Shown here: piece after piece, positions 1-64,000 of the stretch
Layout: each line of letters opens with the position of its first letter
Numbering within the stretch: position 1 is the first letter of the stretch
NCBI RefSeq assembly: GCF_022430525.1
Contig: NZ_CP092519.1
Span: 1,180,454-1,244,453, forward strand
Length of the DNA stretch: 64,000 bases
Reading direction: 5' to 3'
Source of the DNA: Cetobacterium somerae
GTDB lineage: Bacteria; Fusobacteriota; Fusobacteriia; Fusobacteriales; Fusobacteriaceae
Translations under genes and position numbers: made by a program
Notes under the pieces: model-generated
Told to the model about the DNA's origin: nothing
Seen by the model: the letters and a program-made list of their open reading frames with translations, nothing else
Databases searched by the model: none

Positions 1-873
1 AGTGTTACTCTCAGAAAAATTTTCTATTTTAGAGTATAACTCTTTTCTTCTATTTTCTATTAGATTAAGTTCTATTTCTAACTTTTTTAACTCATCTTCT
101 AATGTTGAAGTTATTGTTGTTAATCGTTCTTGCTCTTTCTCTCCTGATTTTAATATTTCATCTTTAGAGTTTAAATCAAATGTTAAAACTCCTTTTTGTA
201 AAATATTTTTTTCATCTTTTAGAGATAAATATTCAATGGCTTTTTTAGATTGCTTTTCAACTCTTGTTCTATTTTCACCAATTTCATTTAAAACTAATTC
301 TATTTTCTCAAGTTCATTTTGAACTTTTTCTAATCTTTTTTCAGACTCCATTTTTTTCTGCTGAAACTTCTTTACTCCTGCTGCTTCTTCTATTATACTT
401 TTAATCTCTTTATTTGAAGATGAAATTATTCTTTCTACTTTTCCTTGTCCTATTACAGAATAAGCACTTTTTCCAACTCCAGTATCTAGAAATAGTTCTC
501 CGATATCTTTTAATCTAACTTTTTTGTCATTGATTAAATAATCATTATCTCCATTTTGAGACATTTTTCTTGTAATTTTTATACTATCCGCTTCAATTGG
601 AAAAAAATTATCTCTATTATCTATAAAAAGAGAAACTTCTGCATAATTTGCAGGTTTTTTTCCCTCTCCACCAGAAAATATAATATCTTTACTCTCTTTA
701 GCTCTTATATTTTTATAAGATTGTTCACCTAAAACCCATAATATTCCATCTAATATATTTGACTTTCCACTTCCATTTGGTCCAACAATAGAGGTTATCC
801 CTCCATCAAAATCTATTCTTATTCTTTCACCGAAAGACTTAAATCCATAAATTTCTACACCTTTTAAGTACAT
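1..873 (-). CDS. smc: SMC condensin ATPase, N-terminal part (cut by window edge)
   Basis: The first 291 codons of a chromosome-segregation SMC protein are visible; the rest lies beyond the left edge. Residues 31-38 read GPNGSGKS, the Walker A loop, and are followed by the SMC-typical ILDGILWVLGEQS. A head domain of about 165 residues gives way to a K/E-rich coiled coil. The ATG at 873 follows AGGGAG at a normal distance. In the family, two SMC heads sandwich ATP and bind ScpA/ScpB to organise the chromosome; a scpA gene lies at 29195. The gene follows rdgB but a terminator hairpin stands between them, so it either has its own promoter or depends on read-through. Identity is secure although hinge and C-terminal head are not visible. 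Confidence 0.95.
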   Translation of the reverse strand, partial: MYLKGVEIYGFKSFGERIRIDFDGGITSIVGPNGSGKSNILDGILWVLGEQSYKNIRAKESKDIIFSGGEGKKPANYAEVSLFIDNRDNFFPIEADSIKITRKMSQNGDNDYLINDKKVRLKDIGELFLDTGVGKSAYSVIGQGKVERIISSSNKEIKSIIEEAAGVKKFQQKKMESEKRLEKVQNELEKIELVLNEIGENRTRVEKQSKKAIEYLSLKDEKNILQKGVLTFDLNSKDEILKSGEKEQERLTTITSTLEDELKKLEIELNLIENRRKELYSKIENFSESNT

Positions 874-899
874 CTTATCTCCCTAATAACTTTTGTCTT

Positions 900-925
900 A
901 AAAAAAGCTAACCCATTAGGTTAGC
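900..925 (-). terminator. Intrinsic terminator between rdgB and smc
   Basis: A perfect 7-bp stem (907-913 with 919-925) and 5-nt loop are followed on the minus strand by seven U. The stem includes the rdgB stop codon. It should end the long lipid A operon, only about 27 nt before the smc start codon. Confidence 0.75.
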
Positions 926-1511
926 CTATATTTAATATTTTATCAATTCCATTTTTTAAAGCTTCTAAAGCTTTTGCTCTATGGCTAATTTGATTTTTTA
1001 TTTCAGGCATCTCAGCAAATGTTTTATCATACTCTGGTAAATAGAAATGAGGATCATATCCAAAGCCATCTTTTCCTCTAGCCTCATCTATAATTACTCC
1101 CTCTATTTCACCTCTAAAAGAGTGATACTCTCCATTTGGTTTTCCTAAAGTTATCACAGTCACGAATTTTGCTTTTCTATTCTCTATCCCTTGTAAGTTC
1201 TCTATTAGTTTTTTATTATTTGCTGAATCATTTCCATCTTCTCCAGCGTATCTAGCAGAGTAAACTCCAGGCTCACCATTTAAAGCTTCAACACAAAGAC
1301 CTGAATCATCTGAAATTGTGATCATGTTTGTAAATTTTGCTATTTCTAATGCCTTCTTTTTAGAATTTTCTTCAAAAGTATCTCCATCTTCTATAACCTC
1401 AGGAATTTCTATTCCATCTTTTATAGAAAGTATTTCAAAATCTAATCCAGATAAAATTTTTGACATCTCATCTATTTTTTTCTTATTTCCTGTGGCTAAA
1501 AATATTTTCAT
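921..1511 (-). CDS. rdgB: RdgB/HAM1 non-canonical purine NTP pyrophosphatase
   Basis: A 196-residue protein of the ITPase family. It hydrolyses dITP, ITP and XTP to monophosphates and so keeps deaminated purines out of DNA and RNA. The N-terminal TGNKKK (7-12) is the nucleotide-binding signature, and SDDSG at 67-71 carries the catalytic aspartate (D69); GFGYDP near residue 150 is also conserved. Its ATG overlaps the rph stop codon by one base (TAATG), indicating translational coupling. Pairing of rph with rdgB is common in low-GC bacteria. It is the last gene before the terminator at 900-925. Confidence 0.96.
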   Translation of the reverse strand: MKIFLATGNKKKIDEMSKILSGLDFEILSIKDGIEIPEVIEDGDTFEENSKKKALEIAKFTNMITISDDSGLCVEALNGEPGVYSARYAGEDGNDSANNKKLIENLQGIENRKAKFVTVITLGKPNGEYHSFRGEIEGVIIDEARGKDGFGYDPHFYLPEYDKTFAEMPEIKNQISHRAKALEALKNGIDKILNIG

Positions 1512-2242
1512 TACTTAGAAAACTCCTCCTCTATCTCTTTTCTTTGGATATCTATTAACTCATAAATCCCTTTTTCAGCTAAATCTAATAACTCGTTTAA
1601 CTCTTTTCTTGAGAAAGTTGCTTCTTCTCCAGTTCCCTGAATCTCTACAAACTCTCCTTTATCATTCATAATTACATTCATATCTACTTCTGCCTCTGAA
1701 TCTTCAGTATACATTAAATCAAGTACTGGAGTTCCTTTTACAGTTCCAACAGATATTGCTGCAATGTTAGCTATAATCGGATTTTCTGCTAATAGACCTT
1801 TCTCCATAAGTCTTCTCATAGCCATTTCTAACGCTATAAATCCACCTGTAATTGATGTAGTTCTTGTTCCACCATCTGCTTGGATTACATCACAATCGAT
1901 AGTTATTGTTCTTTCTCCTAATTTCTCAAGATCAATACAAGCTCTTAAAGCTCTTCCTATAAGTCTTTGAATCTCCATTGTTCTTCCACCAAGTTTTCCT
2001 TTAGCAGCTTCTCTTTGATTTCTCTCTCCTGTTGCTCTTGGTAACATTGAATATTCAGCTGTTATCCATCCTTTACCTTGATTTTTTAAAAAAGGTGGTA
2101 CCTTTTCTACAACTGTTGCAGTACAAATAACTTTTGTATTTCCAATTTCTATTAAAACACACCCTTCAGCATACATAGTGTAGTTTCTAGTAATCTTTAC
2201 TTCTCTTTTTTCATTTGTTTTTCTTCCGTCTAATCTTATCAT
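1511..2242 (-). CDS. rph: Ribonuclease PH
   Basis: A full-length 243-residue RNase PH, the phosphorolytic 3'-5' exoribonuclease that trims tRNA 3' ends. The start LDGR, the segment [16 protein letters not shown] (85-100) and the phosphate-binding core [16 protein letters not shown] (116-131) are all intact, so the enzyme should be active. It lies 12 nt after msbA and overlaps rdgB by one base, making it part of the lipid A transcription unit although it has no envelope role. ATG start with a purine-rich upstream region. Confidence 0.97.
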
Positions 2243-2254
2243 TTCTCTTCCTCT

Positions 2255-4096
2255 CTATATATACTGTTCTAACTCTTCAAGTTTTTGGTTTTCAATTAAA
2301 TCTACTGTTTCTATAGGTTCTATTTTTCCAAACTGAATCTCGTAAAGTTTTCTGTATATTCCGTTATTTTCTAGTAATTTTTGATGTGTTCCTACCTCTT
2401 TTATTTCTCCATTTTCCATTACAACTATTTTATCAGCATTTATTATCGTAGATAATCTATGAGCTATAACAAATGTTGTTCTCCCCTTCATCAGAGTATC
2501 TAAAGCTTCTTGAACTAATCTTTCAGATTCTGTGTCCAAAGCCGATGTTGCCTCATCAAGTATCATAATACTTGGATTTTGAATTAGTGCTCTAGCTATT
2601 GCAAGCCTTTGCTTTTGTCCACCTGATAAAAGAACACCTCTTTCTCCAACCTCTGTTTCAAATTGATTTGGTAATTCCATTATAAAGTTATATGCATTTG
2701 CCATTTTAGCAGCATTTATTATTTCATCTTTTGAGACATTATCTTTTCCAAAACCAATATTTTCACCAATAGTTCCACTAAATAAGAAAGTTTCTTGTGG
2801 TACTATTCCAATATGGTTTCTATACTTTTGTAACGACATCTCTCTTATATCAATACCATTTATTTTTATACTTCCTGAAGTTATATCATAGTATCTTGGT
2901 AATAGATTTACTAAAGTTGTTTTTCCACTTCCACTTTTTCCTACTAAAGCAACTACTTCTCCTGCTTTAACATTTAAATTAAAGTTTTTTAATACTTTTT
3001 CATCTCCATCGTCATACCTAAAGTCAACGTTATTAAAGTCAATTGTCTTTATAGTATCTGGTACTTCTTTTACATCTTCTCCTATATGATCTGGCTCTAA
3101 TTCTACATCCAAAATTTCAATAACTCTATCCGCAGATGGTAAAGCCTCTTGTAATTCACTATTTCTTTTAATTAAAGTTTTTAGTGGTTGCTGCATAAGT
3201 CCTATTGCAGTTATAAAAGATATTAAATCTCCTGGTGTCATACTTTGAATAACAATTATTTGATATCCACCATAACCTGCCACTAATAAAATCATTATTG
3301 TTGCTAAAACTTCATTTATAGGTGATATCTTAGCTTTTATTTTTGTCGTTTTATATATTTTATCAAACTCTTCTTGAGTTACATCCATATATTTATCAAT
3401 AATTTTATCACTTCTATTAAAACCTTTTATAACTGATATTCCGGATAAAGCTTCTTGAACAAAAGCAGTTACATCTCCAACTGTATCTTGTCTAACTCTT
3501 CCCGATTTTCTAATTTTCTTTGTATATTTTTTTACCATAGAAAGTATTGCTGGTAAAACAGTTAGCGATATTAATGCTAATACAAAGTCAACTTGAAACA
3601 TTCTAAATAAAAGAGCAACAACAGTTACAAACTCTTTTAACATATCAAATAGCATAAATCCTATTCTTCCAAGAGTTGTTGAATCACCTGAAAGTCTAGC
3701 CATCAAATCCCCTAGCTTATTTTGTTTAAAATATGCTATTGGTAATCTTTGCAAATGTGAAAATACATCTATTTTTATATCTCTTCTTATCTTTTCTGTT
3801 ATATATCCTGATGAAATATCTGCAAAATAGTTTGTTATAACTTTCAAAATAGTAGATGCAAAAATAGCTCCAATAACAATCATCATCATTTTTGCATTTT
3901 TCTTTACTAAAACATCATCTATTAAATATTTACTTAGCCACGCAGGTACCGCACTCATCAAAGATGTTACAGTAGATAATAATATTACTCCTAACATAGC
4001 TGTTTTATATTTCAAACTATATTTTAAGAAAGTTTTTAAAGATTTATTTTTAAAAAACCCCATTATTTTCCTATCTAATTCATTAATTTTTTCCAT
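2255..4096 (-). CDS. msbA: MsbA-like lipid A/multidrug ABC exporter
   Basis: A 613-residue fused ABC exporter: a six-helix membrane domain (about residues 30-330) followed by an ATPase domain. The ATPase has Walker A GKSGSGKT (386-393), signature LSGGQ (490-494), Walker B MILDEATSALD (511-521) and H-loop histidine 546. Family members flip lipid A core or drugs out of the inner membrane. The position one base after lpxB and within the lipid A gene cluster strongly suggests the MsbA role; sequence alone would not separate it from other type IV exporters. The C-terminal tail after about residue 580 is short and E-rich. Confidence 0.88.
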   Translation of the reverse strand: MEKINELDRKIMGFFKNKSLKTFLKYSLKYKTAMLGVILLSTVTSLMSAVPAWLSKYLIDDVLVKKNAKMMMIVIGAIFASTILKVITNYFADISSGYITEKIRRDIKIDVFSHLQRLPIAYFKQNKLGDLMARLSGDSTTLGRIGFMLFDMLKEFVTVVALLFRMFQVDFVLALISLTVLPAILSMVKKYTKKIRKSGRVRQDTVGDVTAFVQEALSGISVIKGFNRSDKIIDKYMDVTQEEFDKIYKTTKIKAKISPINEVLATIMILLVAGYGGYQIIVIQSMTPGDLISFITAIGLMQQPLKTLIKRNSELQEALPSADRVIEILDVELEPDHIGEDVKEVPDTIKTIDFNNVDFRYDDGDEKVLKNFNLNVKAGEVVALVGKSGSGKTTLVNLLPRYYDITSGSIKINGIDIREMSLQKYRNHIGIVPQETFLFSGTIGENIGFGKDNVSKDEIINAAKMANAYNFIMELPNQFETEVGERGVLLSGGQKQRLAIARALIQNPSIMILDEATSALDTESERLVQEALDTLMKGRTTFVIAHRLSTIINADKIVVMENGEIKEVGTHQKLLENNGIYRKLYEIQFGKIEPIETVDLIENQKLEELEQYI

Positions 4097-4097
4097 T

Positions 4098-5168
4098 TTA
4101 TTTTCCTTTCAATAAAAATTCAGCATATCTTTTTGTAATATCTACTCCAGAAAGCTTCTCTCTTATTCGTTGAATTTTTTCTTGAACAGAGTCTAAATTT
4201 TCTAAAACAGTTTTCATACTTTTTTCTATTTCCACAGAGTTACATTTTTTTTGTAATAACTCAGGAAAAACCTCTTCATTTAAAGTTAAATTTGGTAAAG
4301 ATACAAACCCAACTTTTAAGATATATTTAGCTATAAAATAATTTATAAAATTAGTTTTGTAAACAACTATTGTAGGAATGCCCAATAAAGCTAATTCTAA
4401 AGTTACTGTTCCCGATGCAGCTATAGCTATCTTACTATCTCTTACACTATTATTCAAAGATATATCATAACAAACTTCTAAGTTAGTTAAATCTGTTAAA
4501 TTTTCATCAATCCACTTTAAATGTTCTTTTGAAGAAAGTTTTAGAAGATATTTTTCATTTGGATTTCTTTTTACAAGATTTATAAAATCAGGCATTAAAG
4601 ATTTTATTTCTTGTTTTCTACTACCTGGAAGTAGTAAAATTTTATTTCCAGTTCGATCTACTTTTTTGTATCTTTCTGTAAATGGATTACCGTAATATAT
4701 CGCATTTACATTATGCTTTTTATAAAAATCAACTTCCCAGGGAAAAATAACCATAATATGGTCAGCTAATTTCAATTTATCAATTCTTTTTTCTCCCCAA
4801 ATCCAAAGTTTTGGAGGAATATAGTAAAAAATTTCAACGTCTTTAATCTCTCTTTTCAGTAGCTCTAAAAATTTCAGATTAAACCCACCATAATCTACCA
4901 TAATAACTTTTTTTATATTTTCTCTTTTTATAAAATCAAGATATTCTTCAGCTTTATTTTTTAAATAACTATATTTTTTTATCGCTTCAGTAAATCCCAT
5001 AATTGCTAATTCATCAATATCTTGTATTATATTGACTCCTGCATTTTTAGAGTGTTTACCGGCAACTCCATAAAACTCTACATTTTTATCTAAATCTTTA
5101 GCTTCTTTTACTAAATAAGATAGGTGTAAATCTCCTGACACCTCTCCTGTAGAAACAAATATTTTCAT
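4098..5168 (-). CDS. lpxB: Lipid A disaccharide synthase
   Basis: A 356-residue GT-B glycosyltransferase, slightly shorter than the E. coli protein. It joins UDP-2,3-diacylglucosamine to lipid X to form the tetra-acylated disaccharide at the inner membrane face. The N-terminal GEVSGD motif (8-13) is characteristic of LpxB, and a LLLPGSRKQE segment in the second half matches the nucleotide-binding loop. Its start overlaps the lpxI stop by four bases (ATGA type). Its substrates are made by the neighbouring lpxI product. Confidence 0.96.
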   Translation of the reverse strand: MKIFVSTGEVSGDLHLSYLVKEAKDLDKNVEFYGVAGKHSKNAGVNIIQDIDELAIMGFTEAIKKYSYLKNKAEEYLDFIKRENIKKVIMVDYGGFNLKFLELLKREIKDVEIFYYIPPKLWIWGEKRIDKLKLADHIMVIFPWEVDFYKKHNVNAIYYGNPFTERYKKVDRTGNKILLLPGSRKQEIKSLMPDFINLVKRNPNEKYLLKLSSKEHLKWIDENLTDLTNLEVCYDISLNNSVRDSKIAIAASGTVTLELALLGIPTIVVYKTNFINYFIAKYILKVGFVSLPNLTLNEEVFPELLQKKCNSVEIEKSMKTVLENLDSVQEKIQRIREKLSGVDITKRYAEFLLKGK

Positions 5169-5968
5169 ATTTTCACTCCAATAATAAAGATATTATTTTT
5201 TTCTGCTAAATCTATGCAATCTTTCATATCTAAAAATAACATCTTATTTGCTTCAGCTACAATTCCCTTAGCTTTTATTTGTATAGCTCTTTTTACTGTT
5301 TCTATTCCTACTGCGGGAATATCAACTCTCATATCTTGCTGAGGTCTTGCCATTTTTATAATTATACATCCCTCGCCTGCATACTTTCCAGCTCTTTCTA
5401 TTGTTTTATCTGTCCCTTCGATTCCCTCTAACGCTACAACTGATGAATTTTTACAAACAACTGTTTGCCCTGCATCTACTTCACTAAGCGCTTTAGCCGC
5501 TTCTATTCCAACTTCTATTGTTTTTTTATCTTCTTGAGAAAGTGTATTTCCAGTATAACATTTCTCCTTAAACATCATATCTCCCAACAAATGATTCTGA
5601 GGTAATACTTTTATTTTATTTAGTCTTAAAAATGATATTACACCAAACAATAAAGTTTCATCTTTTTTATCTGGTAATTTCTCCATTAATTTCTCTCCAA
5701 AGTAATCTAATTTCATTTGTTGGAATAAAATTGATTTTTCTACTTTTCCAAGCATCACAACTTCTTTTATATCATTTAATAATAAATATTTTGTTATCTC
5801 TCCTATTTCTCCTATATTGAAGTTTCTATAGTTTTTATGTTTCTTTATATCTTCTTCAATTGTATCAAAAAGTCCTATTAAGTATACCTCTATCCCTTTA
5901 GCTTCCGCTTCCTTAAGGAAATATAGAGGTAACTTACCGTTACCTACTATTATTCCAACTTTTTTCAT
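5165..5968 (-). CDS. lpxI: UDP-2,3-diacylglucosamine pyrophosphatase LpxI
   Basis: A 267-residue DUF1009 protein. LpxI hydrolyses UDP-2,3-diacylglucosamine to 2,3-diacylglucosamine-1-phosphate, replacing the unrelated LpxH. The conserved C-terminal segment RVDIPAVG (214-221, with the likely catalytic D216) and an N-terminal GNGKLP motif (9-14) support the call. It shares one base with the end of lpxA and overlaps lpxB, fitting the pathway order A-I-B. LpxI instead of LpxH is known in alphaproteobacteria and several other diderm phyla. Confidence 0.93.
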   Translation of the reverse strand: MKKVGIIVGNGKLPLYFLKEAEAKGIEVYLIGLFDTIEEDIKKHKNYRNFNIGEIGEITKYLLLNDIKEVVMLGKVEKSILFQQMKLDYFGEKLMEKLPDKKDETLLFGVISFLRLNKIKVLPQNHLLGDMMFKEKCYTGNTLSQEDKKTIEVGIEAAKALSEVDAGQTVVCKNSSVVALEGIEGTDKTIERAGKYAGEGCIIIKMARPQQDMRVDIPAVGIETVKRAIQIKAKGIVAEANKMLFLDMKDCIDLAEKNNIFIIGVKI

Positions 5969-6741
5969 TATCTTGTAATCCCCCTATTACTAGTCTTTAT
6001 AAATTCTACAAGATACTTTATATTTTTATCCTCAGGGAATTCATTTTCAAGCTCAACTAAAGCATCTTTTAATGGATTTCCATTTCTAAAAATAATTCTA
6101 TATGCTTTTTTCAAATTTGAACGATCCTCTTCTGTAAATCCTTTTCTTCTAAGTCCTACTGTATTTAATCCTCTTATAACGGCTTTGTTTCCTTCAGCCA
6201 TAACAAACGGACAAATATCTTGGTTTATTGCACTTCCTCCACCAGTCATAGAGTAAGAACCTATTCTACAGAATTGATGCACTGGTGTTAATCCACCTAT
6301 TATGGCAAAATCATCAACTGTTACATGTCCAGCCAAAGTAACTCCGTTTGCTAGTATACAGTTATCTCCCACTATTACATCATGAGCAACATGCACATAT
6401 GCCATTAGCAAGTTGTTGCTTCCAATTCTTGTTTCCCATCTATCATCTGTTCCTCTGTGAATTGTTACAAACTCTCTAATGCTATTGTTATCTCCAATTA
6501 TAGTTTTTGTTGGTTCACCTTTATATTTTAAATCTTGTGAAGCTTTTCCAATAGAAACAAAAGAATAGATTATGTTATTTTCTCCTATTTCAGTTATTCC
6601 TTCAACTACAACATGAGATTGTAATACTGTATTTTTTCCAATCTTTACGTCTTTTCCCACTATACAGAAAGGACCTATCTTTACTCCCGGTTCCAGTATT
6701 GCTCCATCCTCAACTATAGCAGTGCTATGAATTTCAGTCAC
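5968..6741 (-). CDS. lpxA: UDP-N-acetylglucosamine acyltransferase
   Basis: A 257-residue left-handed beta-helix acyltransferase of normal length, catalysing the first lipid A step with acyl-ACP. The first 190 residues are hexapeptide repeats (I/V-G-x-N pattern), and the catalytic histidine is H120 in VAHD. The C-terminal helical domain includes GLRRKGF. FabZ, which competes for the same hydroxyacyl-ACP pool, is encoded 19 nt upstream. No lpxD, needed for the third step, lies in the window. Confidence 0.97.
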   Translation of the reverse strand: MTEIHSTAIVEDGAILEPGVKIGPFCIVGKDVKIGKNTVLQSHVVVEGITEIGENNIIYSFVSIGKASQDLKYKGEPTKTIIGDNNSIREFVTIHRGTDDRWETRIGSNNLLMAYVHVAHDVIVGDNCILANGVTLAGHVTVDDFAIIGGLTPVHQFCRIGSYSMTGGGSAINQDICPFVMAEGNKAVIRGLNTVGLRRKGFTEEDRSNLKKAYRIIFRNGNPLKDALVELENEFPEDKNIKYLVEFIKTSNRGITR

Positions 6742-6760
6742 TATTTTTTCACCCTACTCT

Positions 6761-7186
6761 CTATTTTTCCATTATAGTAAATGTAAATGATGCCTCAGTC
6801 ACCACTTTATCATCTACTTTTGCTACTCCTGTAGCTTTTACTATATTTCTTCTTAATTTATCAACTTGTACTTCATATATTAACTGATCTCCGGGTCTTA
6901 CTGGAGCTTTAAATTTTACGTTTTCAATTGCAGCAAAATACGGCACTTTTCCTTCTGTATCATCTAAAACTAAAACCCCTAAACACTGTGCCATTCCTTC
7001 TACTATTAAAACTCCTGGCATAATTGGATGTCCTGGAAAATGCCCGTTAAAAAACTCTTCATTTACAGTTACGTTTTTTAATCCTCTTATTTTTTGTGCC
7101 TCTTTATCCATTTCCAAAACTCTATCAACTAATAAAAACGGATATCTGTGTGGTATTCTTTTCATTATCTCCATAACATCTAACAT
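6761..7186 (-). CDS. fabZ: (3R)-hydroxyacyl-ACP dehydratase
   Basis: A 141-residue hot-dog-fold dehydratase of fatty acid synthesis. HRYPFLLVDR and the active-site region with H49 (NGHFPGHP) and E63 (VEGMAQ) are intact. It begins seven bases inside the end of lpxC. The ATG follows GGAGG at a good distance. The lpxC-fabZ-lpxA arrangement couples membrane phospholipid and lipid A acyl-chain supply, as in many Gram-negative bacteria. Confidence 0.97.
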   Translation of the reverse strand: MLDVMEIMKRIPHRYPFLLVDRVLEMDKEAQKIRGLKNVTVNEEFFNGHFPGHPIMPGVLIVEGMAQCLGVLVLDDTEGKVPYFAAIENVKFKAPVRPGDQLIYEVQVDKLRRNIVKATGVAKVDDKVVTEASFTFTIMEK

Positions 7187-8022
7187 ATTTTTTCCTCCTG
7201 CTTTTTAAGTAATTTTGCAAATTCTATATCTAAAGCATGTCCTGCTTTGATAGCTATTATGTGCCCCTTTATAGGTCTATTCAATACTTTTAAATCACCT
7301 ATTAAATCTAAAATTTTGTGCCTTACAAACTCATCTTCAAATCTTAAACCATTTGGATTTAAAACTCCATCTTTTTTTACAACAATGGCATTATCTAATG
7401 TTCCTCCTAAAGCCAAGTTATTTTTCTTTAAATAATCTATTTCATAATCAAATCCAAAAGTTCTTGCATTTGCTATTTCATTTTTATAAGATTCTACATC
7501 TAAAACAATCTCTAACATTTGACTTTTTAAAAATGTATGATCAAATTTAATAGTATAAGTTATTTTATACCCATCATATGGTAATGCTACTATATGTTTA
7601 TCACCTACAGTTAAATTTATTGGTGTTTTGATTTCAATCTCTTTAACCTCTTCCTCTAACTCTTGAGTTCCAACACTTTCTATAACTTCTAAAAAAACTC
7701 TCGCACTTCCGTCTCCTATAGGCAATTCATTTCCATCTAACTCTACAATTAAATCTGTTATCCCAGCTATATAAAGAGCTGATAAAAAATGCTCAATTGT
7801 GTAAACTGCTGCACCAAATTCATTTTTTAAGTTTGTTCCTCTAGTTAAATCAAATGTATTTTCTATATCCATAGAAATTATATTTTTACCACTCTCTAAA
7901 TCTACTCTTTTAAAGACTATTCCACCATTTTTAGCTGGAATTAATTTCATTTTTATCTCTTCACCTTTGTGAAGACCAATGCCATTATATTGAACTTCTT
8001 TATTAAGAGTTTTTCTCTTCAT
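7180..8022 (-). CDS. lpxC: UDP-3-O-acyl-GlcNAc deacetylase
   Basis: A 280-residue LpxC, the zinc deacetylase that commits the pathway to lipid A. Zinc ligands H78, H235 and D239 are present, with the general base E77 and the catalytic H262, matching E. coli H79, H238, D242, E78 and H265 in spacing. It follows the helicase gene by 20 nt and overlaps fabZ. No in-window partner for regulated proteolysis of LpxC was noticed. Confidence 0.97.
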   Translation of the reverse strand: MKRKTLNKEVQYNGIGLHKGEEIKMKLIPAKNGGIVFKRVDLESGKNIISMDIENTFDLTRGTNLKNEFGAAVYTIEHFLSALYIAGITDLIVELDGNELPIGDGSARVFLEVIESVGTQELEEEVKEIEIKTPINLTVGDKHIVALPYDGYKITYTIKFDHTFLKSQMLEIVLDVESYKNEIANARTFGFDYEIDYLKKNNLALGGTLDNAIVVKKDGVLNPNGLRFEDEFVRHKILDLIGDLKVLNRPIKGHIIAIKAGHALDIEFAKLLKKQEEKIC

Positions 8023-8042
8023 AAATTTTCTCTCCTTTTGAC

Positions 8043-10232
8043 CTATGCCTTAGTTAAAAATTTTGTTGCTAAAGCTAAGGCTATATCTTTTTTCCCATCT
8101 ACAAACTGTACACCTAATTTTTTTTCTGATATCTCAACTACTTTTCCTAATCCAAATTTTGTATGTATAACTTTTTCTCCCATAGCAAATGGTGAGTTCG
8201 AAATATTTTTCATCTTTTTTAAATCTTCTGCAGTTATAACATTTTTAAACCCTGTTATTTTTTTATCAGTTGTAGAGAGTTTTGATTTTGGTAATAAATT
8301 CTGAACTTTCTCTACTTTATCTAAGACTTCTACAGGAAGTTCCTCTATAAATCTTGATTTCATCTTTGTTAAAAACTCACCATAAACAAATCTACTTTTA
8401 GCATACGTTAGATATAATTTTTCCTCGGCTCTAGTAATTGCAACATAACAAAGTCTTCTCTCTTCCTCTAATTCCTCTGGATTGAAAAGCACTTTCTTTG
8501 AGCCTGGGAAAATATCATCTTCTACCCCAGTTAAGAAAACAACAGGGAACTCCAAACCTTTAGAGTTGTGGATTGTCATTAATTTTATATAATCCGACTC
8601 TCCTTCTAAATCATCTGTTGCACTAACAAGAGATATATTCTCTAAATATTCTCTCAATGTTAAAAAATCCACAGTTTTTTCCAACTCTACTATAGAGTTT
8701 TTTAACTCCTCTACGTTTTCCACTCTTCCTTCTGCTTCTGCACCATATGTTGAATTTAAATAAGAGAAATATCCCACTCTTCTTATTAATTCATCAAATA
8801 CTTCACTTACGCTTCCTTCATGACTTAACTCTATTAAATCATTTAAAATTGTATACAATTCATCTAAGGCTATTTTTACACCTGACGTTAAGCCCGGGAT
8901 TTCCATTCCTTTTCCAAGAGCTTCAAACATTGAAATATTTGCTTCATTTGCATAATCTCTTATTTTTTCTATACTTTTATCCCCTATTTTTCTCTTTGGA
9001 ACATTTATTATTCTATTTAAATTTATTGCATCTTGAGGATTATTTATAACTGTTAAATATGCTACTATATCTTTTATTTCAGCTCTTTGATAGAATTGCA
9101 TTCCACCAAAAACCTTATACGGAATATTATATTTTAATAATCCTTCTTCAAAAAGTCTAGACTGAGCATTTGTTCGGTAAAGAATTGTGAACTCTCTATA
9201 ACTTTTCCCCATATTTTTTCTTTTCACAATCTCTTCAATTATGTAATTTACTTCTTCTCTTCCATCTAAACACTCTTTTATAGTGATTAATTCTCCTTGA
9301 GGTTTTTTAGTCCATAAATTTTTATCTTTTGCTGTTTTATTATTTTTTATCACTTCATTTGCTGCTGTCAAAATTGCAGATGTTGAACGATAGTTTTCCT
9401 CAAGTTTAACAACTAAAGCATCTTTATAATCTTTTTCAAAATCTAATATATTCTTTATATTAGCACCTCTAAATCCATATATACTCTGATTTTCATCACC
9501 AACAACACATATATTCCTATATTTTGATGCAATTTTAGTTACTATATTGTACTGTATATTATTTGTATCTTGATACTCATCAACCATTATGTATTGAAAT
9601 TTCTCTTGAAGCTTTTCTAAAACCTCTGGAATATCTAATAACTTATGAAGATTAACCAGAATATCTGAGAAATCCATTCCATTATTTTCTTTTAAAGTTC
9701 CATTATATCTTCTATAGCACTCCAATATTATTTTATAATTTGAATCAAATCTGTTCTCTTTCTCATAATCAGACACACTTATACTATTTTCTTTTAATTT
9801 TGAGATAATTGAAACTACTGCTCCTTCTGTTAATGATTTATCATTAACAACGAGTTCTTTCATAATTCCTCTTATCACTCTTTTTTGGTCATCTGTATCA
9901 TATATTGTAAAATTAGCATTATAACCTAATTTGTCTCCATATACTCTCAACAATCTTACACCAAAAGAGTGAAATGTTGAAATCATAGCTTTATGTGCAT
10001 CTTCACCAATTAAAAGTTCAACTCTCTCTCTCATTTCTTTAGCTGCTTTATTTGTAAATGTAACTGCTAAAATTTTATAAGGAGAGATTCCTTTCTCATT
10101 TATCATATGTGCAATTCTATATGTAATAGTTCTTGTTTTTCCAGATCCAGCTCCCGCTAATATCAAAAGTGGCCCTTCAATTTTTTTAGCTGCTTCTCTT
10201 TGTTTTTCATTTAATTTATCTAATATACTCAT
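8043..10232 (-). CDS. pcrA: UvrD/PcrA/Rep-family DNA helicase
   Basis: A 729-residue superfamily 1A 3'-5' helicase. Walker A is GAGSGKT (27-33); the Q motif (LNEKQREAA), VDEYQDTN and the later helicase motifs are intact, and the last 60 residues form the basic Tudor-like tail typical of PcrA. It acts in repair and in removing proteins from DNA. An open frame continues 22 codons upstream, but the ATG at 10232 is preceded by AAGGAGT and starts the family's usual N-terminus. It opens the lipid A operon, with pssA and its terminator upstream. Confidence 0.94.
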   Translation of the reverse strand: MSILDKLNEKQREAAKKIEGPLLILAGAGSGKTRTITYRIAHMINEKGISPYKILAVTFTNKAAKEMRERVELLIGEDAHKAMISTFHSFGVRLLRVYGDKLGYNANFTIYDTDDQKRVIRGIMKELVVNDKSLTEGAVVSIISKLKENSISVSDYEKENRFDSNYKIILECYRRYNGTLKENNGMDFSDILVNLHKLLDIPEVLEKLQEKFQYIMVDEYQDTNNIQYNIVTKIASKYRNICVVGDENQSIYGFRGANIKNILDFEKDYKDALVVKLEENYRSTSAILTAANEVIKNNKTAKDKNLWTKKPQGELITIKECLDGREEVNYIIEEIVKRKNMGKSYREFTILYRTNAQSRLFEEGLLKYNIPYKVFGGMQFYQRAEIKDIVAYLTVINNPQDAINLNRIINVPKRKIGDKSIEKIRDYANEANISMFEALGKGMEIPGLTSGVKIALDELYTILNDLIELSHEGSVSEVFDELIRRVGYFSYLNSTYGAEAEGRVENVEELKNSIVELEKTVDFLTLREYLENISLVSATDDLEGESDYIKLMTIHNSKGLEFPVVFLTGVEDDIFPGSKKVLFNPEELEEERRLCYVAITRAEEKLYLTYAKSRFVYGEFLTKMKSRFIEELPVEVLDKVEKVQNLLPKSKLSTTDKKITGFKNVITAEDLKKMKNISNSPFAMGEKVIHTKFGLGKVVEISEKKLGVQFVDGKKDIALALATKFLTKA

Positions 10233-10247
10233 AATTACTCCTTTAAA

Positions 10248-10277
10248 ATTATACCATATAATTATATTACTATTCAA
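10248..10277 (-). promoter_or_regulatory. Possible promoter of the pcrA-lpx operon
   Basis: TTGAAT (10272-10277) and TATAAT (10248-10253) are 18 bp apart on the minus strand. The predicted transcript start would fall almost on the Shine-Dalgarno sequence, leaving hardly any leader, so this assignment is uncertain. Confidence 0.35.
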
Positions 10278-10282
10278 ATAAA

Positions 10283-10324
10283 ATACCCGATTTTCCAATA
10301 GTTTTTTTGGATTTTATCGGGTAT
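10283..10324 (-). terminator. Terminator after pssA
   Basis: Arms 10283-10291 and 10316-10324 pair perfectly, with an inner CCAA/TTGG pairing. On the minus strand the stem is followed by TTTTATTT. It separates pssA from the helicase/lipid A operon. Confidence 0.65.
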
Positions 10325-10340
10325 CATAATCAATTATTTT

Positions 10341-11051
10341 TTATTCAACGTCTTCTTTTGATCTCTCTGTAAAAAACTTTGTTAAATTAACTAGTATATA
10401 GTAACAAGTAACTATAAACATGCTATATTTAAGCGTTACTAGAATTAAAACAATAAATGGTATTGTCAGCTTTTTAGGAACAAATCCAAATACTTTATCA
10501 GGTGTTTTAAATGGAATTGTACTTACCATTAAAATTGCTGCTAATAGTGTTAATCCTACAAAAACCTCTATTGAAAATAAATTCATTCCAAAATTTGTTT
10601 TAACTACTTCTACAAATAGTAAATACGAACATACAACCGATGCTCCAGATGGTATTGGCATTCCACTAAAATCATCTTTTTCACTTGATGCTGTTGTTAC
10701 TATATTAAACTTAACTAATCTCATAACTCCACACAGCGCGTATATGAATGATATTGGAATAACAAAAGATTTCATTCCATCAGAACTTTTTAGCACTGAA
10801 TAAACCAGTATACCTGGTGCTAATCCAAAAGATATTGCATCGCAGAAAGAATCAAACTCCTTTCCAAATTCACTAAATGCATCTAGTTTTCTCGCTGTTT
10901 TTCCATCTAATCCATCACATACCATAGCTAATATTATAAACCAAATAGCTTTTGAGAAATCCCCCGCTATGGAAGCTGTGATACTTAGATATCCTAAAAA
11001 CATATTCGCTGCTGTAATTGCATTAGGTGCAATATACTTTCTTTCTACCAT
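10341..11051 (-). CDS. pssA: CDP-diacylglycerol-serine phosphatidyltransferase
   Basis: A 236-residue integral membrane enzyme that makes phosphatidylserine. The CDP-alcohol phosphotransferase signature is complete: D46, D49, G50, A53, R54, G63, D67 and D71 in the standard spacing. Several hydrophobic segments follow. It is the Bacillus/archaeal type II PssA, not the peripheral E. coli type. Its product is decarboxylated by Psd (19124), encoded in another operon of this window. It is transcribed alone from a promoter overlapping that of the divergent ylmH-like gene. Confidence 0.94.
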   Translation of the reverse strand: MVERKYIAPNAITAANMFLGYLSITASIAGDFSKAIWFIILAMVCDGLDGKTARKLDAFSEFGKEFDSFCDAISFGLAPGILVYSVLKSSDGMKSFVIPISFIYALCGVMRLVKFNIVTTASSEKDDFSGMPIPSGASVVCSYLLFVEVVKTNFGMNLFSIEVFVGLTLLAAILMVSTIPFKTPDKVFGFVPKKLTIPFIVLILVTLKYSMFIVTCYYILVNLTKFFTERSKEDVE

Positions 11052-11083
11052 TTTTAATCATCTCCCTATTTTTACAAATCTAT

Positions 11084-11115
11084 TTGATTTTATCATATAT
11101 ATGATATAAAATCAA
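11084..11115. promoter_or_regulatory. Symmetric overlapping divergent promoters (pssA / ylmH)
   Basis: A 32-bp near-palindrome contains a promoter on each strand. Plus: TTGATT 11084-11089, 17 bp, TAAAAT 11107-11112. Minus: TTGATT 11115-11110, 17 bp, TAAAAT 11092-11087. Each -10 lies over the -35 of the other, so two polymerases could not bind together. Spacing to both start codons is reasonable. Confidence 0.55.
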
Positions 11116-11159
11116 TATATCTATACTTTTCAAAATAATCCAGTGAAAGCGAGTAATAT

Positions 11160-11936
11160 ATGAATAAAAAATATTTTTTCAATCTATTTCCAAATGAAGA
11201 TGAATTTCTCATTGCATCTATTTGGGAAGACTTATCATTGTGTTTAGACATCGATTACCCTGTTTATGGTTCTATTTTTTTACCACCACAAATTTGGACA
11301 AAACTTTACGATGTTTGTACTTCAATCAATTTAGAGATTTACACTTTAGGATTAACTCCTGATAGTGAAAAGAAATTAGTAATTTTCACCCCAAAATTTT
11401 TCGATTCTTCATCTTTAGAAGAAGTTGTTACTTATTTTAAAATTGACGCTTCTAATAAATTTAAAACATTACAACACAAAGACTTTTTGGGGACAATTAT
11501 GGGACTTGGATTTAAACGAGAAATTTTAGGCGATATTATCGTTAAAGATAATATTGGTTATTGCATAACTACAAAGGATATTTTTAACATTATAAAAAAT
11601 AATCTTAGCCAAATAAATACCATTCCTATAAATATTAGTACCATCAGTACTTCTCAAATTCCTCAATTAGAATTTAAAGAAATTACAGATACTATTTCAT
11701 CTTTTAGACTTGATTCTATTATAGCTTCTATTGCAAATTCATCTAGAAACATTAGTACAAATTTAATCGAGAGCGGAGATGTTTTAGTTAACTATAATAT
11801 TGAAAAAAGTAAAAATAAAATAATTAATATCGGTTCGGTAATTACAATTAGAAAAAAAGGTAAATTTATTTTAGAAAAAAATTTAGGAGAAAACAAGAAA
11901 GGTAAATTTAAAATTCTTATAAAACAATACATTTAG
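11160..11936 (+). CDS. YlmH-like S4-domain RNA-binding protein
   Basis: A 258-residue protein resembling YlmH. The C-terminal third (about 180-240) begins FRLDSIIASIANSSRN, an S4 RNA-binding domain, and ends in the basic IRKKGKF. In Bacillus, YlmH is encoded near ftsZ/divIVA and is linked to ribosome-associated quality control. Here it is unlinked from division genes and lies 11 nt before a molybdopterin-binding gene. The start has no convincing Shine-Dalgarno sequence (GCGAGT at best), so the start or its strength is uncertain. The N-terminal two thirds match the family only loosely. Confidence 0.72.
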   Translation: MNKKYFFNLFPNEDEFLIASIWEDLSLCLDIDYPVYGSIFLPPQIWTKLYDVCTSINLEIYTLGLTPDSEKKLVIFTPKFFDSSSLEEVVTYFKIDASNKFKTLQHKDFLGTIMGLGFKREILGDIIVKDNIGYCITTKDIFNIIKNNLSQINTIPINISTISTSQIPQLEFKEITDTISSFRLDSIIASIANSSRNISTNLIESGDVLVNYNIEKSKNKIINIGSVITIRKKGKFILEKNLGENKKGKFKILIKQYI

Positions 11937-11947
11937 GGAGGGTTTTT

Positions 11948-12961
11948 ATGAAAACTGTTAAAACTGTTGATGCTTTAGGTATGATTTTATGCCATGATAT
12001 CACAAAAATTGTTCCAGGTGAATTTAAAGGAGTAGCTTTTAAAAAAGGGCATATCATAAAAGAAGAAGATATTCCAGAACTTTTAAAACTTGGAAAAGAC
12101 AATCTTTATGTATGGGAACATCAAGAGGGGACTCTTCACGAGAATGATGCTGCCATAAGAATAAAAAATCATATTGCTGGTGAAGGATTGGATTTTTCAA
12201 CAATTAAAGAAGGGAAAATAGATTTTATTGCAAAAAATGATGGACTATTAAAAGTTGATGTAGCTGAATTACTAAAAATAAATAGTCTAGGTGAAATTAT
12301 TGTTTCTACTTTACACAATAACACTCCTATAAAAAAAGGGATAAAAGTAGCTGGAACAAGAGTTATTCCTTTAGTTATTAACGAAGATAAAATTATAGAG
12401 ATGGAAAGCATCTCAAAAGAAAACATTATTAAAATTTTGCCAATCAAGCCAAAAAAAATAGCCATTATAACTACTGGAAACGAAGTTTTTTATGGACGAA
12501 TTCAAGATAAATTTGGTCCTATTCTAACTAAAAAAGTTGAAGAATATGGGTGTAAAGTTATTTATCACGCATTTTCTTCAGATGAAAAAGAAATGATAAA
12601 AGATAAAATACAAGAAGCACTAGATAGCGATGCAGAACTTATTCTTTGCACAGGTGGTATGTCTGTAGACCCTGATGATAGAACTCCTCTTGCTATAAAA
12701 GAAATGGGAGGAGAATTAATCACTTATGGATCTCCTGTTTTACCTGGAGCTATGCTACTTTTAGCTTACCATGGAGAAAGAGCTATTTTAGGTTTACCTG
12801 GTTGTGTTATGCACTCTAAAAGAACTGCTTTCGATTTAGTTCTTCCTAGAATTTTAGCAGACGAAAAAATAACTTTTGAAGACATTGCTTCATACGGCCA
12901 CGGTGGACTATGTCTCGACTGTCCAATTTGTACTTTTCCACATTGTTCTTTTGGAAAATAA
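11948..12961 (+). CDS. MoeA/MogA-like molybdopterin-binding protein with C-terminal Cys cluster
   Basis: A 337-residue protein with a MoCF-type molybdopterin-binding domain at about 167-310: TTGNEVF, CTGGMSVDPDDRTP and GLPGCVMHSKR correspond to the conserved loops of MoeA/MogA. The N-terminal part is shorter than in true MoeA. The last 16 residues hold four cysteines (322, 325, 328, 333) in a CxxCPxCxxxxC array, which probably binds a metal or cluster. No other molybdenum cofactor gene is in the window. The start ATG follows AGGGAGG. Its substrate or partner enzyme is unknown. Confidence 0.78.
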   Translation: MKTVKTVDALGMILCHDITKIVPGEFKGVAFKKGHIIKEEDIPELLKLGKDNLYVWEHQEGTLHENDAAIRIKNHIAGEGLDFSTIKEGKIDFIAKNDGLLKVDVAELLKINSLGEIIVSTLHNNTPIKKGIKVAGTRVIPLVINEDKIIEMESISKENIIKILPIKPKKIAIITTGNEVFYGRIQDKFGPILTKKVEEYGCKVIYHAFSSDEKEMIKDKIQEALDSDAELILCTGGMSVDPDDRTPLAIKEMGGELITYGSPVLPGAMLLLAYHGERAILGLPGCVMHSKRTAFDLVLPRILADEKITFEDIASYGHGGLCLDCPICTFPHCSFGK

Positions 12962-12968
12962 TTAATAA

Positions 12969-13010
12969 AAACACTCCTATACAAAAAATAATCTCTGTAT
13001 AGGAGTGTTT
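12969..13010. terminator. Two-way terminator
   Basis: A perfect 14-bp stem (12969-12982 with 12997-13010) is flanked by T-rich tracts on both strands, serving the molybdopterin-binding gene (plus) and the epimerase operon (minus). Confidence 0.85.
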
Positions 13011-13013
13011 ATT

Positions 13014-13901
13014 TTAATAAAATCTTATTATTTGTGAATATTTTTTTTGCTCATTTGAATTTAATCTCTGAATCTCTTTTTTATTTTCAACTTTATTAGA
13101 ACCATTTGTAAAATCTGTTATTCCAGCCCATGGCTCTAAACAAATAAATTCACTTGAATCCGTACTTGTCCATAAAGTTAATATTGGTAAATTTTCAAAT
13201 TTAAATTCAACTCCATGAGAAGAGTTTAAATGTTTTATATCTATTTGTTTATTTTCCATTCCTACAAATACCAATGCATCTTTAGCAAATTTATCTTTCG
13301 ATAAATTAAACTTCTCACATATTGTTACCTTCTCTGGAATATCAAATAAAAAAGAGTTATTTCTTTCATCAATTTTATATAATTCACACTCTTCTTCTTT
13401 TAATTCTAAATAGTAATTCTCAAAAGTTTTGTCATTATTATAGTTACAATAAAACGCTGTATGTCCACCTATATGATAGTACATTTCAACTACATCATTA
13501 TTTTTAACTATATAATTATGATGTAAAGTATCCTCTACTAATATGTATTCAACTATTAAAGAGAAGTTATACGGATATCTTTCCTTTGTATATGAATTTG
13601 GCTTCAATTGAAATCTTGCTATACTATTTGTCACTTCTAAAATTTCAAACTCCAAATCTCTAGCAAAACCATGTTTTGTCATTGAAAGAGTAACTCTTTC
13701 ATTTTTTCCTAAAGGATAATCTATTTCTCCATTTAAAATATTTCCAATAAAAGGAAATAAATTTGGAGCACTTTTTTTAAAGCTTCCTTCAGTTCCTGGC
13801 CAAATATATTCAATTCCATTCTCTTTGTTTATAACACTTTTCAATTCTGCACCAAACTTATTAATTAGTACAGTTAACTTTTCATTCTCTATCTTTACCA
13901 T
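13014..13901 (-). CDS. Aldose 1-epimerase family protein (LacX type)
   Basis: A 295-residue galactose mutarotase-fold protein. The start (INKFGAELKSV, YIWPG) and SAPNLFPFIGN, KHGFAR and the later LEPWAGITD match the LacX-like aldose epimerase branch. Such enzymes interconvert alpha and beta anomers of sugars or sugar phosphates; the exact substrate cannot be read from sequence. It is the last gene of the psd-led minus operon, 24 nt after the cyclophilin, and ends inside a strong terminator. Confidence 0.82.
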   Translation of the reverse strand: MVKIENEKLTVLINKFGAELKSVINKENGIEYIWPGTEGSFKKSAPNLFPFIGNILNGEIDYPLGKNERVTLSMTKHGFARDLEFEILEVTNSIARFQLKPNSYTKERYPYNFSLIVEYILVEDTLHHNYIVKNNDVVEMYYHIGGHTAFYCNYNNDKTFENYYLELKEEECELYKIDERNNSFLFDIPEKVTICEKFNLSKDKFAKDALVFVGMENKQIDIKHLNSSHGVEFKFENLPILTLWTSTDSSEFICLEPWAGITDFTNGSNKVENKKEIQRLNSNEQKKYSQIIRFY

Positions 13902-13925
13902 GAGAATTATCCCCCTATTTTTAAA

Positions 13926-14588
13926 TTAGTATTGTACTAAATTTGGAAATTGAGAATCTAAGATTTCATCCATTTGAGCTGTGAACTCAGCATTTTCCTC
14001 ATTTTTTAAGAACTCTTCTACATCTCCTGTAATTTCAATTCTCTCAATGATATCTCCTTGCTTTACTGAGTCTACAACTTTTTGGTCAGCTTCAGATACA
14101 ACTTCACCAAAAATTGTATGCTTGTAGTTTAACCAAGGTGTCTCAACATGAGTTATAAAGAATTGTGATCCATTTGTTTCTGGTCCAGCATTAGCCATTG
14201 CTAATATTCCTTTTTTATCAAAAACTACTCCTTCTTTAAACTCATCTATAAATTGATATCCTGGTCCACCTGTTCCTGTTCCTGTTGGATCTCCACCTTG
14301 AATCATAAAGTCTTCAATTACTCTATGGAATTTAATACCATTATAGTATCCTCTCATTGCTAAGTGTGCAAAGTTTAATACTGTTACTGGTGCTACTTCT
14401 GGGAAAAGAACTAAGTTAATATCTCCTCTTGGTGTAACTATTTTTGCGTTTAATTTTACTTCTTTCATATTTCTTACCTCCATATTTTTTCCTAAAACAA
14501 CTCTTGGTTTTGCAAACATCTTTTTCGAAAGAAAAAAGACAATAAATACTGCCAATAAAATCAAAATCTGTTTGAATCCTTTTTCCAT
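13926..14588 (-). CDS. Membrane-anchored cyclophilin peptidyl-prolyl isomerase
   Basis: A 220-residue protein with one N-terminal hydrophobic segment (about 5-22), no lipobox and no clear signal-peptidase site, followed by a cyclophilin domain (about 45-195). [16 protein letters not shown], the NGSQFF active-site segment and HTIFGEV are present. It probably assists protein folding on the periplasmic side while anchored in the inner membrane. A 25-residue acidic tail follows the domain. The start codon lies five bases after the coiled-coil gene stop. Confidence 0.92.
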
Positions 14589-14593
14589 TCTTA

Positions 14594-15247
14594 CTAGTCC
14601 TCCATTTTAAAAGCTTCTTTATATGTTTCTAAAAGTTCCTCTTCTGAAACAACCCCGTAAATTTCATAAGGCCATTTAGATTCTAACTTCTTTTTTAATT
14701 GATTGATATCTTTTTCAACAACTAAGTACTTATCCTCTGTATCTCTAAGTTTTTCTCTCACTGGTTGCAGCTTATAAATTATATCAAATTGTTCCTCTTC
14801 TTGTATAGTATCTTTTAATAAGTTTTCTAAATTTTGTTCTTCTGTTGCTAGCTGATTGTATCTGTTAAGTATTTTATCTTTTTTGTCCAACAATCTATTT
14901 AAATTATATTTAAAAAATCTTTTTACAACTATAGCTCCAGACTTATCTTTTAACTCCATTCTCTTTTTTAAAGTCTCTTGAATTTTTTCAAGCGGTAATC
15001 TATTCTTCTCTCTTATCTCTTCTACCATCTCTTTAAAAGAATTGAATTCCTCTTCGCTCATTTTATCTACTTTCATCTCTAAAAGTGCTCCATATATTTT
15101 TTCATAAGGTAATAAAACTTTTTCAGTTAAAATTTCCTCCCCTGAAATATCTCCCATTTCTCTTAATTTATCCAATTGAGTAGAAGTAATTTTTAAAACT
15201 GTTAAAATTACTTCTTGAGCATAACTTATAAATTCCTCTTTTTTCAT
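14594..15247 (-). CDS. Coiled-coil protein of unknown function
   Basis: A 217-residue, highly charged, helical protein with no family I recognise. Heptad-like repeats run from about 85 to 190 (many K, E, L), and there is no signal peptide or membrane segment. The frame stays open 18 codons further, but the ATG at 15247 follows GGAGAGAG and overlaps the stop of the flavoprotein gene (TAATG). It lies between a BaiN-like flavoprotein and a cyclophilin in one operon. It may be a cytoplasmic structural or adaptor protein; no function is proposed. Confidence 0.7.
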
Positions 15248-16479
15248 TATTCTCTCTCCTTTTTTCTTATAGATTTTCCAGCTAAAACTCCAGTAGAACA
15301 TGCTGCTTGAATATTATATCCACCTGTATCTCCATCTATATCTAAAAGTTCTCCAACTAAATAAAGACCTTGAGTTTTTTTAGACTCCATCGTTTTAGCA
15401 TTTATTTCATCTAAAGAGACTCCACCTCTTGTTACCATAGCCATCTCAAAACTTCCAACTTTTGTTATCTCCATCTTATTTGAAGTTAATAGTCTTACTA
15501 AATTCTCTCTTTTCTCTTTTGAAAGTTCTGCTATTTTTAATTCTTCACTTATTTCTAAGATAGATAATATAGTTTTTATAAATCTTTCAGGTAAAAAATA
15601 ATAAGATAAAACTTTCTTTATAGTTTTTTTACCATCTTTATTCATTTCTTCGATTAACTCTTTGTTTAAAACCTCATACTCTTTTCCAATATAATTAATT
15701 TCTAGCTGACTTTCACTTTCAACGAATCTAGAATTATCAAGTATTCCAGGACCACTAAAATTCGTATGTGTCAACAATACAGCTCCTTTTTTTTCTATAA
15801 CTTTTTTATTTTGTCTCCATATAGTAATCTTAACATTTTGAAAACTTATTCCAGAAAGTTCTTGAAAATAATAATCTCTCACATATATAGGACTTAGTGC
15901 TGGTTTTGGGGGTATAATTTTATGACCTAGCTCCTTAGCCATCACATATCCATCTCCTGTTGTTCCAACTCCAGGATAAGATTTTCCTCCTGTTGCTAGA
16001 ACTAGACTATTACATTTATACAATCCTTTATCTGTTAAAATTGAAAATATTTCTAAGTTTTTTTGAATACTTTCTATTTTTATTCCCTCTATTATTTTAA
16101 CACCTAGAGTCAACATCTTTCTTTTTAAAAGATCTACAACATCTAAAGAGCTAAATGTTTCAGGAAAATATTTTCCAGTTTCTTCAACTAAAACTAAAGG
16201 TAACCCATTTTCTTTAAAAAACGTCTTTAACATCTCTGGAGAGTATTTATTCAAAGCCTCTTTTAAAAATTTTCCATTTTGTCCATATTTATCAGAAAAA
16301 TCTTTAGGCTTTCCAGTATGAGTTAAATTACATTTTCCGCTCCCTGCTACCAATATTTTATTTCCTATACGTTTATTTTTTTCTAAAAGAGCTACTTTAA
16401 AGCCTCTTTCTGCTGCTGTAATAGCTGTAAAAATTCCTCCTGGTCCTCCTCCAACTACTATTAAATCAAATTCATTCAT
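15247..16479 (-). CDS. BaiN/HI0933-family FAD-dependent oxidoreductase
   Basis: A 410-residue flavoprotein of the HI0933/YhiN family. The N-terminal dinucleotide fold VVGGGPGGIFTAI is followed by the family signature GSGKCNLTH (46-54), and the C-terminal GELLDIDGDTGGYNIQ closes the FAD site. Family members are mostly uncharacterised; BaiN reduces bile-acid intermediates, but that role should not be assumed here. Its ATG overlaps the methyltransferase stop by one base, as does its own stop with the next gene. Confidence 0.88.
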   Translation of the reverse strand: MNEFDLIVVGGGPGGIFTAITAAERGFKVALLEKNKRIGNKILVAGSGKCNLTHTGKPKDFSDKYGQNGKFLKEALNKYSPEMLKTFFKENGLPLVLVEETGKYFPETFSSLDVVDLLKRKMLTLGVKIIEGIKIESIQKNLEIFSILTDKGLYKCNSLVLATGGKSYPGVGTTGDGYVMAKELGHKIIPPKPALSPIYVRDYYFQELSGISFQNVKITIWRQNKKVIEKKGAVLLTHTNFSGPGILDNSRFVESESQLEINYIGKEYEVLNKELIEEMNKDGKKTIKKVLSYYFLPERFIKTILSILEISEELKIAELSKEKRENLVRLLTSNKMEITKVGSFEMAMVTRGGVSLDEINAKTMESKKTQGLYLVGELLDIDGDTGGYNIQAACSTGVLAGKSIRKKERE

Positions 16480-17615
16480 TATCTAGCTCCATAATATTGA
16501 TAATAGTGACATTTTATTCCACCATTATATAGCTTTCTATTTTTTGTGGCCTTTTTCCCAAATACTTTTTCAAAATTTTCATAAGATGTAATTATATAGT
16601 AAGACCATTTTGGGAATCTCATTTGGAAAATGTCTCCCATAAGACCATACAATCTTTCTACAGCGTCTTCATCTAATAAACGATCTCCATATGGTGGATT
16701 TGATACTATGCACCCTTTTTCTGCCATTGTTTCTAACTCTAAAAAGTTCATACATTTAAATTCAATCTCTTCTTCTACCCCAGCTCTTATAGCATTTAAT
16801 TTAGCTACTTCTACTGTTTCAGAGTCTATATCAGAAGCATATATTTTCACTTCTTTATCATAATCTTCCCTTGAAAATGCTTCATCTCTTAAATCAATCC
16901 ATAAGTTTTCAGGTATTATATCCCACTTTTCAGATGCAAAGTTTCTATTTACTCCTGGGGCTACATTTCTTGCTATCATAGCTGCTTCTATTGCAATAGT
17001 TCCTGTTCCACACATTGGATCTAATAGAGGTCTATCTCCACCTTTCCAACGACTTAATAATACTAAAGCTGCTGCCATTGTTTCCTTCAGAGGCGCTTCA
17101 TTTATTAAGTTTCTGTACCCTCTTTTATGCAATCCTTCACCACTTGTATCAATCATAACTAAAAATATATCATTATGCGCTTGGATTTTGACTCTATAAT
17201 GAGCTCCTGTTTCAATAAGTCTTTCTGTTTGATATGCTACTTTTAATCTTTCAACTATCGCCTTTTTTACAATTTTCTGAATATCAGATTTTGAAAAAAG
17301 TTTGCATTTTACTGAACTTACCCAACTTATTGGAAATTCTCCATCTATTGAAATTATATTTTCCCAAGGTAATCTTTTTATATTTTCAAATAAATTATCA
17401 AAAGTTAAAGCTTTAAATTCTCCCATTTTTATAAAAACTCTGTCTGCACATCTTAAGTGTAAATTAGCTTCTACAATGTCTTTCTCATCTCCATCAAATT
17501 CAACTCTTCCATTAAATGTTTCAATATTTTCAAATCCTAATTCTTTACACTCATCCTTAACAACGCTCTCTAAACCCATTGTTGCTGAGGCTATTAATCT
17601 ATACTTCTTACTCAT
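16479..17615 (-). CDS. THUMP-domain rRNA (guanine-N2) methyltransferase, RlmL-N/YpsC family
   Basis: A 378-residue RNA methyltransferase. A THUMP RNA-binding domain (about 1-160) precedes a Rossmann methyltransferase with DPMCGTGTIAIEAA (SAM loop) and the catalytic NPPYGDRL. This is the architecture of the N-terminal half of E. coli RlmL, which methylates G2445 of 23S rRNA, and of Bacillus YpsC. The start lies directly after the AI-2E permease stop (no gap). Target position is inferred from family only. Confidence 0.92.
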   Translation of the reverse strand: MSKKYRLIASATMGLESVVKDECKELGFENIETFNGRVEFDGDEKDIVEANLHLRCADRVFIKMGEFKALTFDNLFENIKRLPWENIISIDGEFPISWVSSVKCKLFSKSDIQKIVKKAIVERLKVAYQTERLIETGAHYRVKIQAHNDIFLVMIDTSGEGLHKRGYRNLINEAPLKETMAAALVLLSRWKGGDRPLLDPMCGTGTIAIEAAMIARNVAPGVNRNFASEKWDIIPENLWIDLRDEAFSREDYDKEVKIYASDIDSETVEVAKLNAIRAGVEEEIEFKCMNFLELETMAEKGCIVSNPPYGDRLLDEDAVERLYGLMGDIFQMRFPKWSYYIITSYENFEKVFGKKATKNRKLYNGGIKCHYYQYYGAR

Positions 17616-18695
17616 CTATTCACTCCTTTTTTTTAAACACTCTAAATATATAAATTTTATAATTACAAATACTGGCACTCCCAAAAACATTCCTAAGGGT
17701 CCAAAGAAACTTCCACAAACCATTACTGCTACAATGGTCCAAAAACTACTCATTCCAACAGACTCTTCCATTATTTTTGGACCAATTATAAATCCATCTA
17801 CAGCTTGTCCAACTCCTATAGCTATAAAAAGATACACTACTTTTAATGGTGCTGCTAATAATATTAAGAATGTAGCTATAGTTCCAGCTACTATTGATCC
17901 CACATACGGAATCATATTTCCTATTCCTACCATAACTCCACTTAAAAGAGCATATGGTACTTTTGCTATAAAAAGAACTAAAAACACTAAAAACCCTACA
18001 ACTGCTGATGTTAATATTCTTCCTAAAATATATTTTAAAAATACATCATTTACTTTTCTAACAAAATCTACACCATATTTCGCTTTTGATTTCGTAGTAA
18101 AAAGCAATAAAATATTTTCTAAAAACTCCATAAAATATTCTTTGCTATACATTAAATAAAGAGAGATAAAAACTCCAATAAAAAAGTTAATCACTCCCAT
18201 TAAACTTCTTAAAACTCCAGCTCCCAATCCAAATGCTAAATTTTTAAAATTTCCTAAATTAGTTCTTGTAAATTTTATCAAATTATTTTCTATTTCTTTA
18301 GGATCAAAGAAAAGCAAATCTTTTTCTTTCAAAAAATTTATTAAATGCTCAGTATTAGAGCTTAGACTTGCTAACATTGTTGGAAATTTATCAATTAAAT
18401 CAGTTACACTATTTATAATATTCGGAACTATAATCAAAACCAATTCAATTATAACAAGAAAAACTATCATTAAACTTATTCCAATCGCCCATGCTCTTCT
18501 CATTTTTACTTTATTTTCAAAAATTTTTACAAGAGGACTTACTAATATAGCTATAAAAATAGCGTAGATAAATGGTGTTATAGAACTTACCATTTGCCCC
18601 ACCATAGAATTGAAAGCTTCGTTATATTGAAAAAAAGTTTGAATTAAAATTAATAACAATCCAACTATAAAAAAGTGTAGATATCCTTTTTTCAT
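17616..18695 (-). CDS. AI-2E/PerM-family membrane permease
   Basis: A 359-residue polytopic protein with about seven or eight hydrophobic segments and the family's conserved C-terminal helices (GIGNMIPYVGSIV, GFIIGPKIMEES). The family (YtvI, PerM, YdiK) is named after AI-2 export, but most members export other or unknown substrates, some acting as Na+/H+ antiporters. No quorum-sensing genes are nearby, so the substrate is open. The gene sits 21 nt after the NusG-II protein gene in the psd-led operon. Confidence 0.86.
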   Translation of the reverse strand: MKKGYLHFFIVGLLLILIQTFFQYNEAFNSMVGQMVSSITPFIYAIFIAILVSPLVKIFENKVKMRRAWAIGISLMIVFLVIIELVLIIVPNIINSVTDLIDKFPTMLASLSSNTEHLINFLKEKDLLFFDPKEIENNLIKFTRTNLGNFKNLAFGLGAGVLRSLMGVINFFIGVFISLYLMYSKEYFMEFLENILLLFTTKSKAKYGVDFVRKVNDVFLKYILGRILTSAVVGFLVFLVLFIAKVPYALLSGVMVGIGNMIPYVGSIVAGTIATFLILLAAPLKVVYLFIAIGVGQAVDGFIIGPKIMEESVGMSSFWTIVAVMVCGSFFGPLGMFLGVPVFVIIKFIYLECLKKRSE

Positions 18696-18716
18696 TACTT
18701 TACTCCTTTCTTTAAA

Positions 18717-19115
18717 TTATTTTATTATAAAGTCTACATCATCTGATCTTTCATTTGTTTTTCCAACAACCTTAATTATTAATCGATCAGGAACTCCAAT
18801 TATAACTTCTCCCGGCTGACCTATCCAACCTTGTTTTACATTCAGTTTTAGAGGCGAATTTGAAGTTGTGACTCTTATTTTTTTATCTTTTATTTTTACA
18901 TTTACTCCACCTATATCAGTCGGAACAAAAATATCTTTTTCTTCTATTTGTAATGGATATACATACTTCAGTTGATTATTTACATAAACTTCAGCACTTG
19001 CAGCATCTGAAGCTTTAAATTTTGTTATTTGAAATCCTAGTACAGAAAATATACTAATAAGTATTGTATAAACTATTACATCTCCTTTTCTGAAATATTT
19101 TTTTTGTTTTTTCAC
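18717..19115 (-). CDS. NusG domain II-containing membrane-anchored protein
   Basis: A 132-residue protein: a basic N-terminus, one membrane segment (about 13-27) and an extracytoplasmic beta domain of the NusG-II type (AEVYVNNQLKYVYPL, then KQGWIGQPGEVIIGVPDRL). Homologues often carry a DCPDKxC cysteine pair before the GW motif; here that site reads SNSPLKLNV, without cysteine. GTG start at 19115 preceded by AGGTG. Function of the family is not established; in Fusobacteria and clostridia it commonly neighbours membrane or electron-transfer genes. It follows psd by eight bases. Confidence 0.7.
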   Translation of the reverse strand: MKKQKKYFRKGDVIVYTILISIFSVLGFQITKFKASDAASAEVYVNNQLKYVYPLQIEEKDIFVPTDIGGVNVKIKDKKIRVTTSNSPLKLNVKQGWIGQPGEVIIGVPDRLIIKVVGKTNERSDDVDFIIK

Positions 19116-19123
19116 AGATACAC

Positions 19124-20023
19124 CTACTTAGCTTTTCCTATTTTTTCACCCATATATACTTTAGTTTCTAGACCTTTACTACTATTTTCTAAAATATCTT
19201 TGTCAAACTCTACTTTATTTTCTTGAAAAAGCAGTACACACGATGATCCTCCAAAGAAGAAGTATCCTTTTTCTTCTCCTTTTTTTACTAAAGTATTAGG
19301 GCTGTATGTTTGCTTTATGCCACCAACCATCGTAGCTCCAATCTCACTTAAAACTATTTCACCAAACTTTTCAGTTTTTAAAATTGAAACTTCCCTTTTA
19401 TTTTCGCAATAAATTCTAAAGTTCTTTTTTATTGCATAAGGAGAAACAGAATAATAATAGCCATCTATTAATTTAGACTCACCTATTATCCCATCCGCAG
19501 GAAAATGAAATCTATGATAATCTACTGGTGCAAGTCTTATAATTACCATTGTTCCACCTTTAAATTTTTTAGCTTCCTCTTTATCCATTAAAAATTCTTC
19601 TAATGTGAATTCGTCTCCTTTTAAAAAAAACTTTGTTGTTTCTTTTAAATTATTGAAAATTAGTATTTTTCCATCTGCAGGAGAAACTAACACATTCTCA
19701 TCTCTAGCTATTTCTCTTGCTCCCTCTTTTAGCTCTCTTATAAAAAAATCATTAAAAGATGTAAATTCTTCAACTCTTTTTTTTGACTCATTCATATTTA
19801 TAGAATTTTCTTCTACAAAAGGCTTTATTTTTTCTATAGATGATTTTTCAGACATCTTTTTTCCATAATAATCTGTTAAAAATTTTTTTCTAACAACTAA
19901 ATTTAGAGGTAATTTTCCTAATGGATTATAATATAAAAACTTTAAAAATCCTTCTCCTGGTGGAATTTCTGTTTTTATTTCCCCAGTTTTCCTCTCAATA
20001 TAATTAATTTTATCAAAATTCAT
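19124..20023 (-). CDS. psd: Phosphatidylserine decarboxylase
   Basis: A 299-residue Psd proenzyme that converts phosphatidylserine to phosphatidylethanolamine at the membrane. The self-cleavage motif is GGSS (258-261), where processing at S260 would form the pyruvoyl group. D117 (SPADG) and H173 (RFHFPADG) complete the probable Asp-His-Ser triad. GGSS rather than the E. coli LGST is typical of clostridial-type Psd. It heads the eight-gene minus operon running to 13014; PssA, the preceding enzyme, is encoded at 10341. Confidence 0.95.
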
Positions 20024-20091
20024 ACACTTACTCCTTTTATATATTAATTTTTTATTGTATAATGATTGTAGTAAAACTTATGGAGGTCAAA

Positions 20092-20460
20092 ATGAAAAAA
20101 ATAGCATTAATCGCTCACGACAACATGAAACCAGAAATGGTTAGCTTTGCGAAAAAATATGAGCACATCTTGGCAAAATACCCTCTTGTTTCAACTGGTA
20201 CAACTGGACTTAGAATTATGGAGGCAACTAACTTACAAATTCAACGCTTCAAATCAGGACCTATAGGTGGCGATCAACAAATTGGTGCCGAAGTAGCCAC
20301 TGATAATATCGCAGCTGTTTTATTTTTTAGAGATCCTTTAACATCTCAACCGCACGAACCCGATATCTCAGCACTTATCAGAGTTTCTGATGTTCATAAA
20401 GTTCCAATTGCTACAAATTTAGCTTCTGCTGAATTGCTTATTGTTGGTTTAGATAAATGA
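20092..20460 (+). CDS. mgsA: Methylglyoxal synthase
   Basis: A 122-residue MgsA, converting dihydroxyacetone phosphate to methylglyoxal and phosphate, a bypass of lower glycolysis. The opening [31 protein letters not shown] (catalytic aspartate D60) and [14 protein letters not shown] are all diagnostic. The frame extends ten codons upstream, but the ATG at 20092 follows TGGAGG and gives the family N-terminus. A TATAAT at 20058-20063 may be the -10 element, with no good -35. Confidence 0.95.
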
Positions 20461-20464
20461 TTAT

Positions 20465-20493
20465 AATAGGCTGACTTATGTCAGCCTATTTTT
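20465..20493 (+). terminator. Terminator of mgsA
   Basis: A perfect 11-bp stem (20465-20475 with 20480-20490), a 4-nt loop and five T. It overlaps the stop codon of the convergent pncB gene. Confidence 0.85.
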
Positions 20494-22000
20494 AATTTAT
20501 TTGACTTTTAATCTCTTTGATTAAATTATATTTTAATTCAAGCAAATCTTTAGATAAATCTATTTTATATTGATGTGGATTTTCTAATCTTTTTCTTTCA
20601 TCAGATATTTTATTTAAAGAGTCAAGATAATAATCTCTTGAATTTAATACATCCATAAGCTGAGAGCTCTCTTCCATTACAACACCATTTTTTACAAATT
20701 CACGTGTTATCTTTTTATATGTATATTCTCCCTTTTTCAATAAGCTTGATTTAAACTCATATTTTTCATCTCTGATTAATAAATCTTCTCCTCTTAGTAA
20801 CTTTTCTTTATCAGAATCATTATTTACAAGAGTTATTAAATCTGCGTATGCAAATCCCTCTCTATCATAAATTCTATATACCTCTTTAAATCCAGGGTTG
20901 GAAATTTTTATAACATCTTCAGAAAGTTTTATAACGGGTTTATAATCAATTTCTACAATTTTATAAACTCCTCCGAAACACGGATTAGATTTACTTACAG
21001 CAATAGCATCTCCCACACCAAATATATCTACACAAGCTCCTTGTTCTTTTAAAGATTTTATTAAAGATTCATTTAAAGAGTTTGTTAAAAATATTTTTGC
21101 TTTTTTTAATCCTGCAGCATCTAACTCTTTTCTACATTTTTTTGATAAATATGCCAAATCCCCTGAATCAATTCTTATTCCATAATTCCCTTTATAAGAA
21201 TCATCTATTCCATTATCTTTAAAACTTTGAATTGCATTTTTTAATCCTATTCCTAACGTATTATATGTATCTATTAATAGTATTAAAGAGTTAGCTTTTC
21301 TTTCTCTTCTATGCTTTATAAAAGTATCAAATGCCTTTTTTTCAGCTAAAGCTCCAACACCAAAAGCTTGTATAAATGAGTGAGCCATTGTTCCAACACT
21401 CTGAACTCCATATTTATATTCTGTAACTATATTTGAATGTGATAAGCATCCACCTATTATTGAGGCCTTAGTTCCCGATACTGCACTATCAAAACCATGA
21501 GCTCTTCTACTTCCAAAAGAACTTACAGGAATTGGATGGGCTGCTCTTGTTATTCTTGAAGCTTTTGTTGCTATAGCTAATTGCATATTCATTAAATTTA
21601 AAATTGGTGTTTCTAAAATTTTAGCTTGAATTAACGGTGCTTTTATTGAAATTATAGGCTCGTTTGGATAAACTATTTCTCCGTCCCTCATTGCATAAAG
21701 ATTTCCCGTAAATTTCATTTTTACTAAATATTCTAATAGATGTTTTTCCTCTATTATCTTAGAGAAATATTCTCTTTTTTCATCCTCGCTCGTTTCATTT
21801 AAAATTTCAATTAACTCAATTACTTCTTGTACTCCTGATACAACAGCAAAACCTCCATCTTCAGTTTTTCTAAAGTACATATCAAATATAGCTTCTTTTT
21901 CTTCCATGTTTTCCATTAGAAAAATATCACTTTCTGTATATTGATACCTATCAGAATTAATAACTTTTGCGAAATCTGTTAAAACTCTTTCTCTCCCCAT
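20492..22000 (-). CDS. pncB: Nicotinate phosphoribosyltransferase
   Basis: A 502-residue NAPRTase that makes nicotinate mononucleotide from nicotinate, PRPP and ATP (NAD salvage). VSSFGSRRAHG, GTKASIIGG and RIDSGDLAYLSKKCR mark the active site of the family. An ATG five codons upstream exists, but the ATG at 22000 follows AGAGGT at proper spacing. It is divergent from dtd over a symmetric promoter region. No other NAD salvage gene is adjacent. Confidence 0.94.
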   Translation of the reverse strand: MGRERVLTDFAKVINSDRYQYTESDIFLMENMEEKEAIFDMYFRKTEDGGFAVVSGVQEVIELIEILNETSEDEKREYFSKIIEEKHLLEYLVKMKFTGNLYAMRDGEIVYPNEPIISIKAPLIQAKILETPILNLMNMQLAIATKASRITRAAHPIPVSSFGSRRAHGFDSAVSGTKASIIGGCLSHSNIVTEYKYGVQSVGTMAHSFIQAFGVGALAEKKAFDTFIKHRRERKANSLILLIDTYNTLGIGLKNAIQSFKDNGIDDSYKGNYGIRIDSGDLAYLSKKCRKELDAAGLKKAKIFLTNSLNESLIKSLKEQGACVDIFGVGDAIAVSKSNPCFGGVYKIVEIDYKPVIKLSEDVIKISNPGFKEVYRIYDREGFAYADLITLVNNDSDKEKLLRGEDLLIRDEKYEFKSSLLKKGEYTYKKITREFVKNGVVMEESSQLMDVLNSRDYYLDSLNKISDERKRLENPHQYKIDLSKDLLELKYNLIKEIKSQIN

Positions 22001-22042
22001 ATTGTACCTCTTCATAAAATATTAGTTTTTAATTTTTCTTAA

Positions 22043-22074
22043 TAATTATATCACTTTTATGATATAATTACCAA
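22043..22074. promoter_or_regulatory. Symmetric divergent promoters (pncB / dtd)
   Basis: An 11-bp perfect inverted repeat (22043-22053 and 22060-22070) carries an extended -10, TGATATAAT, on each strand: TATAAT at 22063-22068 (plus) and 22050-22045 (minus). The minus -35 is TTGGTA (22074-22069), 18 bp away. The plus -35 would overlap the minus -10. Confidence 0.5.
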
Positions 22075-22098
22075 TAAAAATAGAAAAGGAGTTGCTTT

Positions 22099-22551
22099 AT
22101 GAGAGCTGTTATACAAAGAGTTAAGCACGCAAGCGTTAGTGTTGATAATCAAATCACTGGTGAGATAAAACAAGGATTTCTTGTACTTTTAGGTGTCACT
22201 CATACCGATACTGAAAAAGAAGTTGACTGGTTAGCTAAAAAAATAACCGATTTAAGAGTATTTAATGATTCTGATGACAAAATGAATTTAGGATTAAAAG
22301 ACGTTGACGGTGAACTTTTAATCATTTCTCAATTTACTCTTTATGGAAATTGTATTAAAGGACGTAGACCTGCATTTATTGATGCTGCTAAACCCGATAT
22401 AGCTAATGAATTATATGAAAAATTTCTAAAAAAATGTAAAGATCTTGGATTTAAAACTGAGGCTGGTATTTTTGGAGCGGATATGAAAGTTGAACTTTTA
22501 AATGATGGTCCAGTTACTTTAATAATCGATACAAAAGATTGTTCAAAATAA
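22099..22551 (+). CDS. dtd: D-aminoacyl-tRNA deacylase
   Basis: A 150-residue Dtd that hydrolyses D-amino acids (and glycine mischarged on tRNA-Ala) from tRNA. MRAVIQRVKHASVSV opens the protein, the catalytic SQFTLYG motif lies near residue 78, and NDGPVTLIID near the end supplies the second active-site strand. The start follows AAAAGGAG. It heads a three-gene operon with the FMN oxidoreductase and thiol peroxidase, with gaps of 21 and 29 nt. Confidence 0.96.
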   Translation: MRAVIQRVKHASVSVDNQITGEIKQGFLVLLGVTHTDTEKEVDWLAKKITDLRVFNDSDDKMNLGLKDVDGELLIISQFTLYGNCIKGRRPAFIDAAKPDIANELYEKFLKKCKDLGFKTEAGIFGADMKVELLNDGPVTLIIDTKDCSK

Positions 22552-22572
22552 ACATTTTACGGGAGGAAAAAA

Positions 22573-23604
22573 GTGGATATAAAAGAGATTAAAAAAAATG
22601 CAAAGGAAAGAATGAAAGATTTTTGTATATTATGTCCAGAGTGTAATGGTCGATGGTGTGCAGGTAAAGTTCCTGGAATGGGTGGAGCTATTAGTGGTGG
22701 AAGCTTTCAAAGATCTTATGAAAAATTAAAAGAGGTCAAAATTGCAATGAGGACTCTACATGGAGTCACTGACCCTAAATTAAAATGTAATTTCTTTGGA
22801 GAAGAATTATCTTTTCCAGCTATGATTGCTCCTATAACTGGAACAAAATTCAATATGGGTGGATATGTCAGTGATGAAGAATACTCTAACGATATTGTAT
22901 TTGGAGCTATCGACGCTGGTACTATAGCTATGATTGGAGATACAGGAGATCCTAATTGTTTTCAAGTAGGAATTGATGCAATAAAGAAGGCTAATGGTAA
23001 AGGTATTGCCATAATTAAACCTAGAGAAAATTCTGAAATCATAAAAAGAATCAAACTAGCTGAAGAAGCTGGAGCGATAGCTGTTGGAATTGATGTAGAT
23101 GGTGCTGGTCTTGTTACGATGAAATTATTTAACCAACCTGTAGGTCCTAAAACTTTAAATGATTTAAAAGAAATTATTTCATCAACAAAGCTTCCTGTTA
23201 TTATAAAAGGAATTTTAACTGTTGATGAAGCTAAAATATGTGTTAACGCAGGTGCCTCTGCTATTGTTGTTTCTAATCACGGAGGTCGTTGTTTAAATGA
23301 AACTTTTGCTCCTGCTGAAGTTTTACAAGAAATATCTAAAGCTGTAGGTAATGATATAACTATCTTAGCCGACGGAGCGGTGAGAGAAGGAGTAGATATT
23401 CTTAAATATCTAGCACTTGGAGCTGATGGAGTTTTAATTGGTCGTCCTATAATTTGGGGATCTATTGGAGGTAGACAAGAAGGAGTTAAAATTACTCTTG
23501 AAACATTCAAAAGTCAACTTTATCAAAGTATGATACTAAGTGGTGCTGATGATGTTAAAAATTTTAAAAGTTTTTCTTGCATTTTATACACTAAAAAAGT
23601 ATAA
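22573..23604 (+). CDS. FMN-dependent alpha-hydroxy-acid oxidoreductase with N-terminal Cys motif
   Basis: A 343-residue TIM-barrel flavoprotein of the glycolate/lactate oxidase family. The C-terminal half has the FMN and substrate elements VIIKGILTVDEA, VVSNHGGR (active-site histidine), ILADGAVREG and LIGRP. The N-terminal region has C18, C21, C24 and C29 (CxxCPxCNGxxC) followed by GKVPGMGG, seen in a clostridial/fusobacterial subgroup and absent from classical lactate oxidases. GTG start after GGGAGG. Substrate unknown; a hydroxy acid or a lipid/isoprenoid-like substrate is possible. Confidence 0.85.
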   Translation: MDIKEIKKNAKERMKDFCILCPECNGRWCAGKVPGMGGAISGGSFQRSYEKLKEVKIAMRTLHGVTDPKLKCNFFGEELSFPAMIAPITGTKFNMGGYVSDEEYSNDIVFGAIDAGTIAMIGDTGDPNCFQVGIDAIKKANGKGIAIIKPRENSEIIKRIKLAEEAGAIAVGIDVDGAGLVTMKLFNQPVGPKTLNDLKEIISSTKLPVIIKGILTVDEAKICVNAGASAIVVSNHGGRCLNETFAPAEVLQEISKAVGNDITILADGAVREGVDILKYLALGADGVLIGRPIIWGSIGGRQEGVKITLETFKSQLYQSMILSGADDVKNFKSFSCILYTKKV

Positions 23605-23633
23605 TTTAAATACAAAATTTAGGAGGTTTTATC

Positions 23634-24140
23634 ATGGAAAGAAAAGACGTTATTACATTTGGTGGAAGTCCTTTAACATTAGTTGGAAAAGAGGTTATTG
23701 TTGGAGATGTTGCACCTAACTTTACTGTTACAAAAACTGATTTATCACCTCTTTCTCTAAATGATTTAAAAGGAAAGACTGTAGTTATTTCAGCTATGCC
23801 ATCTATTGATACACCTGTTTGTGAAATGCAAACTATCAGATTTAACAAAGAAGCTGCAAAATTAGAGGATGTTATTATCTTAACTATTTCTATGGATTTA
23901 CCTTTTGCTTTAAACAGATTCTGTGGAGCTAAAGATATTAAAAATGCTATAACTACTTCAGATTATAAAGATAGAGAGTTTTCACATAACTATGGACTAT
24001 ATATTAAAGAACTTGGATTAACTTCAAGAGCTGTAATTATCATAGATAAAAATGGTAAAATAGCTTACACTGAATATTTAAAAGAGATTACTGAAGAGCC
24101 TAATTACGATGCTGCTTTAGAAGCTTTAAAAAAATTATAA
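23634..24140 (+). CDS. tpx: Thiol peroxidase (Tpx, atypical 2-Cys peroxiredoxin)
   Basis: A 168-residue Tpx that reduces peroxides with thioredoxin. The peroxidatic cysteine C63 lies in SIDTPVC and the resolving C97 in RFCGAKD, matching E. coli Tpx spacing. TFGGSPLTLVG is the family N-terminus. The ATG follows AGGAGG. It is the last gene of the dtd operon, and its electron donor may be a thioredoxin system encoded elsewhere. Confidence 0.96.
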   Translation: MERKDVITFGGSPLTLVGKEVIVGDVAPNFTVTKTDLSPLSLNDLKGKTVVISAMPSIDTPVCEMQTIRFNKEAAKLEDVIILTISMDLPFALNRFCGAKDIKNAITTSDYKDREFSHNYGLYIKELGLTSRAVIIIDKNGKIAYTEYLKEITEEPNYDAALEALKKL

Positions 24141-24143
24141 AAT

Positions 24144-24169
24144 AAAAAAGCCTTTTTAAGGCTTTTTTT
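24144..24169. terminator. Two-way terminator (tpx / DUF368 gene)
   Basis: An 11-bp stem (24144-24154 with 24158-24168), loop TTT, with A-tract on the left and T-tract on the right, so it can work on both strands. Confidence 0.8.
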
Positions 24170-24914
24170 ATTTTATAAACAACGTTTCTACTATTTGTAC
24201 TAAAGAAACGATTATTATACCAACTATAAAGTTTAAAGTATAACTTCTATATTTGTTAAGCAGTATATTTATTCCCTTAGAAACTAAAATTAATCCTATT
24301 CCTGTTCCTACAGCAAAAAAACCTAATGGTAATATATTAAAACTTTTTATATATCCTAATATATTATAATATTCTCCCATTATCATAAGTAATAAAGATC
24401 CTGAAATTCCAGGTATTACCATAGCTCCTGCTGCTATTATCCCACAGAAAAAAAGTTTAATTCCATAAGATATTGTAAAAATAGAAGCTGTTGTTCTCAC
24501 AACTTCTTCTCCTGCAAACAATTTCGTTATATATATAAAAACTCCTGTAAATATAACGCCTGCGAAAAAGGCAAAAAGATTATCTCTTTTAAAAAATTTT
24601 TCACCTTTTAATATTACTGGAATTGACGGAAGTATCAAAAATAGAAAAACAATTGTTGTTCCTCTAGGATATAACGTATACATTTTAGAAATAACTCCTG
24701 CAAATGCAACAATTCCAATTACTGCTCCCAACCCTATTTGTGATAAAAATTTAGCATATTCTATTTTTTTTTCCATTGAAGCTGTCAAAAAATTCCCAAC
24801 TGCTTCTGTTAATTTATCATAAATATTTAACACTACTGCTAGTGTTCCCCCTGAAACACCAGGTAAAACATTTGCAACTCCTATTACTATTCCTTTTAAA
24901 AAATTTTTAAACAT
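24168..24914 (-). CDS. DUF368 membrane protein (polyprenyl-phosphate transporter family)
   Basis: A 248-residue protein with about eight hydrophobic segments. The N-terminal GVANVLPGVSGGTLAV and the internal GAMVIPGISGSLLLM are the repeated DUF368 signatures. The family (PopT) has been identified as a flippase recycling undecaprenyl phosphate to the cytoplasmic face for cell-wall and O-antigen synthesis. A GTG lies two codons upstream, but the ATG at 24914 has AGGAG at the correct distance. It is nine bases or so after the transposase-like gene and likely cotranscribed with it. Confidence 0.87.
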   Translation of the reverse strand: MFKNFLKGIVIGVANVLPGVSGGTLAVVLNIYDKLTEAVGNFLTASMEKKIEYAKFLSQIGLGAVIGIVAFAGVISKMYTLYPRGTTIVFLFLILPSIPVILKGEKFFKRDNLFAFFAGVIFTGVFIYITKLFAGEEVVRTTASIFTISYGIKLFFCGIIAAGAMVIPGISGSLLLMIMGEYYNILGYIKSFNILPLGFFAVGTGIGLILVSKGINILLNKYRSYTLNFIVGIIIVSLVQIVETLFIK

Positions 24915-24929
24915 GCACACTCCTAGTAT

Positions 24930-25985
24930 TTATTTTATTATTTTAGCTTTATCAATAAATATATCCTTCATGTAAACATCAACTCTTTCTATAGAAAACT
25001 CATTATAGAATATATCTACAACAGAGCCCTCTTTATCTTTTAACAATGAACTACTATATATATTATTTTTTACTCTAACTGTACTATTATAAACTTTTCT
25101 TTTATACTTATGTAAAAAATATAAAAGTTTATATTTCTCTTCACTATTTAAACCTTCTATTTTATTATCTTCTATAAATAAATATTTTTTTATAAACAAT
25201 GAAATTTCTTTTATATTCTTGGGTTTTTCTTTGTTAAATTCTTTCAAAATATCTGTATCAATATATCTAACGAATCCCATCATATTTTCGTCAGCTTCTT
25301 CTTGAATTAGACTTATTTTAGTTTTAAAAAATATTGTTCTTAATAAGTTTTTAGAAACTCCTTGAATTCGTTCATCCAAAGATATATTTTTAGGATAAGC
25401 TCCTTCTATTATAATACTTTCTTGAATAAAATTAAATAGTTTTATTAATTCTCTTTTCTCTTCTTCAAAAATAAAATTTATTATTTTATAATTCTCTTTA
25501 TTATAAAAAATAGTCAAATAAAAAATTTTATTTTTATTATTAAAAAAAGGAATTGGAATCGCTTTTTGTATAATAGCATATTCGTACACCCTATCTTTTT
25601 TTACAGATTTTATAGAATTTTGTTTAATATTTTCATCTAAATTGTTTATTATTCTAAAAAAAGTTGGGTAACTTATCATACTATTATAAGAACTGAGGGT
25701 ATTTTTAGCTTTATCATACAGTTTTGTTACTGGTAGTGTGTGGTATTCTTTATACAAAGCTTTTAAGTGTTCCATTACATCTTCATTTACTTTTTTAAAA
25801 GTATTCTTATCTACCCTAGTTTTTTTTACTAATCCTTTTTCTCCTGAATCTTTATATTGACTTACCCATCTTTTTAATGTGGCATAAGAGATTTGAGTTT
25901 CTTTTTCTATCTCTCTTAATTTTTTCTCCTTCTTAAAAAAGGGTTCAAGTATCTTATATTTTCTATTTTTTTCATCTGTTTTCAT
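24930..25985 (-). CDS. Degenerate Mu-type transposase-like protein
   Basis: A 351-residue protein with transposase architecture: tandem helix-turn-helix regions (about 1-110, LREIEKETQISYATLKRW and TFFRIINNLDENIK), a degraded RNase H-like core (about 125-250), and a C-terminal beta-barrel-like segment (IYSSSLL, DIFYNEFSIERVDVYM) resembling the Mu transposase C domain. The first catalytic aspartate and final glutamate expected in the core are not found; only SLDERIQG recalls the middle one. No terminal inverted repeats or partner ATPase were seen. It is divergent from ptsG and upstream of the DUF368 gene, so a DNA-binding regulatory role is possible. Confidence 0.6.
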   Translation of the reverse strand: MKTDEKNRKYKILEPFFKKEKKLREIEKETQISYATLKRWVSQYKDSGEKGLVKKTRVDKNTFKKVNEDVMEHLKALYKEYHTLPVTKLYDKAKNTLSSYNSMISYPTFFRIINNLDENIKQNSIKSVKKDRVYEYAIIQKAIPIPFFNNKNKIFYLTIFYNKENYKIINFIFEEEKRELIKLFNFIQESIIIEGAYPKNISLDERIQGVSKNLLRTIFFKTKISLIQEEADENMMGFVRYIDTDILKEFNKEKPKNIKEISLFIKKYLFIEDNKIEGLNSEEKYKLLYFLHKYKRKVYNSTVRVKNNIYSSSLLKDKEGSVVDIFYNEFSIERVDVYMKDIFIDKAKIIK

Positions 25986-26019
25986 AGATGTTTTACTCCC
26001 TTTTAAAAACTTTTGTTAA

Positions 26020-26028
26020 ATTATAACA
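26020..26028 (-). promoter_or_regulatory. Extended -10 element of the transposase-like gene
   Basis: TGTTATAAT on the minus strand, about 35 nt before the ATG and its GGGAG. No good -35 seen. Confidence 0.4.
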
Positions 26029-26072
26029 CAAATTATGCGTAAAAAAAAGGCTCATTTATTTTGATAATTTTC

Positions 26073-26101
26073 TTGACTTTTTTTAAAATAAAATGTATTC
26101 T
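26073..26101 (+). promoter_or_regulatory. Promoter of ptsG
   Basis: TTGACT (26073-26078), 17-bp spacer, TATTCT (26096-26101). The leader is about 40 nt with no antiterminator (RAT) or terminator hairpin, so GlcT-type control is not evident. Confidence 0.55.
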
Positions 26102-26148
26102 TTTAGTGAATTAAACATTCTTTATTATCAATCTTATGGAGGAGTTTT

Positions 26149-27624
26149 ATGAAAATATTTGCTGAAGTTCAAAAAATCGGTAAAGCTTTGATGACACCGG
26201 TTGCAATTTTACCAGCTGCTGGTATATTCCTTGCTGCTGGAAATAAGTTAGGAATACCTTTAATGGAGCAAGCTGGAGGAATAATTTTTGGTAATTTACC
26301 ACTTTTATTTGCTGTTGGAGCTGCTATTGGTTTAGTAGGTGGAGACGGTATTGCCGCTCTTGCTGCTATTGTTGCACTTTTGATTATGAATACTACTATG
26401 GGAACACTTACAGATGCTGCTAATGGTATTGCTGCTGGAAATCCTGCTTTCGCAGAGGTTTTAGGAATCCCTACTCTTCAAACTGGAGTTTTCGGAGGAC
26501 TTATCGCAGGTATTATTGCTGCTATTTGTTACAAAAAGTTCTATAAAACAGAGTTACCAGCTTTCTTAGGTTTCTTTGCAGGAAAAAGACTTGTTCCTAT
26601 TATGACTGCTGTATTAGCTTTCTTAGTTGGTTTAGCTATGCCTTATATTTGGCAACCAGTTCAAGCAGGACTTGCTCAATTATCTTACTTAGCTAATGAA
26701 ACAAATACTAATATCTCTACATTATTATTTGGAATTACAGAAAGAGCTTTAATTCCATTTGGATTACATCATATTTTCTACGCACCTTTCTGGTATCAAT
26801 TTGGTGAGTATACAAACAACGCTGGTCAAATCGTTAACGGAGACCAAGCTATTTGGTTTGCAATGTTAAAAGATGGAGTTCATTCATTCTCATCAGCTAC
26901 ATATTCTGGAGCTGGAAAATTCTTAACTGGTAAATTCCCATTCATGATGTTTGGACTACCTGCTGCTGCTCTTGCAATGTACCACGAAGCAAGAAATGAA
27001 AATAAAAAAATGGCTGCTGGAATTTTATTCTCTGCTGCTCTTACTTCATTCTTAACAGGAATAACTGAACCTTTAGAGTTCTCATTCTTATTCGTTGCTC
27101 CTGTTTTATACGGAATCCACTGTATCTTCGCTGGACTATCATTTATGTTAATGAACATGTTTGGTGTTAGAATTGGTATGACATTCTCTGGTGGAGTTAT
27201 TGACTATATTATGTTTGGAGTTCTTCCTGGAACTGAGGGATTTGAAACTAACTGGCCAATGGTTATTATTGTCGGTTTAGGATTCTCTGTAATCTATTAC
27301 TTCGGATTCAGATTCTTTATTAGAAAATTCAATTTAGCTACTCCTGGAAGAGAAGTTGGTACTGAAGTTGATGATCAACCTAAAGCTGAAGGTAGTGAAT
27401 TAGCTACTCTTGTTCTTGCTGCTCTAGGAGGAAAAGAAAATGTTATTTCTGTCGACGCTTGTATCACTAGATTAAGACTTGAAGTTAAAGATACTGCTCT
27501 TGTAAACGATGCAGAATTAAAAAGACTTGGAGCTTCTGGAGTTCTAAAAGTTGGACAAAATGGAGTTCAAGCGATATTTGGTGCTAAAGCTCAATTTATA
27601 GCAAATGATATAAAAGCTTTATAA
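26149..27624 (+). CDS. ptsG: Glucose-type PTS permease, IICB
   Basis: A 491-residue PTS transporter: IIC domain (about 1-390) and IIB domain with phosphorylation site C438 (DACITRLRL). The IIC domain matches E. coli PtsG closely at [40 protein letters not shown] and [16 protein letters not shown]. This supports glucose as substrate, although GlcNAc permeases are close relatives. No IIA domain is fused, so a separate Crr-like IIA is required. The ATG follows GGAGG. It is transcribed alone. Confidence 0.87.
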
Positions 27625-27633
27625 TATTCATAA

Positions 27634-27677
27634 AAAAAATATGAGTGCAGAGTTAATTCTCTGCACTCATATTTTTT
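27634..27677. terminator. Two-way terminator (ptsG / methyltransferase)
   Basis: A perfect 19-bp stem (27634-27652 with 27659-27677) with a 6-nt loop; the A and T runs at the ends serve both strands. The methyltransferase stop codon begins at the loop. Confidence 0.85.
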
Positions 27678-29194
27678 ATATTCATTATTTTACTAAAATA
27701 ATTATCAATTTCATCTTGAGTTTTTTCATTATAATCTTCAAGTTGTTTCTTTACAAGATTTTCAATATATTTTATTTCTTCTTTAACAGTTGGATAATAT
27801 AGAGGTGATTCTTTTAAAGGAGTTGAATAAAACTCTAAATTTTTTCCTTTTTTCTTTCCTATATAATTAAACCATGAAAAGAAAATTTTAGAGTTTAAGT
27901 ATCCTAAAATATAGTATAAATTAATCTCTTCTGTTTTTGCAGTTAAATAATATATATCCGCACTTCCATAAAACTCTTTTTCTGTATAGGCGAAATTATT
28001 AGTTTTACATCTTTGTCTAACTATAATTTTAGGTTTTAAAAAAATATCTTCATCCCTAGCCCATTGTAACTCCCACCAATTTATTCTATTATTTATAACC
28101 TCTCTTCGCATAGATAGTTTACTCTTATAATCCAATAAATAATTTGTGACTACATCATCTAATTTAGACTTGCCATTTAAATACATAATCCAAAATGGTG
28201 GTTTTTTTGATATTTCATATTTACCTATATCTCTATTTTTATAAAATGGTTTTAAATATTTTTTAAACTCCTCTTTATACTCATCAAAAACAAAAACCTT
28301 ATCCGCTCCACTCACTATCCCTTGATTAATATTTACAAGGTCACCTAAAATAACATTACTTTTTTCTCTAATTTTCTTTATATTTTCTTTCCAAAAAGGA
28401 GGAATTAATGCAATTTTACTATGTTCCTCTGTAAAAATATTTTCTTGTTCAATAGAATACTCGATATCATCATCATTTACAGATATCTCTAAGTTTTCTC
28501 TATTTTTCTGCCAATAAAAAATTATATTGTGTTGTCCAATAGCATCTTTAAATATTGAATAACTATAATTTTCCAATCTAAAGAAACTACCTTCTAACTT
28601 CATTTTTTCTCTTATTCCTTCTGCACTATCAGCTTTTAACCAATAATTAGTAGTTAAATATACTAAAATACCTCCGTCTTTTAATATATCAATACCTTTA
28701 TCTATAAAGAAATAGAAATAATCCATTTTCGGTTTATAGTATTTTTTTCCAAAAGCGGTTTCTTTTATTGTGTGAAAAATTTCTTTATGATTTTTTTCTC
28801 CTAAATATGGTGGATTTCCTATTACTATATCATACTTTTCATCTATTTTTTCATATAATGAATCACACTCTTTTAGATTTAATTTCCCAAATACCCCATA
28901 TTTAAAGAAAAGAGCCTCAGCTCTTTTTTCTAATAGTTTTAATGCATTTAAATCTACATCAAATCCCGTTATCCAATTTTCACTGTATCTATACTCTCCA
29001 AAAATTTCTTTTGAAATTTTTAACAATTCCTCTAATAATGCTAATAAAAGATTTCCAGAACCACATGATATATCTATTACTTTTATATTTAATATATCTT
29101 CTTTTGAATTATTTTCTAAATATTTCTTCAAAGCTACTTTACTCATACTACTAGCATATTTTTCTGGTGTGTATATCTTATAATTGTATTCCAC
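27653..29194 (-). CDS. Orphan N6-adenine DNA methyltransferase (TaqI/Eco57I-like)
   Basis: A 513-residue class I methyltransferase. YTPEKYASSM (8-17), the SAM loop DISCGSGNLL (41-50) and NPPY (127-130) identify an N6-adenine DNA methylase. The C-terminal half (about 270-450), with GSADIYYL and YILGYLNSKIF, resembles the TaqI-like target-recognition domain. No nuclease motif or restriction gene is adjacent, so it appears solitary. The GTG start follows scpA directly, with AGGAGG inside the scpA end. It is the last gene of the polA-whiA-ribF-scpA operon. Confidence 0.86.
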   Translation of the reverse strand: MEYNYKIYTPEKYASSMSKVALKKYLENNSKEDILNIKVIDISCGSGNLLLALLEELLKISKEIFGEYRYSENWITGFDVDLNALKLLEKRAEALFFKYGVFGKLNLKECDSLYEKIDEKYDIVIGNPPYLGEKNHKEIFHTIKETAFGKKYYKPKMDYFYFFIDKGIDILKDGGILVYLTTNYWLKADSAEGIREKMKLEGSFFRLENYSYSIFKDAIGQHNIIFYWQKNRENLEISVNDDDIEYSIEQENIFTEEHSKIALIPPFWKENIKKIREKSNVILGDLVNINQGIVSGADKVFVFDEYKEEFKKYLKPFYKNRDIGKYEISKKPPFWIMYLNGKSKLDDVVTNYLLDYKSKLSMRREVINNRINWWELQWARDEDIFLKPKIIVRQRCKTNNFAYTEKEFYGSADIYYLTAKTEEINLYYILGYLNSKIFFSWFNYIGKKKGKNLEFYSTPLKESPLYYPTVKEEIKYIENLVKKQLEDYNEKTQDEIDNYFSKIMNIKNMSAEN

Positions 29195-29875
29195 TTAATC
29201 CCTCCTAAAGAGCTTTAAGTTACCTTCACCCTCTATCAATATAATCCCATCTCTATATAAATCTAATATCGCTAAAAATATATATACCAAATGTGTTCTA
29301 TTCTCTGCTCTTCGGAAAAGATCTACTACAACCTTTTCGGAAGAATAAAGAATAACCTTTATTCTATCCATCTCTTCTTTCAAGGAATATCTTTTTTCAA
29401 CTTCAATTTCTAAATATTCCTCATCTTTTGGTAAATATTTTACATAACTATTAAACATATCTTGAAGTTTTAAACTAGTTAAATCAAACTCTTTGGGAAT
29501 ATTTTTGGTTATTTTTCTCCCCTCTTTTCTAGTATAAGAAATATTATATTCACATTCAATACTTGATATCACTTGTGCAACTTCTTTAAATACTTTATAA
29601 TCTTCTAATCTTCTTTTTAGATCCTTTTCTTTTTCCTCTTCCTTTTCAACACTTAGTATAGATACTGCTTTTATCTCTAATAGTTCCGATGCAATTTCTA
29701 AAAACTCCACCTTTACACTTAAACTATCACTTTGTGCTTTCTCTATAAATTGAAGATATTCATCTATTATCTGAGATATTTTTATTTCAGATATTTTCAT
29801 TTTCTTCTTTTCTATAAGATGTAGTAAAAGGTCTAAAGGGCCTTCAAAGTTATCTATTTTTAATACAATCTCCAT
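29195..29875 (-). CDS. scpA: Segregation and condensation protein A (kleisin)
   Basis: A 226-residue ScpA. The diagnostic start FEGPLDLLLHLIEKKKM binds the SMC neck, and the C-terminal winged helix (about 150-226) binds the SMC head. It bridges the SMC dimer, whose gene begins at 873. ScpB is not in the window; in many bacteria scpB follows scpA, but here a methyltransferase takes that place. Its ATG is 26 bases inside ribF, with only a weak Shine-Dalgarno sequence. Confidence 0.93.
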   Translation of the reverse strand: MEIVLKIDNFEGPLDLLLHLIEKKKMKISEIKISQIIDEYLQFIEKAQSDSLSVKVEFLEIASELLEIKAVSILSVEKEEEKEKDLKRRLEDYKVFKEVAQVISSIECEYNISYTRKEGRKITKNIPKEFDLTSLKLQDMFNSYVKYLPKDEEYLEIEVEKRYSLKEEMDRIKVILYSSEKVVVDLFRRAENRTHLVYIFLAILDLYRDGIILIEGEGNLKLFRRD

Positions 29876-30809
29876 CTGCTTTTACCCTTACCTTTTCTTT
29901 CCAATTTAAAACATCATTTTTTATTGTTTCTTTTAATTCATCCATTGAATTAAATTTTTTTTCTTGTCTTAAAAACTCTATTAAAGAAACATATATTCTT
30001 TTCCCATATATATCTTTATCAAAATCTAATATATGAACCTCAATACTTCTTTCATCAGGTTTCAATGTTGGATTTTTTCCTATATTAATAACTGCATGCC
30101 ACCAATTTTGTTCACCTTCTATTTTAACTCTTCCTCCGTATATACCAAAAGGAGGATATATTTTATTTAATATTTTTAAATTTGCTGTAGGAAACCCCAT
30201 TATTCTTCCTAACTTTCTTCCATGAACAACTTCACCAATAATTAAAAATGGTTGACCTAAACATCTATTAGCTATATCCAAATTCCCCGTTGCTAACATT
30301 TCTCTTATAAATGTTGAACTTATAATCTGCTCTTTAATTTTTACAGGCTCTATTATATTTACAAAAATTTTATATTGCTTTCCCAATTGTCTTAAATTTT
30401 CAACTGTACCTTTTCCTCCCTTTCCAAAAGAAAAGTTAAACCCTACATATATTTCCTTTGCTTTTAATAAATCTGCTAAAACTCTTTCTACAAATATCTG
30501 AGGGGTCATATTAGAAAATTCTTGAGTAAAAGGTTGAAGTATTAAATAGTCTACTCCTAAAGATTCTATTATATGAACTTTCTCTTCTAAAGAGCTAATT
30601 AATTTAGGTGCTTTTACTCTATTTGTTACTTCCATTGGATGATTTAAAAAAGTAAAAACAACTGATTCCCCACCAGTTTCTTTAGCTTTTTTTACGGCTT
30701 GAGAAATTAATTCTCTATGTCCCATATGAATTCCATCAAAAGCACCTATAGCTACATATGTATTTTCAAATTTTTCTTTAGTTAGCAAAATATCCTCTAT
30801 TATTTTCAT
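29850..30809 (-). CDS. ribF: Bifunctional riboflavin kinase / FAD synthetase
   Basis: A 319-residue RibF that makes FMN and FAD from riboflavin. The N-terminal adenylyltransferase domain begins with GAFDGIHMGH (22-31), and the C-terminal kinase has GRKLGRIMGFPTANL. Both domains look complete. It lies ten bases after whiA. No FMN riboswitch is present, as expected for the constitutive cofactor-forming enzyme. Several flavoproteins are encoded in this window. Confidence 0.95.
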   Translation of the reverse strand: MKIIEDILLTKEKFENTYVAIGAFDGIHMGHRELISQAVKKAKETGGESVVFTFLNHPMEVTNRVKAPKLISSLEEKVHIIESLGVDYLILQPFTQEFSNMTPQIFVERVLADLLKAKEIYVGFNFSFGKGGKGTVENLRQLGKQYKIFVNIIEPVKIKEQIISSTFIREMLATGNLDIANRCLGQPFLIIGEVVHGRKLGRIMGFPTANLKILNKIYPPFGIYGGRVKIEGEQNWWHAVINIGKNPTLKPDERSIEVHILDFDKDIYGKRIYVSLIEFLRQEKKFNSMDELKETIKNDVLNWKEKVRVKADGDCIKNR

Positions 30810-30819
30810 TGTACTCCCC

Positions 30820-31722
30820 TTATGCTTCCCTTTCTTTTTCTAAAAGTTCATTATGTATTTCTTCTAATCTCCTAAATCTATTTCTAATTCCAGATTTAGA
30901 TATTCCTATCATCTCTGCTAACTCTTGTAATGAAGCCTCTGGATTTTCTAACCTTAAAAATGCTATCTCTTCCAAAACTGGACTCAATTCATTCAATCCA
31001 ATTTTATATCCAATATAGTTTATCATTTTTACCTGTTTTCTAGCTGTATCCAAAGTTTTAGTTTCGTTGGCAACTTCCCAGTTCATCTCTCTAATAGTTT
31101 TATTTTTTAAATCTTTTATCATGGTTGTCTCTTCATAATTATAAAACTCTTTCATCGAACCAATTAAAACTATTATATCCATAATATCCTCTGCATTTCT
31201 CATATACACAAGAGGTTTATTTCTTTTTATTGTTTTATAAACTTTTTTTTCAAGTTTCACTAAAAGATTATATAACTCATCTGCTAATTCATCACTATCA
31301 ACAAAAAAATCTAAAGCATACTCTTTTTCAGGAGATTTTATATAACCACATCCCAAAAACATCCCTCTTATAAATCCTTTTTCAACCTCTTCACTCACTT
31401 CATCTCCATTAGATGAATATTTTTCTAAACTTTCAATAAACTTTTTTATTCCAGGTTGTGATGGAATACTTATTACATAAGTGTTATGCTCTCCAAATTT
31501 TTTACTTTTAGAAAATTTTATAAAAATCTTTAAGTTTGTTAACTTTTTTAGCATAAAATAAATTCTTTCAGCTATCTCTTTATTTTCTAATTTCAACTCT
31601 ATGCTGTTTTGATTAATAGCATGTTTTAATAAGAGTATCGCTCTTATCTCGGCGTATTTTTCATCTTCATTCAAGTCGCAACGATGAAGTATTTCATTTT
31701 TAACTTTATAAGTATACGACAC
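30820..31722 (-). CDS. whiA: DNA-binding protein WhiA
   Basis: A 300-residue WhiA: an N-terminal LAGLIDADG-like domain (about 1-195, FIRGMFLGCGYIKSPEKEY) without endonuclease residues, and a C-terminal helix-turn-helix (LQELAEMIGISKSGIRNRFRRL). In Gram-positive bacteria WhiA acts in sporulation, division and chromosome segregation. Here it lies between polA and ribF, not in the usual yvcJ-yvcK-whiA cluster. GTG start after GGAGGAG. Confidence 0.92.
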   Translation of the reverse strand: MSYTYKVKNEILHRCDLNEDEKYAEIRAILLLKHAINQNSIELKLENKEIAERIYFMLKKLTNLKIFIKFSKSKKFGEHNTYVISIPSQPGIKKFIESLEKYSSNGDEVSEEVEKGFIRGMFLGCGYIKSPEKEYALDFFVDSDELADELYNLLVKLEKKVYKTIKRNKPLVYMRNAEDIMDIIVLIGSMKEFYNYEETTMIKDLKNKTIREMNWEVANETKTLDTARKQVKMINYIGYKIGLNELSPVLEEIAFLRLENPEASLQELAEMIGISKSGIRNRFRRLEEIHNELLEKEREA

Positions 31723-31731
31723 AATCTCCTC

Positions 31732-34398
31732 CTACTTTGTTTCAGCCCAATTCTGTCCTATAGAGCTATTTACTTCTAATTTAACTTTAGAGAATTGAAT
31801 ACTTTCTCTCATTATTTTTTCTATTTTTTCCTTGTATTCTAAAACCTTTTCTTTTTCTACCTCAAATATCAATTCGTCATGAACTTGAAGCAACATATGT
31901 ATATCTTCTTTATCTTTTAATAAGTCATATAAATTTATCATAACCTTTTTTAAAACTTCAGCAGCAGTTCCTTGAATCACTGTATTCACAGCCATTCTTT
32001 CTGCTTGATTTTTTATAACTCTATTTTTCGAGTTGATTCCTTCTATTATTCTTTTTCTCTTAAAATATGTCTCAACATATCCATGTTCTTCAGCATATTC
32101 AATTATCTCTTTCTCTAAATGTTTAACTGCTGGATACTGTTCAAAATATCTTGTTATATAATCTGAAGCTTCTTTTGGTGTTATTTTTAATTCTTGAGAT
32201 AATCCAAAGGCTGTCTTACCATATATTATGCTAAAGTTCACTGTTTTAGCAGCATCTCTTTGCTCTCTTGTCACTAAAGCATCTTCTGATAAGTCAAAGA
32301 TTTTTCTAGCTGTTAAGCTATGTAAATCTAAATTCTCAGAGTATGCTTCTATTAAATTTGTATCTTGTGATATTTCAGCTAAAACTCTTAATTCTATTTG
32401 AGAATAATCTATTCCCAATAAAACAGAGCCATCTTTGGCTATAAATCCTGCTCTTATTTTCATTCCCTCTTCAGTTCTCACTGGAATATTTTGAAGATTT
32501 GGGTCTGATGATGATAATCTTCCTGTTGCTGTACCTGTTTGATTAAAAGTTGTATGTAATCTATTATTTTCATCAACCATTTTTGGAAGAGGATCAACAT
32601 AAGTTGATTTTAATTTACTTAATTTTCTAAACTCTAAAATAGATTTAGCTATTTCATACCCTTGTTCAGCCAATTTTTCTAAAACCTCACTGTCAGTTGA
32701 GAATCCTGTTTTAGTTTTTTTCACTGGGGGAATATTTAAATTAATAAATAAAACCTCACCTAATTGTTTAGGTGAATTAATATTAAATTCCCCTTCTGCT
32801 TCCTCATATATTTTTTTTGTTAACTCATCTATTCTACTTTCTAATTCTAAGCTATATTTAGAGAAATATTCTGGTGATATTTTTATTCCCTCAATTTCCA
32901 TATCAGCTAATACTCTAATCAAAGGCATCTCTGTTTCTTTTAAAACATTATATAGATTATTATTTTCCAATTCTTTTACAAGCTCTGGGTAAGCAACAAG
33001 CATTCCCCTTGTTCTTTTTGTAAGAAACTTTCCATAATCTTCATCAGATATATCCTCTATTTTTGTTTTTCCAAAAACTTCACTATACTTTTCTACGTCC
33101 TCTTCTATAACATTTTTTAACATTACTTCAATCTCTTCTCTAGTTTGAGATGTTAATAAATGATAAGCTAACATTGTATCAAAATCCATATTTTTTACAA
33201 AATATCCATGTCTTAAAAAGTTTTTAAACCCATATGATATAAATTTATTATTTGAATTTAAAACTTCCTTAAAATAATTTTTACTTTCTTCATCTTTTAA
33301 CGGCAAAAAGTAATCTTTATTTTTTAAAGATACTGCCGCACCTTTTTCTCCCCAATAAATAGATATTTCACTATCTGAGTTTAATTTTTCTTTTATTTTA
33401 ATTCCTTCTAATACAAAAAATCCTTTTTCCTCAAGTATTTCAGGTGCCCCTTGAAAACTAAATAATCCTAGCTGCATTCCATTCTGTGAAACTGGTTGAG
33501 CTATTACTTGACTTTGTCCATCCTCTAAATTCATCTTTTTTATTAGAGATTTAAATTCTAATGTTTTAAAGAGTTCTAAAAGTTTTTTATCATCTTTTTT
33601 ATACTCTAATTCATCTGCCTTTATACCTAAATTTAATAGTTCAATTGTTGCTAGCTCACGACTTATAAAAGCTAACTCCTTATCCTCAATTAGATTATTT
33701 ACTAAAGATTTTCCTATTCCAGGAAGTTCAGTTAAAAAATCTATATTTTCATAAATTCCTTCTAAATTCCCATATTTCTCTAACATTGGAATAGCTTTTT
33801 TAGAACCAATTTTTCTTACTCCTGGAATTCCATCACTTGTATCTCCAATTAATCCAAATAAATCTGGAATCATTTTTGGTTTTACTCCTAGCTGTTCAAT
33901 AACATCCTCTTCAGTAGATAGTATTTTCAATCCTCCACCATCACCTTTTCCTAAAAGAGCTATGTTCACATGCGAATCTAAAATCTGAGATAAATCTTTA
34001 TCTCCTGTTATTATATAAGATTCAATACCCTCAGCTCCTAACTCTTTAGCCAAGCTTCCCAATACATCATCTGCCTCATATCCATCTATCTTAAATTTTT
34101 TTATTCCAAAACAATCTAAAAGCTCTTCTATTCTAGGTATTTGAGCCACTAAATCTTCTGGCGCAGCATCCCTTTGAGCTTTATATTCCTTATATATTTC
34201 ACTTCTTTTTAAAGTGGCTCTTTTTACATCAAAAGCAGCCCCTATATAATCAGGATTTAATTGATTTATAATACTCATAAGAGTATTCACAAATCCATAT
34301 ACCGCTCCCGTTGGTTCGTTTTTAGTTCTAAAATTTAAATTTCCATAAAAAGCTCTATACATTATTGCACTCACATCTAATAAAACTGCTTTTTTCAT
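31732..34398 (-). CDS. polA: DNA polymerase I
   Basis: An 888-residue Pol I: 5'-3' exonuclease domain (about 1-290), a middle 3'-5' exonuclease-like domain (about 315-480), and the polymerase domain. Polymerase motifs A (DYSQIELR), B (RDAAKTVNFSIIYG) and C (QVHDEL) are complete. The acidic DxE, NxxxD and YxxxD exonuclease motifs are missing from the middle domain (for example SIYWGEK in the first), so proofreading is probably lost, as in Bacillus stearothermophilus and Taq enzymes. It heads the operon ending in the methyltransferase gene. Confidence 0.96.
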   Translation of the reverse strand: MKKAVLLDVSAIMYRAFYGNLNFRTKNEPTGAVYGFVNTLMSIINQLNPDYIGAAFDVKRATLKRSEIYKEYKAQRDAAPEDLVAQIPRIEELLDCFGIKKFKIDGYEADDVLGSLAKELGAEGIESYIITGDKDLSQILDSHVNIALLGKGDGGGLKILSTEEDVIEQLGVKPKMIPDLFGLIGDTSDGIPGVRKIGSKKAIPMLEKYGNLEGIYENIDFLTELPGIGKSLVNNLIEDKELAFISRELATIELLNLGIKADELEYKKDDKKLLELFKTLEFKSLIKKMNLEDGQSQVIAQPVSQNGMQLGLFSFQGAPEILEEKGFFVLEGIKIKEKLNSDSEISIYWGEKGAAVSLKNKDYFLPLKDEESKNYFKEVLNSNNKFISYGFKNFLRHGYFVKNMDFDTMLAYHLLTSQTREEIEVMLKNVIEEDVEKYSEVFGKTKIEDISDEDYGKFLTKRTRGMLVAYPELVKELENNNLYNVLKETEMPLIRVLADMEIEGIKISPEYFSKYSLELESRIDELTKKIYEEAEGEFNINSPKQLGEVLFINLNIPPVKKTKTGFSTDSEVLEKLAEQGYEIAKSILEFRKLSKLKSTYVDPLPKMVDENNRLHTTFNQTGTATGRLSSSDPNLQNIPVRTEEGMKIRAGFIAKDGSVLLGIDYSQIELRVLAEISQDTNLIEAYSENLDLHSLTARKIFDLSEDALVTREQRDAAKTVNFSIIYGKTAFGLSQELKITPKEASDYITRYFEQYPAVKHLEKEIIEYAEEHGYVETYFKRKRIIEGINSKNRVIKNQAERMAVNTVIQGTAAEVLKKVMINLYDLLKDKEDIHMLLQVHDELIFEVEKEKVLEYKEKIEKIMRESIQFSKVKLEVNSSIGQNWAETK

Positions 34399-34433
34399 TT
34401 TTTCCCCTTTCTATAATTTACATTTTTCATAAT

Positions 34434-34461
34434 ATTATACCATATTCAATACCTTAGTTAA
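34434..34461 (-). promoter_or_regulatory. Promoter of the polA operon
   Basis: TTAACT (34456-34461), 16 bp, TATAAT (34434-34439) with an extended TGG just before it. Confidence 0.5.
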
Positions 34462-34505
34462 AAAAATTATTTTATAAATAAATATTATTTTTTTTATTTT
34501 TCTGT

Positions 34506-34511
34506 TATAAT
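34506..34511 (+). promoter_or_regulatory. -10 element of ssb
   Basis: TATAAT 33 nt before the ssb ATG, ahead of TAGGAGG; no clear -35 in the T-rich upstream run. Confidence 0.35.
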
Positions 34512-34544
34512 CTCTGTGTATAAACTAAAATGTAGGAGGTATTT

Positions 34545-34970
34545 ATGAATCTAGTTGTATTAATTGGACGTTTAACTAGAGATCCTGAACTTAAATTTGG
34601 TCAAAGCGGAAAAGCATACTCAAGATTTAGTTTAGCAGTTGATAGACCTTTTTCTAAAGGAGAAGCTGACTTTATTAACTGTGTTGCTTTTGGAAAAACA
34701 GCTGAACTTATCGGTGAATACTTAAGAAAAGGTAGAAAAGTTGCTGTTAACGGTAGACTTCAAATGAATAGATATGAGGTAAACGGAGAAAAAAGAACAT
34801 CTTATGATGTACTTGTAGAAAGTATGGAATTTGTTGAAGGAAGAGGAGAATCATCTGCACCATCTGATTTTGCTCCAACACCATCTTATTCAGCACCTAA
34901 AGTTGCTGAGCAATCTTCTAACGATGACTTTGGTGGATCATCTTTTGATGAAGATGAGTTTCCATTCTAA
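34545..34970 (+). CDS. ssb: Single-stranded DNA-binding protein
   Basis: A 141-residue SSB: an OB fold (about 1-105; MNLVVLIGRLTRDPELK, FINCVAFGKTAE, GRLQMNRYEVNGEK), a short S/P/A-rich linker and the acidic partner-binding tail ending DEDEFPF. It protects single-stranded DNA and recruits repair proteins. It stands alone here, not between rpsF and rpsR, so it may be a second copy in the genome or simply relocated. The final codons overlap a possible promoter for the thiamine operon. Confidence 0.95.
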   Translation: MNLVVLIGRLTRDPELKFGQSGKAYSRFSLAVDRPFSKGEADFINCVAFGKTAELIGEYLRKGRKVAVNGRLQMNRYEVNGEKRTSYDVLVESMEFVEGRGESSAPSDFAPTPSYSAPKVAEQSSNDDFGGSSFDEDEFPF

Positions 34971-34973
34971 TAA
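34945..34973 (+). promoter_or_regulatory. Possible promoter of the thiamine-salvage operon
   Basis: TTGATG (34945-34950), 17 bp, TAATAA (34968-34973), inside the last codons of ssb. Transcription would start about 34980, just before the riboswitch. Confidence 0.35.
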
Positions 34974-34987
34974 TTGAATAATATTTT

Positions 34988-35065
34988 AAACTACTAGGGG
35001 TGCCTTTTGGCTGAGATTTACCCTTAGAACCTGATCTAGTTAATACTAGCGTAGGGAAGTAGTTA
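34988..35065 (+). promoter_or_regulatory. TPP riboswitch (THI element)
   Basis: The conserved thi-box core is evident: ACTAGGGGTGCC, GGCTGAGA, ACCCTTAGAACCTGATC and the closing GGGAAGTAG, with the first stem formed by AACTAC and GTAGTT. A terminator follows at 35097, so TPP binding should stop transcription of tenA-thiZXY. Confidence 0.95.
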
Positions 35066-35096
35066 ATTATCACTTTTATTTTATAATTGTGGATAT

Positions 35097-35135
35097 AAGC
35101 TATTTTCCTATTTTTTGGAAGATAGCTTTTTTTAT
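35097..35135 (+). terminator. Riboswitch-controlled terminator
   Basis: A 12-bp stem with one G-U pair (35097-35108 with 35117-35128), 8-nt loop and seven T, between the TPP aptamer and tenA. Confidence 0.85.
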
Positions 35136-35163
35136 TTATAAAAATTTTAATAGGAGGTTTTTT

Positions 35164-35817
35164 ATGTTTTCAAAAGAATTATATAAAAATGCTAAAGAAA
35201 TTTGGGATAGTTACTATTCTCATCCATTTGTAAAAGGTATTGGTGAAGGATCTCTAGAAAAAGATAAATTTAAATTTTATATTATTCAGGATTATATTTA
35301 TCTTCTTGATTATGCAAAACTTTTTGCATTAGGTGTTATTAAAAGTAAAAATGAAAATGATATGAAAAAATTTGCCTCTCTTACAGATGGTATATTAAAT
35401 TCTGAAATGGGTATACATCGAGTTTATATGAAAAAATTAGGAATTACTGAACAAGATATTATTTTAGAAAAACCAACTCTTGATAATACATCATATACTA
35501 GTTATATGCTTTCAGTTGCCCATTGTGGTGATATAAAAGAAATAGCAGTTGCAGCTCTTTCTTGTATGTGGAGTTATGAAATGATTGGACTAAAGTTAAA
35601 AGAAATTTACGGTTCTAATGATGACTTCTATGGGGAATGGATTGAATGTTACTCATCTTCTAGATACAAAGAATTAACTAACTGGAACATTGAACTTGTT
35701 GAAAAGTATTGTCAAAATATATCTGAAGAAGAAAAAGAACACTTAAAAACTATTTTTATTAATTGTAGTATTTATGAATATAAATTCTGGGATATGTCAT
35801 ATAAGGGGTCTTTTTAA
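35164..35817 (+). CDS. tenA: TenA aminopyrimidine aminohydrolase (thiaminase II)
   Basis: A 217-residue all-helical TenA. It hydrolyses aminopyrimidine products of thiamine breakdown to HMP for salvage. The catalytic cysteine is C134 in AALSCMWSYE; YIIQDYIYLLDYA supplies the pyrimidine-binding aspartate (D43) and tyrosine, and EYKFWDMSY is the family C-terminus. An in-frame GTG 25 codons upstream lies inside the terminator and is rejected; the ATG at 35164 follows TAGGAGG. It is the first gene of the TPP-controlled operon. Confidence 0.95.
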   Translation: MFSKELYKNAKEIWDSYYSHPFVKGIGEGSLEKDKFKFYIIQDYIYLLDYAKLFALGVIKSKNENDMKKFASLTDGILNSEMGIHRVYMKKLGITEQDIILEKPTLDNTSYTSYMLSVAHCGDIKEIAVAALSCMWSYEMIGLKLKEIYGSNDDFYGEWIECYSSSRYKELTNWNIELVEKYCQNISEEEKEHLKTIFINCSIYEYKFWDMSYKGSF

Positions 35818-35818
35818 A

Positions 35819-36535
35819 ATGTACATACTTGAAGCAAAAAATCTAACTTTTAAATACGATAATCATAACTATATTTTGGATAATCTTTCTTTTAATATTC
35901 AAAAAAATGAACTAATTAGTATTGTGGGGGGAAGTGGTTGCGGAAAATCAACAATCATCAAAATATTGGCTGGAATCGAAAAAGATTTTAATGGTATTGT
36001 TCAACTAAAAAGTACATCCTATATGCCTCAATCTGACACTCTACTTCCTTGGAGAACTATTTTAGAGAATATTCTTTTACCTATCGAGATAAAAAAGGGA
36101 GATAAAAAAAAGGAAAGTGAAAAAGCTAAATCTCTTTTAAAAAGATTTAATTTATTAGAGTATTCAAATAATTATCCAAAAGAACTTTCAGGAGGAATGA
36201 AGCAACGTATTTCACTTATTCGGACACTTATGAGTGATAGTGATCTACTTCTTTTAGATGAGCCTTTTTCCGCTTTAGATGCTATTACGCGGGAAGATTT
36301 GCAAAATTGGCTTTTAAATACAGTTTCAATATTAAATAAAAGTATGATTTTTATTACTCATGATATTGATGAAGCAATTTTTCTTTCTCATAGAATTTTT
36401 GTTTGTCAAAAAAAGCCACTTTCAAAATTTAAAGAATTTTTTGTACCGAAAAATATAACTCTTGAAGAAAAGTTAAAATTACGAAAAGAAATTCTTTCTA
36501 TTATTAAGGGAGATGATTTTTATGAAAAAAATTAA
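35819..36535 (+). CDS. thiZ: ABC ATPase for thiamine-precursor uptake
   Basis: A 238-residue ATP-binding subunit of the nitrate/sulfonate/taurine type. Walker A GGSGCGKST (37-45), LSGGMKQR and LLLDEPFSALD are intact. It begins one base after the tenA stop (the open frame extends further upstream inside tenA, but the ATG at 35819 gives the natural N-terminus). With thiX and thiY it forms an importer for formylaminopyrimidine-type precursors; this follows from the TPP riboswitch and tenA. Confidence 0.9.
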   Translation: MYILEAKNLTFKYDNHNYILDNLSFNIQKNELISIVGGSGCGKSTIIKILAGIEKDFNGIVQLKSTSYMPQSDTLLPWRTILENILLPIEIKKGDKKKESEKAKSLLKRFNLLEYSNNYPKELSGGMKQRISLIRTLMSDSDLLLLDEPFSALDAITREDLQNWLLNTVSILNKSMIFITHDIDEAIFLSHRIFVCQKKPLSKFKEFFVPKNITLEEKLKLRKEILSIIKGDDFYEKN

Positions 36536-37262
36536 TTTTTCCCTTCTCTCTTTATTTTCTTTTATTATATTATGGGAGATTGTAGGGAGATATATTAATA
36601 AAGGATATATCCTCCCTACTCCTTTAAATATACTAAAAAAAATTTGGATTCTTAAGGAAAGCCTTTTCTTTGTTCACTTACCGGCTACACTTAATATTGC
36701 AATTATTTCTTTAATTTTTACTATTTTATTAGGAATATTTTTAGCTATTTCTATGGATTTTAGTCATATAGTATACAGCTGTATTCATCCTTTAATTATA
36801 ACTAGTCAAACTATTCCTATTACTGCTTTAGCACCTATTTTTATTCTATGGTTTGGCTACTCTATTTGGAGTAAAGTTATAGTTTCTGTAATTATATCTT
36901 TTTTTCCGGTTACAATAACTATATATAACGGCTTACAAAATATAGAAAAAGATGAGATTAATTATTTCAAGAGTCTCAACGCAAGTAAATCTCAAATTTT
37001 TTTTAAATTAAAACTACCTCGAGCTCTTCCCAGTTTTTTTTCTGCTCTTAAAATGAGCATTCCTCTTGTTTTAATCGGAGCAGCCATTGGTGAGTGGCTA
37101 GGTGCTACATCTGGTCTTGGATATTTTAGTAAAAGAATGATGTCTCAATTAGACGGTGCGGGAGTTTTTGCACCAATAGTTATAATCTCTTTACTTGCTA
37201 TCGGTTTAGTGCAAATTATAAATATATTTGAAAATACAATATTACATTGGAGGAATAAATGA
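36522..37262 (+). CDS. thiX: ABC permease for thiamine-precursor uptake
   Basis: A 246-residue permease with about six membrane helices. The cytoplasmic EAA loop (SLNASKSQIFFKLKLPRALP) that contacts the ATPase is present. Two ATGs are possible: the one at 36522 is nine bases after GGGAG, whereas 36513 touches it, so 36522 is chosen. It overlaps thiZ by 14 bases and thiY by four. Confidence 0.9.
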   Translation: MKKINFSLLSLFSFIILWEIVGRYINKGYILPTPLNILKKIWILKESLFFVHLPATLNIAIISLIFTILLGIFLAISMDFSHIVYSCIHPLIITSQTIPITALAPIFILWFGYSIWSKVIVSVIISFFPVTITIYNGLQNIEKDEINYFKSLNASKSQIFFKLKLPRALPSFFSALKMSIPLVLIGAAIGEWLGATSGLGYFSKRMMSQLDGAGVFAPIVIISLLAIGLVQIINIFENTILHWRNK

Positions 37263-38233
37263 AAAAAATACTTACTATTTTAATAATGATTATTTTATTG
37301 GTTAGTTGTAAATCAAAAAAAGAAAATAATTTAAAAGAAGTTTCTATAATTTTAGATTGGTATCCTAATGCTGTTCACTCCTTTCTTTATACCGCTATTG
37401 AAAAAGGGTATTTTAAAGATGAAGGAATAAAACTAAATATAATTTATCCATCCTCACCTAGTGACTCTTTAACTTTGCCTGCTGCTAAAAAAGCAGATAT
37501 AGGAATTTCCTATTTAAATAGTGTTATTATGGCAAGAGCTAATGAGAATGTTCCTATAAAATCATTCGGAGCAATACTTCAGAGATCTGTTAATACAGTT
37601 ATCTCTTTAAAAGAAAAAAATATAACATCTCCAAAAGATTTTCAAAATAAAATTGCAGGTACTAGCGGTGGAGTTCTTTCAGAAACATATTTAAAATCAA
37701 TGATGAAATCTCAAAATTTAGATCCTAACTCTTTAAAAATTACTGATGTAGGATTTGAACTTTTAACATCTATGATTACAAATCAAGTTGATTTTACAAT
37801 TGGAAATATGATTAATCATGAAGTTCCTGTCATTAAAGAAAAGGGTATAGAAATAAACTATTTTTTAATTGACAACTTTGGAATACCTCAAGCATACGAG
37901 CTTGTCTTAGTCGCTAACGATGAGCTTTTAAATCAAAATAAAGAAACTTATACAAAAGTTCTAAAAGCTATGCAAAAAGGATTTGAAGATGTTAAGAATA
38001 ATCCTCATGATTCTTTAAATCTTCTTCTTTCAAAACAAGCTGTTGATCAATTTCCACTAAGTGAAACTGTAGAAAAGGAAAGTTTGGAAATTTTATTACC
38101 AATAATGGAAACACCTCAAAATAAATTTTTAACTCAAACTAAGAAAATTTGGGAAAATAATGTTAATTGGTTATATGAAAACGGCATCATTCAAAAAAAA
38201 CTTCCAGCTGAAAATTTTATATATCAATTTTAA
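37259..38233 (+). CDS. thiY: ThiY-like substrate-binding lipoprotein
   Basis: A 324-residue NMT1/THI5-like binding protein with a lipoprotein signal (lipobox LVSC, cysteine 17). WYPNAVHSFLYTAIEKGYF is the typical opening of pyrimidine-binding members of the family. It should deliver formylaminopyrimidine or HMP to ThiXZ; the exact ligand is inferred from the operon. No terminator follows before the MATE gene, so read-through is possible. Confidence 0.9.
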   Translation: MKKILTILIMIILLVSCKSKKENNLKEVSIILDWYPNAVHSFLYTAIEKGYFKDEGIKLNIIYPSSPSDSLTLPAAKKADIGISYLNSVIMARANENVPIKSFGAILQRSVNTVISLKEKNITSPKDFQNKIAGTSGGVLSETYLKSMMKSQNLDPNSLKITDVGFELLTSMITNQVDFTIGNMINHEVPVIKEKGIEINYFLIDNFGIPQAYELVLVANDELLNQNKETYTKVLKAMQKGFEDVKNNPHDSLNLLLSKQAVDQFPLSETVEKESLEILLPIMETPQNKFLTQTKKIWENNVNWLYENGIIQKKLPAENFIYQF

Positions 38234-38283
38234 ATTTTTTAATATATAATACCCTTTAGAAATAAATTTTTGGAGGGATTATT

Positions 38284-39627
38284 TTGAAACAAATTCGCTC
38301 TCTTTGGAGAGAAAATAGAAGTGAAATTCTATCTATTTTTACGATTGCTTTACCTACTATTGTAGATATGTTTGTACAAACGTTACTTGGTTTTTTTGAT
38401 TTAATTATGGTTGGACGATTAGGACCGGAAGCTATTGCTTCTGTTGGTTTAGGAACTGCTCCAATTCTAACTGTTATTCCAATATTTTTTGCAATCAGTG
38501 TTGGGACTACGGCTATGGTCAGTCGTGCATTTGGAGCTAAAAATTATAATGAAGCTAAAGAGGGGATGAGTCAAAGTTTAATCTTAGGAGTTCCTGCTGC
38601 TTTTATTGTTACTTTTATCTTTATTATTTTTGGTAAAAATATTCTTGGAATTATTAGTAAAAATCAACCTATCACAGACGCTTTAAGTTATTTAAAAGTT
38701 GTCTCTTTAGGAATTCCTTTTTTATGTTTTAATATTATTTTTTCATATGGATTTAGATCTATTAATAAAGCTAAAATCCCAATGATTAATAATACAATTA
38801 GTATTTTTTCTAATATATTACTTAATTATATCTTTATCTTTGTTTTAAATCTTGGAGTTTTTGGTGCTGGAGTAGCTACAACAATATCTAGAGGAATAGT
38901 TACTTTAATATTTTCTTTCTTAATAATATATAAAAAAAATTATTGTATTGCATTAAGTAAAAAAGATTTTAAAATAAATAAAGAGATTTGTAGACGACTT
39001 TTAAAAGTTGGATTACCTTCTGCTGGAGAACAAGGAATATTCAGAATTGGAATGCTTATTTTTGAAGCTATGGTTATAAACTTAGGAACATTACAATATG
39101 CAGCACATAAAATAGCTTTAACTGCAGAGTCATTTTCTTTCAATCTAGGACTAGGATTTTCTGTTGCTGGTACTGCTCTTGTTGGACAGCACTTAGGAGC
39201 AAAACAGTATCAAGAAGCGAAAAAAGCTGGCTATTTAAACATGTTTTTAGCTATGGGAGTTATGACTGCATTTGGATTTATTTTTATGATTTTTCCAAAA
39301 TTTGTAATTTCAATGTTTACAAAGGAACAATCTATAGTTCCTATGGCTAGTTCTGCTCTTAGAATCGTATCTATTGCTCAGCCTATTTTAGCAGTTTCAA
39401 TGGTTTTAAGTGGCGCTTTAAGAGGAGCTGGAGATACTAAATCTGTTCTTTGGATTACATCTATTGGTATGTTTTTAGTCAGAATTCCACTTACATATCT
39501 ATTCTTATATGTATTTAACTTTGGTTTAAATGGTGCTTGGATGGTAATGATTGTAGATTTAACATATCGGGGGTTAGCGTGTTTGTATAGATTTAGACAA
39601 GGTAAATGGAGGTATATTGAAGTATAA
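38284..39627 (+). CDS. MATE-family efflux transporter
   Basis: A 447-residue polytopic protein with about twelve helices in two similar halves. TIVDMFVQTLLGFFDLIMVG and FGAKNYNEA in the first half, and GLPSAGEQ, GQHLGAKQYQEAKKAG in the second, are typical of DinF/NorM-type MATE pumps, which export cationic drugs or metabolites using Na+ or H+. TTG start after GGAGGG. The ArsC-like gene begins two bases after it. Substrate unknown; close placement behind thiY may be chance. Confidence 0.9.
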   Translation: MKQIRSLWRENRSEILSIFTIALPTIVDMFVQTLLGFFDLIMVGRLGPEAIASVGLGTAPILTVIPIFFAISVGTTAMVSRAFGAKNYNEAKEGMSQSLILGVPAAFIVTFIFIIFGKNILGIISKNQPITDALSYLKVVSLGIPFLCFNIIFSYGFRSINKAKIPMINNTISIFSNILLNYIFIFVLNLGVFGAGVATTISRGIVTLIFSFLIIYKKNYCIALSKKDFKINKEICRRLLKVGLPSAGEQGIFRIGMLIFEAMVINLGTLQYAAHKIALTAESFSFNLGLGFSVAGTALVGQHLGAKQYQEAKKAGYLNMFLAMGVMTAFGFIFMIFPKFVISMFTKEQSIVPMASSALRIVSIAQPILAVSMVLSGALRGAGDTKSVLWITSIGMFLVRIPLTYLFLYVFNFGLNGAWMVMIVDLTYRGLACLYRFRQGKWRYIEV

Positions 39628-39629
39628 TT

Positions 39630-39959
39630 ATGATAATACAAATTTTTGGAAAAAAGAACTGTAACGAAACTAAAAAAGTTCAAAGATTTTTTAAAGAAAG
39701 AGGAATTAAAACTCAATTTATTGATTTACTTGAGAAAGCTCCCTCAAAAAAAGAATTTGAAAACTTCTTAAAATACTATGATTTAAATGACTTTTTAGAT
39801 ACTGAAGGAAAAGAGTATAAAAAAAGAAACCTAGAATATATGGTTTATGATACAATGGATCTACTTCTAGAGAGTCCTATTCTTTTTAAAACTCCTATTG
39901 TTAGGTCAGATAAAGGTGTTATTTTAGGATACAATCTCGAAAAATTAAAAAATATATAA
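39630..39959 (+). CDS. ArsC/Spx-family thioredoxin-fold protein
   Basis: A 109-residue protein of the ArsC/Spx fold (FGKKNCNETKKVQRFFKERGI, FKTPIVRSDKGVILGYN). The active site has one cysteine (C11) and lacks the CxxC of Spx; the downstream arginine after PIV is kept. It may be a glutaredoxin-dependent arsenate reductase-like enzyme or a reductase of other thiols. No arsenical resistance gene adjoins it. Cotranscribed with the MATE gene. Confidence 0.78.
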   Translation: MIIQIFGKKNCNETKKVQRFFKERGIKTQFIDLLEKAPSKKEFENFLKYYDLNDFLDTEGKEYKKRNLEYMVYDTMDLLLESPILFKTPIVRSDKGVILGYNLEKLKNI

Positions 39960-39960
39960 T

Positions 39961-40003
39961 AAAAAATCCTCATTAAAGAAACTATCTTCAATGAGGATTT
40001 TTT
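39961..40003. terminator. Two-way terminator
   Basis: A perfect 14-bp stem (39961-39974 with 39990-40003), 15-nt loop, with A and T runs usable on both strands; serves the ArsC-like gene and the WYL gene. Confidence 0.8.
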
Positions 40004-40004
40004 A

Positions 40005-40844
40005 TTACTCATATTTAATTAAAGCTTTTCTATATTTCTCTTTAAACCACGTTCTTAACTCTAGCGGTTCTAATATTTCAACTTCATCTAAAAAAAAGCT
40101 AAAATATCTCTTTGCTTTTTCATGTGAACATTCCAATATATATTCATCTTTATCAATTTTTATAATTTGTGGTCTGTTTGTTTCTATTTCATTAAATATC
40201 TTTTTTCCAGCTGTTGTTAATTTAATCTTAATATACTGTCCAAAGGATATAAAAGGATCAAAATTCTCTTTCATTTTATCTATAAACTCTTTATCCCTTA
40301 ACTTAAAAGATGTATTTTTTATATAAATTGATTTTATATATTTAATCTTATAGTTTTTCCATTTTGCTTCTCTCAAATTATAACAAAATAGATAATTCAT
40401 AACCTCTAGCTTAGAACTTTCAATCAAATATGGTTCAACTTCAATATTTTTTTCATCTCGAAAAACTATCTTTATTATTCTTTTCTCTTTTATTGAATAA
40501 TTTATTCTTTCAACTATGTCTTTAAATAAAAAATATTCTCTCTTTTTCTTTCCTAAACTAGCATATTCAATTAAAATTTCTCTAAAAAACTCCGATTCAT
40601 TTTGAATATTATTTTCCTCTAAAAAATTATAATACCCTTCTAAATTTTTTTTATTTAAATTAAATTGAATAACAGAAGTTTCTCCTTTATAAGGATAAAC
40701 AAATTTTTTCTGCTGATTTTCCTTTATTTTTTCTGCATATATATAATTTAATAAAGTATTTTTTTTTATAAAAAATTCTTCAATATCATTTTCTAAAATT
40801 TCAACTATTTTTCTAGGTAATGTCACTCTTATTTTTTTTTCCAT
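40005..40844 (-). CDS. WYL-domain regulator with ribbon-helix-helix-like N-terminus
   Basis: A 279-residue protein. The first 40 residues (KIRVTLPRKIVEIL, then a basic helix) look like a ribbon-helix-helix DNA-binding unit, and residues 115-279 form a WYL ligand-sensing domain: RIIKIVFRDEKNIEVEPY, then FCYNLREAKWKNYKIKYI and the C-terminal extension ending EPLELRTWFKEKY. WYL proteins usually control defence or DNA-damage genes by binding nucleic acid or nucleotides. No defence genes are adjacent, so the regulon is unknown. It is divergent from the rpiR-PTS cluster. Confidence 0.72.
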   Translation of the reverse strand: MEKKIRVTLPRKIVEILENDIEEFFIKKNTLLNYIYAEKIKENQQKKFVYPYKGETSVIQFNLNKKNLEGYYNFLEENNIQNESEFFREILIEYASLGKKKREYFLFKDIVERINYSIKEKRIIKIVFRDEKNIEVEPYLIESSKLEVMNYLFCYNLREAKWKNYKIKYIKSIYIKNTSFKLRDKEFIDKMKENFDPFISFGQYIKIKLTTAGKKIFNEIETNRPQIIKIDKDEYILECSHEKAKRYFSFFLDEVEILEPLELRTWFKEKYRKALIKYE

Positions 40845-40957
40845 ATTTCACTCCAATGAAATCATTATATAGTCGCTATTATATCATGAAAATAACTATT
40901 TTTTTATAAATTTATTTATGATATAGTTATAATATAAATATTCTAGGAGGTTTTACT

Positions 40958-41752
40958 TTGGATATCGTATATGAAATAAAACAAAAATACAATAGTTTTT
41001 CTCAAAAAGAAAAATATGTCGCTGATTATATACTTAAACATAAAGATAATATTGAAAATATATCAATTACCAACCTTTCAAAAGCAACAGGAGCATCTAC
41101 CTCTACAATAACTAGATTTTCTAAAAAAATTAATTGCGATAGTTTTGTTCAAATGAAAATTAAGTTAAATACAACTTTTAACAACTCTCTTCCTAAAGAA
41201 AGTGATCTTTTCTCAGCTGTTCATAATTATTATACGGAGGTAATCGAAAAAACAAACCAATTAATCAATAAAAAACTTATTTTAAAAGTTGTTGAAGAGA
41301 TAAAAAAAGCTAAAAGAATTTATATATATGGAGTGGGAAGCTCTGGACTTACTGCACATGAATTTATGCAAAGACTTTTAAGAATGGGATTTAACGTTTC
41401 TAGTATCACTGATTCTCATATGATGATTATAAATAGTGCTATTGTTTCAGCTGATGACCTTGTTATTGGAATATCTATTTCTGGAGAAACAAAAGAGATT
41501 ATAGATTCTTTGAGAGTTTCTCAAAAAAATGGTGCCCATACAATTGGAGTTACAAGTTTTCCTAATAGTTCTATTAAAAAATTTTCCAACGATTTAATTT
41601 TGATTTGTGCTTCAGATTTTATTCATAAAAGAGATTTTATTAACACTCAATTCTCAACTATGTATCTTTTTGACCTAATCTCTACAATTCTTTTATCCAA
41701 CAAGGATTTAAGAAAAAAAATGCAATTAACAATTGAAGCAATTTTAAAATAA
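40958..41752 (+). CDS. MurR/RpiR-family sugar-phosphate regulator
   Basis: A 264-residue regulator with an N-terminal helix-turn-helix (about 1-77; SKATGASTSTITRFSKKI) and a C-terminal SIS sugar-phosphate-binding domain (about 105-240; IYGVGSSGLTAHEFMQRL, GISISGETKEII). It probably senses an amino-sugar phosphate and represses the following PTS-nanE genes, which have a palindromic operator over their transcription start. TTG start after AGGAGG. A terminator separates it from the PTS gene. Confidence 0.9.
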   Translation: MDIVYEIKQKYNSFSQKEKYVADYILKHKDNIENISITNLSKATGASTSTITRFSKKINCDSFVQMKIKLNTTFNNSLPKESDLFSAVHNYYTEVIEKTNQLINKKLILKVVEEIKKAKRIYIYGVGSSGLTAHEFMQRLLRMGFNVSSITDSHMMIINSAIVSADDLVIGISISGETKEIIDSLRVSQKNGAHTIGVTSFPNSSIKKFSNDLILICASDFIHKRDFINTQFSTMYLFDLISTILLSNKDLRKKMQLTIEAILK

Positions 41753-41774
41753 ACAGCTTAAAAGCTGTTTTTTT
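41751..41774 (+). terminator. Terminator of rpiR
   Basis: A 7-bp stem (41751-41757 with 41764-41770) with a T run of seven. It makes the PTS gene a separate unit. Confidence 0.65.
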
Positions 41775-41809
41775 GTTGTAATTTTAATATTTATGTGATA
41801 TATTCATAC

Positions 41810-41862
41810 TATAATTAATGAAAATTATTTTCATATATGTATATTTGTATGAAAATAATTTA
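41810..41862 (+). promoter_or_regulatory. -10 and RpiR operator of the PTS-nanE operon
   Basis: TATAAT at 41810-41815 is followed by the perfect palindrome TGAAAATTATTTTCA (41819-41833), over the expected start site. A second, half-matching copy TGAAAATAATTTA lies at 41850-41862. The TGAAA/TTTCA form fits RpiR/NagR-type operators. Confidence 0.5.
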
Positions 41863-41879
41863 TGCAACAGGAGGTTACT

Positions 41880-43373
41880 ATGTTTAAAAATTTACAAAAA
41901 ATTGGTAAATCATTTATGCTTCCAATAGCTATTTTACCAGCTGCTGGATTACTTTTAGGAATTGGAGGAGCTCTTTCAAACGCAAACACTGTTAATGCTT
42001 ATCCTTTCTTAAATATACCAATTCTACAAGGTATTTTACAAGTTATGTCTGCTTCTGGAGAAGTTATTTTTGCTAATCTAGCTCTTATTATGTGTATTGG
42101 ACTTGCTATTGGATTAGCTAAAAAAGATAAAGGAACAGCTGGTTTAGCTGGTGCTGTAGCTTTTTTAGTTATGAATGCTTCTATTAAAGGATTAATTACA
42201 GCATTTAAACCTGAAGTAGGGTCTATCGACACAGGTGTTGTTGGAGCTATTGTTATAGGTTCTTTAGTAGCTTACCTACATAATAAATATAGCAATATTA
42301 AACTGCCTGCTGTTCTTGGTTTCTTTGGTGGATCAAGATTTGTTCCTATTGTTTCTTCTTTTGCAGCAATCGGAATTGGTATAATATTTTTCTTAACATG
42401 GCCAACATTCCAAGGATGGCTAACATCTGCTGGAAAGTCAATTGCCAGTTTAGGAATTTTTGGAACTTTCCTTTATGGTTTTCTTTTAAGACTAAGTGGA
42501 GCTGTTGGATTACATCACATGATTTATCCTTTATTTTGGTATACTGAGCTTGGCGGAACTGCTCAAGTTGCTGGAAAAACTATTGTTGGAGCTCAGAATA
42601 TTTTCTTTGCTCAATTAGCTGATCCTAATCATACTGGTCTATTTACTGAGGGAACTAGATTTTTTGCTGGACGTTTTGCTACTATGATGTTTGGTCTTCC
42701 AGCTGCTTGTTTAGCTATGTACCATTGCACACCTCTAAATAAAAGAAAACTTGTTGGTGGATTATTTTTAGGAGCTGCAATTACATCTTTTATCACAGGA
42801 ATTACAGAACCTATCGAATTTATGTTTTTATTTGTTGCTCCTTGGTTATATGGAGTTCATGCATTCTTTGATGGTTTATCTTTTCTTGTAGCTGATTTAT
42901 TAAATATATCTATTGGAAATACATTCTCTGGAGGTTTAATAGACTTTACTCTTTTTGGTGTTCTACAAGGAAACGAAGCGACTAATTGGATGTATGTTTT
43001 AATAATTGGAGCGATCTGGTTTGCTCTATATTATTTTTCTTTTGTATTCTTAATTAAACGTTTCAACATTGCAACTCCCGGTAGAGAGGGAGATGATGAA
43101 GAGATTAAAATAGTAACTAAAGATTCTCTTTTTGAAACATCTAAAGAAGTTTTAGCTGCTCTTGGTGGAAAAGAAAATATTGATGATGTTGATGCTTGTA
43201 TAACAAGACTTAGAGTATCTGTTAAAGATGTATCTAAAGTTGATAAAGCTAAATTAAAAAGTCTTGGTGCGACTGGAGTTTTAGAAGTACAAGGTGGAAT
43301 TCAAGCTATTTTTGGAGCTATGGCTGATCCTATTAAACAAAAAATAAATGAGATTATAGAAAATAACAACTAG
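41880..43373 (+). CDS. Glucose/GlcNAc-family PTS permease, IICB (probable amino-sugar)
   Basis: A 497-residue IICB permease, paralogous to ptsG in this window. IIC (about 1-400) has KIGKSFMLPIAILPAAGLLLG, VGLHHMIYPLFWYTELGG and TSFITGITEPIEFMF; IIB has phosphorylation site C440 (DACITRLRV). Differences at the GLHH region and the adjacent nanE and RpiR genes suggest N-acetylmannosamine or a related amino sugar, not glucose. No IIA domain. The frame extends six codons upstream, but the ATG at 41880 follows CAGGAGG. Confidence 0.82.
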   Translation: MFKNLQKIGKSFMLPIAILPAAGLLLGIGGALSNANTVNAYPFLNIPILQGILQVMSASGEVIFANLALIMCIGLAIGLAKKDKGTAGLAGAVAFLVMNASIKGLITAFKPEVGSIDTGVVGAIVIGSLVAYLHNKYSNIKLPAVLGFFGGSRFVPIVSSFAAIGIGIIFFLTWPTFQGWLTSAGKSIASLGIFGTFLYGFLLRLSGAVGLHHMIYPLFWYTELGGTAQVAGKTIVGAQNIFFAQLADPNHTGLFTEGTRFFAGRFATMMFGLPAACLAMYHCTPLNKRKLVGGLFLGAAITSFITGITEPIEFMFLFVAPWLYGVHAFFDGLSFLVADLLNISIGNTFSGGLIDFTLFGVLQGNEATNWMYVLIIGAIWFALYYFSFVFLIKRFNIATPGREGDDEEIKIVTKDSLFETSKEVLAALGGKENIDDVDACITRLRVSVKDVSKVDKAKLKSLGATGVLEVQGGIQAIFGAMADPIKQKINEIIENNN

Positions 43374-43382
43374 GAGGATTTT

Positions 43383-44030
43383 ATGAAAAGAGGTCTTATT
43401 GTATCATGTCAAGCACTAGAAACCGAACCTTTACACAGTTCATTTATAATGGGTAGAATGGCTGTTGCTGCTCAAATGGGAGGAGCTGTTGGAATTAGAG
43501 CAAATGGAGTAGAGGATATTCTTGAAATAAAAAAAGTAGTTGATTTACCAATCATTGGTATCATAAAAAAAGATTATGAGAATATGGTTTCTTACATTAC
43601 TCCCACTGAAAAAGAGTTAGAAGCACTTATTGCTACTAATATTGATGTCATTGCTCTTGACGCTACTATAAATGCTGATTTAAATCTTTTAAAGTCTTTA
43701 AAAGTTAAATATCCTAACCAAAAATTTATGGCTGATATCTCTACTACTGAAGAGGGAGTTCGTGCAGAAGAATTAGGTTTTGATTATATTGGAACAACTT
43801 TAGTTGGATATACTGAGCAGTCTAAAGGCTTAAATAACTTTGATGTTCTTAAAGAATTAATATCAAAATGTAAAACTCCTATAATTGCTGAGGGAAATTT
43901 TGATACTCCAGAAAAGTCAAAATTAGCAATGGAATTAGGATCTTATGCCGTTGTCGTTGGTGGAGCTATCACTAGACCTCAACTTATAACTAAAAAATTT
44001 GCTGATGAAGTAAATAAAGTTAAATTTTAA
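43383..44030 (+). CDS. nanE: N-acetylmannosamine-6-phosphate 2-epimerase
   Basis: A 215-residue TIM-barrel NanE, converting ManNAc-6-P to GlcNAc-6-[40 protein letters not shown] and the C-terminal [19 protein letters not shown] are the family's conserved segments. It is nine bases after the PTS gene, so sugar imported as ManNAc-6-P could go straight to GlcNAc-6-P. No sialate lyase or kinase lies nearby, which points to free ManNAc and not sialic acid as the nutrient. Confidence 0.95.
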
Positions 44031-44032
44031 TA

Positions 44033-44064
44033 AAAAAAGATAGAGTTTATTCTCTATCTTTTTT
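44033..44064. terminator. Two-way terminator (nanE / aminotransferase)
   Basis: A 13-bp stem (44033-44045 with 44052-44064) with A and T ends. The aminotransferase stop codon lies inside it. Confidence 0.8.
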
Positions 44065-45207
44065 ATTTACAAAATTAATAAATCTATCTATTGCTTCATT
44101 TAAAATTTCTTCATCTTTTACTAAAGAAATTCTTATATAATTATCCATTCCAAAGGCTATTCCAGGAACAACTGCAACTCTTTCCTCTTCTAAAAGACTC
44201 TTAGCGAAATCTAAAGAGTTTAGTTTTGTAATTCCATCTAAGGATACAAATATATAGATTGCTCCTTTTGGTTTTATAACAGATATTTGTTTTTCTTTTA
44301 ACTTTTTATATACACTTTCAGCTCTTTTCTTATAAATTTCAACTTGTGAAGATATATCTTTACACTCTTTTAAAGCTATTAATGCTCCTTTTTGAGAAAT
44401 TATACTCGCTGATGTTACTGCATATTGATGTACTTTTACCAAATACTCTCTCATTTTTTTACTTGCGATTATATATCCTATTCTCCAACCAGTTAAAGAA
44501 TGTGATTTTGAAAAACCATTAATCAAAATAACATTTTCTCTATACCCATCTTGTAAAAAACTATTATGTTCACCCTCAAATATAATTTCACTATAAACCT
44601 CATCGCTTATTATATACAAATGATTCTCTTTAACAAATTTTAATATCTCATCTCTATTTTCTCTAGATATAGTTATACCTGATGGATTTGATGGATAATT
44701 TAAGATAATAGCTTTCGTCTGAGGAGTTACATAATTCTTTAAAACATCAACAGTTAATTCAAAATTATCTCTTGATGTATCCATTTTTATTAACTTAGCT
44801 CCAGCTAATGTTATTAATGGCTCATACCCAGGATAAACAGGTAAAGGAGTTAGAACCTCGTCTCCTGGCATAATTATAGTCTTTATTGCTGTTGATAATC
44901 CTTCTGTACTACCGACAGTTATAATTATTTCATCTGGTTCTATATTTAAACTATATCTTTCTTTATAATATCTTCCAATCTCTTCTCTTAATTCAATCAT
45001 ACCACCTAACTGCGGATAACCTAATTTAGCATCTTTCATGTACCCAATAGTTTCATCTATTATTATTTTAGGTTGTGGTAAATCTGGTTCTCCTATTGTT
45101 AGATTAATCAGTGGTTTTTCACCCCCTTCATATTCTTTACAAACTTCTGCTATCTTTCTTATAACAGATATCTCAATTTTATCTAAATTTGGATTTACTT
45201 TTAGCAT
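44047..45207 (-). CDS. Class I/II PLP aminotransferase of the aspartate/DAP operon
   Basis: A 386-residue fold-type I aminotransferase. The PLP lysine lies in NGFSKSHSLTGWRIGY, with NYPSNPSG, SDEVYSEIIF and the C-terminal arginine in YIRISLV. Nearest recognisable groups are PatA-type N-acetyl-LL-diaminopimelate and aspartate aminotransferases. Because it follows aspartate kinase and asd behind a lysine riboswitch, a step of diaminopimelate/lysine synthesis is likely. Substrate is inferred from context. Confidence 0.85.
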   Translation of the reverse strand: MLKVNPNLDKIEISVIRKIAEVCKEYEGGEKPLINLTIGEPDLPQPKIIIDETIGYMKDAKLGYPQLGGMIELREEIGRYYKERYSLNIEPDEIIITVGSTEGLSTAIKTIIMPGDEVLTPLPVYPGYEPLITLAGAKLIKMDTSRDNFELTVDVLKNYVTPQTKAIILNYPSNPSGITISRENRDEILKFVKENHLYIISDEVYSEIIFEGEHNSFLQDGYRENVILINGFSKSHSLTGWRIGYIIASKKMREYLVKVHQYAVTSASIISQKGALIALKECKDISSQVEIYKKRAESVYKKLKEKQISVIKPKGAIYIFVSLDGITKLNSLDFAKSLLEEERVAVVPGIAFGMDNYIRISLVKDEEILNEAIDRFINFVNKKDRE

Positions 45208-45221
45208 ATTTTCTCCTCTAG

Positions 45222-46205
45222 TTATTTTTTCATTAAAATTTCTGCAATTTGCACTGCATTTGTTGCTGCTCCTTTTCTAATATTATCAGCTACAACCCAT
45301 AAATTTAATCCTTTTTCTATGCTAAAATCTTTTCTTAAACGCCCCACATAAACTTCATCTGTTTCATTAGCTTCAGTAGCTAAAGGGTATCTATTATTTT
45401 TCACATCATCTTCAAGCACAATGCCTTTTGTTTCTCTAAATTTTACTTTTAGCTCTTCTAGATTCGCTTCTCTTTCTAACTCAACATTTATTGATATAGA
45501 ATGTCCATTTAAAACTGGTACTCTAACACATGTTGCAGTTATTGGAAGATTTTTTTTATTTAAAATTTTACGAGTTTCATTTATCATTTTTTCTTCCTCT
45601 TTAGTATACCCATTCTCTAAAAAAGAATCTATATGAGGTAAACAATTATTAACTATCGGATGAGGATATGTTTTTGGTTCTTCTCCTTTTAATCCTCTTT
45701 GTAAATCCTCTATTCCTTTTATTCCACTTCCCGATACAGCTTGATATGTTGAATAAACAACTCTTTTTATACCATATAGCTCATCTATTATTTTTAATGG
45801 AACAACTGATTGAATCGTTGAACAATTCGGGTTAGCTATTATACCATTATTTTTAAATATATCCTCTGGATTTACTTCTGGTACAACTAGTGGAACATTT
45901 TCGTCCATTCTCCAAGCACTACTATTGTCAACCACTATTACACCTTTTTCACTTGCAATTGGAGCAAATTTCTTACTAATATCTCCTCCAGCTGAAAATA
46001 GTGCTATGTCTATCTCTCTATCAAAACTATTTTCTGTAAGCTCCTCTATCACTAAAGTTTTTCCTTTAAAAACAACCTCTTTTCCAGCTGAACGAGCCGA
46101 AGCAAAAAGATATAAATTTTTTATTGGCAAATCTCTCTCCTCTAAAACTTTTAAAAAAGTTCCACCTACCAATCCGCTTGCTCCTACTATTGCTATATTA
46201 TACAT
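45222..46205 (-). CDS. asd: Aspartate-semialdehyde dehydrogenase
   Basis: A 327-residue Asd that reduces aspartyl phosphate to aspartate semialdehyde with NADPH. GASGLVGGTFLKVLEER is the cofactor loop, and the catalytic cysteine is C128 in ANPNCSTIQ. The later GHSISINVELER belongs to the dimer/catalytic domain. It lies 13 nt after lysC and 14 nt before the aminotransferase, completing the first two steps of the pathway in one operon. Confidence 0.96.
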   Translation of the reverse strand: MYNIAIVGASGLVGGTFLKVLEERDLPIKNLYLFASARSAGKEVVFKGKTLVIEELTENSFDREIDIALFSAGGDISKKFAPIASEKGVIVVDNSSAWRMDENVPLVVPEVNPEDIFKNNGIIANPNCSTIQSVVPLKIIDELYGIKRVVYSTYQAVSGSGIKGIEDLQRGLKGEEPKTYPHPIVNNCLPHIDSFLENGYTKEEEKMINETRKILNKKNLPITATCVRVPVLNGHSISINVELEREANLEELKVKFRETKGIVLEDDVKNNRYPLATEANETDEVYVGRLRKDFSIEKGLNLWVVADNIRKGAATNAVQIAEILMKK

Positions 46206-46218
46206 TTTAGTCCCTCCA

Positions 46219-47421
46219 TTATATTGAAAATACTTCTGCTAATTTTTCTACTACTTTTATTGTATCAGATTCTTTTATAATTAACGAGATTGAAATTTCT
46301 GATGTAGTACATTGATAAAATGATGAATCAATCTCTGCTAATACTTCAAAAACTTTTGCTGCTACGCCAAAATTACTTATCATTCCTATTCCTACTAAAG
46401 ATATTTTTACAACTCCTGTTCTTTTTGTAACCTCTATATCTGGAATCTCCTTAGCAATCTCCTCTAATGATCTATTTAAAAAGTGCTCATCTGTCAAAGG
46501 ACAAGTAAATCCTATACTTCCCTTAACGTTTTCAACTTCATTTTGTGATATCATATCAACATTAACACTATGCTTAGCTAAATTATTAAAAATGATTGCT
46601 ACATTTTTAGGAATTGCTAAAAAGTTTTCTAAATTTACCATTATAACATTTTTATTTATAGATATTCCTGTTACAGCCTTTTTTTCAATTATTTCACTAT
46701 TATCACATATATATGTTCCTGTTTCAACTCCTAAAGTTTGTCCAACGTAAATCTTAACACCATACTTTTTCCCTATTTCAACTGCTCTAGTTTCCATTAC
46801 TCCTGCACCTAAATTTGCCATCTCCATCATCTCCTCGTATGAAATTTTTTCAAGTTTTTTAGCATTTTTATAAACTCTAGGGTCTACACCATATATTCCT
46901 GTAACATCTGTATATATCTCACAATCACACTTTAATGCTGCAGCTAAGGCAACAGCACTCGTATCAGATCCACCTCTTCCTAATGTTGTTATGTCGCCAT
47001 CTTCATTTACCCCTTGAAATCCAGCAACAATTACAATTTTTCCATCTTTTAAATGTTTTTCTATTCTATCAATTTTTATACTTTCGATTTTATTTTTAGT
47101 ATGTGTTCCACCTGTTCTTATTCCTGCTTGAGCACCAGTTAAAGAGATAGCCTTACGTCCAATTTCTTTTAATGCCATACTTAAAAGAGAGATTGATTTT
47201 TGCTCTCCTGTTGATAATAATGAATCAAGTTCTCTTACATCTGGAGTTTCTGAAATCTCTTTAGCTAACTTTATCAACTCATCTGTTGTTTTTCCCATAG
47301 CTGAAACTACAATTACAATTTCATCACCATATTTATAGTTTTTAGATATATCTTTAGCTATATCTTTTATTTTTTCTATTGTTGCAACTGAGCTTCCTCC
47401 AAATTTTTTTACTACTCTCAT
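46219..47421 (-). CDS. lysC: Aspartate kinase
   Basis: A 400-residue monofunctional aspartokinase. VKKFGGSSVAT (3-13) and TTLGRGGSDTSA form the kinase active site; two ACT domains (about 265-400) with VSLVGIGMISNFG would bind feedback inhibitor. The gene's leader is a lysine riboswitch with terminator, so lysine controls it by transcription attenuation, and probably also by ACT-domain feedback. ATG follows AGGAGG. Confidence 0.95.
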   Translation of the reverse strand: MRVVKKFGGSSVATIEKIKDIAKDISKNYKYGDEIVIVVSAMGKTTDELIKLAKEISETPDVRELDSLLSTGEQKSISLLSMALKEIGRKAISLTGAQAGIRTGGTHTKNKIESIKIDRIEKHLKDGKIVIVAGFQGVNEDGDITTLGRGGSDTSAVALAAALKCDCEIYTDVTGIYGVDPRVYKNAKKLEKISYEEMMEMANLGAGVMETRAVEIGKKYGVKIYVGQTLGVETGTYICDNSEIIEKKAVTGISINKNVIMVNLENFLAIPKNVAIIFNNLAKHSVNVDMISQNEVENVKGSIGFTCPLTDEHFLNRSLEEIAKEIPDIEVTKRTGVVKISLVGIGMISNFGVAAKVFEVLAEIDSSFYQCTTSEISISLIIKESDTIKVVEKLAEVFSI

Positions 47422-47448
47422 TAGTTCCTCCTTAGATGATTTTAATAA

Positions 47449-47484
47449 TAAAAAAAGCGATAGTCAAAAAAATAACCATCGCTT
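47449..47484 (-). terminator. Lysine-riboswitch terminator
   Basis: An 11-bp stem with two G-U pairs (47474-47484 with 47452-47462) followed by a T run, between the aptamer and lysC. Confidence 0.85.
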
Positions 47485-47520
47485 AAAACTCTCATTTCAA
47501 CTATGTTAGCTTAAAATAAT

Positions 47521-47686
47521 CCACGATAGCACAACACCAATTTGGTGACAGTTACATAAATATTCTTTATGTACCCAGCTTAAATTTTTAGTAGAAAAAC
47601 TTAAACTTCGGCAAATTTTCCTTTTAACAAACATCTTTGATCTACTAATCTCAGTTTATTTACTAATAAAATTTGCAACCTCTATC
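47521..47686 (-). promoter_or_regulatory. Lysine riboswitch (L box)
   Basis: On the minus strand the lysine-aptamer core is clear: GATAGAGGTTGCAAAT, GGAAAATTTGCCGAAG, GCTGGGTACAT, AACTGTCACC and the closing GTGCTATCGTGG. Stem P1 forms between GATAG and CTATC. With the promoter and terminator it fills the gap between lysC and argG. Confidence 0.95.
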
Positions 47687-47704
47687 AAAATATTAATTTA
47701 AGGC

Positions 47705-47733
47705 AGAATATCACATTTTTTTTCAAATGTCAA
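47705..47733 (-). promoter_or_regulatory. Promoter of the lysine operon
   Basis: Consensus TTGACA (47728-47733), 17-bp spacer and TATTCT (47705-47710); the -35 overlaps the last codons of argG. The start would be about 12 nt before the aptamer. Confidence 0.7.
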
Positions 47734-48932
47734 AAGTTTTTTCTTAAAAGTGCTTCTATTTTAATCGGTAATCCAAAAAGATTTATAAATCCTTCTGCAT
47801 CTTTTTGATTATAAACACTATCTTTTTCAAAAGTTGAATACTCCTCTGAATATAATGTAAATGGAGATGTCGTTCCTGCTAAAATAATATTTCCTTTATA
47901 TAATTTTAGCTTTACTTCTCCCGTCACGAACTCTTGAGTTATGTCTACAAAAGCTGTTATAGCTTTTCTTAAAGTTGTAAACCATTGCCCATTATAGACT
48001 AATTTTGAAAAATCATGTGATAGTTTTATTTTTTCTTGATACGTATCCTTATCTAAGCATAATCTTTCTAACTCTTCATGAGCAAAAAATAAAATCGTTC
48101 CTCCTGGAGTTTCATAAACTCCTCTTGATTTCATTCCAACCAATCTATTTTCAACCATATCTAAAACACCAATGCCATGATTTCCACCAATTTTATTTAA
48201 TTGTTTTATAATTTCTACTCCACTCATTTTTTCTCCATTTATCGCAACAGGAACTCCTTTTACAAATTCAATATTTATATACTCAGATTTTTCATTTGCT
48301 TCTTCTAGAGTCTTAACCCATTGTAAAACATTCTCATAGTTAGGCTCTTTCGAAGGACATTCTAAGTCAAACCCCTCATGACTTACATGGAATAAATTCT
48401 CATCTCTACTATAAGGAGATTTTTTATGAAACGGAAGTGTAATTCCATTTTTTTCTAGGTATTCAATCTCTTCCTCTCTTGATTTTATATCCCAAATTCT
48501 CCAAGGAGCTATTATTTTCAAAGATGGATCCAAAGCTTTTATAGCTAATTCAAATCTTACTTGATCATTCCCCTTACCCGTTGCTCCATGAGCTATATAT
48601 TTCGCCCCTTCTATATGAGCCACCTCAACTAAAGCTTTTCCAATAACTGGTCTTGCCATTGATGTTCCTAATAAATATTTATTTTCATAAATAGCACCTG
48701 CTTTTAGTGTTGGAAATATATATTCTTCTACAAATTCATGAACTTTATCTACCAAATAAAATTTACTTGCACCTGTTAAATATGCTTTTTCTTCAATTGC
48801 TTTAAAATCCTCTATTTGTCCTACGTTTACTGCCACTGCAATGACATCATAATCATAATTCTCCTTCAGCCACGGAATTATAACTGATGTATCTAATCCT
48901 CCTGAATATGCTAAAATAACCTTTTCCTTCAT
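47730..48932 (-). CDS. argG: Argininosuccinate synthase
   Basis: A 400-residue ArgG that joins citrulline and aspartate. [10 protein letters not shown] (8-17) is the PP-loop ATP site; [13 protein letters not shown] and SHEGFDLE follow in the family order. It lies ten bases after the amino-acid-binding-protein gene, both behind a leader-peptide region. ArgH, the next enzyme, is not in the window. The promoter of the lysine operon begins inside its last codons, with no separate argG terminator seen. Confidence 0.96.
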
Positions 48933-48942
48933 CTCTCTCCTC

Positions 48943-49656
48943 CTAATTAAAATGTTTTATTATTAATTCATCATAAATACCCTCTGCTTTTATCTCTTCC
49001 AAAGCTTTATTTACTTTTTTAATAAGGTTTTCATTATTTTTTTCTGCTGCTATTGCATATTTTTCAACTTCACTACCTATTTCTATTATTTTTAAACCTT
49101 TATTTTTTGCCACATAACTTTGGGCTGGAGCTGAATCTAATATCATTGCATCAATATTACCACCTTTTAAAGCCATAATAGAAGATGGTGCTGAATTGTA
49201 CTGAACTTTGTTAACTCCTTGAATTTTAGATACTATTAAGTCCCCTGTGTATCCAAGTACCACTCCTACTTTTTTATTTTTTAATGAATCCATATTGATT
49301 ATAGTACCTTCATTTTCTGGAACTATAATAACTTGATTAGCTACAAAGTAATCATTTGAAAAATTTACAAACTTCTCTCTTTCTTTTGTTACTGTCATTC
49401 CTGCAATTATTAAATCTATTTTATTTGTTTGAAGTGCTGGCAATAATCCATCAAAAGCTATATTCTTTATTTTTATCTCTTTTCCAATTTTTTCACCAAT
49501 TTTATTTATTAAATCAATATCAAACCCTACAATCTCCCCATTTTCCATATACTCAAAAGGTGCAAACTCTGCATTTGTTCCAACATATAAGACTTCTTTT
49601 GATAATACAATTGCTCCCATTAAAATAAATAATAAAGTTCCTAATATTTTTTTCAT
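48943..49656 (-). CDS. Basic amino acid ABC transporter substrate-binding protein
   Basis: A 237-residue periplasmic binding protein of the SBP_bac_3 family with a signal peptide (about 1-19). [40 protein letters not shown] and [10 protein letters not shown] resemble arginine/lysine binders such as ArtJ/ArtP. No permease or ATPase adjoins it, so it would work with components encoded elsewhere. Coupling to argG and an Arg-rich leader peptide suggests arginine (or ornithine/citrulline) as ligand. Confidence 0.85.
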
Positions 49657-49683
49657 AATACCCTCCTAAATATTTTTTTGTAT

Positions 49684-49713
49684 AAAAAAAGCCAGTGCTT
49701 TAAAACACTGGCT
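49684..49713 (-). terminator. Attenuator hairpin of the arginine operon
   Basis: A perfect 8-bp GC-rich stem (49706-49713 with 49690-49697), 8-nt loop and seven T, between the leader peptide and the binding-protein gene. Confidence 0.8.
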
Positions 49714-49746
49714 CAAATAACATAAATTTATAGAATAATAAAAAAA

Positions 49747-49848
49747 TTAAACTATAATAAAATACCTTAGATTGCTTTCTTGGCACACAAAAATTCTATT
49801 CTTTTTGTTATAGTTATTGTGTGTCCTTAAAACTCTTCTCATAGTCAT
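49747..49848 (-). CDS. Candidate arginine leader peptide
   Basis: A 33-codon reading frame starting MTMRRVLRTHN, with five arginines (positions 4, 5, 8, 18, 28). The ATG at 49848 has a perfect AGGAGGG six bases upstream, and the frame ends 34 nt before an intrinsic terminator. A consensus promoter lies upstream. Segments GG(A)CACACAA (starting in codon 8) and TTGTGTGCC can pair with each other, and the following AAGAAAGC can pair with GCTTTTTT of the terminator. This suggests ribosome-stalling attenuation by arginine. Not a family I recognise; function inferred from layout. Confidence 0.65.
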   Translation of the reverse strand: MTMRRVLRTHNNYNKKNRIFVCQESNLRYFIIV

Positions 49849-49879
49849 TTTATTCCCTCCTATTTTTTTATTTGAAATG

Positions 49880-49909
49880 ATAATAGCAAATTTAATCCCT
49901 TATTGTCAA
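49880..49909 (-). promoter_or_regulatory. Promoter of the leader peptide-argG operon
   Basis: TTGACA (49904-49909), 18 bp, TATTAT (49880-49885) with extended TGC before it. Confidence 0.65.
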
Positions 49910-49936
49910 ACTTTTTTTCAAATTTTATAAAATAAA

Positions 49937-49965
49937 TTGCTGAATTTTTTTAAAAATACTATAAT
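49937..49965 (+). promoter_or_regulatory. Promoter of the ArsB/CitM-type permease gene
   Basis: TTGCTG (49937-49942), 17 bp, TATAAT (49960-49965). Confidence 0.45.
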
Positions 49966-49997
49966 AATACTAAAATAAAAGAAAATAGAGGTATTTT

Positions 49998-51116
49998 ATG
50001 AACTTAAACAAATTGTTACTCATTAATCTTTTTAGTAAATTAAAATCAGAATCTCTTTTTTTAATAGCAACTTTTTTTGCTATTATTACAAGTTTTATTA
50101 TTCTTCCTAAGTTTTCATATATTGATACACATGTATTAATGATTCTTTTTAACCTAATGGTTGTCGTAGAACTTTATAAAAAAGAAAATGTTTTAGATTT
50201 TATAGCTATTAACTTTTTGAAAAAATATAATAGTCAAAGAATTATATGTGCTGCATTAATTATTTTAGTTTTTTTCTTTAGTATGTTTTTAACTAATGAT
50301 GTTGCTCTTATAACTTTTATTCCATTAACTATTATAATTGGAAAGAAATCTAATTTTTCAACTTTAAAAATAGTTATTTTAGAAACTATTGCAGCCAACT
50401 TAGGAAGTGCACTAACTCCTATGGGGAGTCCTCAAAACATCTATTTATATTCTAAATTTGCTCCAGCTCCAATTGAATTTTTTAAAATTACTTTTGGTAT
50501 ATCTACCGTTGGTCTTATTATTTTATTACTTATTAATTTTTTTACTCCTAAAGATGAGTTAATTTTTGAACTTGAAACTCCTATATTCAAAAAAAATATT
50601 AATGTTTTTGTTTCAACAGCTATATTTGTCTGGGTTTTATTAAGTATATTTTTTAAACTTCCAATTATTTTTATCACAATTTTTAATATTGGGTATTTAA
50701 CTTATAAAAAAGAAAATATTTTTCAAAAAATAGATTGGATTCTTTTAGCTACTTTTATTAGCTTTTTCATTTTTGTTGGAAACTTATCAAATATTGAATT
50801 AATAAGATCCTGGATGTTTAATTTATTATCTGAATCAACACAGGTTTATTTCACAGGAATTATTCTAAGTCAATTTATAAGTAATGTTCCTGCTGCAATT
50901 TTAATATCTGAATTTACAACTAAATGGCAACCTCTTTTACTTGGAGTTAATATCGGTGGTCTTGGAACTTTGATCGCTTCTTTAGCTAGTTTAATTTCAT
51001 ATAAACTTTATATTAGTGAGTTTCCAGAAGAAAAAAGAAAGTTTTTCATTCTTTTTTCTATTTTAAATTTTTCTATTTTAATTCTTATGGGAAGTCTATT
51101 TACATTCTTTATTTAA
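49998..51116 (+). CDS. SLC13/ArsB/CitMHS-type permease
   Basis: A 372-residue membrane protein with about ten helices. LTNDVALITFIPLTIII and LGSALTPMGSPQNIYLY (first half), and FISNVPAAILISEF with GVNIGGLGTLIASLASL (second half), are the paired signatures of the ion transporter superfamily containing ArsB, NhaD and citrate carriers. The substrate could be an organic acid or an anion. It is shorter than ArsB (about 430). Transcribed alone, ending in a two-way terminator. Confidence 0.82.
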   Translation: MNLNKLLLINLFSKLKSESLFLIATFFAIITSFIILPKFSYIDTHVLMILFNLMVVVELYKKENVLDFIAINFLKKYNSQRIICAALIILVFFFSMFLTNDVALITFIPLTIIIGKKSNFSTLKIVILETIAANLGSALTPMGSPQNIYLYSKFAPAPIEFFKITFGISTVGLIILLLINFFTPKDELIFELETPIFKKNINVFVSTAIFVWVLLSIFFKLPIIFITIFNIGYLTYKKENIFQKIDWILLATFISFFIFVGNLSNIELIRSWMFNLLSESTQVYFTGIILSQFISNVPAAILISEFTTKWQPLLLGVNIGGLGTLIASLASLISYKLYISEFPEEKRKFFILFSILNFSILILMGSLFTFFI

Positions 51117-51118
51117 AT

Positions 51119-51148
51119 AAAAAAACTAGCTTTAAGGCTAGTTTTTTT
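51119..51148. terminator. Two-way terminator
   Basis: A 12-bp stem (51119-51130 with 51137-51148), 6-nt loop, with A and T ends; serves the permease and the phosphodiesterase gene. Confidence 0.8.
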
Positions 51149-52124
51149 AAAATTCTAATGATTCTCCTTGAGTTGGAAAATAATATTTTACACCATGTAT
51201 ATTATTATTTAATAGTTCTTTTTTTATATTCTCTCTCGTGTTCTCACTCTTTTTTAAACTAGGTTTTATATGAGTTATAACCACATTTAATCCTTTTAAC
51301 GTTCCCTTACCTGAATATTTTTCTAAAACCTTAAACTCTTCATTTATCCATCTTGGTGATAGGTGACCAAATAGTCCTTTATCATCTTTAGAGTTATCAA
51401 AAGATGATTCTATCATTATTACTTTCAATTTTTTATCTTTTATCAAAGGTCCTAATACTTTGAAACTTTCTTCTAATCCATTACTATTTTCCACTTTATC
51501 TGGTCCAACGTCTCCATAATATGCCATGTATTCCCCATTATTTTCCAATAAAAACATTGTTGATTCATAATTACTATGACTTAATGGAAACGCAGTAACA
51601 TTTAAATTTGTATCATTTAGATTTTTAATTTTATTCGGTTCTAATACCTGATATTTATACTGATTTAATTTAAATCCCTCACCTTCATTTGAAAAATTTG
51701 GCCAAAGTTTCCAATTAAATACATTGTTTTTTAAAGTTTCAATTGTACTATTCAATCCATAAATATCCTTTGTAGTATCTTCTGTTGATGATATTACTAA
51801 TCCTGATATATGATCTAAATGTCCATGAGATATCAGATATCCTTTTATTTTCTCTCTAAAAATATATCCAATATCACTCCACTCTGTATCTTGAGGTATA
51901 GTTATATTCTTAAAACTCTCTTTTTCTAATCCACTTTTTATTCCAGGAAGTACTGTTCCTGCATCTAAAGCTATAAAATTTTCCTCATTTTTATCTCTTA
52001 TAAGATATCCAGAAATATTTCCATCCATTACTCCACCATCACTTCCCAAAGTAATAATTTGAAACCCTTCAGCATAAGACACTAATGATGAAATAAAAAA
52101 AATTGTTGATAATAATTTTTTCAC
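51147..52124 (-). CDS. Exported class II cyclic-nucleotide phosphodiesterase
   Basis: A 325-residue metallo-beta-lactamase-fold protein with a cleavable signal peptide (about 1-18, ending SYA). The metal motif SHGHLDH (99-105), AFPLSHS, YYGDVGPD and IESSFDN follow the order of class II 3',5'-cyclic-nucleotide phosphodiesterases (yeast PDE1, Vibrio CpdP). It should hydrolyse cAMP in the periplasm. GTG start after GGAGGG. No cyclase or CRP gene is nearby. Confidence 0.85.
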   Translation of the reverse strand: MKKLLSTIFFISSLVSYAEGFQIITLGSDGGVMDGNISGYLIRDKNEENFIALDAGTVLPGIKSGLEKESFKNITIPQDTEWSDIGYIFREKIKGYLISHGHLDHISGLVISSTEDTTKDIYGLNSTIETLKNNVFNWKLWPNFSNEGEGFKLNQYKYQVLEPNKIKNLNDTNLNVTAFPLSHSNYESTMFLLENNGEYMAYYGDVGPDKVENSNGLEESFKVLGPLIKDKKLKVIMIESSFDNSKDDKGLFGHLSPRWINEEFKVLEKYSGKGTLKGLNVVITHIKPSLKKSENTRENIKKELLNNNIHGVKYYFPTQGESLEF

Positions 52125-52240
52125 TAAATCCCTCCAAAATATTATTAATAAAAATATTATAAATTTATTTTAACATTATTAAAGGAAATTTAAAACCTAA
52201 TAAGAAGAATAAATTAAAGAAAATTGAAGAGGTGATTTTT

Positions 52241-52402
52241 ATGTCAAAATGTTGTAACAAGCCTAAAGTTGAACTTCCTAAAACATGTGTATGCTCTACT
52301 CAAAAAAAAGAGACTCCACCTGCTCCAGATATATTAGATCCAAATATTGAAGCTGAAGCAAGTGAAGTTAGAGGCGAAGAAGATCAAGAGAAAAATGATT
52401 AA
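52241..52402 (+). CDS. Small cysteine-containing protein, unknown
   Basis: A 53-codon gene starting MSKCCNKPK, with cysteines 4, 5, 16 and 18 in the first third and a proline/acid-rich tail (12 D/E in the last 25). The ATG follows AGAGGTG. A strong terminator starts right at its stop codon, supporting a real transcript. It lies convergent to the TrxB-like flavoprotein. The CC and CxC pairs suggest metal or disulfide chemistry. No family recognised. Confidence 0.6.
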   Translation: MSKCCNKPKVELPKTCVCSTQKKETPPAPDILDPNIEAEASEVRGEEDQEKND

Positions 52403-52427
52403 AAAAGAGGACACTCGTCCTCTTTTT
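52402..52427. terminator. Two-way terminator
   Basis: An 11-bp stem (52402-52412 with 52417-52427), 4-nt loop; terminates the small Cys protein gene and, on the minus strand, the TrxB-like gene. Confidence 0.8.
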
Positions 52428-52430
52428 CAT

Positions 52431-53366
52431 TTATACTGTCTTCAAATAATTAGCTGCATTTATTCCTGCTATTGTTCCATCTGAAACAGCTGTTGCAACT
52501 TGTCTTATATCTTTACAACATATATCTCCTGCTGCAAATACTCCATCTATATTTGTTTTCATTTGAGAATTTACTTTTATAAATCCATTTTCTAATTCTA
52601 ATTTATTATATTTTTCTGTATTTGGAGTTGCACCAGCATAAATAAATACTCCTGCTCCACCACATTTTATCTCTTTTACTTCTTTTGTCTTCTCATCAGT
52701 AATCTCTAAACTTTCAATTTTATCTTTACCTTTTATTTTTGTTAATCTTGAATGTAAATATAACTTTACATTTTCTAGTTTTTCTAATTTATTTTTAAAT
52801 TCAGCTATTGTTCCTAATGAATCTTCAAAATGAATAATTGACAACTCTTTTGCAAATTGAGCTAAATAAATAGCTTCCTTTATAGCTCCATCTGCGCCTC
52901 CAACTACAAATATATCTTTTCCTGCATATTCTTTTCCTTCTTTCCAAGGATTTGAACAAACACCCTTTCCTTTTAATTCATTTTCTCCTAAAACTCCTAA
53001 TTTTCTTGGTGTTGTTCCATTTGCAAGAATAATTGTTTTACCTAAATAAATATTTCCAGACTTTGTTGACACTTTTTTTAACAAATTATCTAAATCTATT
53101 TCTGTAACATCTTCTTTTAATACCTCTATATTATAAACTTTTAATTGACTTTCTAATTTATTTTTAAAAGAATCTCCTGTTTCACAATTATCCACAGATA
53201 AGTAGTGCGTCACTGAAGAAACTTTTCCTACTGTTCCACCAATTTCATCTTTTTCTAAAATTACAGGTTTATATCCACGACTTGCAATATATACTGCAGC
53301 ACTTACTCCAGCGGGTCCTCCACCAATTATAATTGCATCATAGAAATTTTTTGTTTCATTTGTCAT
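52431..53366 (-). CDS. TrxB-like FAD/NAD(P) oxidoreductase without CxxC
   Basis: A 311-residue pyridine nucleotide-disulfide-oxidoreductase-fold protein in the thioredoxin reductase size class: FAD loop IIIGGGPAGVSAAVYIASRG, NAD(P) loop FVVGGADGAIKEA, and GVFAAGDICCKDIRQVATAVSDG at the end. At the place of the TrxB CxxC (after GKGV) only one cysteine occurs (CSNPW), so it cannot be a normal thioredoxin reductase. It may be a ferredoxin-NADP reductase-like or other electron-transfer flavoprotein. GTG lies three codons upstream, but the ATG at 53366 has AAGGAAG at good spacing. Confidence 0.8.
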   Translation of the reverse strand: MTNETKNFYDAIIIGGGPAGVSAAVYIASRGYKPVILEKDEIGGTVGKVSSVTHYLSVDNCETGDSFKNKLESQLKVYNIEVLKEDVTEIDLDNLLKKVSTKSGNIYLGKTIILANGTTPRKLGVLGENELKGKGVCSNPWKEGKEYAGKDIFVVGGADGAIKEAIYLAQFAKELSIIHFEDSLGTIAEFKNKLEKLENVKLYLHSRLTKIKGKDKIESLEITDEKTKEVKEIKCGGAGVFIYAGATPNTEKYNKLELENGFIKVNSQMKTNIDGVFAAGDICCKDIRQVATAVSDGTIAGINAANYLKTV

Positions 53367-53416
53367 TTTCAACACTTCCTTTTAATCTCTTTTGTAAAAA
53401 TATCTTTCTTAAGTTA

Positions 53417-53445
53417 TTTATATCACATTTTGAATCATGAGTCAA
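53417..53445 (-). promoter_or_regulatory. Promoter of the TrxB-like gene
   Basis: TTGACT (53440-53445), 17 bp, TATAAA (53417-53422). Confidence 0.6.
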
Positions 53446-53452
53446 CTTTTTT

Positions 53453-53484
53453 AAAAAAATTTGTATGGTTAAAAAAACCATACA
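53453..53484 (-). terminator. Terminator after the metallophosphoesterase
   Basis: A perfect 9-bp stem (53462-53470 with 53476-53484) followed by a T run on the minus strand. Confidence 0.75.
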
Positions 53485-53485
53485 T

Positions 53486-54457
53486 TTAATAATATAAATC
53501 GATAATATTTATTTCGCTAGTACTGTTTACTCTGTATGGTATTAACCACGAGCTAAATCCTGCACTTACTATTGTATGAGTTATCCCAAATACTTTATAT
53601 CCGTGATAATTTTTATACATCTTTTTCACTATTAAGTTATAAGGAAAAAATTGTCCTCTATGAGTATGTCCACAAAGCTCTAAGTCAATTTTATTTGTAA
53701 TTGCCTCATTTATTGAATTTGGATTGTGATCCAATACAATTGTTGGTAAATCTGTATCTATCCTTTTTCTCAAATATGCTATCTTTTTTCTTTTTTTATT
53801 TGTTATATCATCTCTTCCAATAATATTTATTCCTTCAATTTTTAAAACACTATCCCTCAAAATTTTTATTCCTAGATTTTCAATATATTTTATATTTTCC
53901 TCTATTCCTCCGTGATATTCATGATTTCCTAAAATCGCGTACATTCCGTACTTAGGCTCAATCTCTCTAAAACTAGCTGTAAAATCTGCTTTTATATCTT
54001 TACAACTAAAATCAACTAAATCTCCTCCGATTAATAATATATCCGGTTCTTCCTCATTCATTCTTTTTAATGAGTTTTCTATATTCTCTTTATTAGTTAG
54101 AGCTGATAGATGTACATCTGATATAAATGCTATTCTCAATTTTTTACCATTTTTATATCTTTCCAATCTTATCTCACTTTTTATTACTTTTGCCATTGAA
54201 AAATTATAGTACGCATATATAAAAAATATTGGAAGTACTATAAATGCTATAGTTACTATATTTAATTTGCTTAATCGATAAAAGTAGTTTACTACACCTA
54301 AAATTACTAATAAAAAAAATATATAATGAGCTATAAAAATATAGTTTCCTAAAAATCTACCTAAAAAAATATTTCTCCTAAAAAAAGTTCTTCTAATATA
54401 AAAAATTGGTAAAATTGCCAATAAAAATATAAAGTTTATTAAAAACAATTGTTCCAT
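53486..54457 (-). CDS. Membrane-anchored metallophosphoesterase (YkuE-like)
   Basis: A 323-residue protein with about three or four N-terminal hydrophobic segments (1-100) followed by a calcineurin-like phosphoesterase. The metal motifs are in order: FISDVHLS, GGDLVDF, GNHEYHGG, LDHNPNS and GHTHRGQ. Family members act on the outer face of the inner membrane on lipid or sugar phosphates; the substrate is not known. It lies nine bases after mntP, in one operon. Confidence 0.88.
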   Translation of the reverse strand: MEQLFLINFIFLLAILPIFYIRRTFFRRNIFLGRFLGNYIFIAHYIFFLLVILGVVNYFYRLSKLNIVTIAFIVLPIFFIYAYYNFSMAKVIKSEIRLERYKNGKKLRIAFISDVHLSALTNKENIENSLKRMNEEEPDILLIGGDLVDFSCKDIKADFTASFREIEPKYGMYAILGNHEYHGGIEENIKYIENLGIKILRDSVLKIEGINIIGRDDITNKKRKKIAYLRKRIDTDLPTIVLDHNPNSINEAITNKIDLELCGHTHRGQFFPYNLIVKKMYKNYHGYKVFGITHTIVSAGFSSWLIPYRVNSTSEINIIDLYY

Positions 54458-54466
54458 AATTTCTCC

Positions 54467-55027
54467 TTATAGAAAATGACTAATAAAAGCTTTAAGTCCC
54501 ATTAAAACTAATATTCCTCCTCCTAGATACTCTGTTTTATAACTTATTAAATGCCCTACTTTATGCCCTAGATAAACACCTAAAGAGGCTATCAAGAAAG
54601 TTATTACTCCTATTATTTCTATAGAGTAATATATATTTAAATTTGGAACTAATGAAAAGGAAAAGCCAACAGCTAAAGCATCTATACTTGTTGCAAATCC
54701 TAATAAGAGTAAGTTTGAAGCCATATCACACTTTCCTTCTTCTTCACACTCTTGCTCTTTCCAACCATCAAAAATCATTTTTCCACCAACAAATAATAAT
54801 AATATTGTTGTTATTATATAATCATATTGTGATATTTTTTCTGCAAAAACACCACCTATCCTCCACCCTATATACGGCATTAAAGCCTGAAATCCTCCAA
54901 ATACAAGTGCAATTTTAAAAATATTTCTTTTTCTTAACTTTTTCATTGCTAATCCTTCAGTTAGAGATACAGCAAAGGCATCCATAGCTAATCCTATAGA
55001 AATTAATACAAGTGATAATATATCCAT
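54467..55027 (-). CDS. mntP: Manganese efflux pump MntP
   Basis: A 186-residue, six-helix MntP (E. coli 188). The two repeats carry AMDAFAVSL and SIDALAVGF, whose aspartates bind Mn2+. A TTG four codons upstream overlaps the Shine-Dalgarno; the ATG at 55027 is five bases after GGAGG and is chosen. No yybP-ykoY manganese riboswitch appears in the short leader. Manganese may also feed the following metallophosphoesterase, but that is speculation. Confidence 0.94.
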   Translation of the reverse strand: MDILSLVLISIGLAMDAFAVSLTEGLAMKKLRKRNIFKIALVFGGFQALMPYIGWRIGGVFAEKISQYDYIITTILLLFVGGKMIFDGWKEQECEEEGKCDMASNLLLLGFATSIDALAVGFSFSLVPNLNIYYSIEIIGVITFLIASLGVYLGHKVGHLISYKTEYLGGGILVLMGLKAFISHFL

Positions 55028-55059
55028 CATTTCCTCCAATAAATTTTTTCAATTTTTAT

Positions 55060-55088
55060 ATTATACATTTTCTTTTGATTTTTCTCAA
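55060..55088 (-). promoter_or_regulatory. Promoter of mntP
   Basis: TTGAGA (55083-55088), 17 bp, TATAAT (55060-55065). Confidence 0.65.
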
Positions 55089-55098
55089 TTTATTTAAT

Positions 55099-55125
55099 AA
55101 AAAAAGAAGAGAGTACCCTCTCTTC
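55099..55125 (-). terminator. Terminator of the purine operon
   Basis: A perfect 8-bp stem (55106-55113 with 55118-55125), 4-nt loop and seven T on the minus strand. Confidence 0.8.
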
Positions 55126-55131
55126 ACAAAT

Positions 55132-56457
55132 TTATACTATTAAATTTAAAATTGATAATCCACCTATTACCCATAAAGCTATATTTATTTTTTTTATCTC
55201 TCCTGCTGCAACATGAGTTATTATATATGCAACAAATCCAAAACTTAAACCTATACTAATACTATAAGTTAAAGGCATCATTACAATTGTTATAAAAGCA
55301 GGAATTGCTAGTTTCATATCTGTAAAATCTATATTTCCAATAGATTTAAACATAAATACTCCCACCAATACTAAAGCTGGAGCTGATGCATATCCTGGTA
55401 CTATTCCAACTAATGGTGTAAATAATAAAGCTAATAAAAATAATCCACTTGTTACTAAAGAGGCTAATCCTGTTCTAGCTCCAGCAGATATTCCTGCTGC
55501 TGATTCTGCAAATGAAGTTACTGTACTCGTCCCTAAAACTGCTCCAATTAATGTTGATGATACATCAACTTGTAGCATCCTCTTTAAACCTTTAGCACCT
55601 TCATCCCCTTGTACTAATCCCATATTTTTGTAACAAGCCATCATAAATCCAAGAGAATCGAATAGGTCTATAAACATAAACGAAAATATTGAACCTATTA
55701 AAGATATTTTTAAAGCCCCTAATATATTTACTTTCATAAAAATTGGACTTATTGATGGAGGCATTGAAATAATTGCTTTTGGAATATCAACAATTCCAAA
55801 AAACATCCCTATAAGTGTTGTTGCTGCAATACTTATTAAAATACCACCTCTTACCTTTTTTATTTCACAAATAGCCATAATTGCTAACCCTAAGATCCCT
55901 AATACAGTTGGTATTGAAAAATCTCCTAAACCTACAAATGTAGCTTCATTTGCAACTATTATTCCCATGTTTTTTAAACCTATAAAAGCTATAAATAACC
56001 CAATCCCTGAAGTTGCTGCTGTAGAAACTACACTAGGAATAGCATTAGCTATTTTTTCTCTTATTCCACCCAATGTCATAATTAAAAAGAATAGTCCTGA
56101 TATGAATACAACACCCAATGCATCTTCCCAAGAAACTCCTTGTCCTAAAACTAATGTATAAGTAAAAAATGCATTTAATCCCATACCTGGTGCTAAAGCA
56201 AAAGGGGCATTTGCCCATAAAGCGGCAATTCCTGTTCCAATAGCTGTTGCTAAACAAGTTACTGTTATAAGAGCACCTTTATCCATCCCAGCTGCAGAAA
56301 GAATTGCAGGATTTACAAAAACTATATATGCCATTGTTAAAAATGTTGTAAGACCACCTAAAACTTCTGTTTTTATTGAACTTCCTCTTTCTTCAATTTT
56401 AAAAACTTTTTCTAATATATCTAATGAAATATTTCTTTTTATTACTATTTTTTCCAC
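55132..56457 (-). CDS. NCS2 (AzgA-type) purine permease
   Basis: A 441-residue permease with about 12-14 helices. EVLGGLTTFLTMAYIVFVNP is the AzgA start, followed by ALAPGMGLNAFF and, later, the SLGFMMA region. The family imports adenine, guanine or hypoxanthine by proton symport. A TTG five codons upstream lies before the Shine-Dalgarno (GGAGG); the GTG at 56457 is eight bases after it and is preferred. It is translationally close to the amidohydrolase and under the purine riboswitch. Confidence 0.9.
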   Translation of the reverse strand: MEKIVIKRNISLDILEKVFKIEERGSSIKTEVLGGLTTFLTMAYIVFVNPAILSAAGMDKGALITVTCLATAIGTGIAALWANAPFALAPGMGLNAFFTYTLVLGQGVSWEDALGVVFISGLFFLIMTLGGIREKIANAIPSVVSTAATSGIGLFIAFIGLKNMGIIVANEATFVGLGDFSIPTVLGILGLAIMAICEIKKVRGGILISIAATTLIGMFFGIVDIPKAIISMPPSISPIFMKVNILGALKISLIGSIFSFMFIDLFDSLGFMMACYKNMGLVQGDEGAKGLKRMLQVDVSSTLIGAVLGTSTVTSFAESAAGISAGARTGLASLVTSGLFLLALLFTPLVGIVPGYASAPALVLVGVFMFKSIGNIDFTDMKLAIPAFITIVMMPLTYSISIGLSFGFVAYIITHVAAGEIKKINIALWVIGGLSILNLIV

Positions 56458-56472
56458 TTTATAATCCTCCAA

Positions 56473-57843
56473 CTATATTATATCTACTACAGGAAATCTA
56501 TTTGGTAAAACTATTTTTGCCTTAGTCTTTATCTCCTCAGATTTTATTTTCACTTGCTCAATTAAATCACTCTCGTTTAAAACTAAAATTTCTCTATTTT
56601 TCATTAACCATTTTCCATTACACATTGTAGATTCAACATTTTCACTTGACATTGTATAAACAATATTAGCTATTGGATCATGAAGTGGTAAAGAATGAAT
56701 TGTATTTGGATTTAAAATTATTAAATCTGCTTTTTTACCTACTTCTAGACTTCCTATTTCTCTTTCTAATAACGCGCACTTAGCTCCATTTATAGTAGAC
56801 ATTTCTAATACTTGTTCTGCTGGTATAACTTTTGGATTTAATGTTCTCCCTTTATGAATTAAAGAAGTTAGATACATCTCTCTCATCATATCCATTCTAT
56901 TGTTTGAAGGTGCACCATCTGTTCCAATAGATACGTTTAACCCTTTTTCAAGCATTTCTGGTATTCTTGCAAATCCTAATACAACTTTCATTGCCGCTGC
57001 TGGATTATGTGATACCTTTACATCATATAATCTAAATAAATCTATCTCTCTATCTGTTAACCACACTGTGTGGACAGCTAATAAATTTGGTCCTAATGCC
57101 CCTAACTTATGAAGGTGTTCAACAGTTGAATTTCCTCTATTTATTTTCACATAATCATTTTCTGCTGCTATTTCAGCTATATGCATATGAATTCCTGTAT
57201 TCAATTCATCTGCTATTTTTTTAGTTTTAATTATTAAATCATCTGAGTTATTAAAAATAGTTCTTAAACCAAACCAAATTTTTATTCTTCCATCTGCTGT
57301 ATTATTATATTTATCAAATAGTTCTTTTTGTACTTGAATCTCTTCATCCGCTGTTTTTATCCAATTTGTAGGTAATCCAATCCCTTCATCCATAACTGAT
57401 TTTGATAAAGCTGCTCTTATTCCTGTATTTTTTACCGCCTCAGCCATTGCTTCTACATACTGACCTCCTGCCTCTAAAAATGTTGTGACTCCAGACTTTA
57501 TCATTTCTACACAACAAGCAGTTGAAGAGATTAATGAACTCTCATAATCAAAGTTACTCTCATAAGGCCAAACTCTTTCTCTTAGCCAAGTTAAAAGATC
57601 TACGTCATCAGCTATTCCTCTTCCTAGTTGCTGAGATAGATGAACATGTGTATTTATTAAACCTGGTAATATAATTTTCCCTTTTGCATCTATAATTTCT
57701 GCAGTATCTAGAATTGATTTTTCATCAACTTTTCCAATTGCCTTTATTAAATCGTTTTCAATTAAAATTGAACCATTATTATATATCTCTCTTTTCTCAT
57801 TCATTGATACTACATATGCATTTTTTATTAAGATTTGTTTCAC
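56473..57843 (-). CDS. Amidohydrolase, SsnA/MtaD/guanine-deaminase family
   Basis: A 456-residue TIM-barrel metal-dependent deaminase. Metal ligands are in NTHVHLSQ (H66, H68), HMHIAE, HTVWL and the aspartate of IGTDGAPSNN. The family deaminates guanine, 8-oxoguanine, S-adenosylhomocysteine or methylthioadenosine. The upstream purine riboswitch and the purine permease downstream point to a purine base or nucleoside, with 8-oxoguanine or guanine favoured. GTG start after GGAGG. Confidence 0.83.
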   Translation of the reverse strand: MKQILIKNAYVVSMNEKREIYNNGSILIENDLIKAIGKVDEKSILDTAEIIDAKGKIILPGLINTHVHLSQQLGRGIADDVDLLTWLRERVWPYESNFDYESSLISSTACCVEMIKSGVTTFLEAGGQYVEAMAEAVKNTGIRAALSKSVMDEGIGLPTNWIKTADEEIQVQKELFDKYNNTADGRIKIWFGLRTIFNNSDDLIIKTKKIADELNTGIHMHIAEIAAENDYVKINRGNSTVEHLHKLGALGPNLLAVHTVWLTDREIDLFRLYDVKVSHNPAAAMKVVLGFARIPEMLEKGLNVSIGTDGAPSNNRMDMMREMYLTSLIHKGRTLNPKVIPAEQVLEMSTINGAKCALLEREIGSLEVGKKADLIILNPNTIHSLPLHDPIANIVYTMSSENVESTMCNGKWLMKNREILVLNESDLIEQVKIKSEEIKTKAKIVLPNRFPVVDII

Positions 57844-57865
57844 AAAAAACCTCCATTTTTTAAAT

Positions 57866-57905
57866 AAAAAAAGTGTAAACTCTATCTGGGATAGAATTTA
57901 CACTT
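57866..57905 (-). terminator. Purine-riboswitch terminator
   Basis: A 16-bp stem with one G-U pair (57890-57905 with 57871-57886), 3-nt loop and T run. It lies between the aptamer and the amidohydrolase. Confidence 0.85.
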
Positions 57906-57959
57906 AAAATTAAATTTAAAATATTTAACATATTTTAAAAAATTATAGTATAAGCTCTT

Positions 57960-58025
57960 CCCATAGCGTCCTGATTTAAGGTTAGGACGTAGAAACTTTT
58001 GGACCATATTACCAAAATATATGAG
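57960..58025 (-). promoter_or_regulatory. Purine riboswitch (guanine class, variant)
   Basis: On the minus strand: P1 CTCATA/TATGGG, P2 TTTTGG/CCAAAA with loop AATATGG, core GTTTCTAC, P3 arms GTCCT/AGGAC with loop CCTTAAA, then GCTATG. The specificity pyrimidine is C, as for guanine/hypoxanthine aptamers (adenine ones have U). The base before it is G in place of the usual A. Confidence 0.85.
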
Positions 58026-58041
58026 TAAACTTTTTATTTTA

Positions 58042-58070
58042 ATAATACCATATTTGTATTTAAACTTCAA
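58042..58070 (-). promoter_or_regulatory. Promoter of the purine operon
   Basis: TTGAAG (58065-58070), 17 bp, TATTAT (58042-58047) with extended TGG. Transcription starts about 10 nt before the riboswitch. Confidence 0.65.
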
Positions 58071-58116
58071 TATTCTTGTGAAAAATTATCTATTATTTTT
58101 TTTGTTTTATATATGT

Positions 58117-58122
58117 TATAAT
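58117..58122 (+). promoter_or_regulatory. Extended -10 of the lipoprotein gene
   Basis: TGTTATAAT, 38 nt before the lipoprotein ATG; the -35 region is T-rich and not recognisable. Confidence 0.4.
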
Positions 58123-58160
58123 CTAAATACATTTTTATATTAAAAATAAAGGAGATTTTT

Positions 58161-59189
58161 ATGAAAAATTTATCTTATATTAAATATATTGGTATCAGTT
58201 TTATTTTAAGTTTTCTTTTAGGCTGTAGTGCTATAATGACATCTATTGGGAATAATAAAATTTCTAATGCTATAAATATATATAACTCTCGAGGAACGAC
58301 AACAGACGGAACCTTAGAATTAATATCTGGATTAGACTACTCTTCTGAATCTCAAATTGGAATATCTCAGTATCAAAAACAATATTTTGAAATAACAAAT
58401 ACAAAAAACAATATTTTAAAAAATAAATATTTTACTAAACAAGATATAAACACACTTAACTTATATCTTCTAACTATTGAAGAGTTTAAAAAGATACATA
58501 CTAAATTTCCTACTATAAAGATTGATTATAATGATTTTAATAATTCCAAAGCTAAAATTACTAAAATTTTTGAAGATTTTGTTTTAAAAGATGAAAAGCT
58601 CTACATAAGTCGTAATCAAAAAATTCAAAATATAAATTTTTATAAAAAAATAAATAAGTATATAAATAGTTATATCATTAATAGTACTATTTCAAATTTA
58701 GAAAATGATGTAACTGTAAACCTTTATGTAGGATCATCTTTTAGAGGATTTTCTCAGCTTGATTATCTTCTTACAAACACCTTGATGCATGCCTCTGATA
58801 TAAATATAAATAGAAACCTTGGTAATTATATAATTTTTAGAGGTTTTAACTCTTTTTTAAAACCTAATTTTAAAAATTATTTTATAGATTTTAACTTTTC
58901 TAATGTATATACAAGAACTCTAGAAACAAAAGAGGAAATCAAAGAAAAAGAAAAACTTTTTATTGTTCGAAAAAAAATTACAGTTAGTGGTTATTATAAA
59001 ATTTACAGTCAAAATTCAGCCCCACATACTAAATATTTTGAATTTAGTGAAAATTATACTCTTAAAATGAGGGAATATAATAATTCTACTTTTTACGATG
59101 ACGAAAGAGATATTTTAAAAAATATTTTAGAAGATAAATTCTCAAATATTATTCGTTATGATTTAGATAATTTAATAAATATCAATTAA
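58161..59189 (+). CDS. Hypothetical lipoprotein
   Basis: A 342-residue protein with a lipoprotein signal (hydrophobic 8-21, lipobox LLGC, cysteine 22). The mature part is rich in N, I, K, Y and F, with no recognised domain. The central region (about 175-235) has alternating hydrophobic residues suggestive of beta strands. It stands alone between the purine operon and a terminator. It could be an outer-membrane lipoprotein; no function is proposed. Confidence 0.75.
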   Translation: MKNLSYIKYIGISFILSFLLGCSAIMTSIGNNKISNAINIYNSRGTTTDGTLELISGLDYSSESQIGISQYQKQYFEITNTKNNILKNKYFTKQDINTLNLYLLTIEEFKKIHTKFPTIKIDYNDFNNSKAKITKIFEDFVLKDEKLYISRNQKIQNINFYKKINKYINSYIINSTISNLENDVTVNLYVGSSFRGFSQLDYLLTNTLMHASDININRNLGNYIIFRGFNSFLKPNFKNYFIDFNFSNVYTRTLETKEEIKEKEKLFIVRKKITVSGYYKIYSQNSAPHTKYFEFSENYTLKMREYNNSTFYDDERDILKNILEDKFSNIIRYDLDNLININ

Positions 59190-59218
59190 AAAAACCAGAT
59201 TTCTCTGGTTTTTTTTTA
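59188..59218. terminator. Two-way terminator
   Basis: A 12-bp stem (59188-59199 with 59204-59215), 4-nt loop, with long T run on plus and A run on the left; between the lipoprotein and DUF309 genes. Confidence 0.8.
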
Positions 59219-59575
59219 CTAATATATTGGAAGATAAATCTCCTCATACTCTTTTTTTATTTTTAAACTTTCTATAGTCCCTAAAATTTTTTGTTTTAAA
59301 TATTTAGAATCTATATTTAATATCTCTATATCTTTAGATACTTCATCATAGTTATTTAAAGAATTCTCTAAGACTTGAATCGCACCTTTATAATTTTTAT
59401 TTCTCCAATGATATAAACCCACAGCTATTAACAAGAGATTTATTGATACATGTTTTCTTGTCTCACATTTAGTTTCTTCTATCCAAATTTCTTCTAGGAT
59501 TTCATGACATTTAAAAAAATCTCTTTGAATTTGAAAAGTATCCATAAACTCTCTATATTTTTCTTTATTTTTCAT
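59219..59575 (-). CDS. DUF309 family protein
   Basis: A 118-residue helical protein. FFKCHEILEEIWIEE (H24, E25, W31) and the later AVGLYHWRNKNYKGAIQVLE match DUF309, a small domain with a conserved HExxE-like face. The family's role is unknown. Its ATG lies 11 bases inside the flavodoxin gene, so the two are translationally coupled. Confidence 0.82.
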   Translation of the reverse strand: MKNKEKYREFMDTFQIQRDFFKCHEILEEIWIEETKCETRKHVSINLLLIAVGLYHWRNKNYKGAIQVLENSLNNYDEVSKDIEILNIDSKYLKQKILGTIESLKIKKEYEEIYLPIY

Positions 59576-60077
59576 TTAATATTTCACCAAAATTATTTCT
59601 TATCCATACTTCTAATTTACTTTTTATTTCTTTAAGCATAAATATTTCATCTAAAGGTAAGCCAACAAATTTTCCATCAACAATTGCGCTACTTTTTACG
59701 AAATCATAATCTTCAACTTCTGTAAATCCAACTATATTAGCATTTCTTTTAACCAAAGCGTCATATACTGGTTTCATTCCATTAACAAAAGTAGCTGCAT
59801 AAAATCCTTGATTTCCTCTTCCTATAATTCCAACTGATTTATTTTCAAAATTAACTTTTGAAATAACCTCAATTCCATCTTTCCAATCTTCATGGGGTTC
59901 TCCAAAACCATAAGTTGGAACTATAAAAATTAAAGCTTTATATTTTTTTAAATTTTCAATAATCCCTGTATCTGCTATCTTGTATATATCACAATTTTCT
60001 TTTAATAAATCTTTTATCAAAGTAGCTGTAAACTCACTCTTTCCTCTAGCGCTACTATAAAATACACCTATCTTCAT
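59565..60077 (-). CDS. Flavodoxin
   Basis: A 170-residue flavodoxin-fold protein. The FMN phosphate loop is FYSSARGKSEFTA (slightly atypical), and VPTYGFGEPHEDW and GRGNQGFYAATFV supply the isoalloxazine loops. The 20-residue insertion fits a long-chain flavodoxin. It would carry low-potential electrons in place of ferredoxin. It has its own promoter and is coupled to a DUF309 gene. Confidence 0.85.
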   Translation of the reverse strand: MKIGVFYSSARGKSEFTATLIKDLLKENCDIYKIADTGIIENLKKYKALIFIVPTYGFGEPHEDWKDGIEVISKVNFENKSVGIIGRGNQGFYAATFVNGMKPVYDALVKRNANIVGFTEVEDYDFVKSSAIVDGKFVGLPLDEIFMLKEIKSKLEVWIRNNFGEILNEK

Positions 60078-60104
60078 TTATCACACCTCCATCTACACTT
60101 TATA

Positions 60105-60133
60105 AGTATAGTATTTTAAATGTGATTTTTCAA
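60105..60133 (-). promoter_or_regulatory. Promoter of flavodoxin-DUF309
   Basis: TTGAAA (60128-60133), 17 bp, TATACT (60105-60110). Confidence 0.6.
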
Positions 60134-60142
60134 TAGTTTAAT

Positions 60143-61318
60143 TTAAATTTTTTCACTTTTTTCTTTATTTACTTTAAACTCGTTTAGAACTTCATTAAAT
60201 AATTCCTTATTAGTGATTAAATCATATGCAGTTCCAGCTAAAATTTTTGCTCCTAATATTATAGCATTATGAGCTTCTTCACTTTTTCCTGCACACAAAA
60301 ATTCATCTGAATGAGATGAGGTTCCTCGAGGTACAAAGGCTACTCTTATACAAGATCCAGGCACATGATACATTACGTTTCCAAAATCTGTAGACCCTGT
60401 TTTCTCTCTAGGGGGAGATAATCTAGGAGCATTAACCAATTCGGCATTATCCATAAGGATTTGATTAAGCTTCAAAACAGGTATTTTATTATTTAACCTT
60501 TTTGTTTCTATAATCTCATAATCTGTTTCCGTCATAAGAGATGCACCTTGTACCACTTTTTTGAACCTTTCAATAACATGATTTAAATAAGCTCTATCAT
60601 AAGATCTTATACTAAACTTTGCTTCAGCATATTTAGGAACAACATTTGCAGGTCCTCCTGCATTTGTTATTGTATAATGCATTTTTACATCTTCTCTTAC
60701 ATGCTCTCTTAAAAATTCAATACCTTGAAATAAAAGAATTAATCCATCTAATGCACTTCTACCTTTTTCTGGAGCTAAAGCTGCGTGAGATCTAACTCCA
60801 TGAAATTTAACTGTAAAATTTGAAAGCGCTAGTGATTTTACATCTGTTGTTGTATCTGGAGCACCATGCATCATTAAAGCAACATCTATATCATTAAAAC
60901 AACCATTTTCTAACATTTTTACTTTTGCGCCTATTGTTTCTTCAGCTGGTGTTCCATAAACTACAATTTTATAATTTTTATCTTTTAATTGATTTTTTAT
61001 ACTTAAAGCAGCTCCAACTATACTTGGTCCTTGCATGTGATGAGCACATGCGTGTCCCATTCCTTCTAAAGCATCATATTCACATAATAAACCAATAGAT
61101 GGTCCATTTTGTCCAACTTCATAAACCGCTCTAAAAGCTGTTTCAAATCCACCTATTCCAGTTTCTATTTTAAAGTCATTCATTCTTAAAATATCAATTA
61201 TCTTTTTTGAGCTTTTATATTCTTCTAGTCCAATTTCTGGATTATCAAAAATTAAATCCCCTAAATCAATTAAATTACTTTTTAACTCCTCAACATTTTG
61301 TAAAATCTCTTGCTTCAT
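60143..61318 (-). CDS. M20-family amidohydrolase
   Basis: A 391-residue M20 peptidase (AbgA/AbgB/IAP-like). CEYDALEGMGHACAHHMQG holds the metal ligands, PAEET the catalytic glutamate, and GVRSHAALAPEKGRSALDG is the substrate/dimer loop. Such enzymes remove acyl or aminobenzoyl groups from amino acids. It lies 15 bases after a YfcC transporter gene, so it probably hydrolyses the compound that transporter brings in. No terminator was found after it. Confidence 0.88.
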   Translation of the reverse strand: MKQEILQNVEELKSNLIDLGDLIFDNPEIGLEEYKSSKKIIDILRMNDFKIETGIGGFETAFRAVYEVGQNGPSIGLLCEYDALEGMGHACAHHMQGPSIVGAALSIKNQLKDKNYKIVVYGTPAEETIGAKVKMLENGCFNDIDVALMMHGAPDTTTDVKSLALSNFTVKFHGVRSHAALAPEKGRSALDGLILLFQGIEFLREHVREDVKMHYTITNAGGPANVVPKYAEAKFSIRSYDRAYLNHVIERFKKVVQGASLMTETDYEIIETKRLNNKIPVLKLNQILMDNAELVNAPRLSPPREKTGSTDFGNVMYHVPGSCIRVAFVPRGTSSHSDEFLCAGKSEEAHNAIILGAKILAGTAYDLITNKELFNEVLNEFKVNKEKSEKI

Positions 61319-61333
61319 AACTTTCTCCTTTAA

Positions 61334-62743
61334 TTAAAATGGACCATATCCTATCCAATTTGCGATTATTATAAGTATTGATCCTGTTACTATCCATATT
61401 AAAAATAATTTTCCCATATATTTCATCCAATCTTCATAAGATACATTAGCTATTGCTAAGAATCCCATCAATGCTGACGATGTTGGAAGAACATAATTAC
61501 TAAATCCATCACCGAAATTAAATGCTAACACGGCTGTTTGTCTTGTCATTCCTATCATATCTGCTACTGGTAGCATTATTGGCATTGTTACTGCTGCTTG
61601 TCCACTTCCTGAAGTAACTAAACCATTTATAAATAATTGCATTAAGAACATTCCAATAGACTGTAATACGTGCGGTAAAGATGCCAACATATTTCCTAAA
61701 TAATAAACAGCTGTATCTAAAATTTTACCATCATCTAATATTATAGAGATTGTTCTTGCTATTCCTATTATTAAAGCACCAAATACTAAAGCTTTTGCTC
61801 CACTTACAAACTCTTTTGCAATTGTACTAGGTGAAAATCCATAAGCTAATCCTCCTAGAATAGCCATCCATATAAATAGTGCCGCACTTTGATTTAGTCC
61901 CCAATGCCATGCTGCTCCACCATATATTAATAATCCAAATAATCCAATTACAATTGCCAATACTAAATAGTGTCTTTTTTCTATTTCTGGCATAACATTT
62001 CCACCATTTTCAATGTTATTTTCTAATTTTTCTAAATCTCTAACAACACTTAATTCTGGATTTTTCTTAATTTTTTTAGCATAATTTAATATATAAATAT
62101 TTGTTACAACTAAAAATACAACTAAACAAAAAATTCTATAACCTAATCCAGAAAACATTGGTAATCCTGCTAAGGCCTGAGCTACACCTGTTGTAAAAGG
62201 ATTAAATGTTCCTGTACTAAATCCAATTGCTCCTCCTAAAGCTACCATAGAGATTCCTACTATTGCATCATACCCCATAGATCTTGCTAAAATTATTGCA
62301 ACTGGTGCAAATCCAATAAATGTATTAACTCCCATACTCATACATGCTACTGCAAACACTGTTGTAAAAGCTGGTATTAATAACTCATCTTTATTAGAAA
62401 ACACTTTAGTTACTTTAGCTGTTAATGCTTGGAACATACCTGTTTTTATAATTACATGGAATGCTCCTCCAACTATTAAAACTAAAAATATTATACTACT
62501 TGATTTATTTAGTGCATCTACAATTTTAAATGGAATATCTAAAAAACTAACTGGTGTATTTTCTATAAAAGCAAATTGATCTGCAACAATAACAGTCTTT
62601 CCTGTTACAGCATCCTTTATTCTTGGGAAATGTCCTGCTGGAACAACCCAAGTTAATAACGCAGCAAAAATAATTAATCCAAAAATAATTACATACGTAT
62701 GTGGAAAGCTCATTTTACTTCCACTTTTTTCTTTTTTACTCAT
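61334..62743 (-). CDS. YfcC/DcuC-family carboxylate or peptide transporter
   Basis: A 469-residue membrane protein with about 12-13 helices. SFPHTYVIIFGLIIFAALLTW and VPAGHFPR form the YfcC start; MSMGVNTFIGFAPVAIILAR and GLVTSGSGQAAVTMPIMLPV are the conserved hairpins of the C4-dicarboxylate/AbgT-like fold. Together with the M20 hydrolase it resembles an uptake-and-cleavage pair for an acylated amino acid or dipeptide. A TTG four codons upstream overlaps GGAGGG; the ATG at 62743 is the better start. Confidence 0.87.
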   Translation of the reverse strand: MSKKEKSGSKMSFPHTYVIIFGLIIFAALLTWVVPAGHFPRIKDAVTGKTVIVADQFAFIENTPVSFLDIPFKIVDALNKSSSIIFLVLIVGGAFHVIIKTGMFQALTAKVTKVFSNKDELLIPAFTTVFAVACMSMGVNTFIGFAPVAIILARSMGYDAIVGISMVALGGAIGFSTGTFNPFTTGVAQALAGLPMFSGLGYRIFCLVVFLVVTNIYILNYAKKIKKNPELSVVRDLEKLENNIENGGNVMPEIEKRHYLVLAIVIGLFGLLIYGGAAWHWGLNQSAALFIWMAILGGLAYGFSPSTIAKEFVSGAKALVFGALIIGIARTISIILDDGKILDTAVYYLGNMLASLPHVLQSIGMFLMQLFINGLVTSGSGQAAVTMPIMLPVADMIGMTRQTAVLAFNFGDGFSNYVLPTSSALMGFLAIANVSYEDWMKYMGKLFLIWIVTGSILIIIANWIGYGPF

Positions 62744-62805
62744 TTTACCCTCCAAAATGTTTTTTAAAAATTATTTTAAATAAAAAATGTTTATTTACAA
62801 TCATA

Positions 62806-62834
62806 AATATACTACGATATTTTTTTATAGTCAA
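62806..62834 (-). promoter_or_regulatory. Promoter of yfcC-M20
   Basis: TTGACT (62829-62834), 17 bp, TATATT (62806-62811). A nearby 7-5-7 inverted repeat (62778-62796) may bind the divergent RpiR regulator. Confidence 0.6.
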
Positions 62835-62948
62835 GTTTTTTTTGAACTATATGTTCTATTTATTCGTATTTTTTTCAGGATTTTACATATTTATATATTT
62901 TAAAAAATATGGTAAGCTATATTATAAATATTTTTTAAGGAGATTCCT

Positions 62949-63785
62949 ATGATTGATTCTTTACAAAAAAGAGTTGCAAATAAAAGTTTAACAAAAACTG
63001 AAACTATTATTGCAGATTTCTTTTTCCACAATGAAAATAGAATATATTTTCTAACATCTAGCGATATTGCAAAAGAATTACAAATAAGTGATACTTCAGT
63101 AATTAGATTTGTTAAATCTCTAGGATTTAATAATTTTAAAGAGTTTAAAGATAGTTTAAAGCAACAAGTAAGCGATAAAATTCTTACTCCATCTGAAAAA
63201 TTAAGTTTAAACGAAGAACTTTTAAAGAAAAATAATTTAATCGAAACATTTACTAACTCAATCTTTAAAAATATTGAAGAAACAATAAATATAAATTCCT
63301 ATGATAAAATTTCAAAAATAATTGATATACTTTTTAACTCTAATAAAAAATATATTATAGGTTTTAAAAGTGTCTCTGGAGCCACATCATTTTTCGGCTT
63401 ACGTTTAGGTTTTATATTAAAAAATGTTATTACACATAATCAAAATAATTCTGAACTTATAAAAAATATAGTTGATATTCAAAAGGATGATTGTTTGTTT
63501 TTAATTGCTCATCCTAAATATTCAAAAACTTATCCACTATTAATTGAAATTGCAAAAAAAGCTGAAGCAAAAATTATTATAGTTACTGATAAATCAACAT
63601 CACCTGTTGCTAATACTGGAGATATAACTGTATTTACAGATATACGAGGTATTAGTTACTTTAATTCAATTATTTCTACTCAAGCACTACTAGAATTTAT
63701 ACTAACTTCTATGAGTAAAAATTTAGATGATGACTCTAAAAAGCGTCTAGCTTATATTAATGAACTTTTAAATGAAAATAAATAA
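62949..63785 (+). CDS. MurR/RpiR-family regulator
   Basis: A 278-residue regulator: helix-turn-helix (about 1-75; ELQISDTSVIRFVKSLGF) and SIS domain (about 115-250; IGFKSVSGATSFFGLRLGF, TDKSTSPVA). RpiR proteins usually sense sugar phosphates, but this copy controls by position a transporter/hydrolase pair with an amino-acid-like substrate. SIS contacts differ from the copy at 40958: the GVGSSG loop is GFKSVSG. The ATG follows AAGGAG. A small exported-protein gene follows at 63798. Confidence 0.88.
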   Translation: MIDSLQKRVANKSLTKTETIIADFFFHNENRIYFLTSSDIAKELQISDTSVIRFVKSLGFNNFKEFKDSLKQQVSDKILTPSEKLSLNEELLKKNNLIETFTNSIFKNIEETININSYDKISKIIDILFNSNKKYIIGFKSVSGATSFFGLRLGFILKNVITHNQNNSELIKNIVDIQKDDCLFLIAHPKYSKTYPLLIEIAKKAEAKIIIVTDKSTSPVANTGDITVFTDIRGISYFNSIISTQALLEFILTSMSKNLDDDSKKRLAYINELLNENK

Positions 63786-63797
63786 TTTGGAGGATAT

Positions 63798-64000
63798 ATG
63801 AAAAAATTAATACTTACAGGATTTTTGCTTAGTAATTTAGTTTATGCTAACTCATTACTTATAAATCAAGAACAATTAAAAGAACAACTTATCCCTTCTT
63901 TAAGAAATAGTATTGTTTTTGAAAAATTCAAACCTATTTTAGCTAGAGAAGGAAAAATAGGAGAAACTATAAAAACATTCACTAAAGATGGGTTAGAAAC
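63798..64000 (+). CDS. Exported protein, N-terminal part (cut by window edge)
   Basis: The first 67 codons of a gene continue past the right edge. It starts with a signal peptide (KKLILTGFLLSNLVYA, cut before NS). The ATG follows GGAGG, 12 bases after the rpiR stop, so it may be in the same operon. The visible mature part (FEKFKPILAREGKIGETIKT) is too short to assign. Confidence 0.6.
   Translation, partial: MKKLILTGFLLSNLVYANSLLINQEQLKEQLIPSLRNSIVFEKFKPILAREGKIGETIKTFTKDGLE

Follow-up and report, generated by a model that had tools for sequence, protein, structure and literature searches.

A catalytically degenerate transposase relative as a candidate regulator of the glucose-type PTS in Fusobacteriaceae

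A gene in a 64,000-nucleotide stretch of the Cetobacterium somerae genome (the whole of which is called the window below) very probably codes for a Tn552-type transposase that has lost catalysis, has been domesticated and now serves as a transcription factor dedicated to the glucose-type PTS gene divergent from it, although there are no binding or expression data. At the level of sequence, comparisons showed that it shares its origin with TnpA transposases, has lost the catalytic triad, persists under selection and is linked to PTS genes, and that a conserved DNA site lies at a near-fixed distance from the PTS −35 element. The features of the locus are collected in Table 1. The gene was present once in its own 2.97-Mb genome, with ptsG lying divergently 163 nt away and a DUF368 (polyprenyl-phosphate translocase-like) gene following on the same strand 9 nt to its 3' side.

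Table 1. Features of the transposase-derived gene and its surroundings, in window positions.
Feature	Position	Strand	Basis
Transposase-derived gene, 351 aa	24930..25985	−	ATG start, Pfam, hhalign, joint alignment
First helix-turn-helix (residues 9–55), best-conserved part	25821..25961	−	HTH_28; invariant T36 L37 K38 R39 W40
Second helical DNA-binding region (residues 36–111), putative	25653..25880	−	HTH_32 below cut-off; helices 68–80, 86–99, 106–126 in AlphaFold model
Degenerate RNase H-like domain, triad lost (residues about 133–250)	25236..25589	−	hhalign, joint alignment, AlphaFold model
Mu-type C-terminal beta-barrel (residues 290–343)	24957..25118	−	PF09299 over cut-off
ptsG, glucose PTS EIICB	26149..27624	+	TIGR02002 above cut-off
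DUF368 / undecaprenyl phosphate translocase-like gene, lineage-specific downstream neighbour	24168..24920	−	Pfam, locus comparison
Candidate operator: A-tract, GGCTCA (26049–26054), W7, TGA (26062–26064), A/T-tract	26043..26069	+	Intergenic comparison, pattern scans
ptsG promoter TTGACT-17-TATTCT, predicted	26073..26101	+	Promoter scan, intergenic comparison; −35 at 26073, −10 at 26096–26101
Regulator's own putative extended −10 (TGTTATAAT)	26020..26028	−	Sequence reading; not in promoter-scan list

The domain layout of the protein was investigated by profile and structure comparison. HTH_28 (residues 9–55) and Mu-transpos_C (290–343) were the Pfam domains above the curated cut-off, and no match to the RNase H model rve was obtained up to E 1. 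The AlphaFold model was of medium quality (pLDDT 65.9, pTM 0.36; 6 sequences) and contained helices, a beta-beta-beta-alpha-beta-alpha-beta-alpha order and a terminal barrel. Together with Pfam and hhalign, it placed in the protein the HTH-HTH-RNase H-barrel order of Tn552/TnsB-type transposases. Using hhalign, the family profile matched three Tn552-type TnpA proteins with a probability of 100 and an E value of 8.3e-41 over 391 columns. These reference proteins are plasmid-borne in Vagococcus, Staphylococcus and Listeria; we take them to be Tn552-type, and their records read "Mu transposase C-terminal domain-containing protein". A PDB profile search returned TnsB as the sole match (E 8.7e-15). 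The query for this search was alignment A1, 40 rows made up of the window protein and 39 of 51 genes; fragments, near-copies, genes with truncated starts and L114 account for the 12 not used. A Foldseek search of the AlphaFold model, in line with the structural comparison against MuA and TnsB that had been suggested for this gene, gave TnsB, MuA and IstA as best matches (E down to 2e-12). Global superposition was poor (TM-scores below 0.35, rmsd close to 20), which indicates that the domains match and their arrangement does not. Judged by these comparisons, the product is a full-length relative of the Tn552-type (TnsB/MuA-like) transposases, and the Mu-type architecture assigned by the original prediction was upheld.

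The likeness to Tn552-type TnpA is colinear over the 391 columns, which span the helix-turn-helix, the second helix-turn-helix, the RNase H-like domain and the beta-barrel. The window protein differs from TnpA in being about 130 aa shorter and in having lost the triad. Its gene also stands as a single copy beside a fixed PTS neighbor, with no adjacent ATPase or resolvase and no convincing ends, whereas the TnpA genes of two elements (L168, L169) lie beside genes for a full-length AAA ATPase and a resolvase. TnsB and MuA share the architecture but are active transposases with partner proteins.

Loss of catalysis was assessed in a joint alignment of 41 family members (A1 and L114) with four transposases. 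All four transposases carried the three catalytic residues, whereas the first Asp was found in none of the 41 family members, the Glu in six (in a gapped region) and the second Asp in 21. In the window protein, the TnpA residues D166, D240 and E276 correspond to I, D and M. By this alignment the loss of the DDE triad is old and general in the family, and the absence of D1 and E that had been read from the single sequence holds well beyond it.

Features of a mobile element were sought around the gene. Within the window, the best inverted-repeat pair scored 13, slightly over the 95% point of 300 mononucleotide shuffles (12.1) and under their maximum (15). Its left arm was a terminator-like stretch (24144–24168) beyond the DUF368 gene and its right arm was the operator, and the pair was consequently not taken as transposon ends. 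None of 644 ORFs in 56 loci matched a Tn552-type ATPase or resolvase at E 1e-3, the flanks in the window being DUF368 and ptsG. The original prediction had likewise reported neither ends nor a partner ATPase, and had named an intact triad, terminal repeats or many copies as grounds for dropping it; none was convincingly found. The candidate operator was not traced to transposon ends, since GGCTCA is missing from the longest inverted repeat found in the Vagococcus element (L181 4395–4448 / 11239–11292) and the Listeria element showed nothing clear. A phage set yielded no match to the gene, and viral contigs contained no relatives of the protein.

Homologues were identified in 44 of 61 Fusobacteriaceae genomes, and in 36 of the 47 more complete ones. 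Genomes of the family without the gene are partly incomplete (completeness down to 62%), and species in these family-wide counts are not independent. Over the phylum the count was 45 of 98, the additional genome being that of Haliovirga abyssi. The named close relatives of the window protein are from Cetobacterium, and a scan of genome contigs with the window protein alone as query returned five loci, all of this genus. A plasmid scan matched 37 records; among the 20 matches listed, those outside Fusobacteriota had a transposase annotation or none. Two named homologues carry only the annotation "helix-turn-helix domain-containing protein". In four loci of two draft genomes (L082–L085, from G010 and G004), contigs break within the gene around codons 160–169, almost the same position each time, which looks as if a repeated element or a strain mixture were present there.

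Selection was estimated by a counting method, a substitution-rate test having been proposed earlier for this gene. The full-length gene gave dN/dS values of 0.087–0.226 against six congeners. For half genes in two closer genomes, values were 0.032–0.034 for the N-terminal half and 0.079–0.090 for the C-terminal half. The dN/dS values are rough, as dS of the full-length pairs was about 0.8–1.5 and thus near saturation. On these estimates the transposase-derived gene is under purifying selection. The stable host use that had been proposed for it was supported by this result, by its conservation, by the constant PTS neighbor and by the DNA footprint described below.

The neighborhood of the gene was compared in 52 genes, taken from 50 stretches around homologues plus L114 and L119; the window and genome G007 were not among them. 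Two upstream sides (L082 and L084, C-terminal halves at contig ends) could not be counted. In all 50 genes with a visible upstream side, the first divergent gene of at least 85 aa was a PTS gene: EIICB in 40, EIIA then EIICB in six, EI then EIIA in two and HPr then EI in two. The family identity of these neighbors was checked on examples. Haliovirga has a plasmid-borne operon HPr-EI-EIIA-EIICB whose EIICB carries the annotation N-acetylglucosamine-specific, and the EIICBs of L045 and L048 scored just below the cut-off of the glucose model. The partner is therefore a glucose-type PTS and not always a strict ptsG. The remaining neighbors vary between genera.

Presence of the gene also followed that of ptsG. 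A ptsG match at E 1e-100 occurred in 44 of 44 gene-bearing genomes of the family, vs. four of the 17 gene-less ones, leaving 13 without. Three of those four (G036, G037, G048) have a ptsG 76–79% identical, and G056 has only a 46% relative. Regulator and EIICB diverged in parallel (r 0.69 over 43 pairs; at most 0.19 in 1000 permutations). The gene-PTS pairs also seem to move as units: one is on a C. somerae plasmid, and a further gene-EIICB pair (L119 4474–7236, from G005:C4) is broken on both sides at once and keeps an operator-like site. The regulatory link to ptsG that had been foreseen thus gained support from the synteny and from the conserved site, with DNA binding undemonstrated. Elsewhere in the window, a second EIICB gene (41862–43373, about 47% identical to ptsG, within 40958–44030, plus strand) has no transposase-derived partner; it is preceded by an RpiR-type-like regulator gene and followed by an epimerase-like gene (names by eye). 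On the far side of ptsG is a solitary Eco57I/TaqI-type DNA methyltransferase gene (PF07669, PF12950; 27653–29194, minus strand), next to a gene resembling scpA by eye. It occupies the same place in eight stretches of the window's genus (g1) at 70–95% identity and is a core-genome methylase.

The intergenic regions were inspected by eye and contained a block of an A-tract, RGCTCA, W7, TGA and an A-tract, followed by TTGAC(A/T). TCA-N7-TGA forms a dyad of one turn, of which one arm is strong. A set of 49 intergenics was compiled from the window and one gene each of L036–L085 and L114; L042, L082 and L084 were dropped, the N-terminal motif being missing or cut, and L119 was not included. GCTCA occurred 21–24 nt before TTGAC, the PTS −35 element, in 45 of the 49 (23 nt in 29, 22 in 13, 24 in two and 21 in one). 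The distance from the site to the conserved start of the regulator was variable, from 70 to 196 nt. The −35 was TTGACA/T in all 45, and the best −10 lay at 16–18 nt with four or five of six matches. A strict form with 16–18 nt between the two elements was present in 43 of the 49 intergenics, as compared to a mean of 0.004 and a maximum of 1 in 500 shuffles. Over the 51 loci (1.22 Mb, both strands), it matched 44 times, always within 450 nt of the gene; these matches were 42 counted intergenics and, by elimination, the inverted copy in L050 and the site of L042. Four intergenics lacked the site in register. L045 had a variant (GGACCA, TTTAC), L054 had GCTCA 32 nt away, L052 had no recognizable site, and L050 had GGTTCA in register plus the inverted copy. 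This copy (L050 7480–7970, G043:C72) is directed towards the regulator gene, has a TTGAC at the usual spacing and hints at autoregulation.

Three patterns were scanned over whole genomes. The main one, AARGCTCAWW-N7-A-N5..9-TTGAC, was found at 44 places in 39 of the 61 family genomes (reversed control, four places), 41 of them in regulator-PTS intergenics and three elsewhere (G045:C101, which is L175; G003:C24; G040:C1:1477695). All 39 genomes with the pattern carry the gene; it was absent from the 17 gene-less genomes and from five of the 44 gene-bearing ones. A second pattern, scanned over the phylum, gave 35 places in 32 genomes (control, one). Four of these were off-locus (L175–L178), and two of 53 gene-less genomes (G059, G080) contained it. 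L177 and L178 are inside coding sequence of gene-less genomes, and L176 is at the end of one ORF, shortly 5' of a gene resembling transketolase by eye. A third pattern, allowing up to three mismatches, likewise gave 35 places in 32 of the 61 genomes (control, zero), with four elsewhere (L175, G025, G038, G040) and one of 17 gene-less genomes, G038, among them. The site was absent within 400 nt from all three ptsG promoters inspected in gene-less genomes (two genera, one genome 85% complete), as well as from G002's second ptsG, which is unlinked to the gene. L115 and L116 carry copies of GCTCA about 310 nt upstream, within an upstream coding region. As a footprint, without binding data, the PTS promoter thus has a conserved site whose presence and absence follow those of the gene.

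Sites beyond the PTS promoter were also considered. In the window's own genome, the 13-mer AAAAGGCTCATTT had one exact match and 11 with one mismatch (reversed control, two), and GCTCAW-N15..18-TTGAC occurred at five places including the candidate operator (control, two). A wider regulon in this genome was not accepted; L179 and L180, the two inspected of the 11 one-mismatch places, have no −35 in register. In L175 (positions 326–1510; G045:C101), an operator-like site and, by eye, a good promoter precede a periplasmic sugar-binding-protein gene, which adjoins a ROK-family regulator gene. This site is a possible second target.

We infer that the two N-terminal helix-turn-helix units, which would have read the transposon ends ancestrally, now bind A6-RGCTCA-W7-TGA-A6 between the divergent promoters. 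The site lies over the UP-element/−35 zone, and binding there may repress both the PTS gene and the regulator's own. Repression with autorepression was considered somewhat more likely than activation, on the grounds that the PTS promoter is close to consensus and that the site lies over the zone 5' of its −35. PTS status or a sugar is the probable signal; its reception by the dead RNase H and barrel part is a guess. No ROK or PRD domain was matched by Pfam in the protein up to E 1, and an EIIA-like domain is absent from it (Pfam), which leaves the dead RNase H and barrel as the likely receiver. What they receive could be EIICB itself. PtsG acts in this way on Mlc.

It remains possible, if doubtful, that the same protein at the same site activates ptsG by touching RNA polymerase from near −50. 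The near-fixed spacing of site and −35 (21–24 nt in 45 of 45), against 70–196 nt to the regulator start, speaks for it, and the usual 22–23 nt would suit an activator equally. Yet the PTS promoters are near-consensus unaided, and the window site in addition extends over the −35 zone of the putative regulator promoter, where a 17-nt spacer would put the −35 on the operator A-tract (by reading of the window sequence). We regard it as improbable that the site is an UP element or belongs to another factor, with the transposase-derived protein having some other role. Binding data are lacking, and A-tracts upstream of a −35 are the typical look of UP elements, but the G/C core RGCTCA does not resemble one. 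All 17 gene-less genomes of the family moreover lack the main pattern, just as the gene-less ptsG promoters examined lack the site, and the site recurs before ptsI or ptsHI where a paralogue of the regulator sits there (L051, L053, L114).

The original prediction had offered the DUF368 gene as an alternative target, which its position on the same strand after a short gap would favor. That gene, however, follows the regulator in only 10 of 51 loci (8–16 nt away in nine, overlapping in one), all in g1 and one sister genus (g2), and the remaining genera have the PTS partner but no DUF368 there. As the ancestral target it is contradicted, and as the main target it was rejected and is now very improbable; a secondary effect on its expression could remain. 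Hardly credible at all is a decaying or still mobile transposon remnant. The recognizable transposase architecture, the gene-PTS pairs on plasmids and the one degraded pair (L119) could be cited for it, but purifying selection, the vanished triad, the single copy, the want of convincing ends, the missing ATPase and resolvase nearby and the PTS gene adjoining in 50 of 50 cases all oppose it. An active or relic transposon was rejected on copy number, triad, dN/dS, ends and the missing ATPase/resolvase. The preferred reading is the dedicated regulator of the divergent PTS gene.

Local control of ptsG is exerted elsewhere by Mlc, a ROK protein that also controls ptsHI, and by GlcT, a PRD antiterminator. 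Their ROK or PRD domains have no counterpart in the 351-aa protein. A bacterial parallel in origin is TldR, which arose from the mobile-element nuclease TnpB with loss of catalysis. TldR proteins are described, in the text available, as bacterial RNA-guided transcription factors with a regulatory role (PMC13418256). They share with the window protein a mobile-element enzyme ancestry and lost catalysis, but are RNA-guided and of another superfamily, whereas the window protein is a DDE transposase relative that would read DNA by its helix-turn-helix units. Transcription factors derived from transposases are known in eukaryotes, as far as the sources could be consulted, and include FHY3/FAR1 of plants (PMC13306707). 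FHY3/FAR1 differ in being eukaryotic and MULE-derived and in having no part in PTS control. A review of mobile-element recruitment in prokaryotes treats transposon proteins as ancestors of Cas1 and Cas9; the recruited transcription factors that it names, in the portion available, are phage Ner/SfsB and antitoxins, and none made from a DDE transposase is described there (PMC8987985). Among the matches listed for domesticated bacterial transposase regulators and for Fusobacterium PTS regulators, no published account of a transposase-derived family of PTS regulators was present; the subscription literature is mostly outside these sources.

More broadly, the family may represent a bacterial class of sugar-uptake regulators made from DDE transposases, with the end-binding helix-turn-helix units turned into operator readers and the dead RNase H domain into a PTS or sugar sensor, playing for ptsG/ptsHI in Fusobacteriales the part that Mlc has in enterobacteria; this wider proposal is tentative, and we put it at a little short of an even chance. 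As operator, target and likely ancestor are all in view, the role is directly testable. If true, this would be a family-wide bacterial case of a transcription factor derived from a DDE transposase, and it points to a possible regulator of the Fusobacteriaceae glucose PTS.
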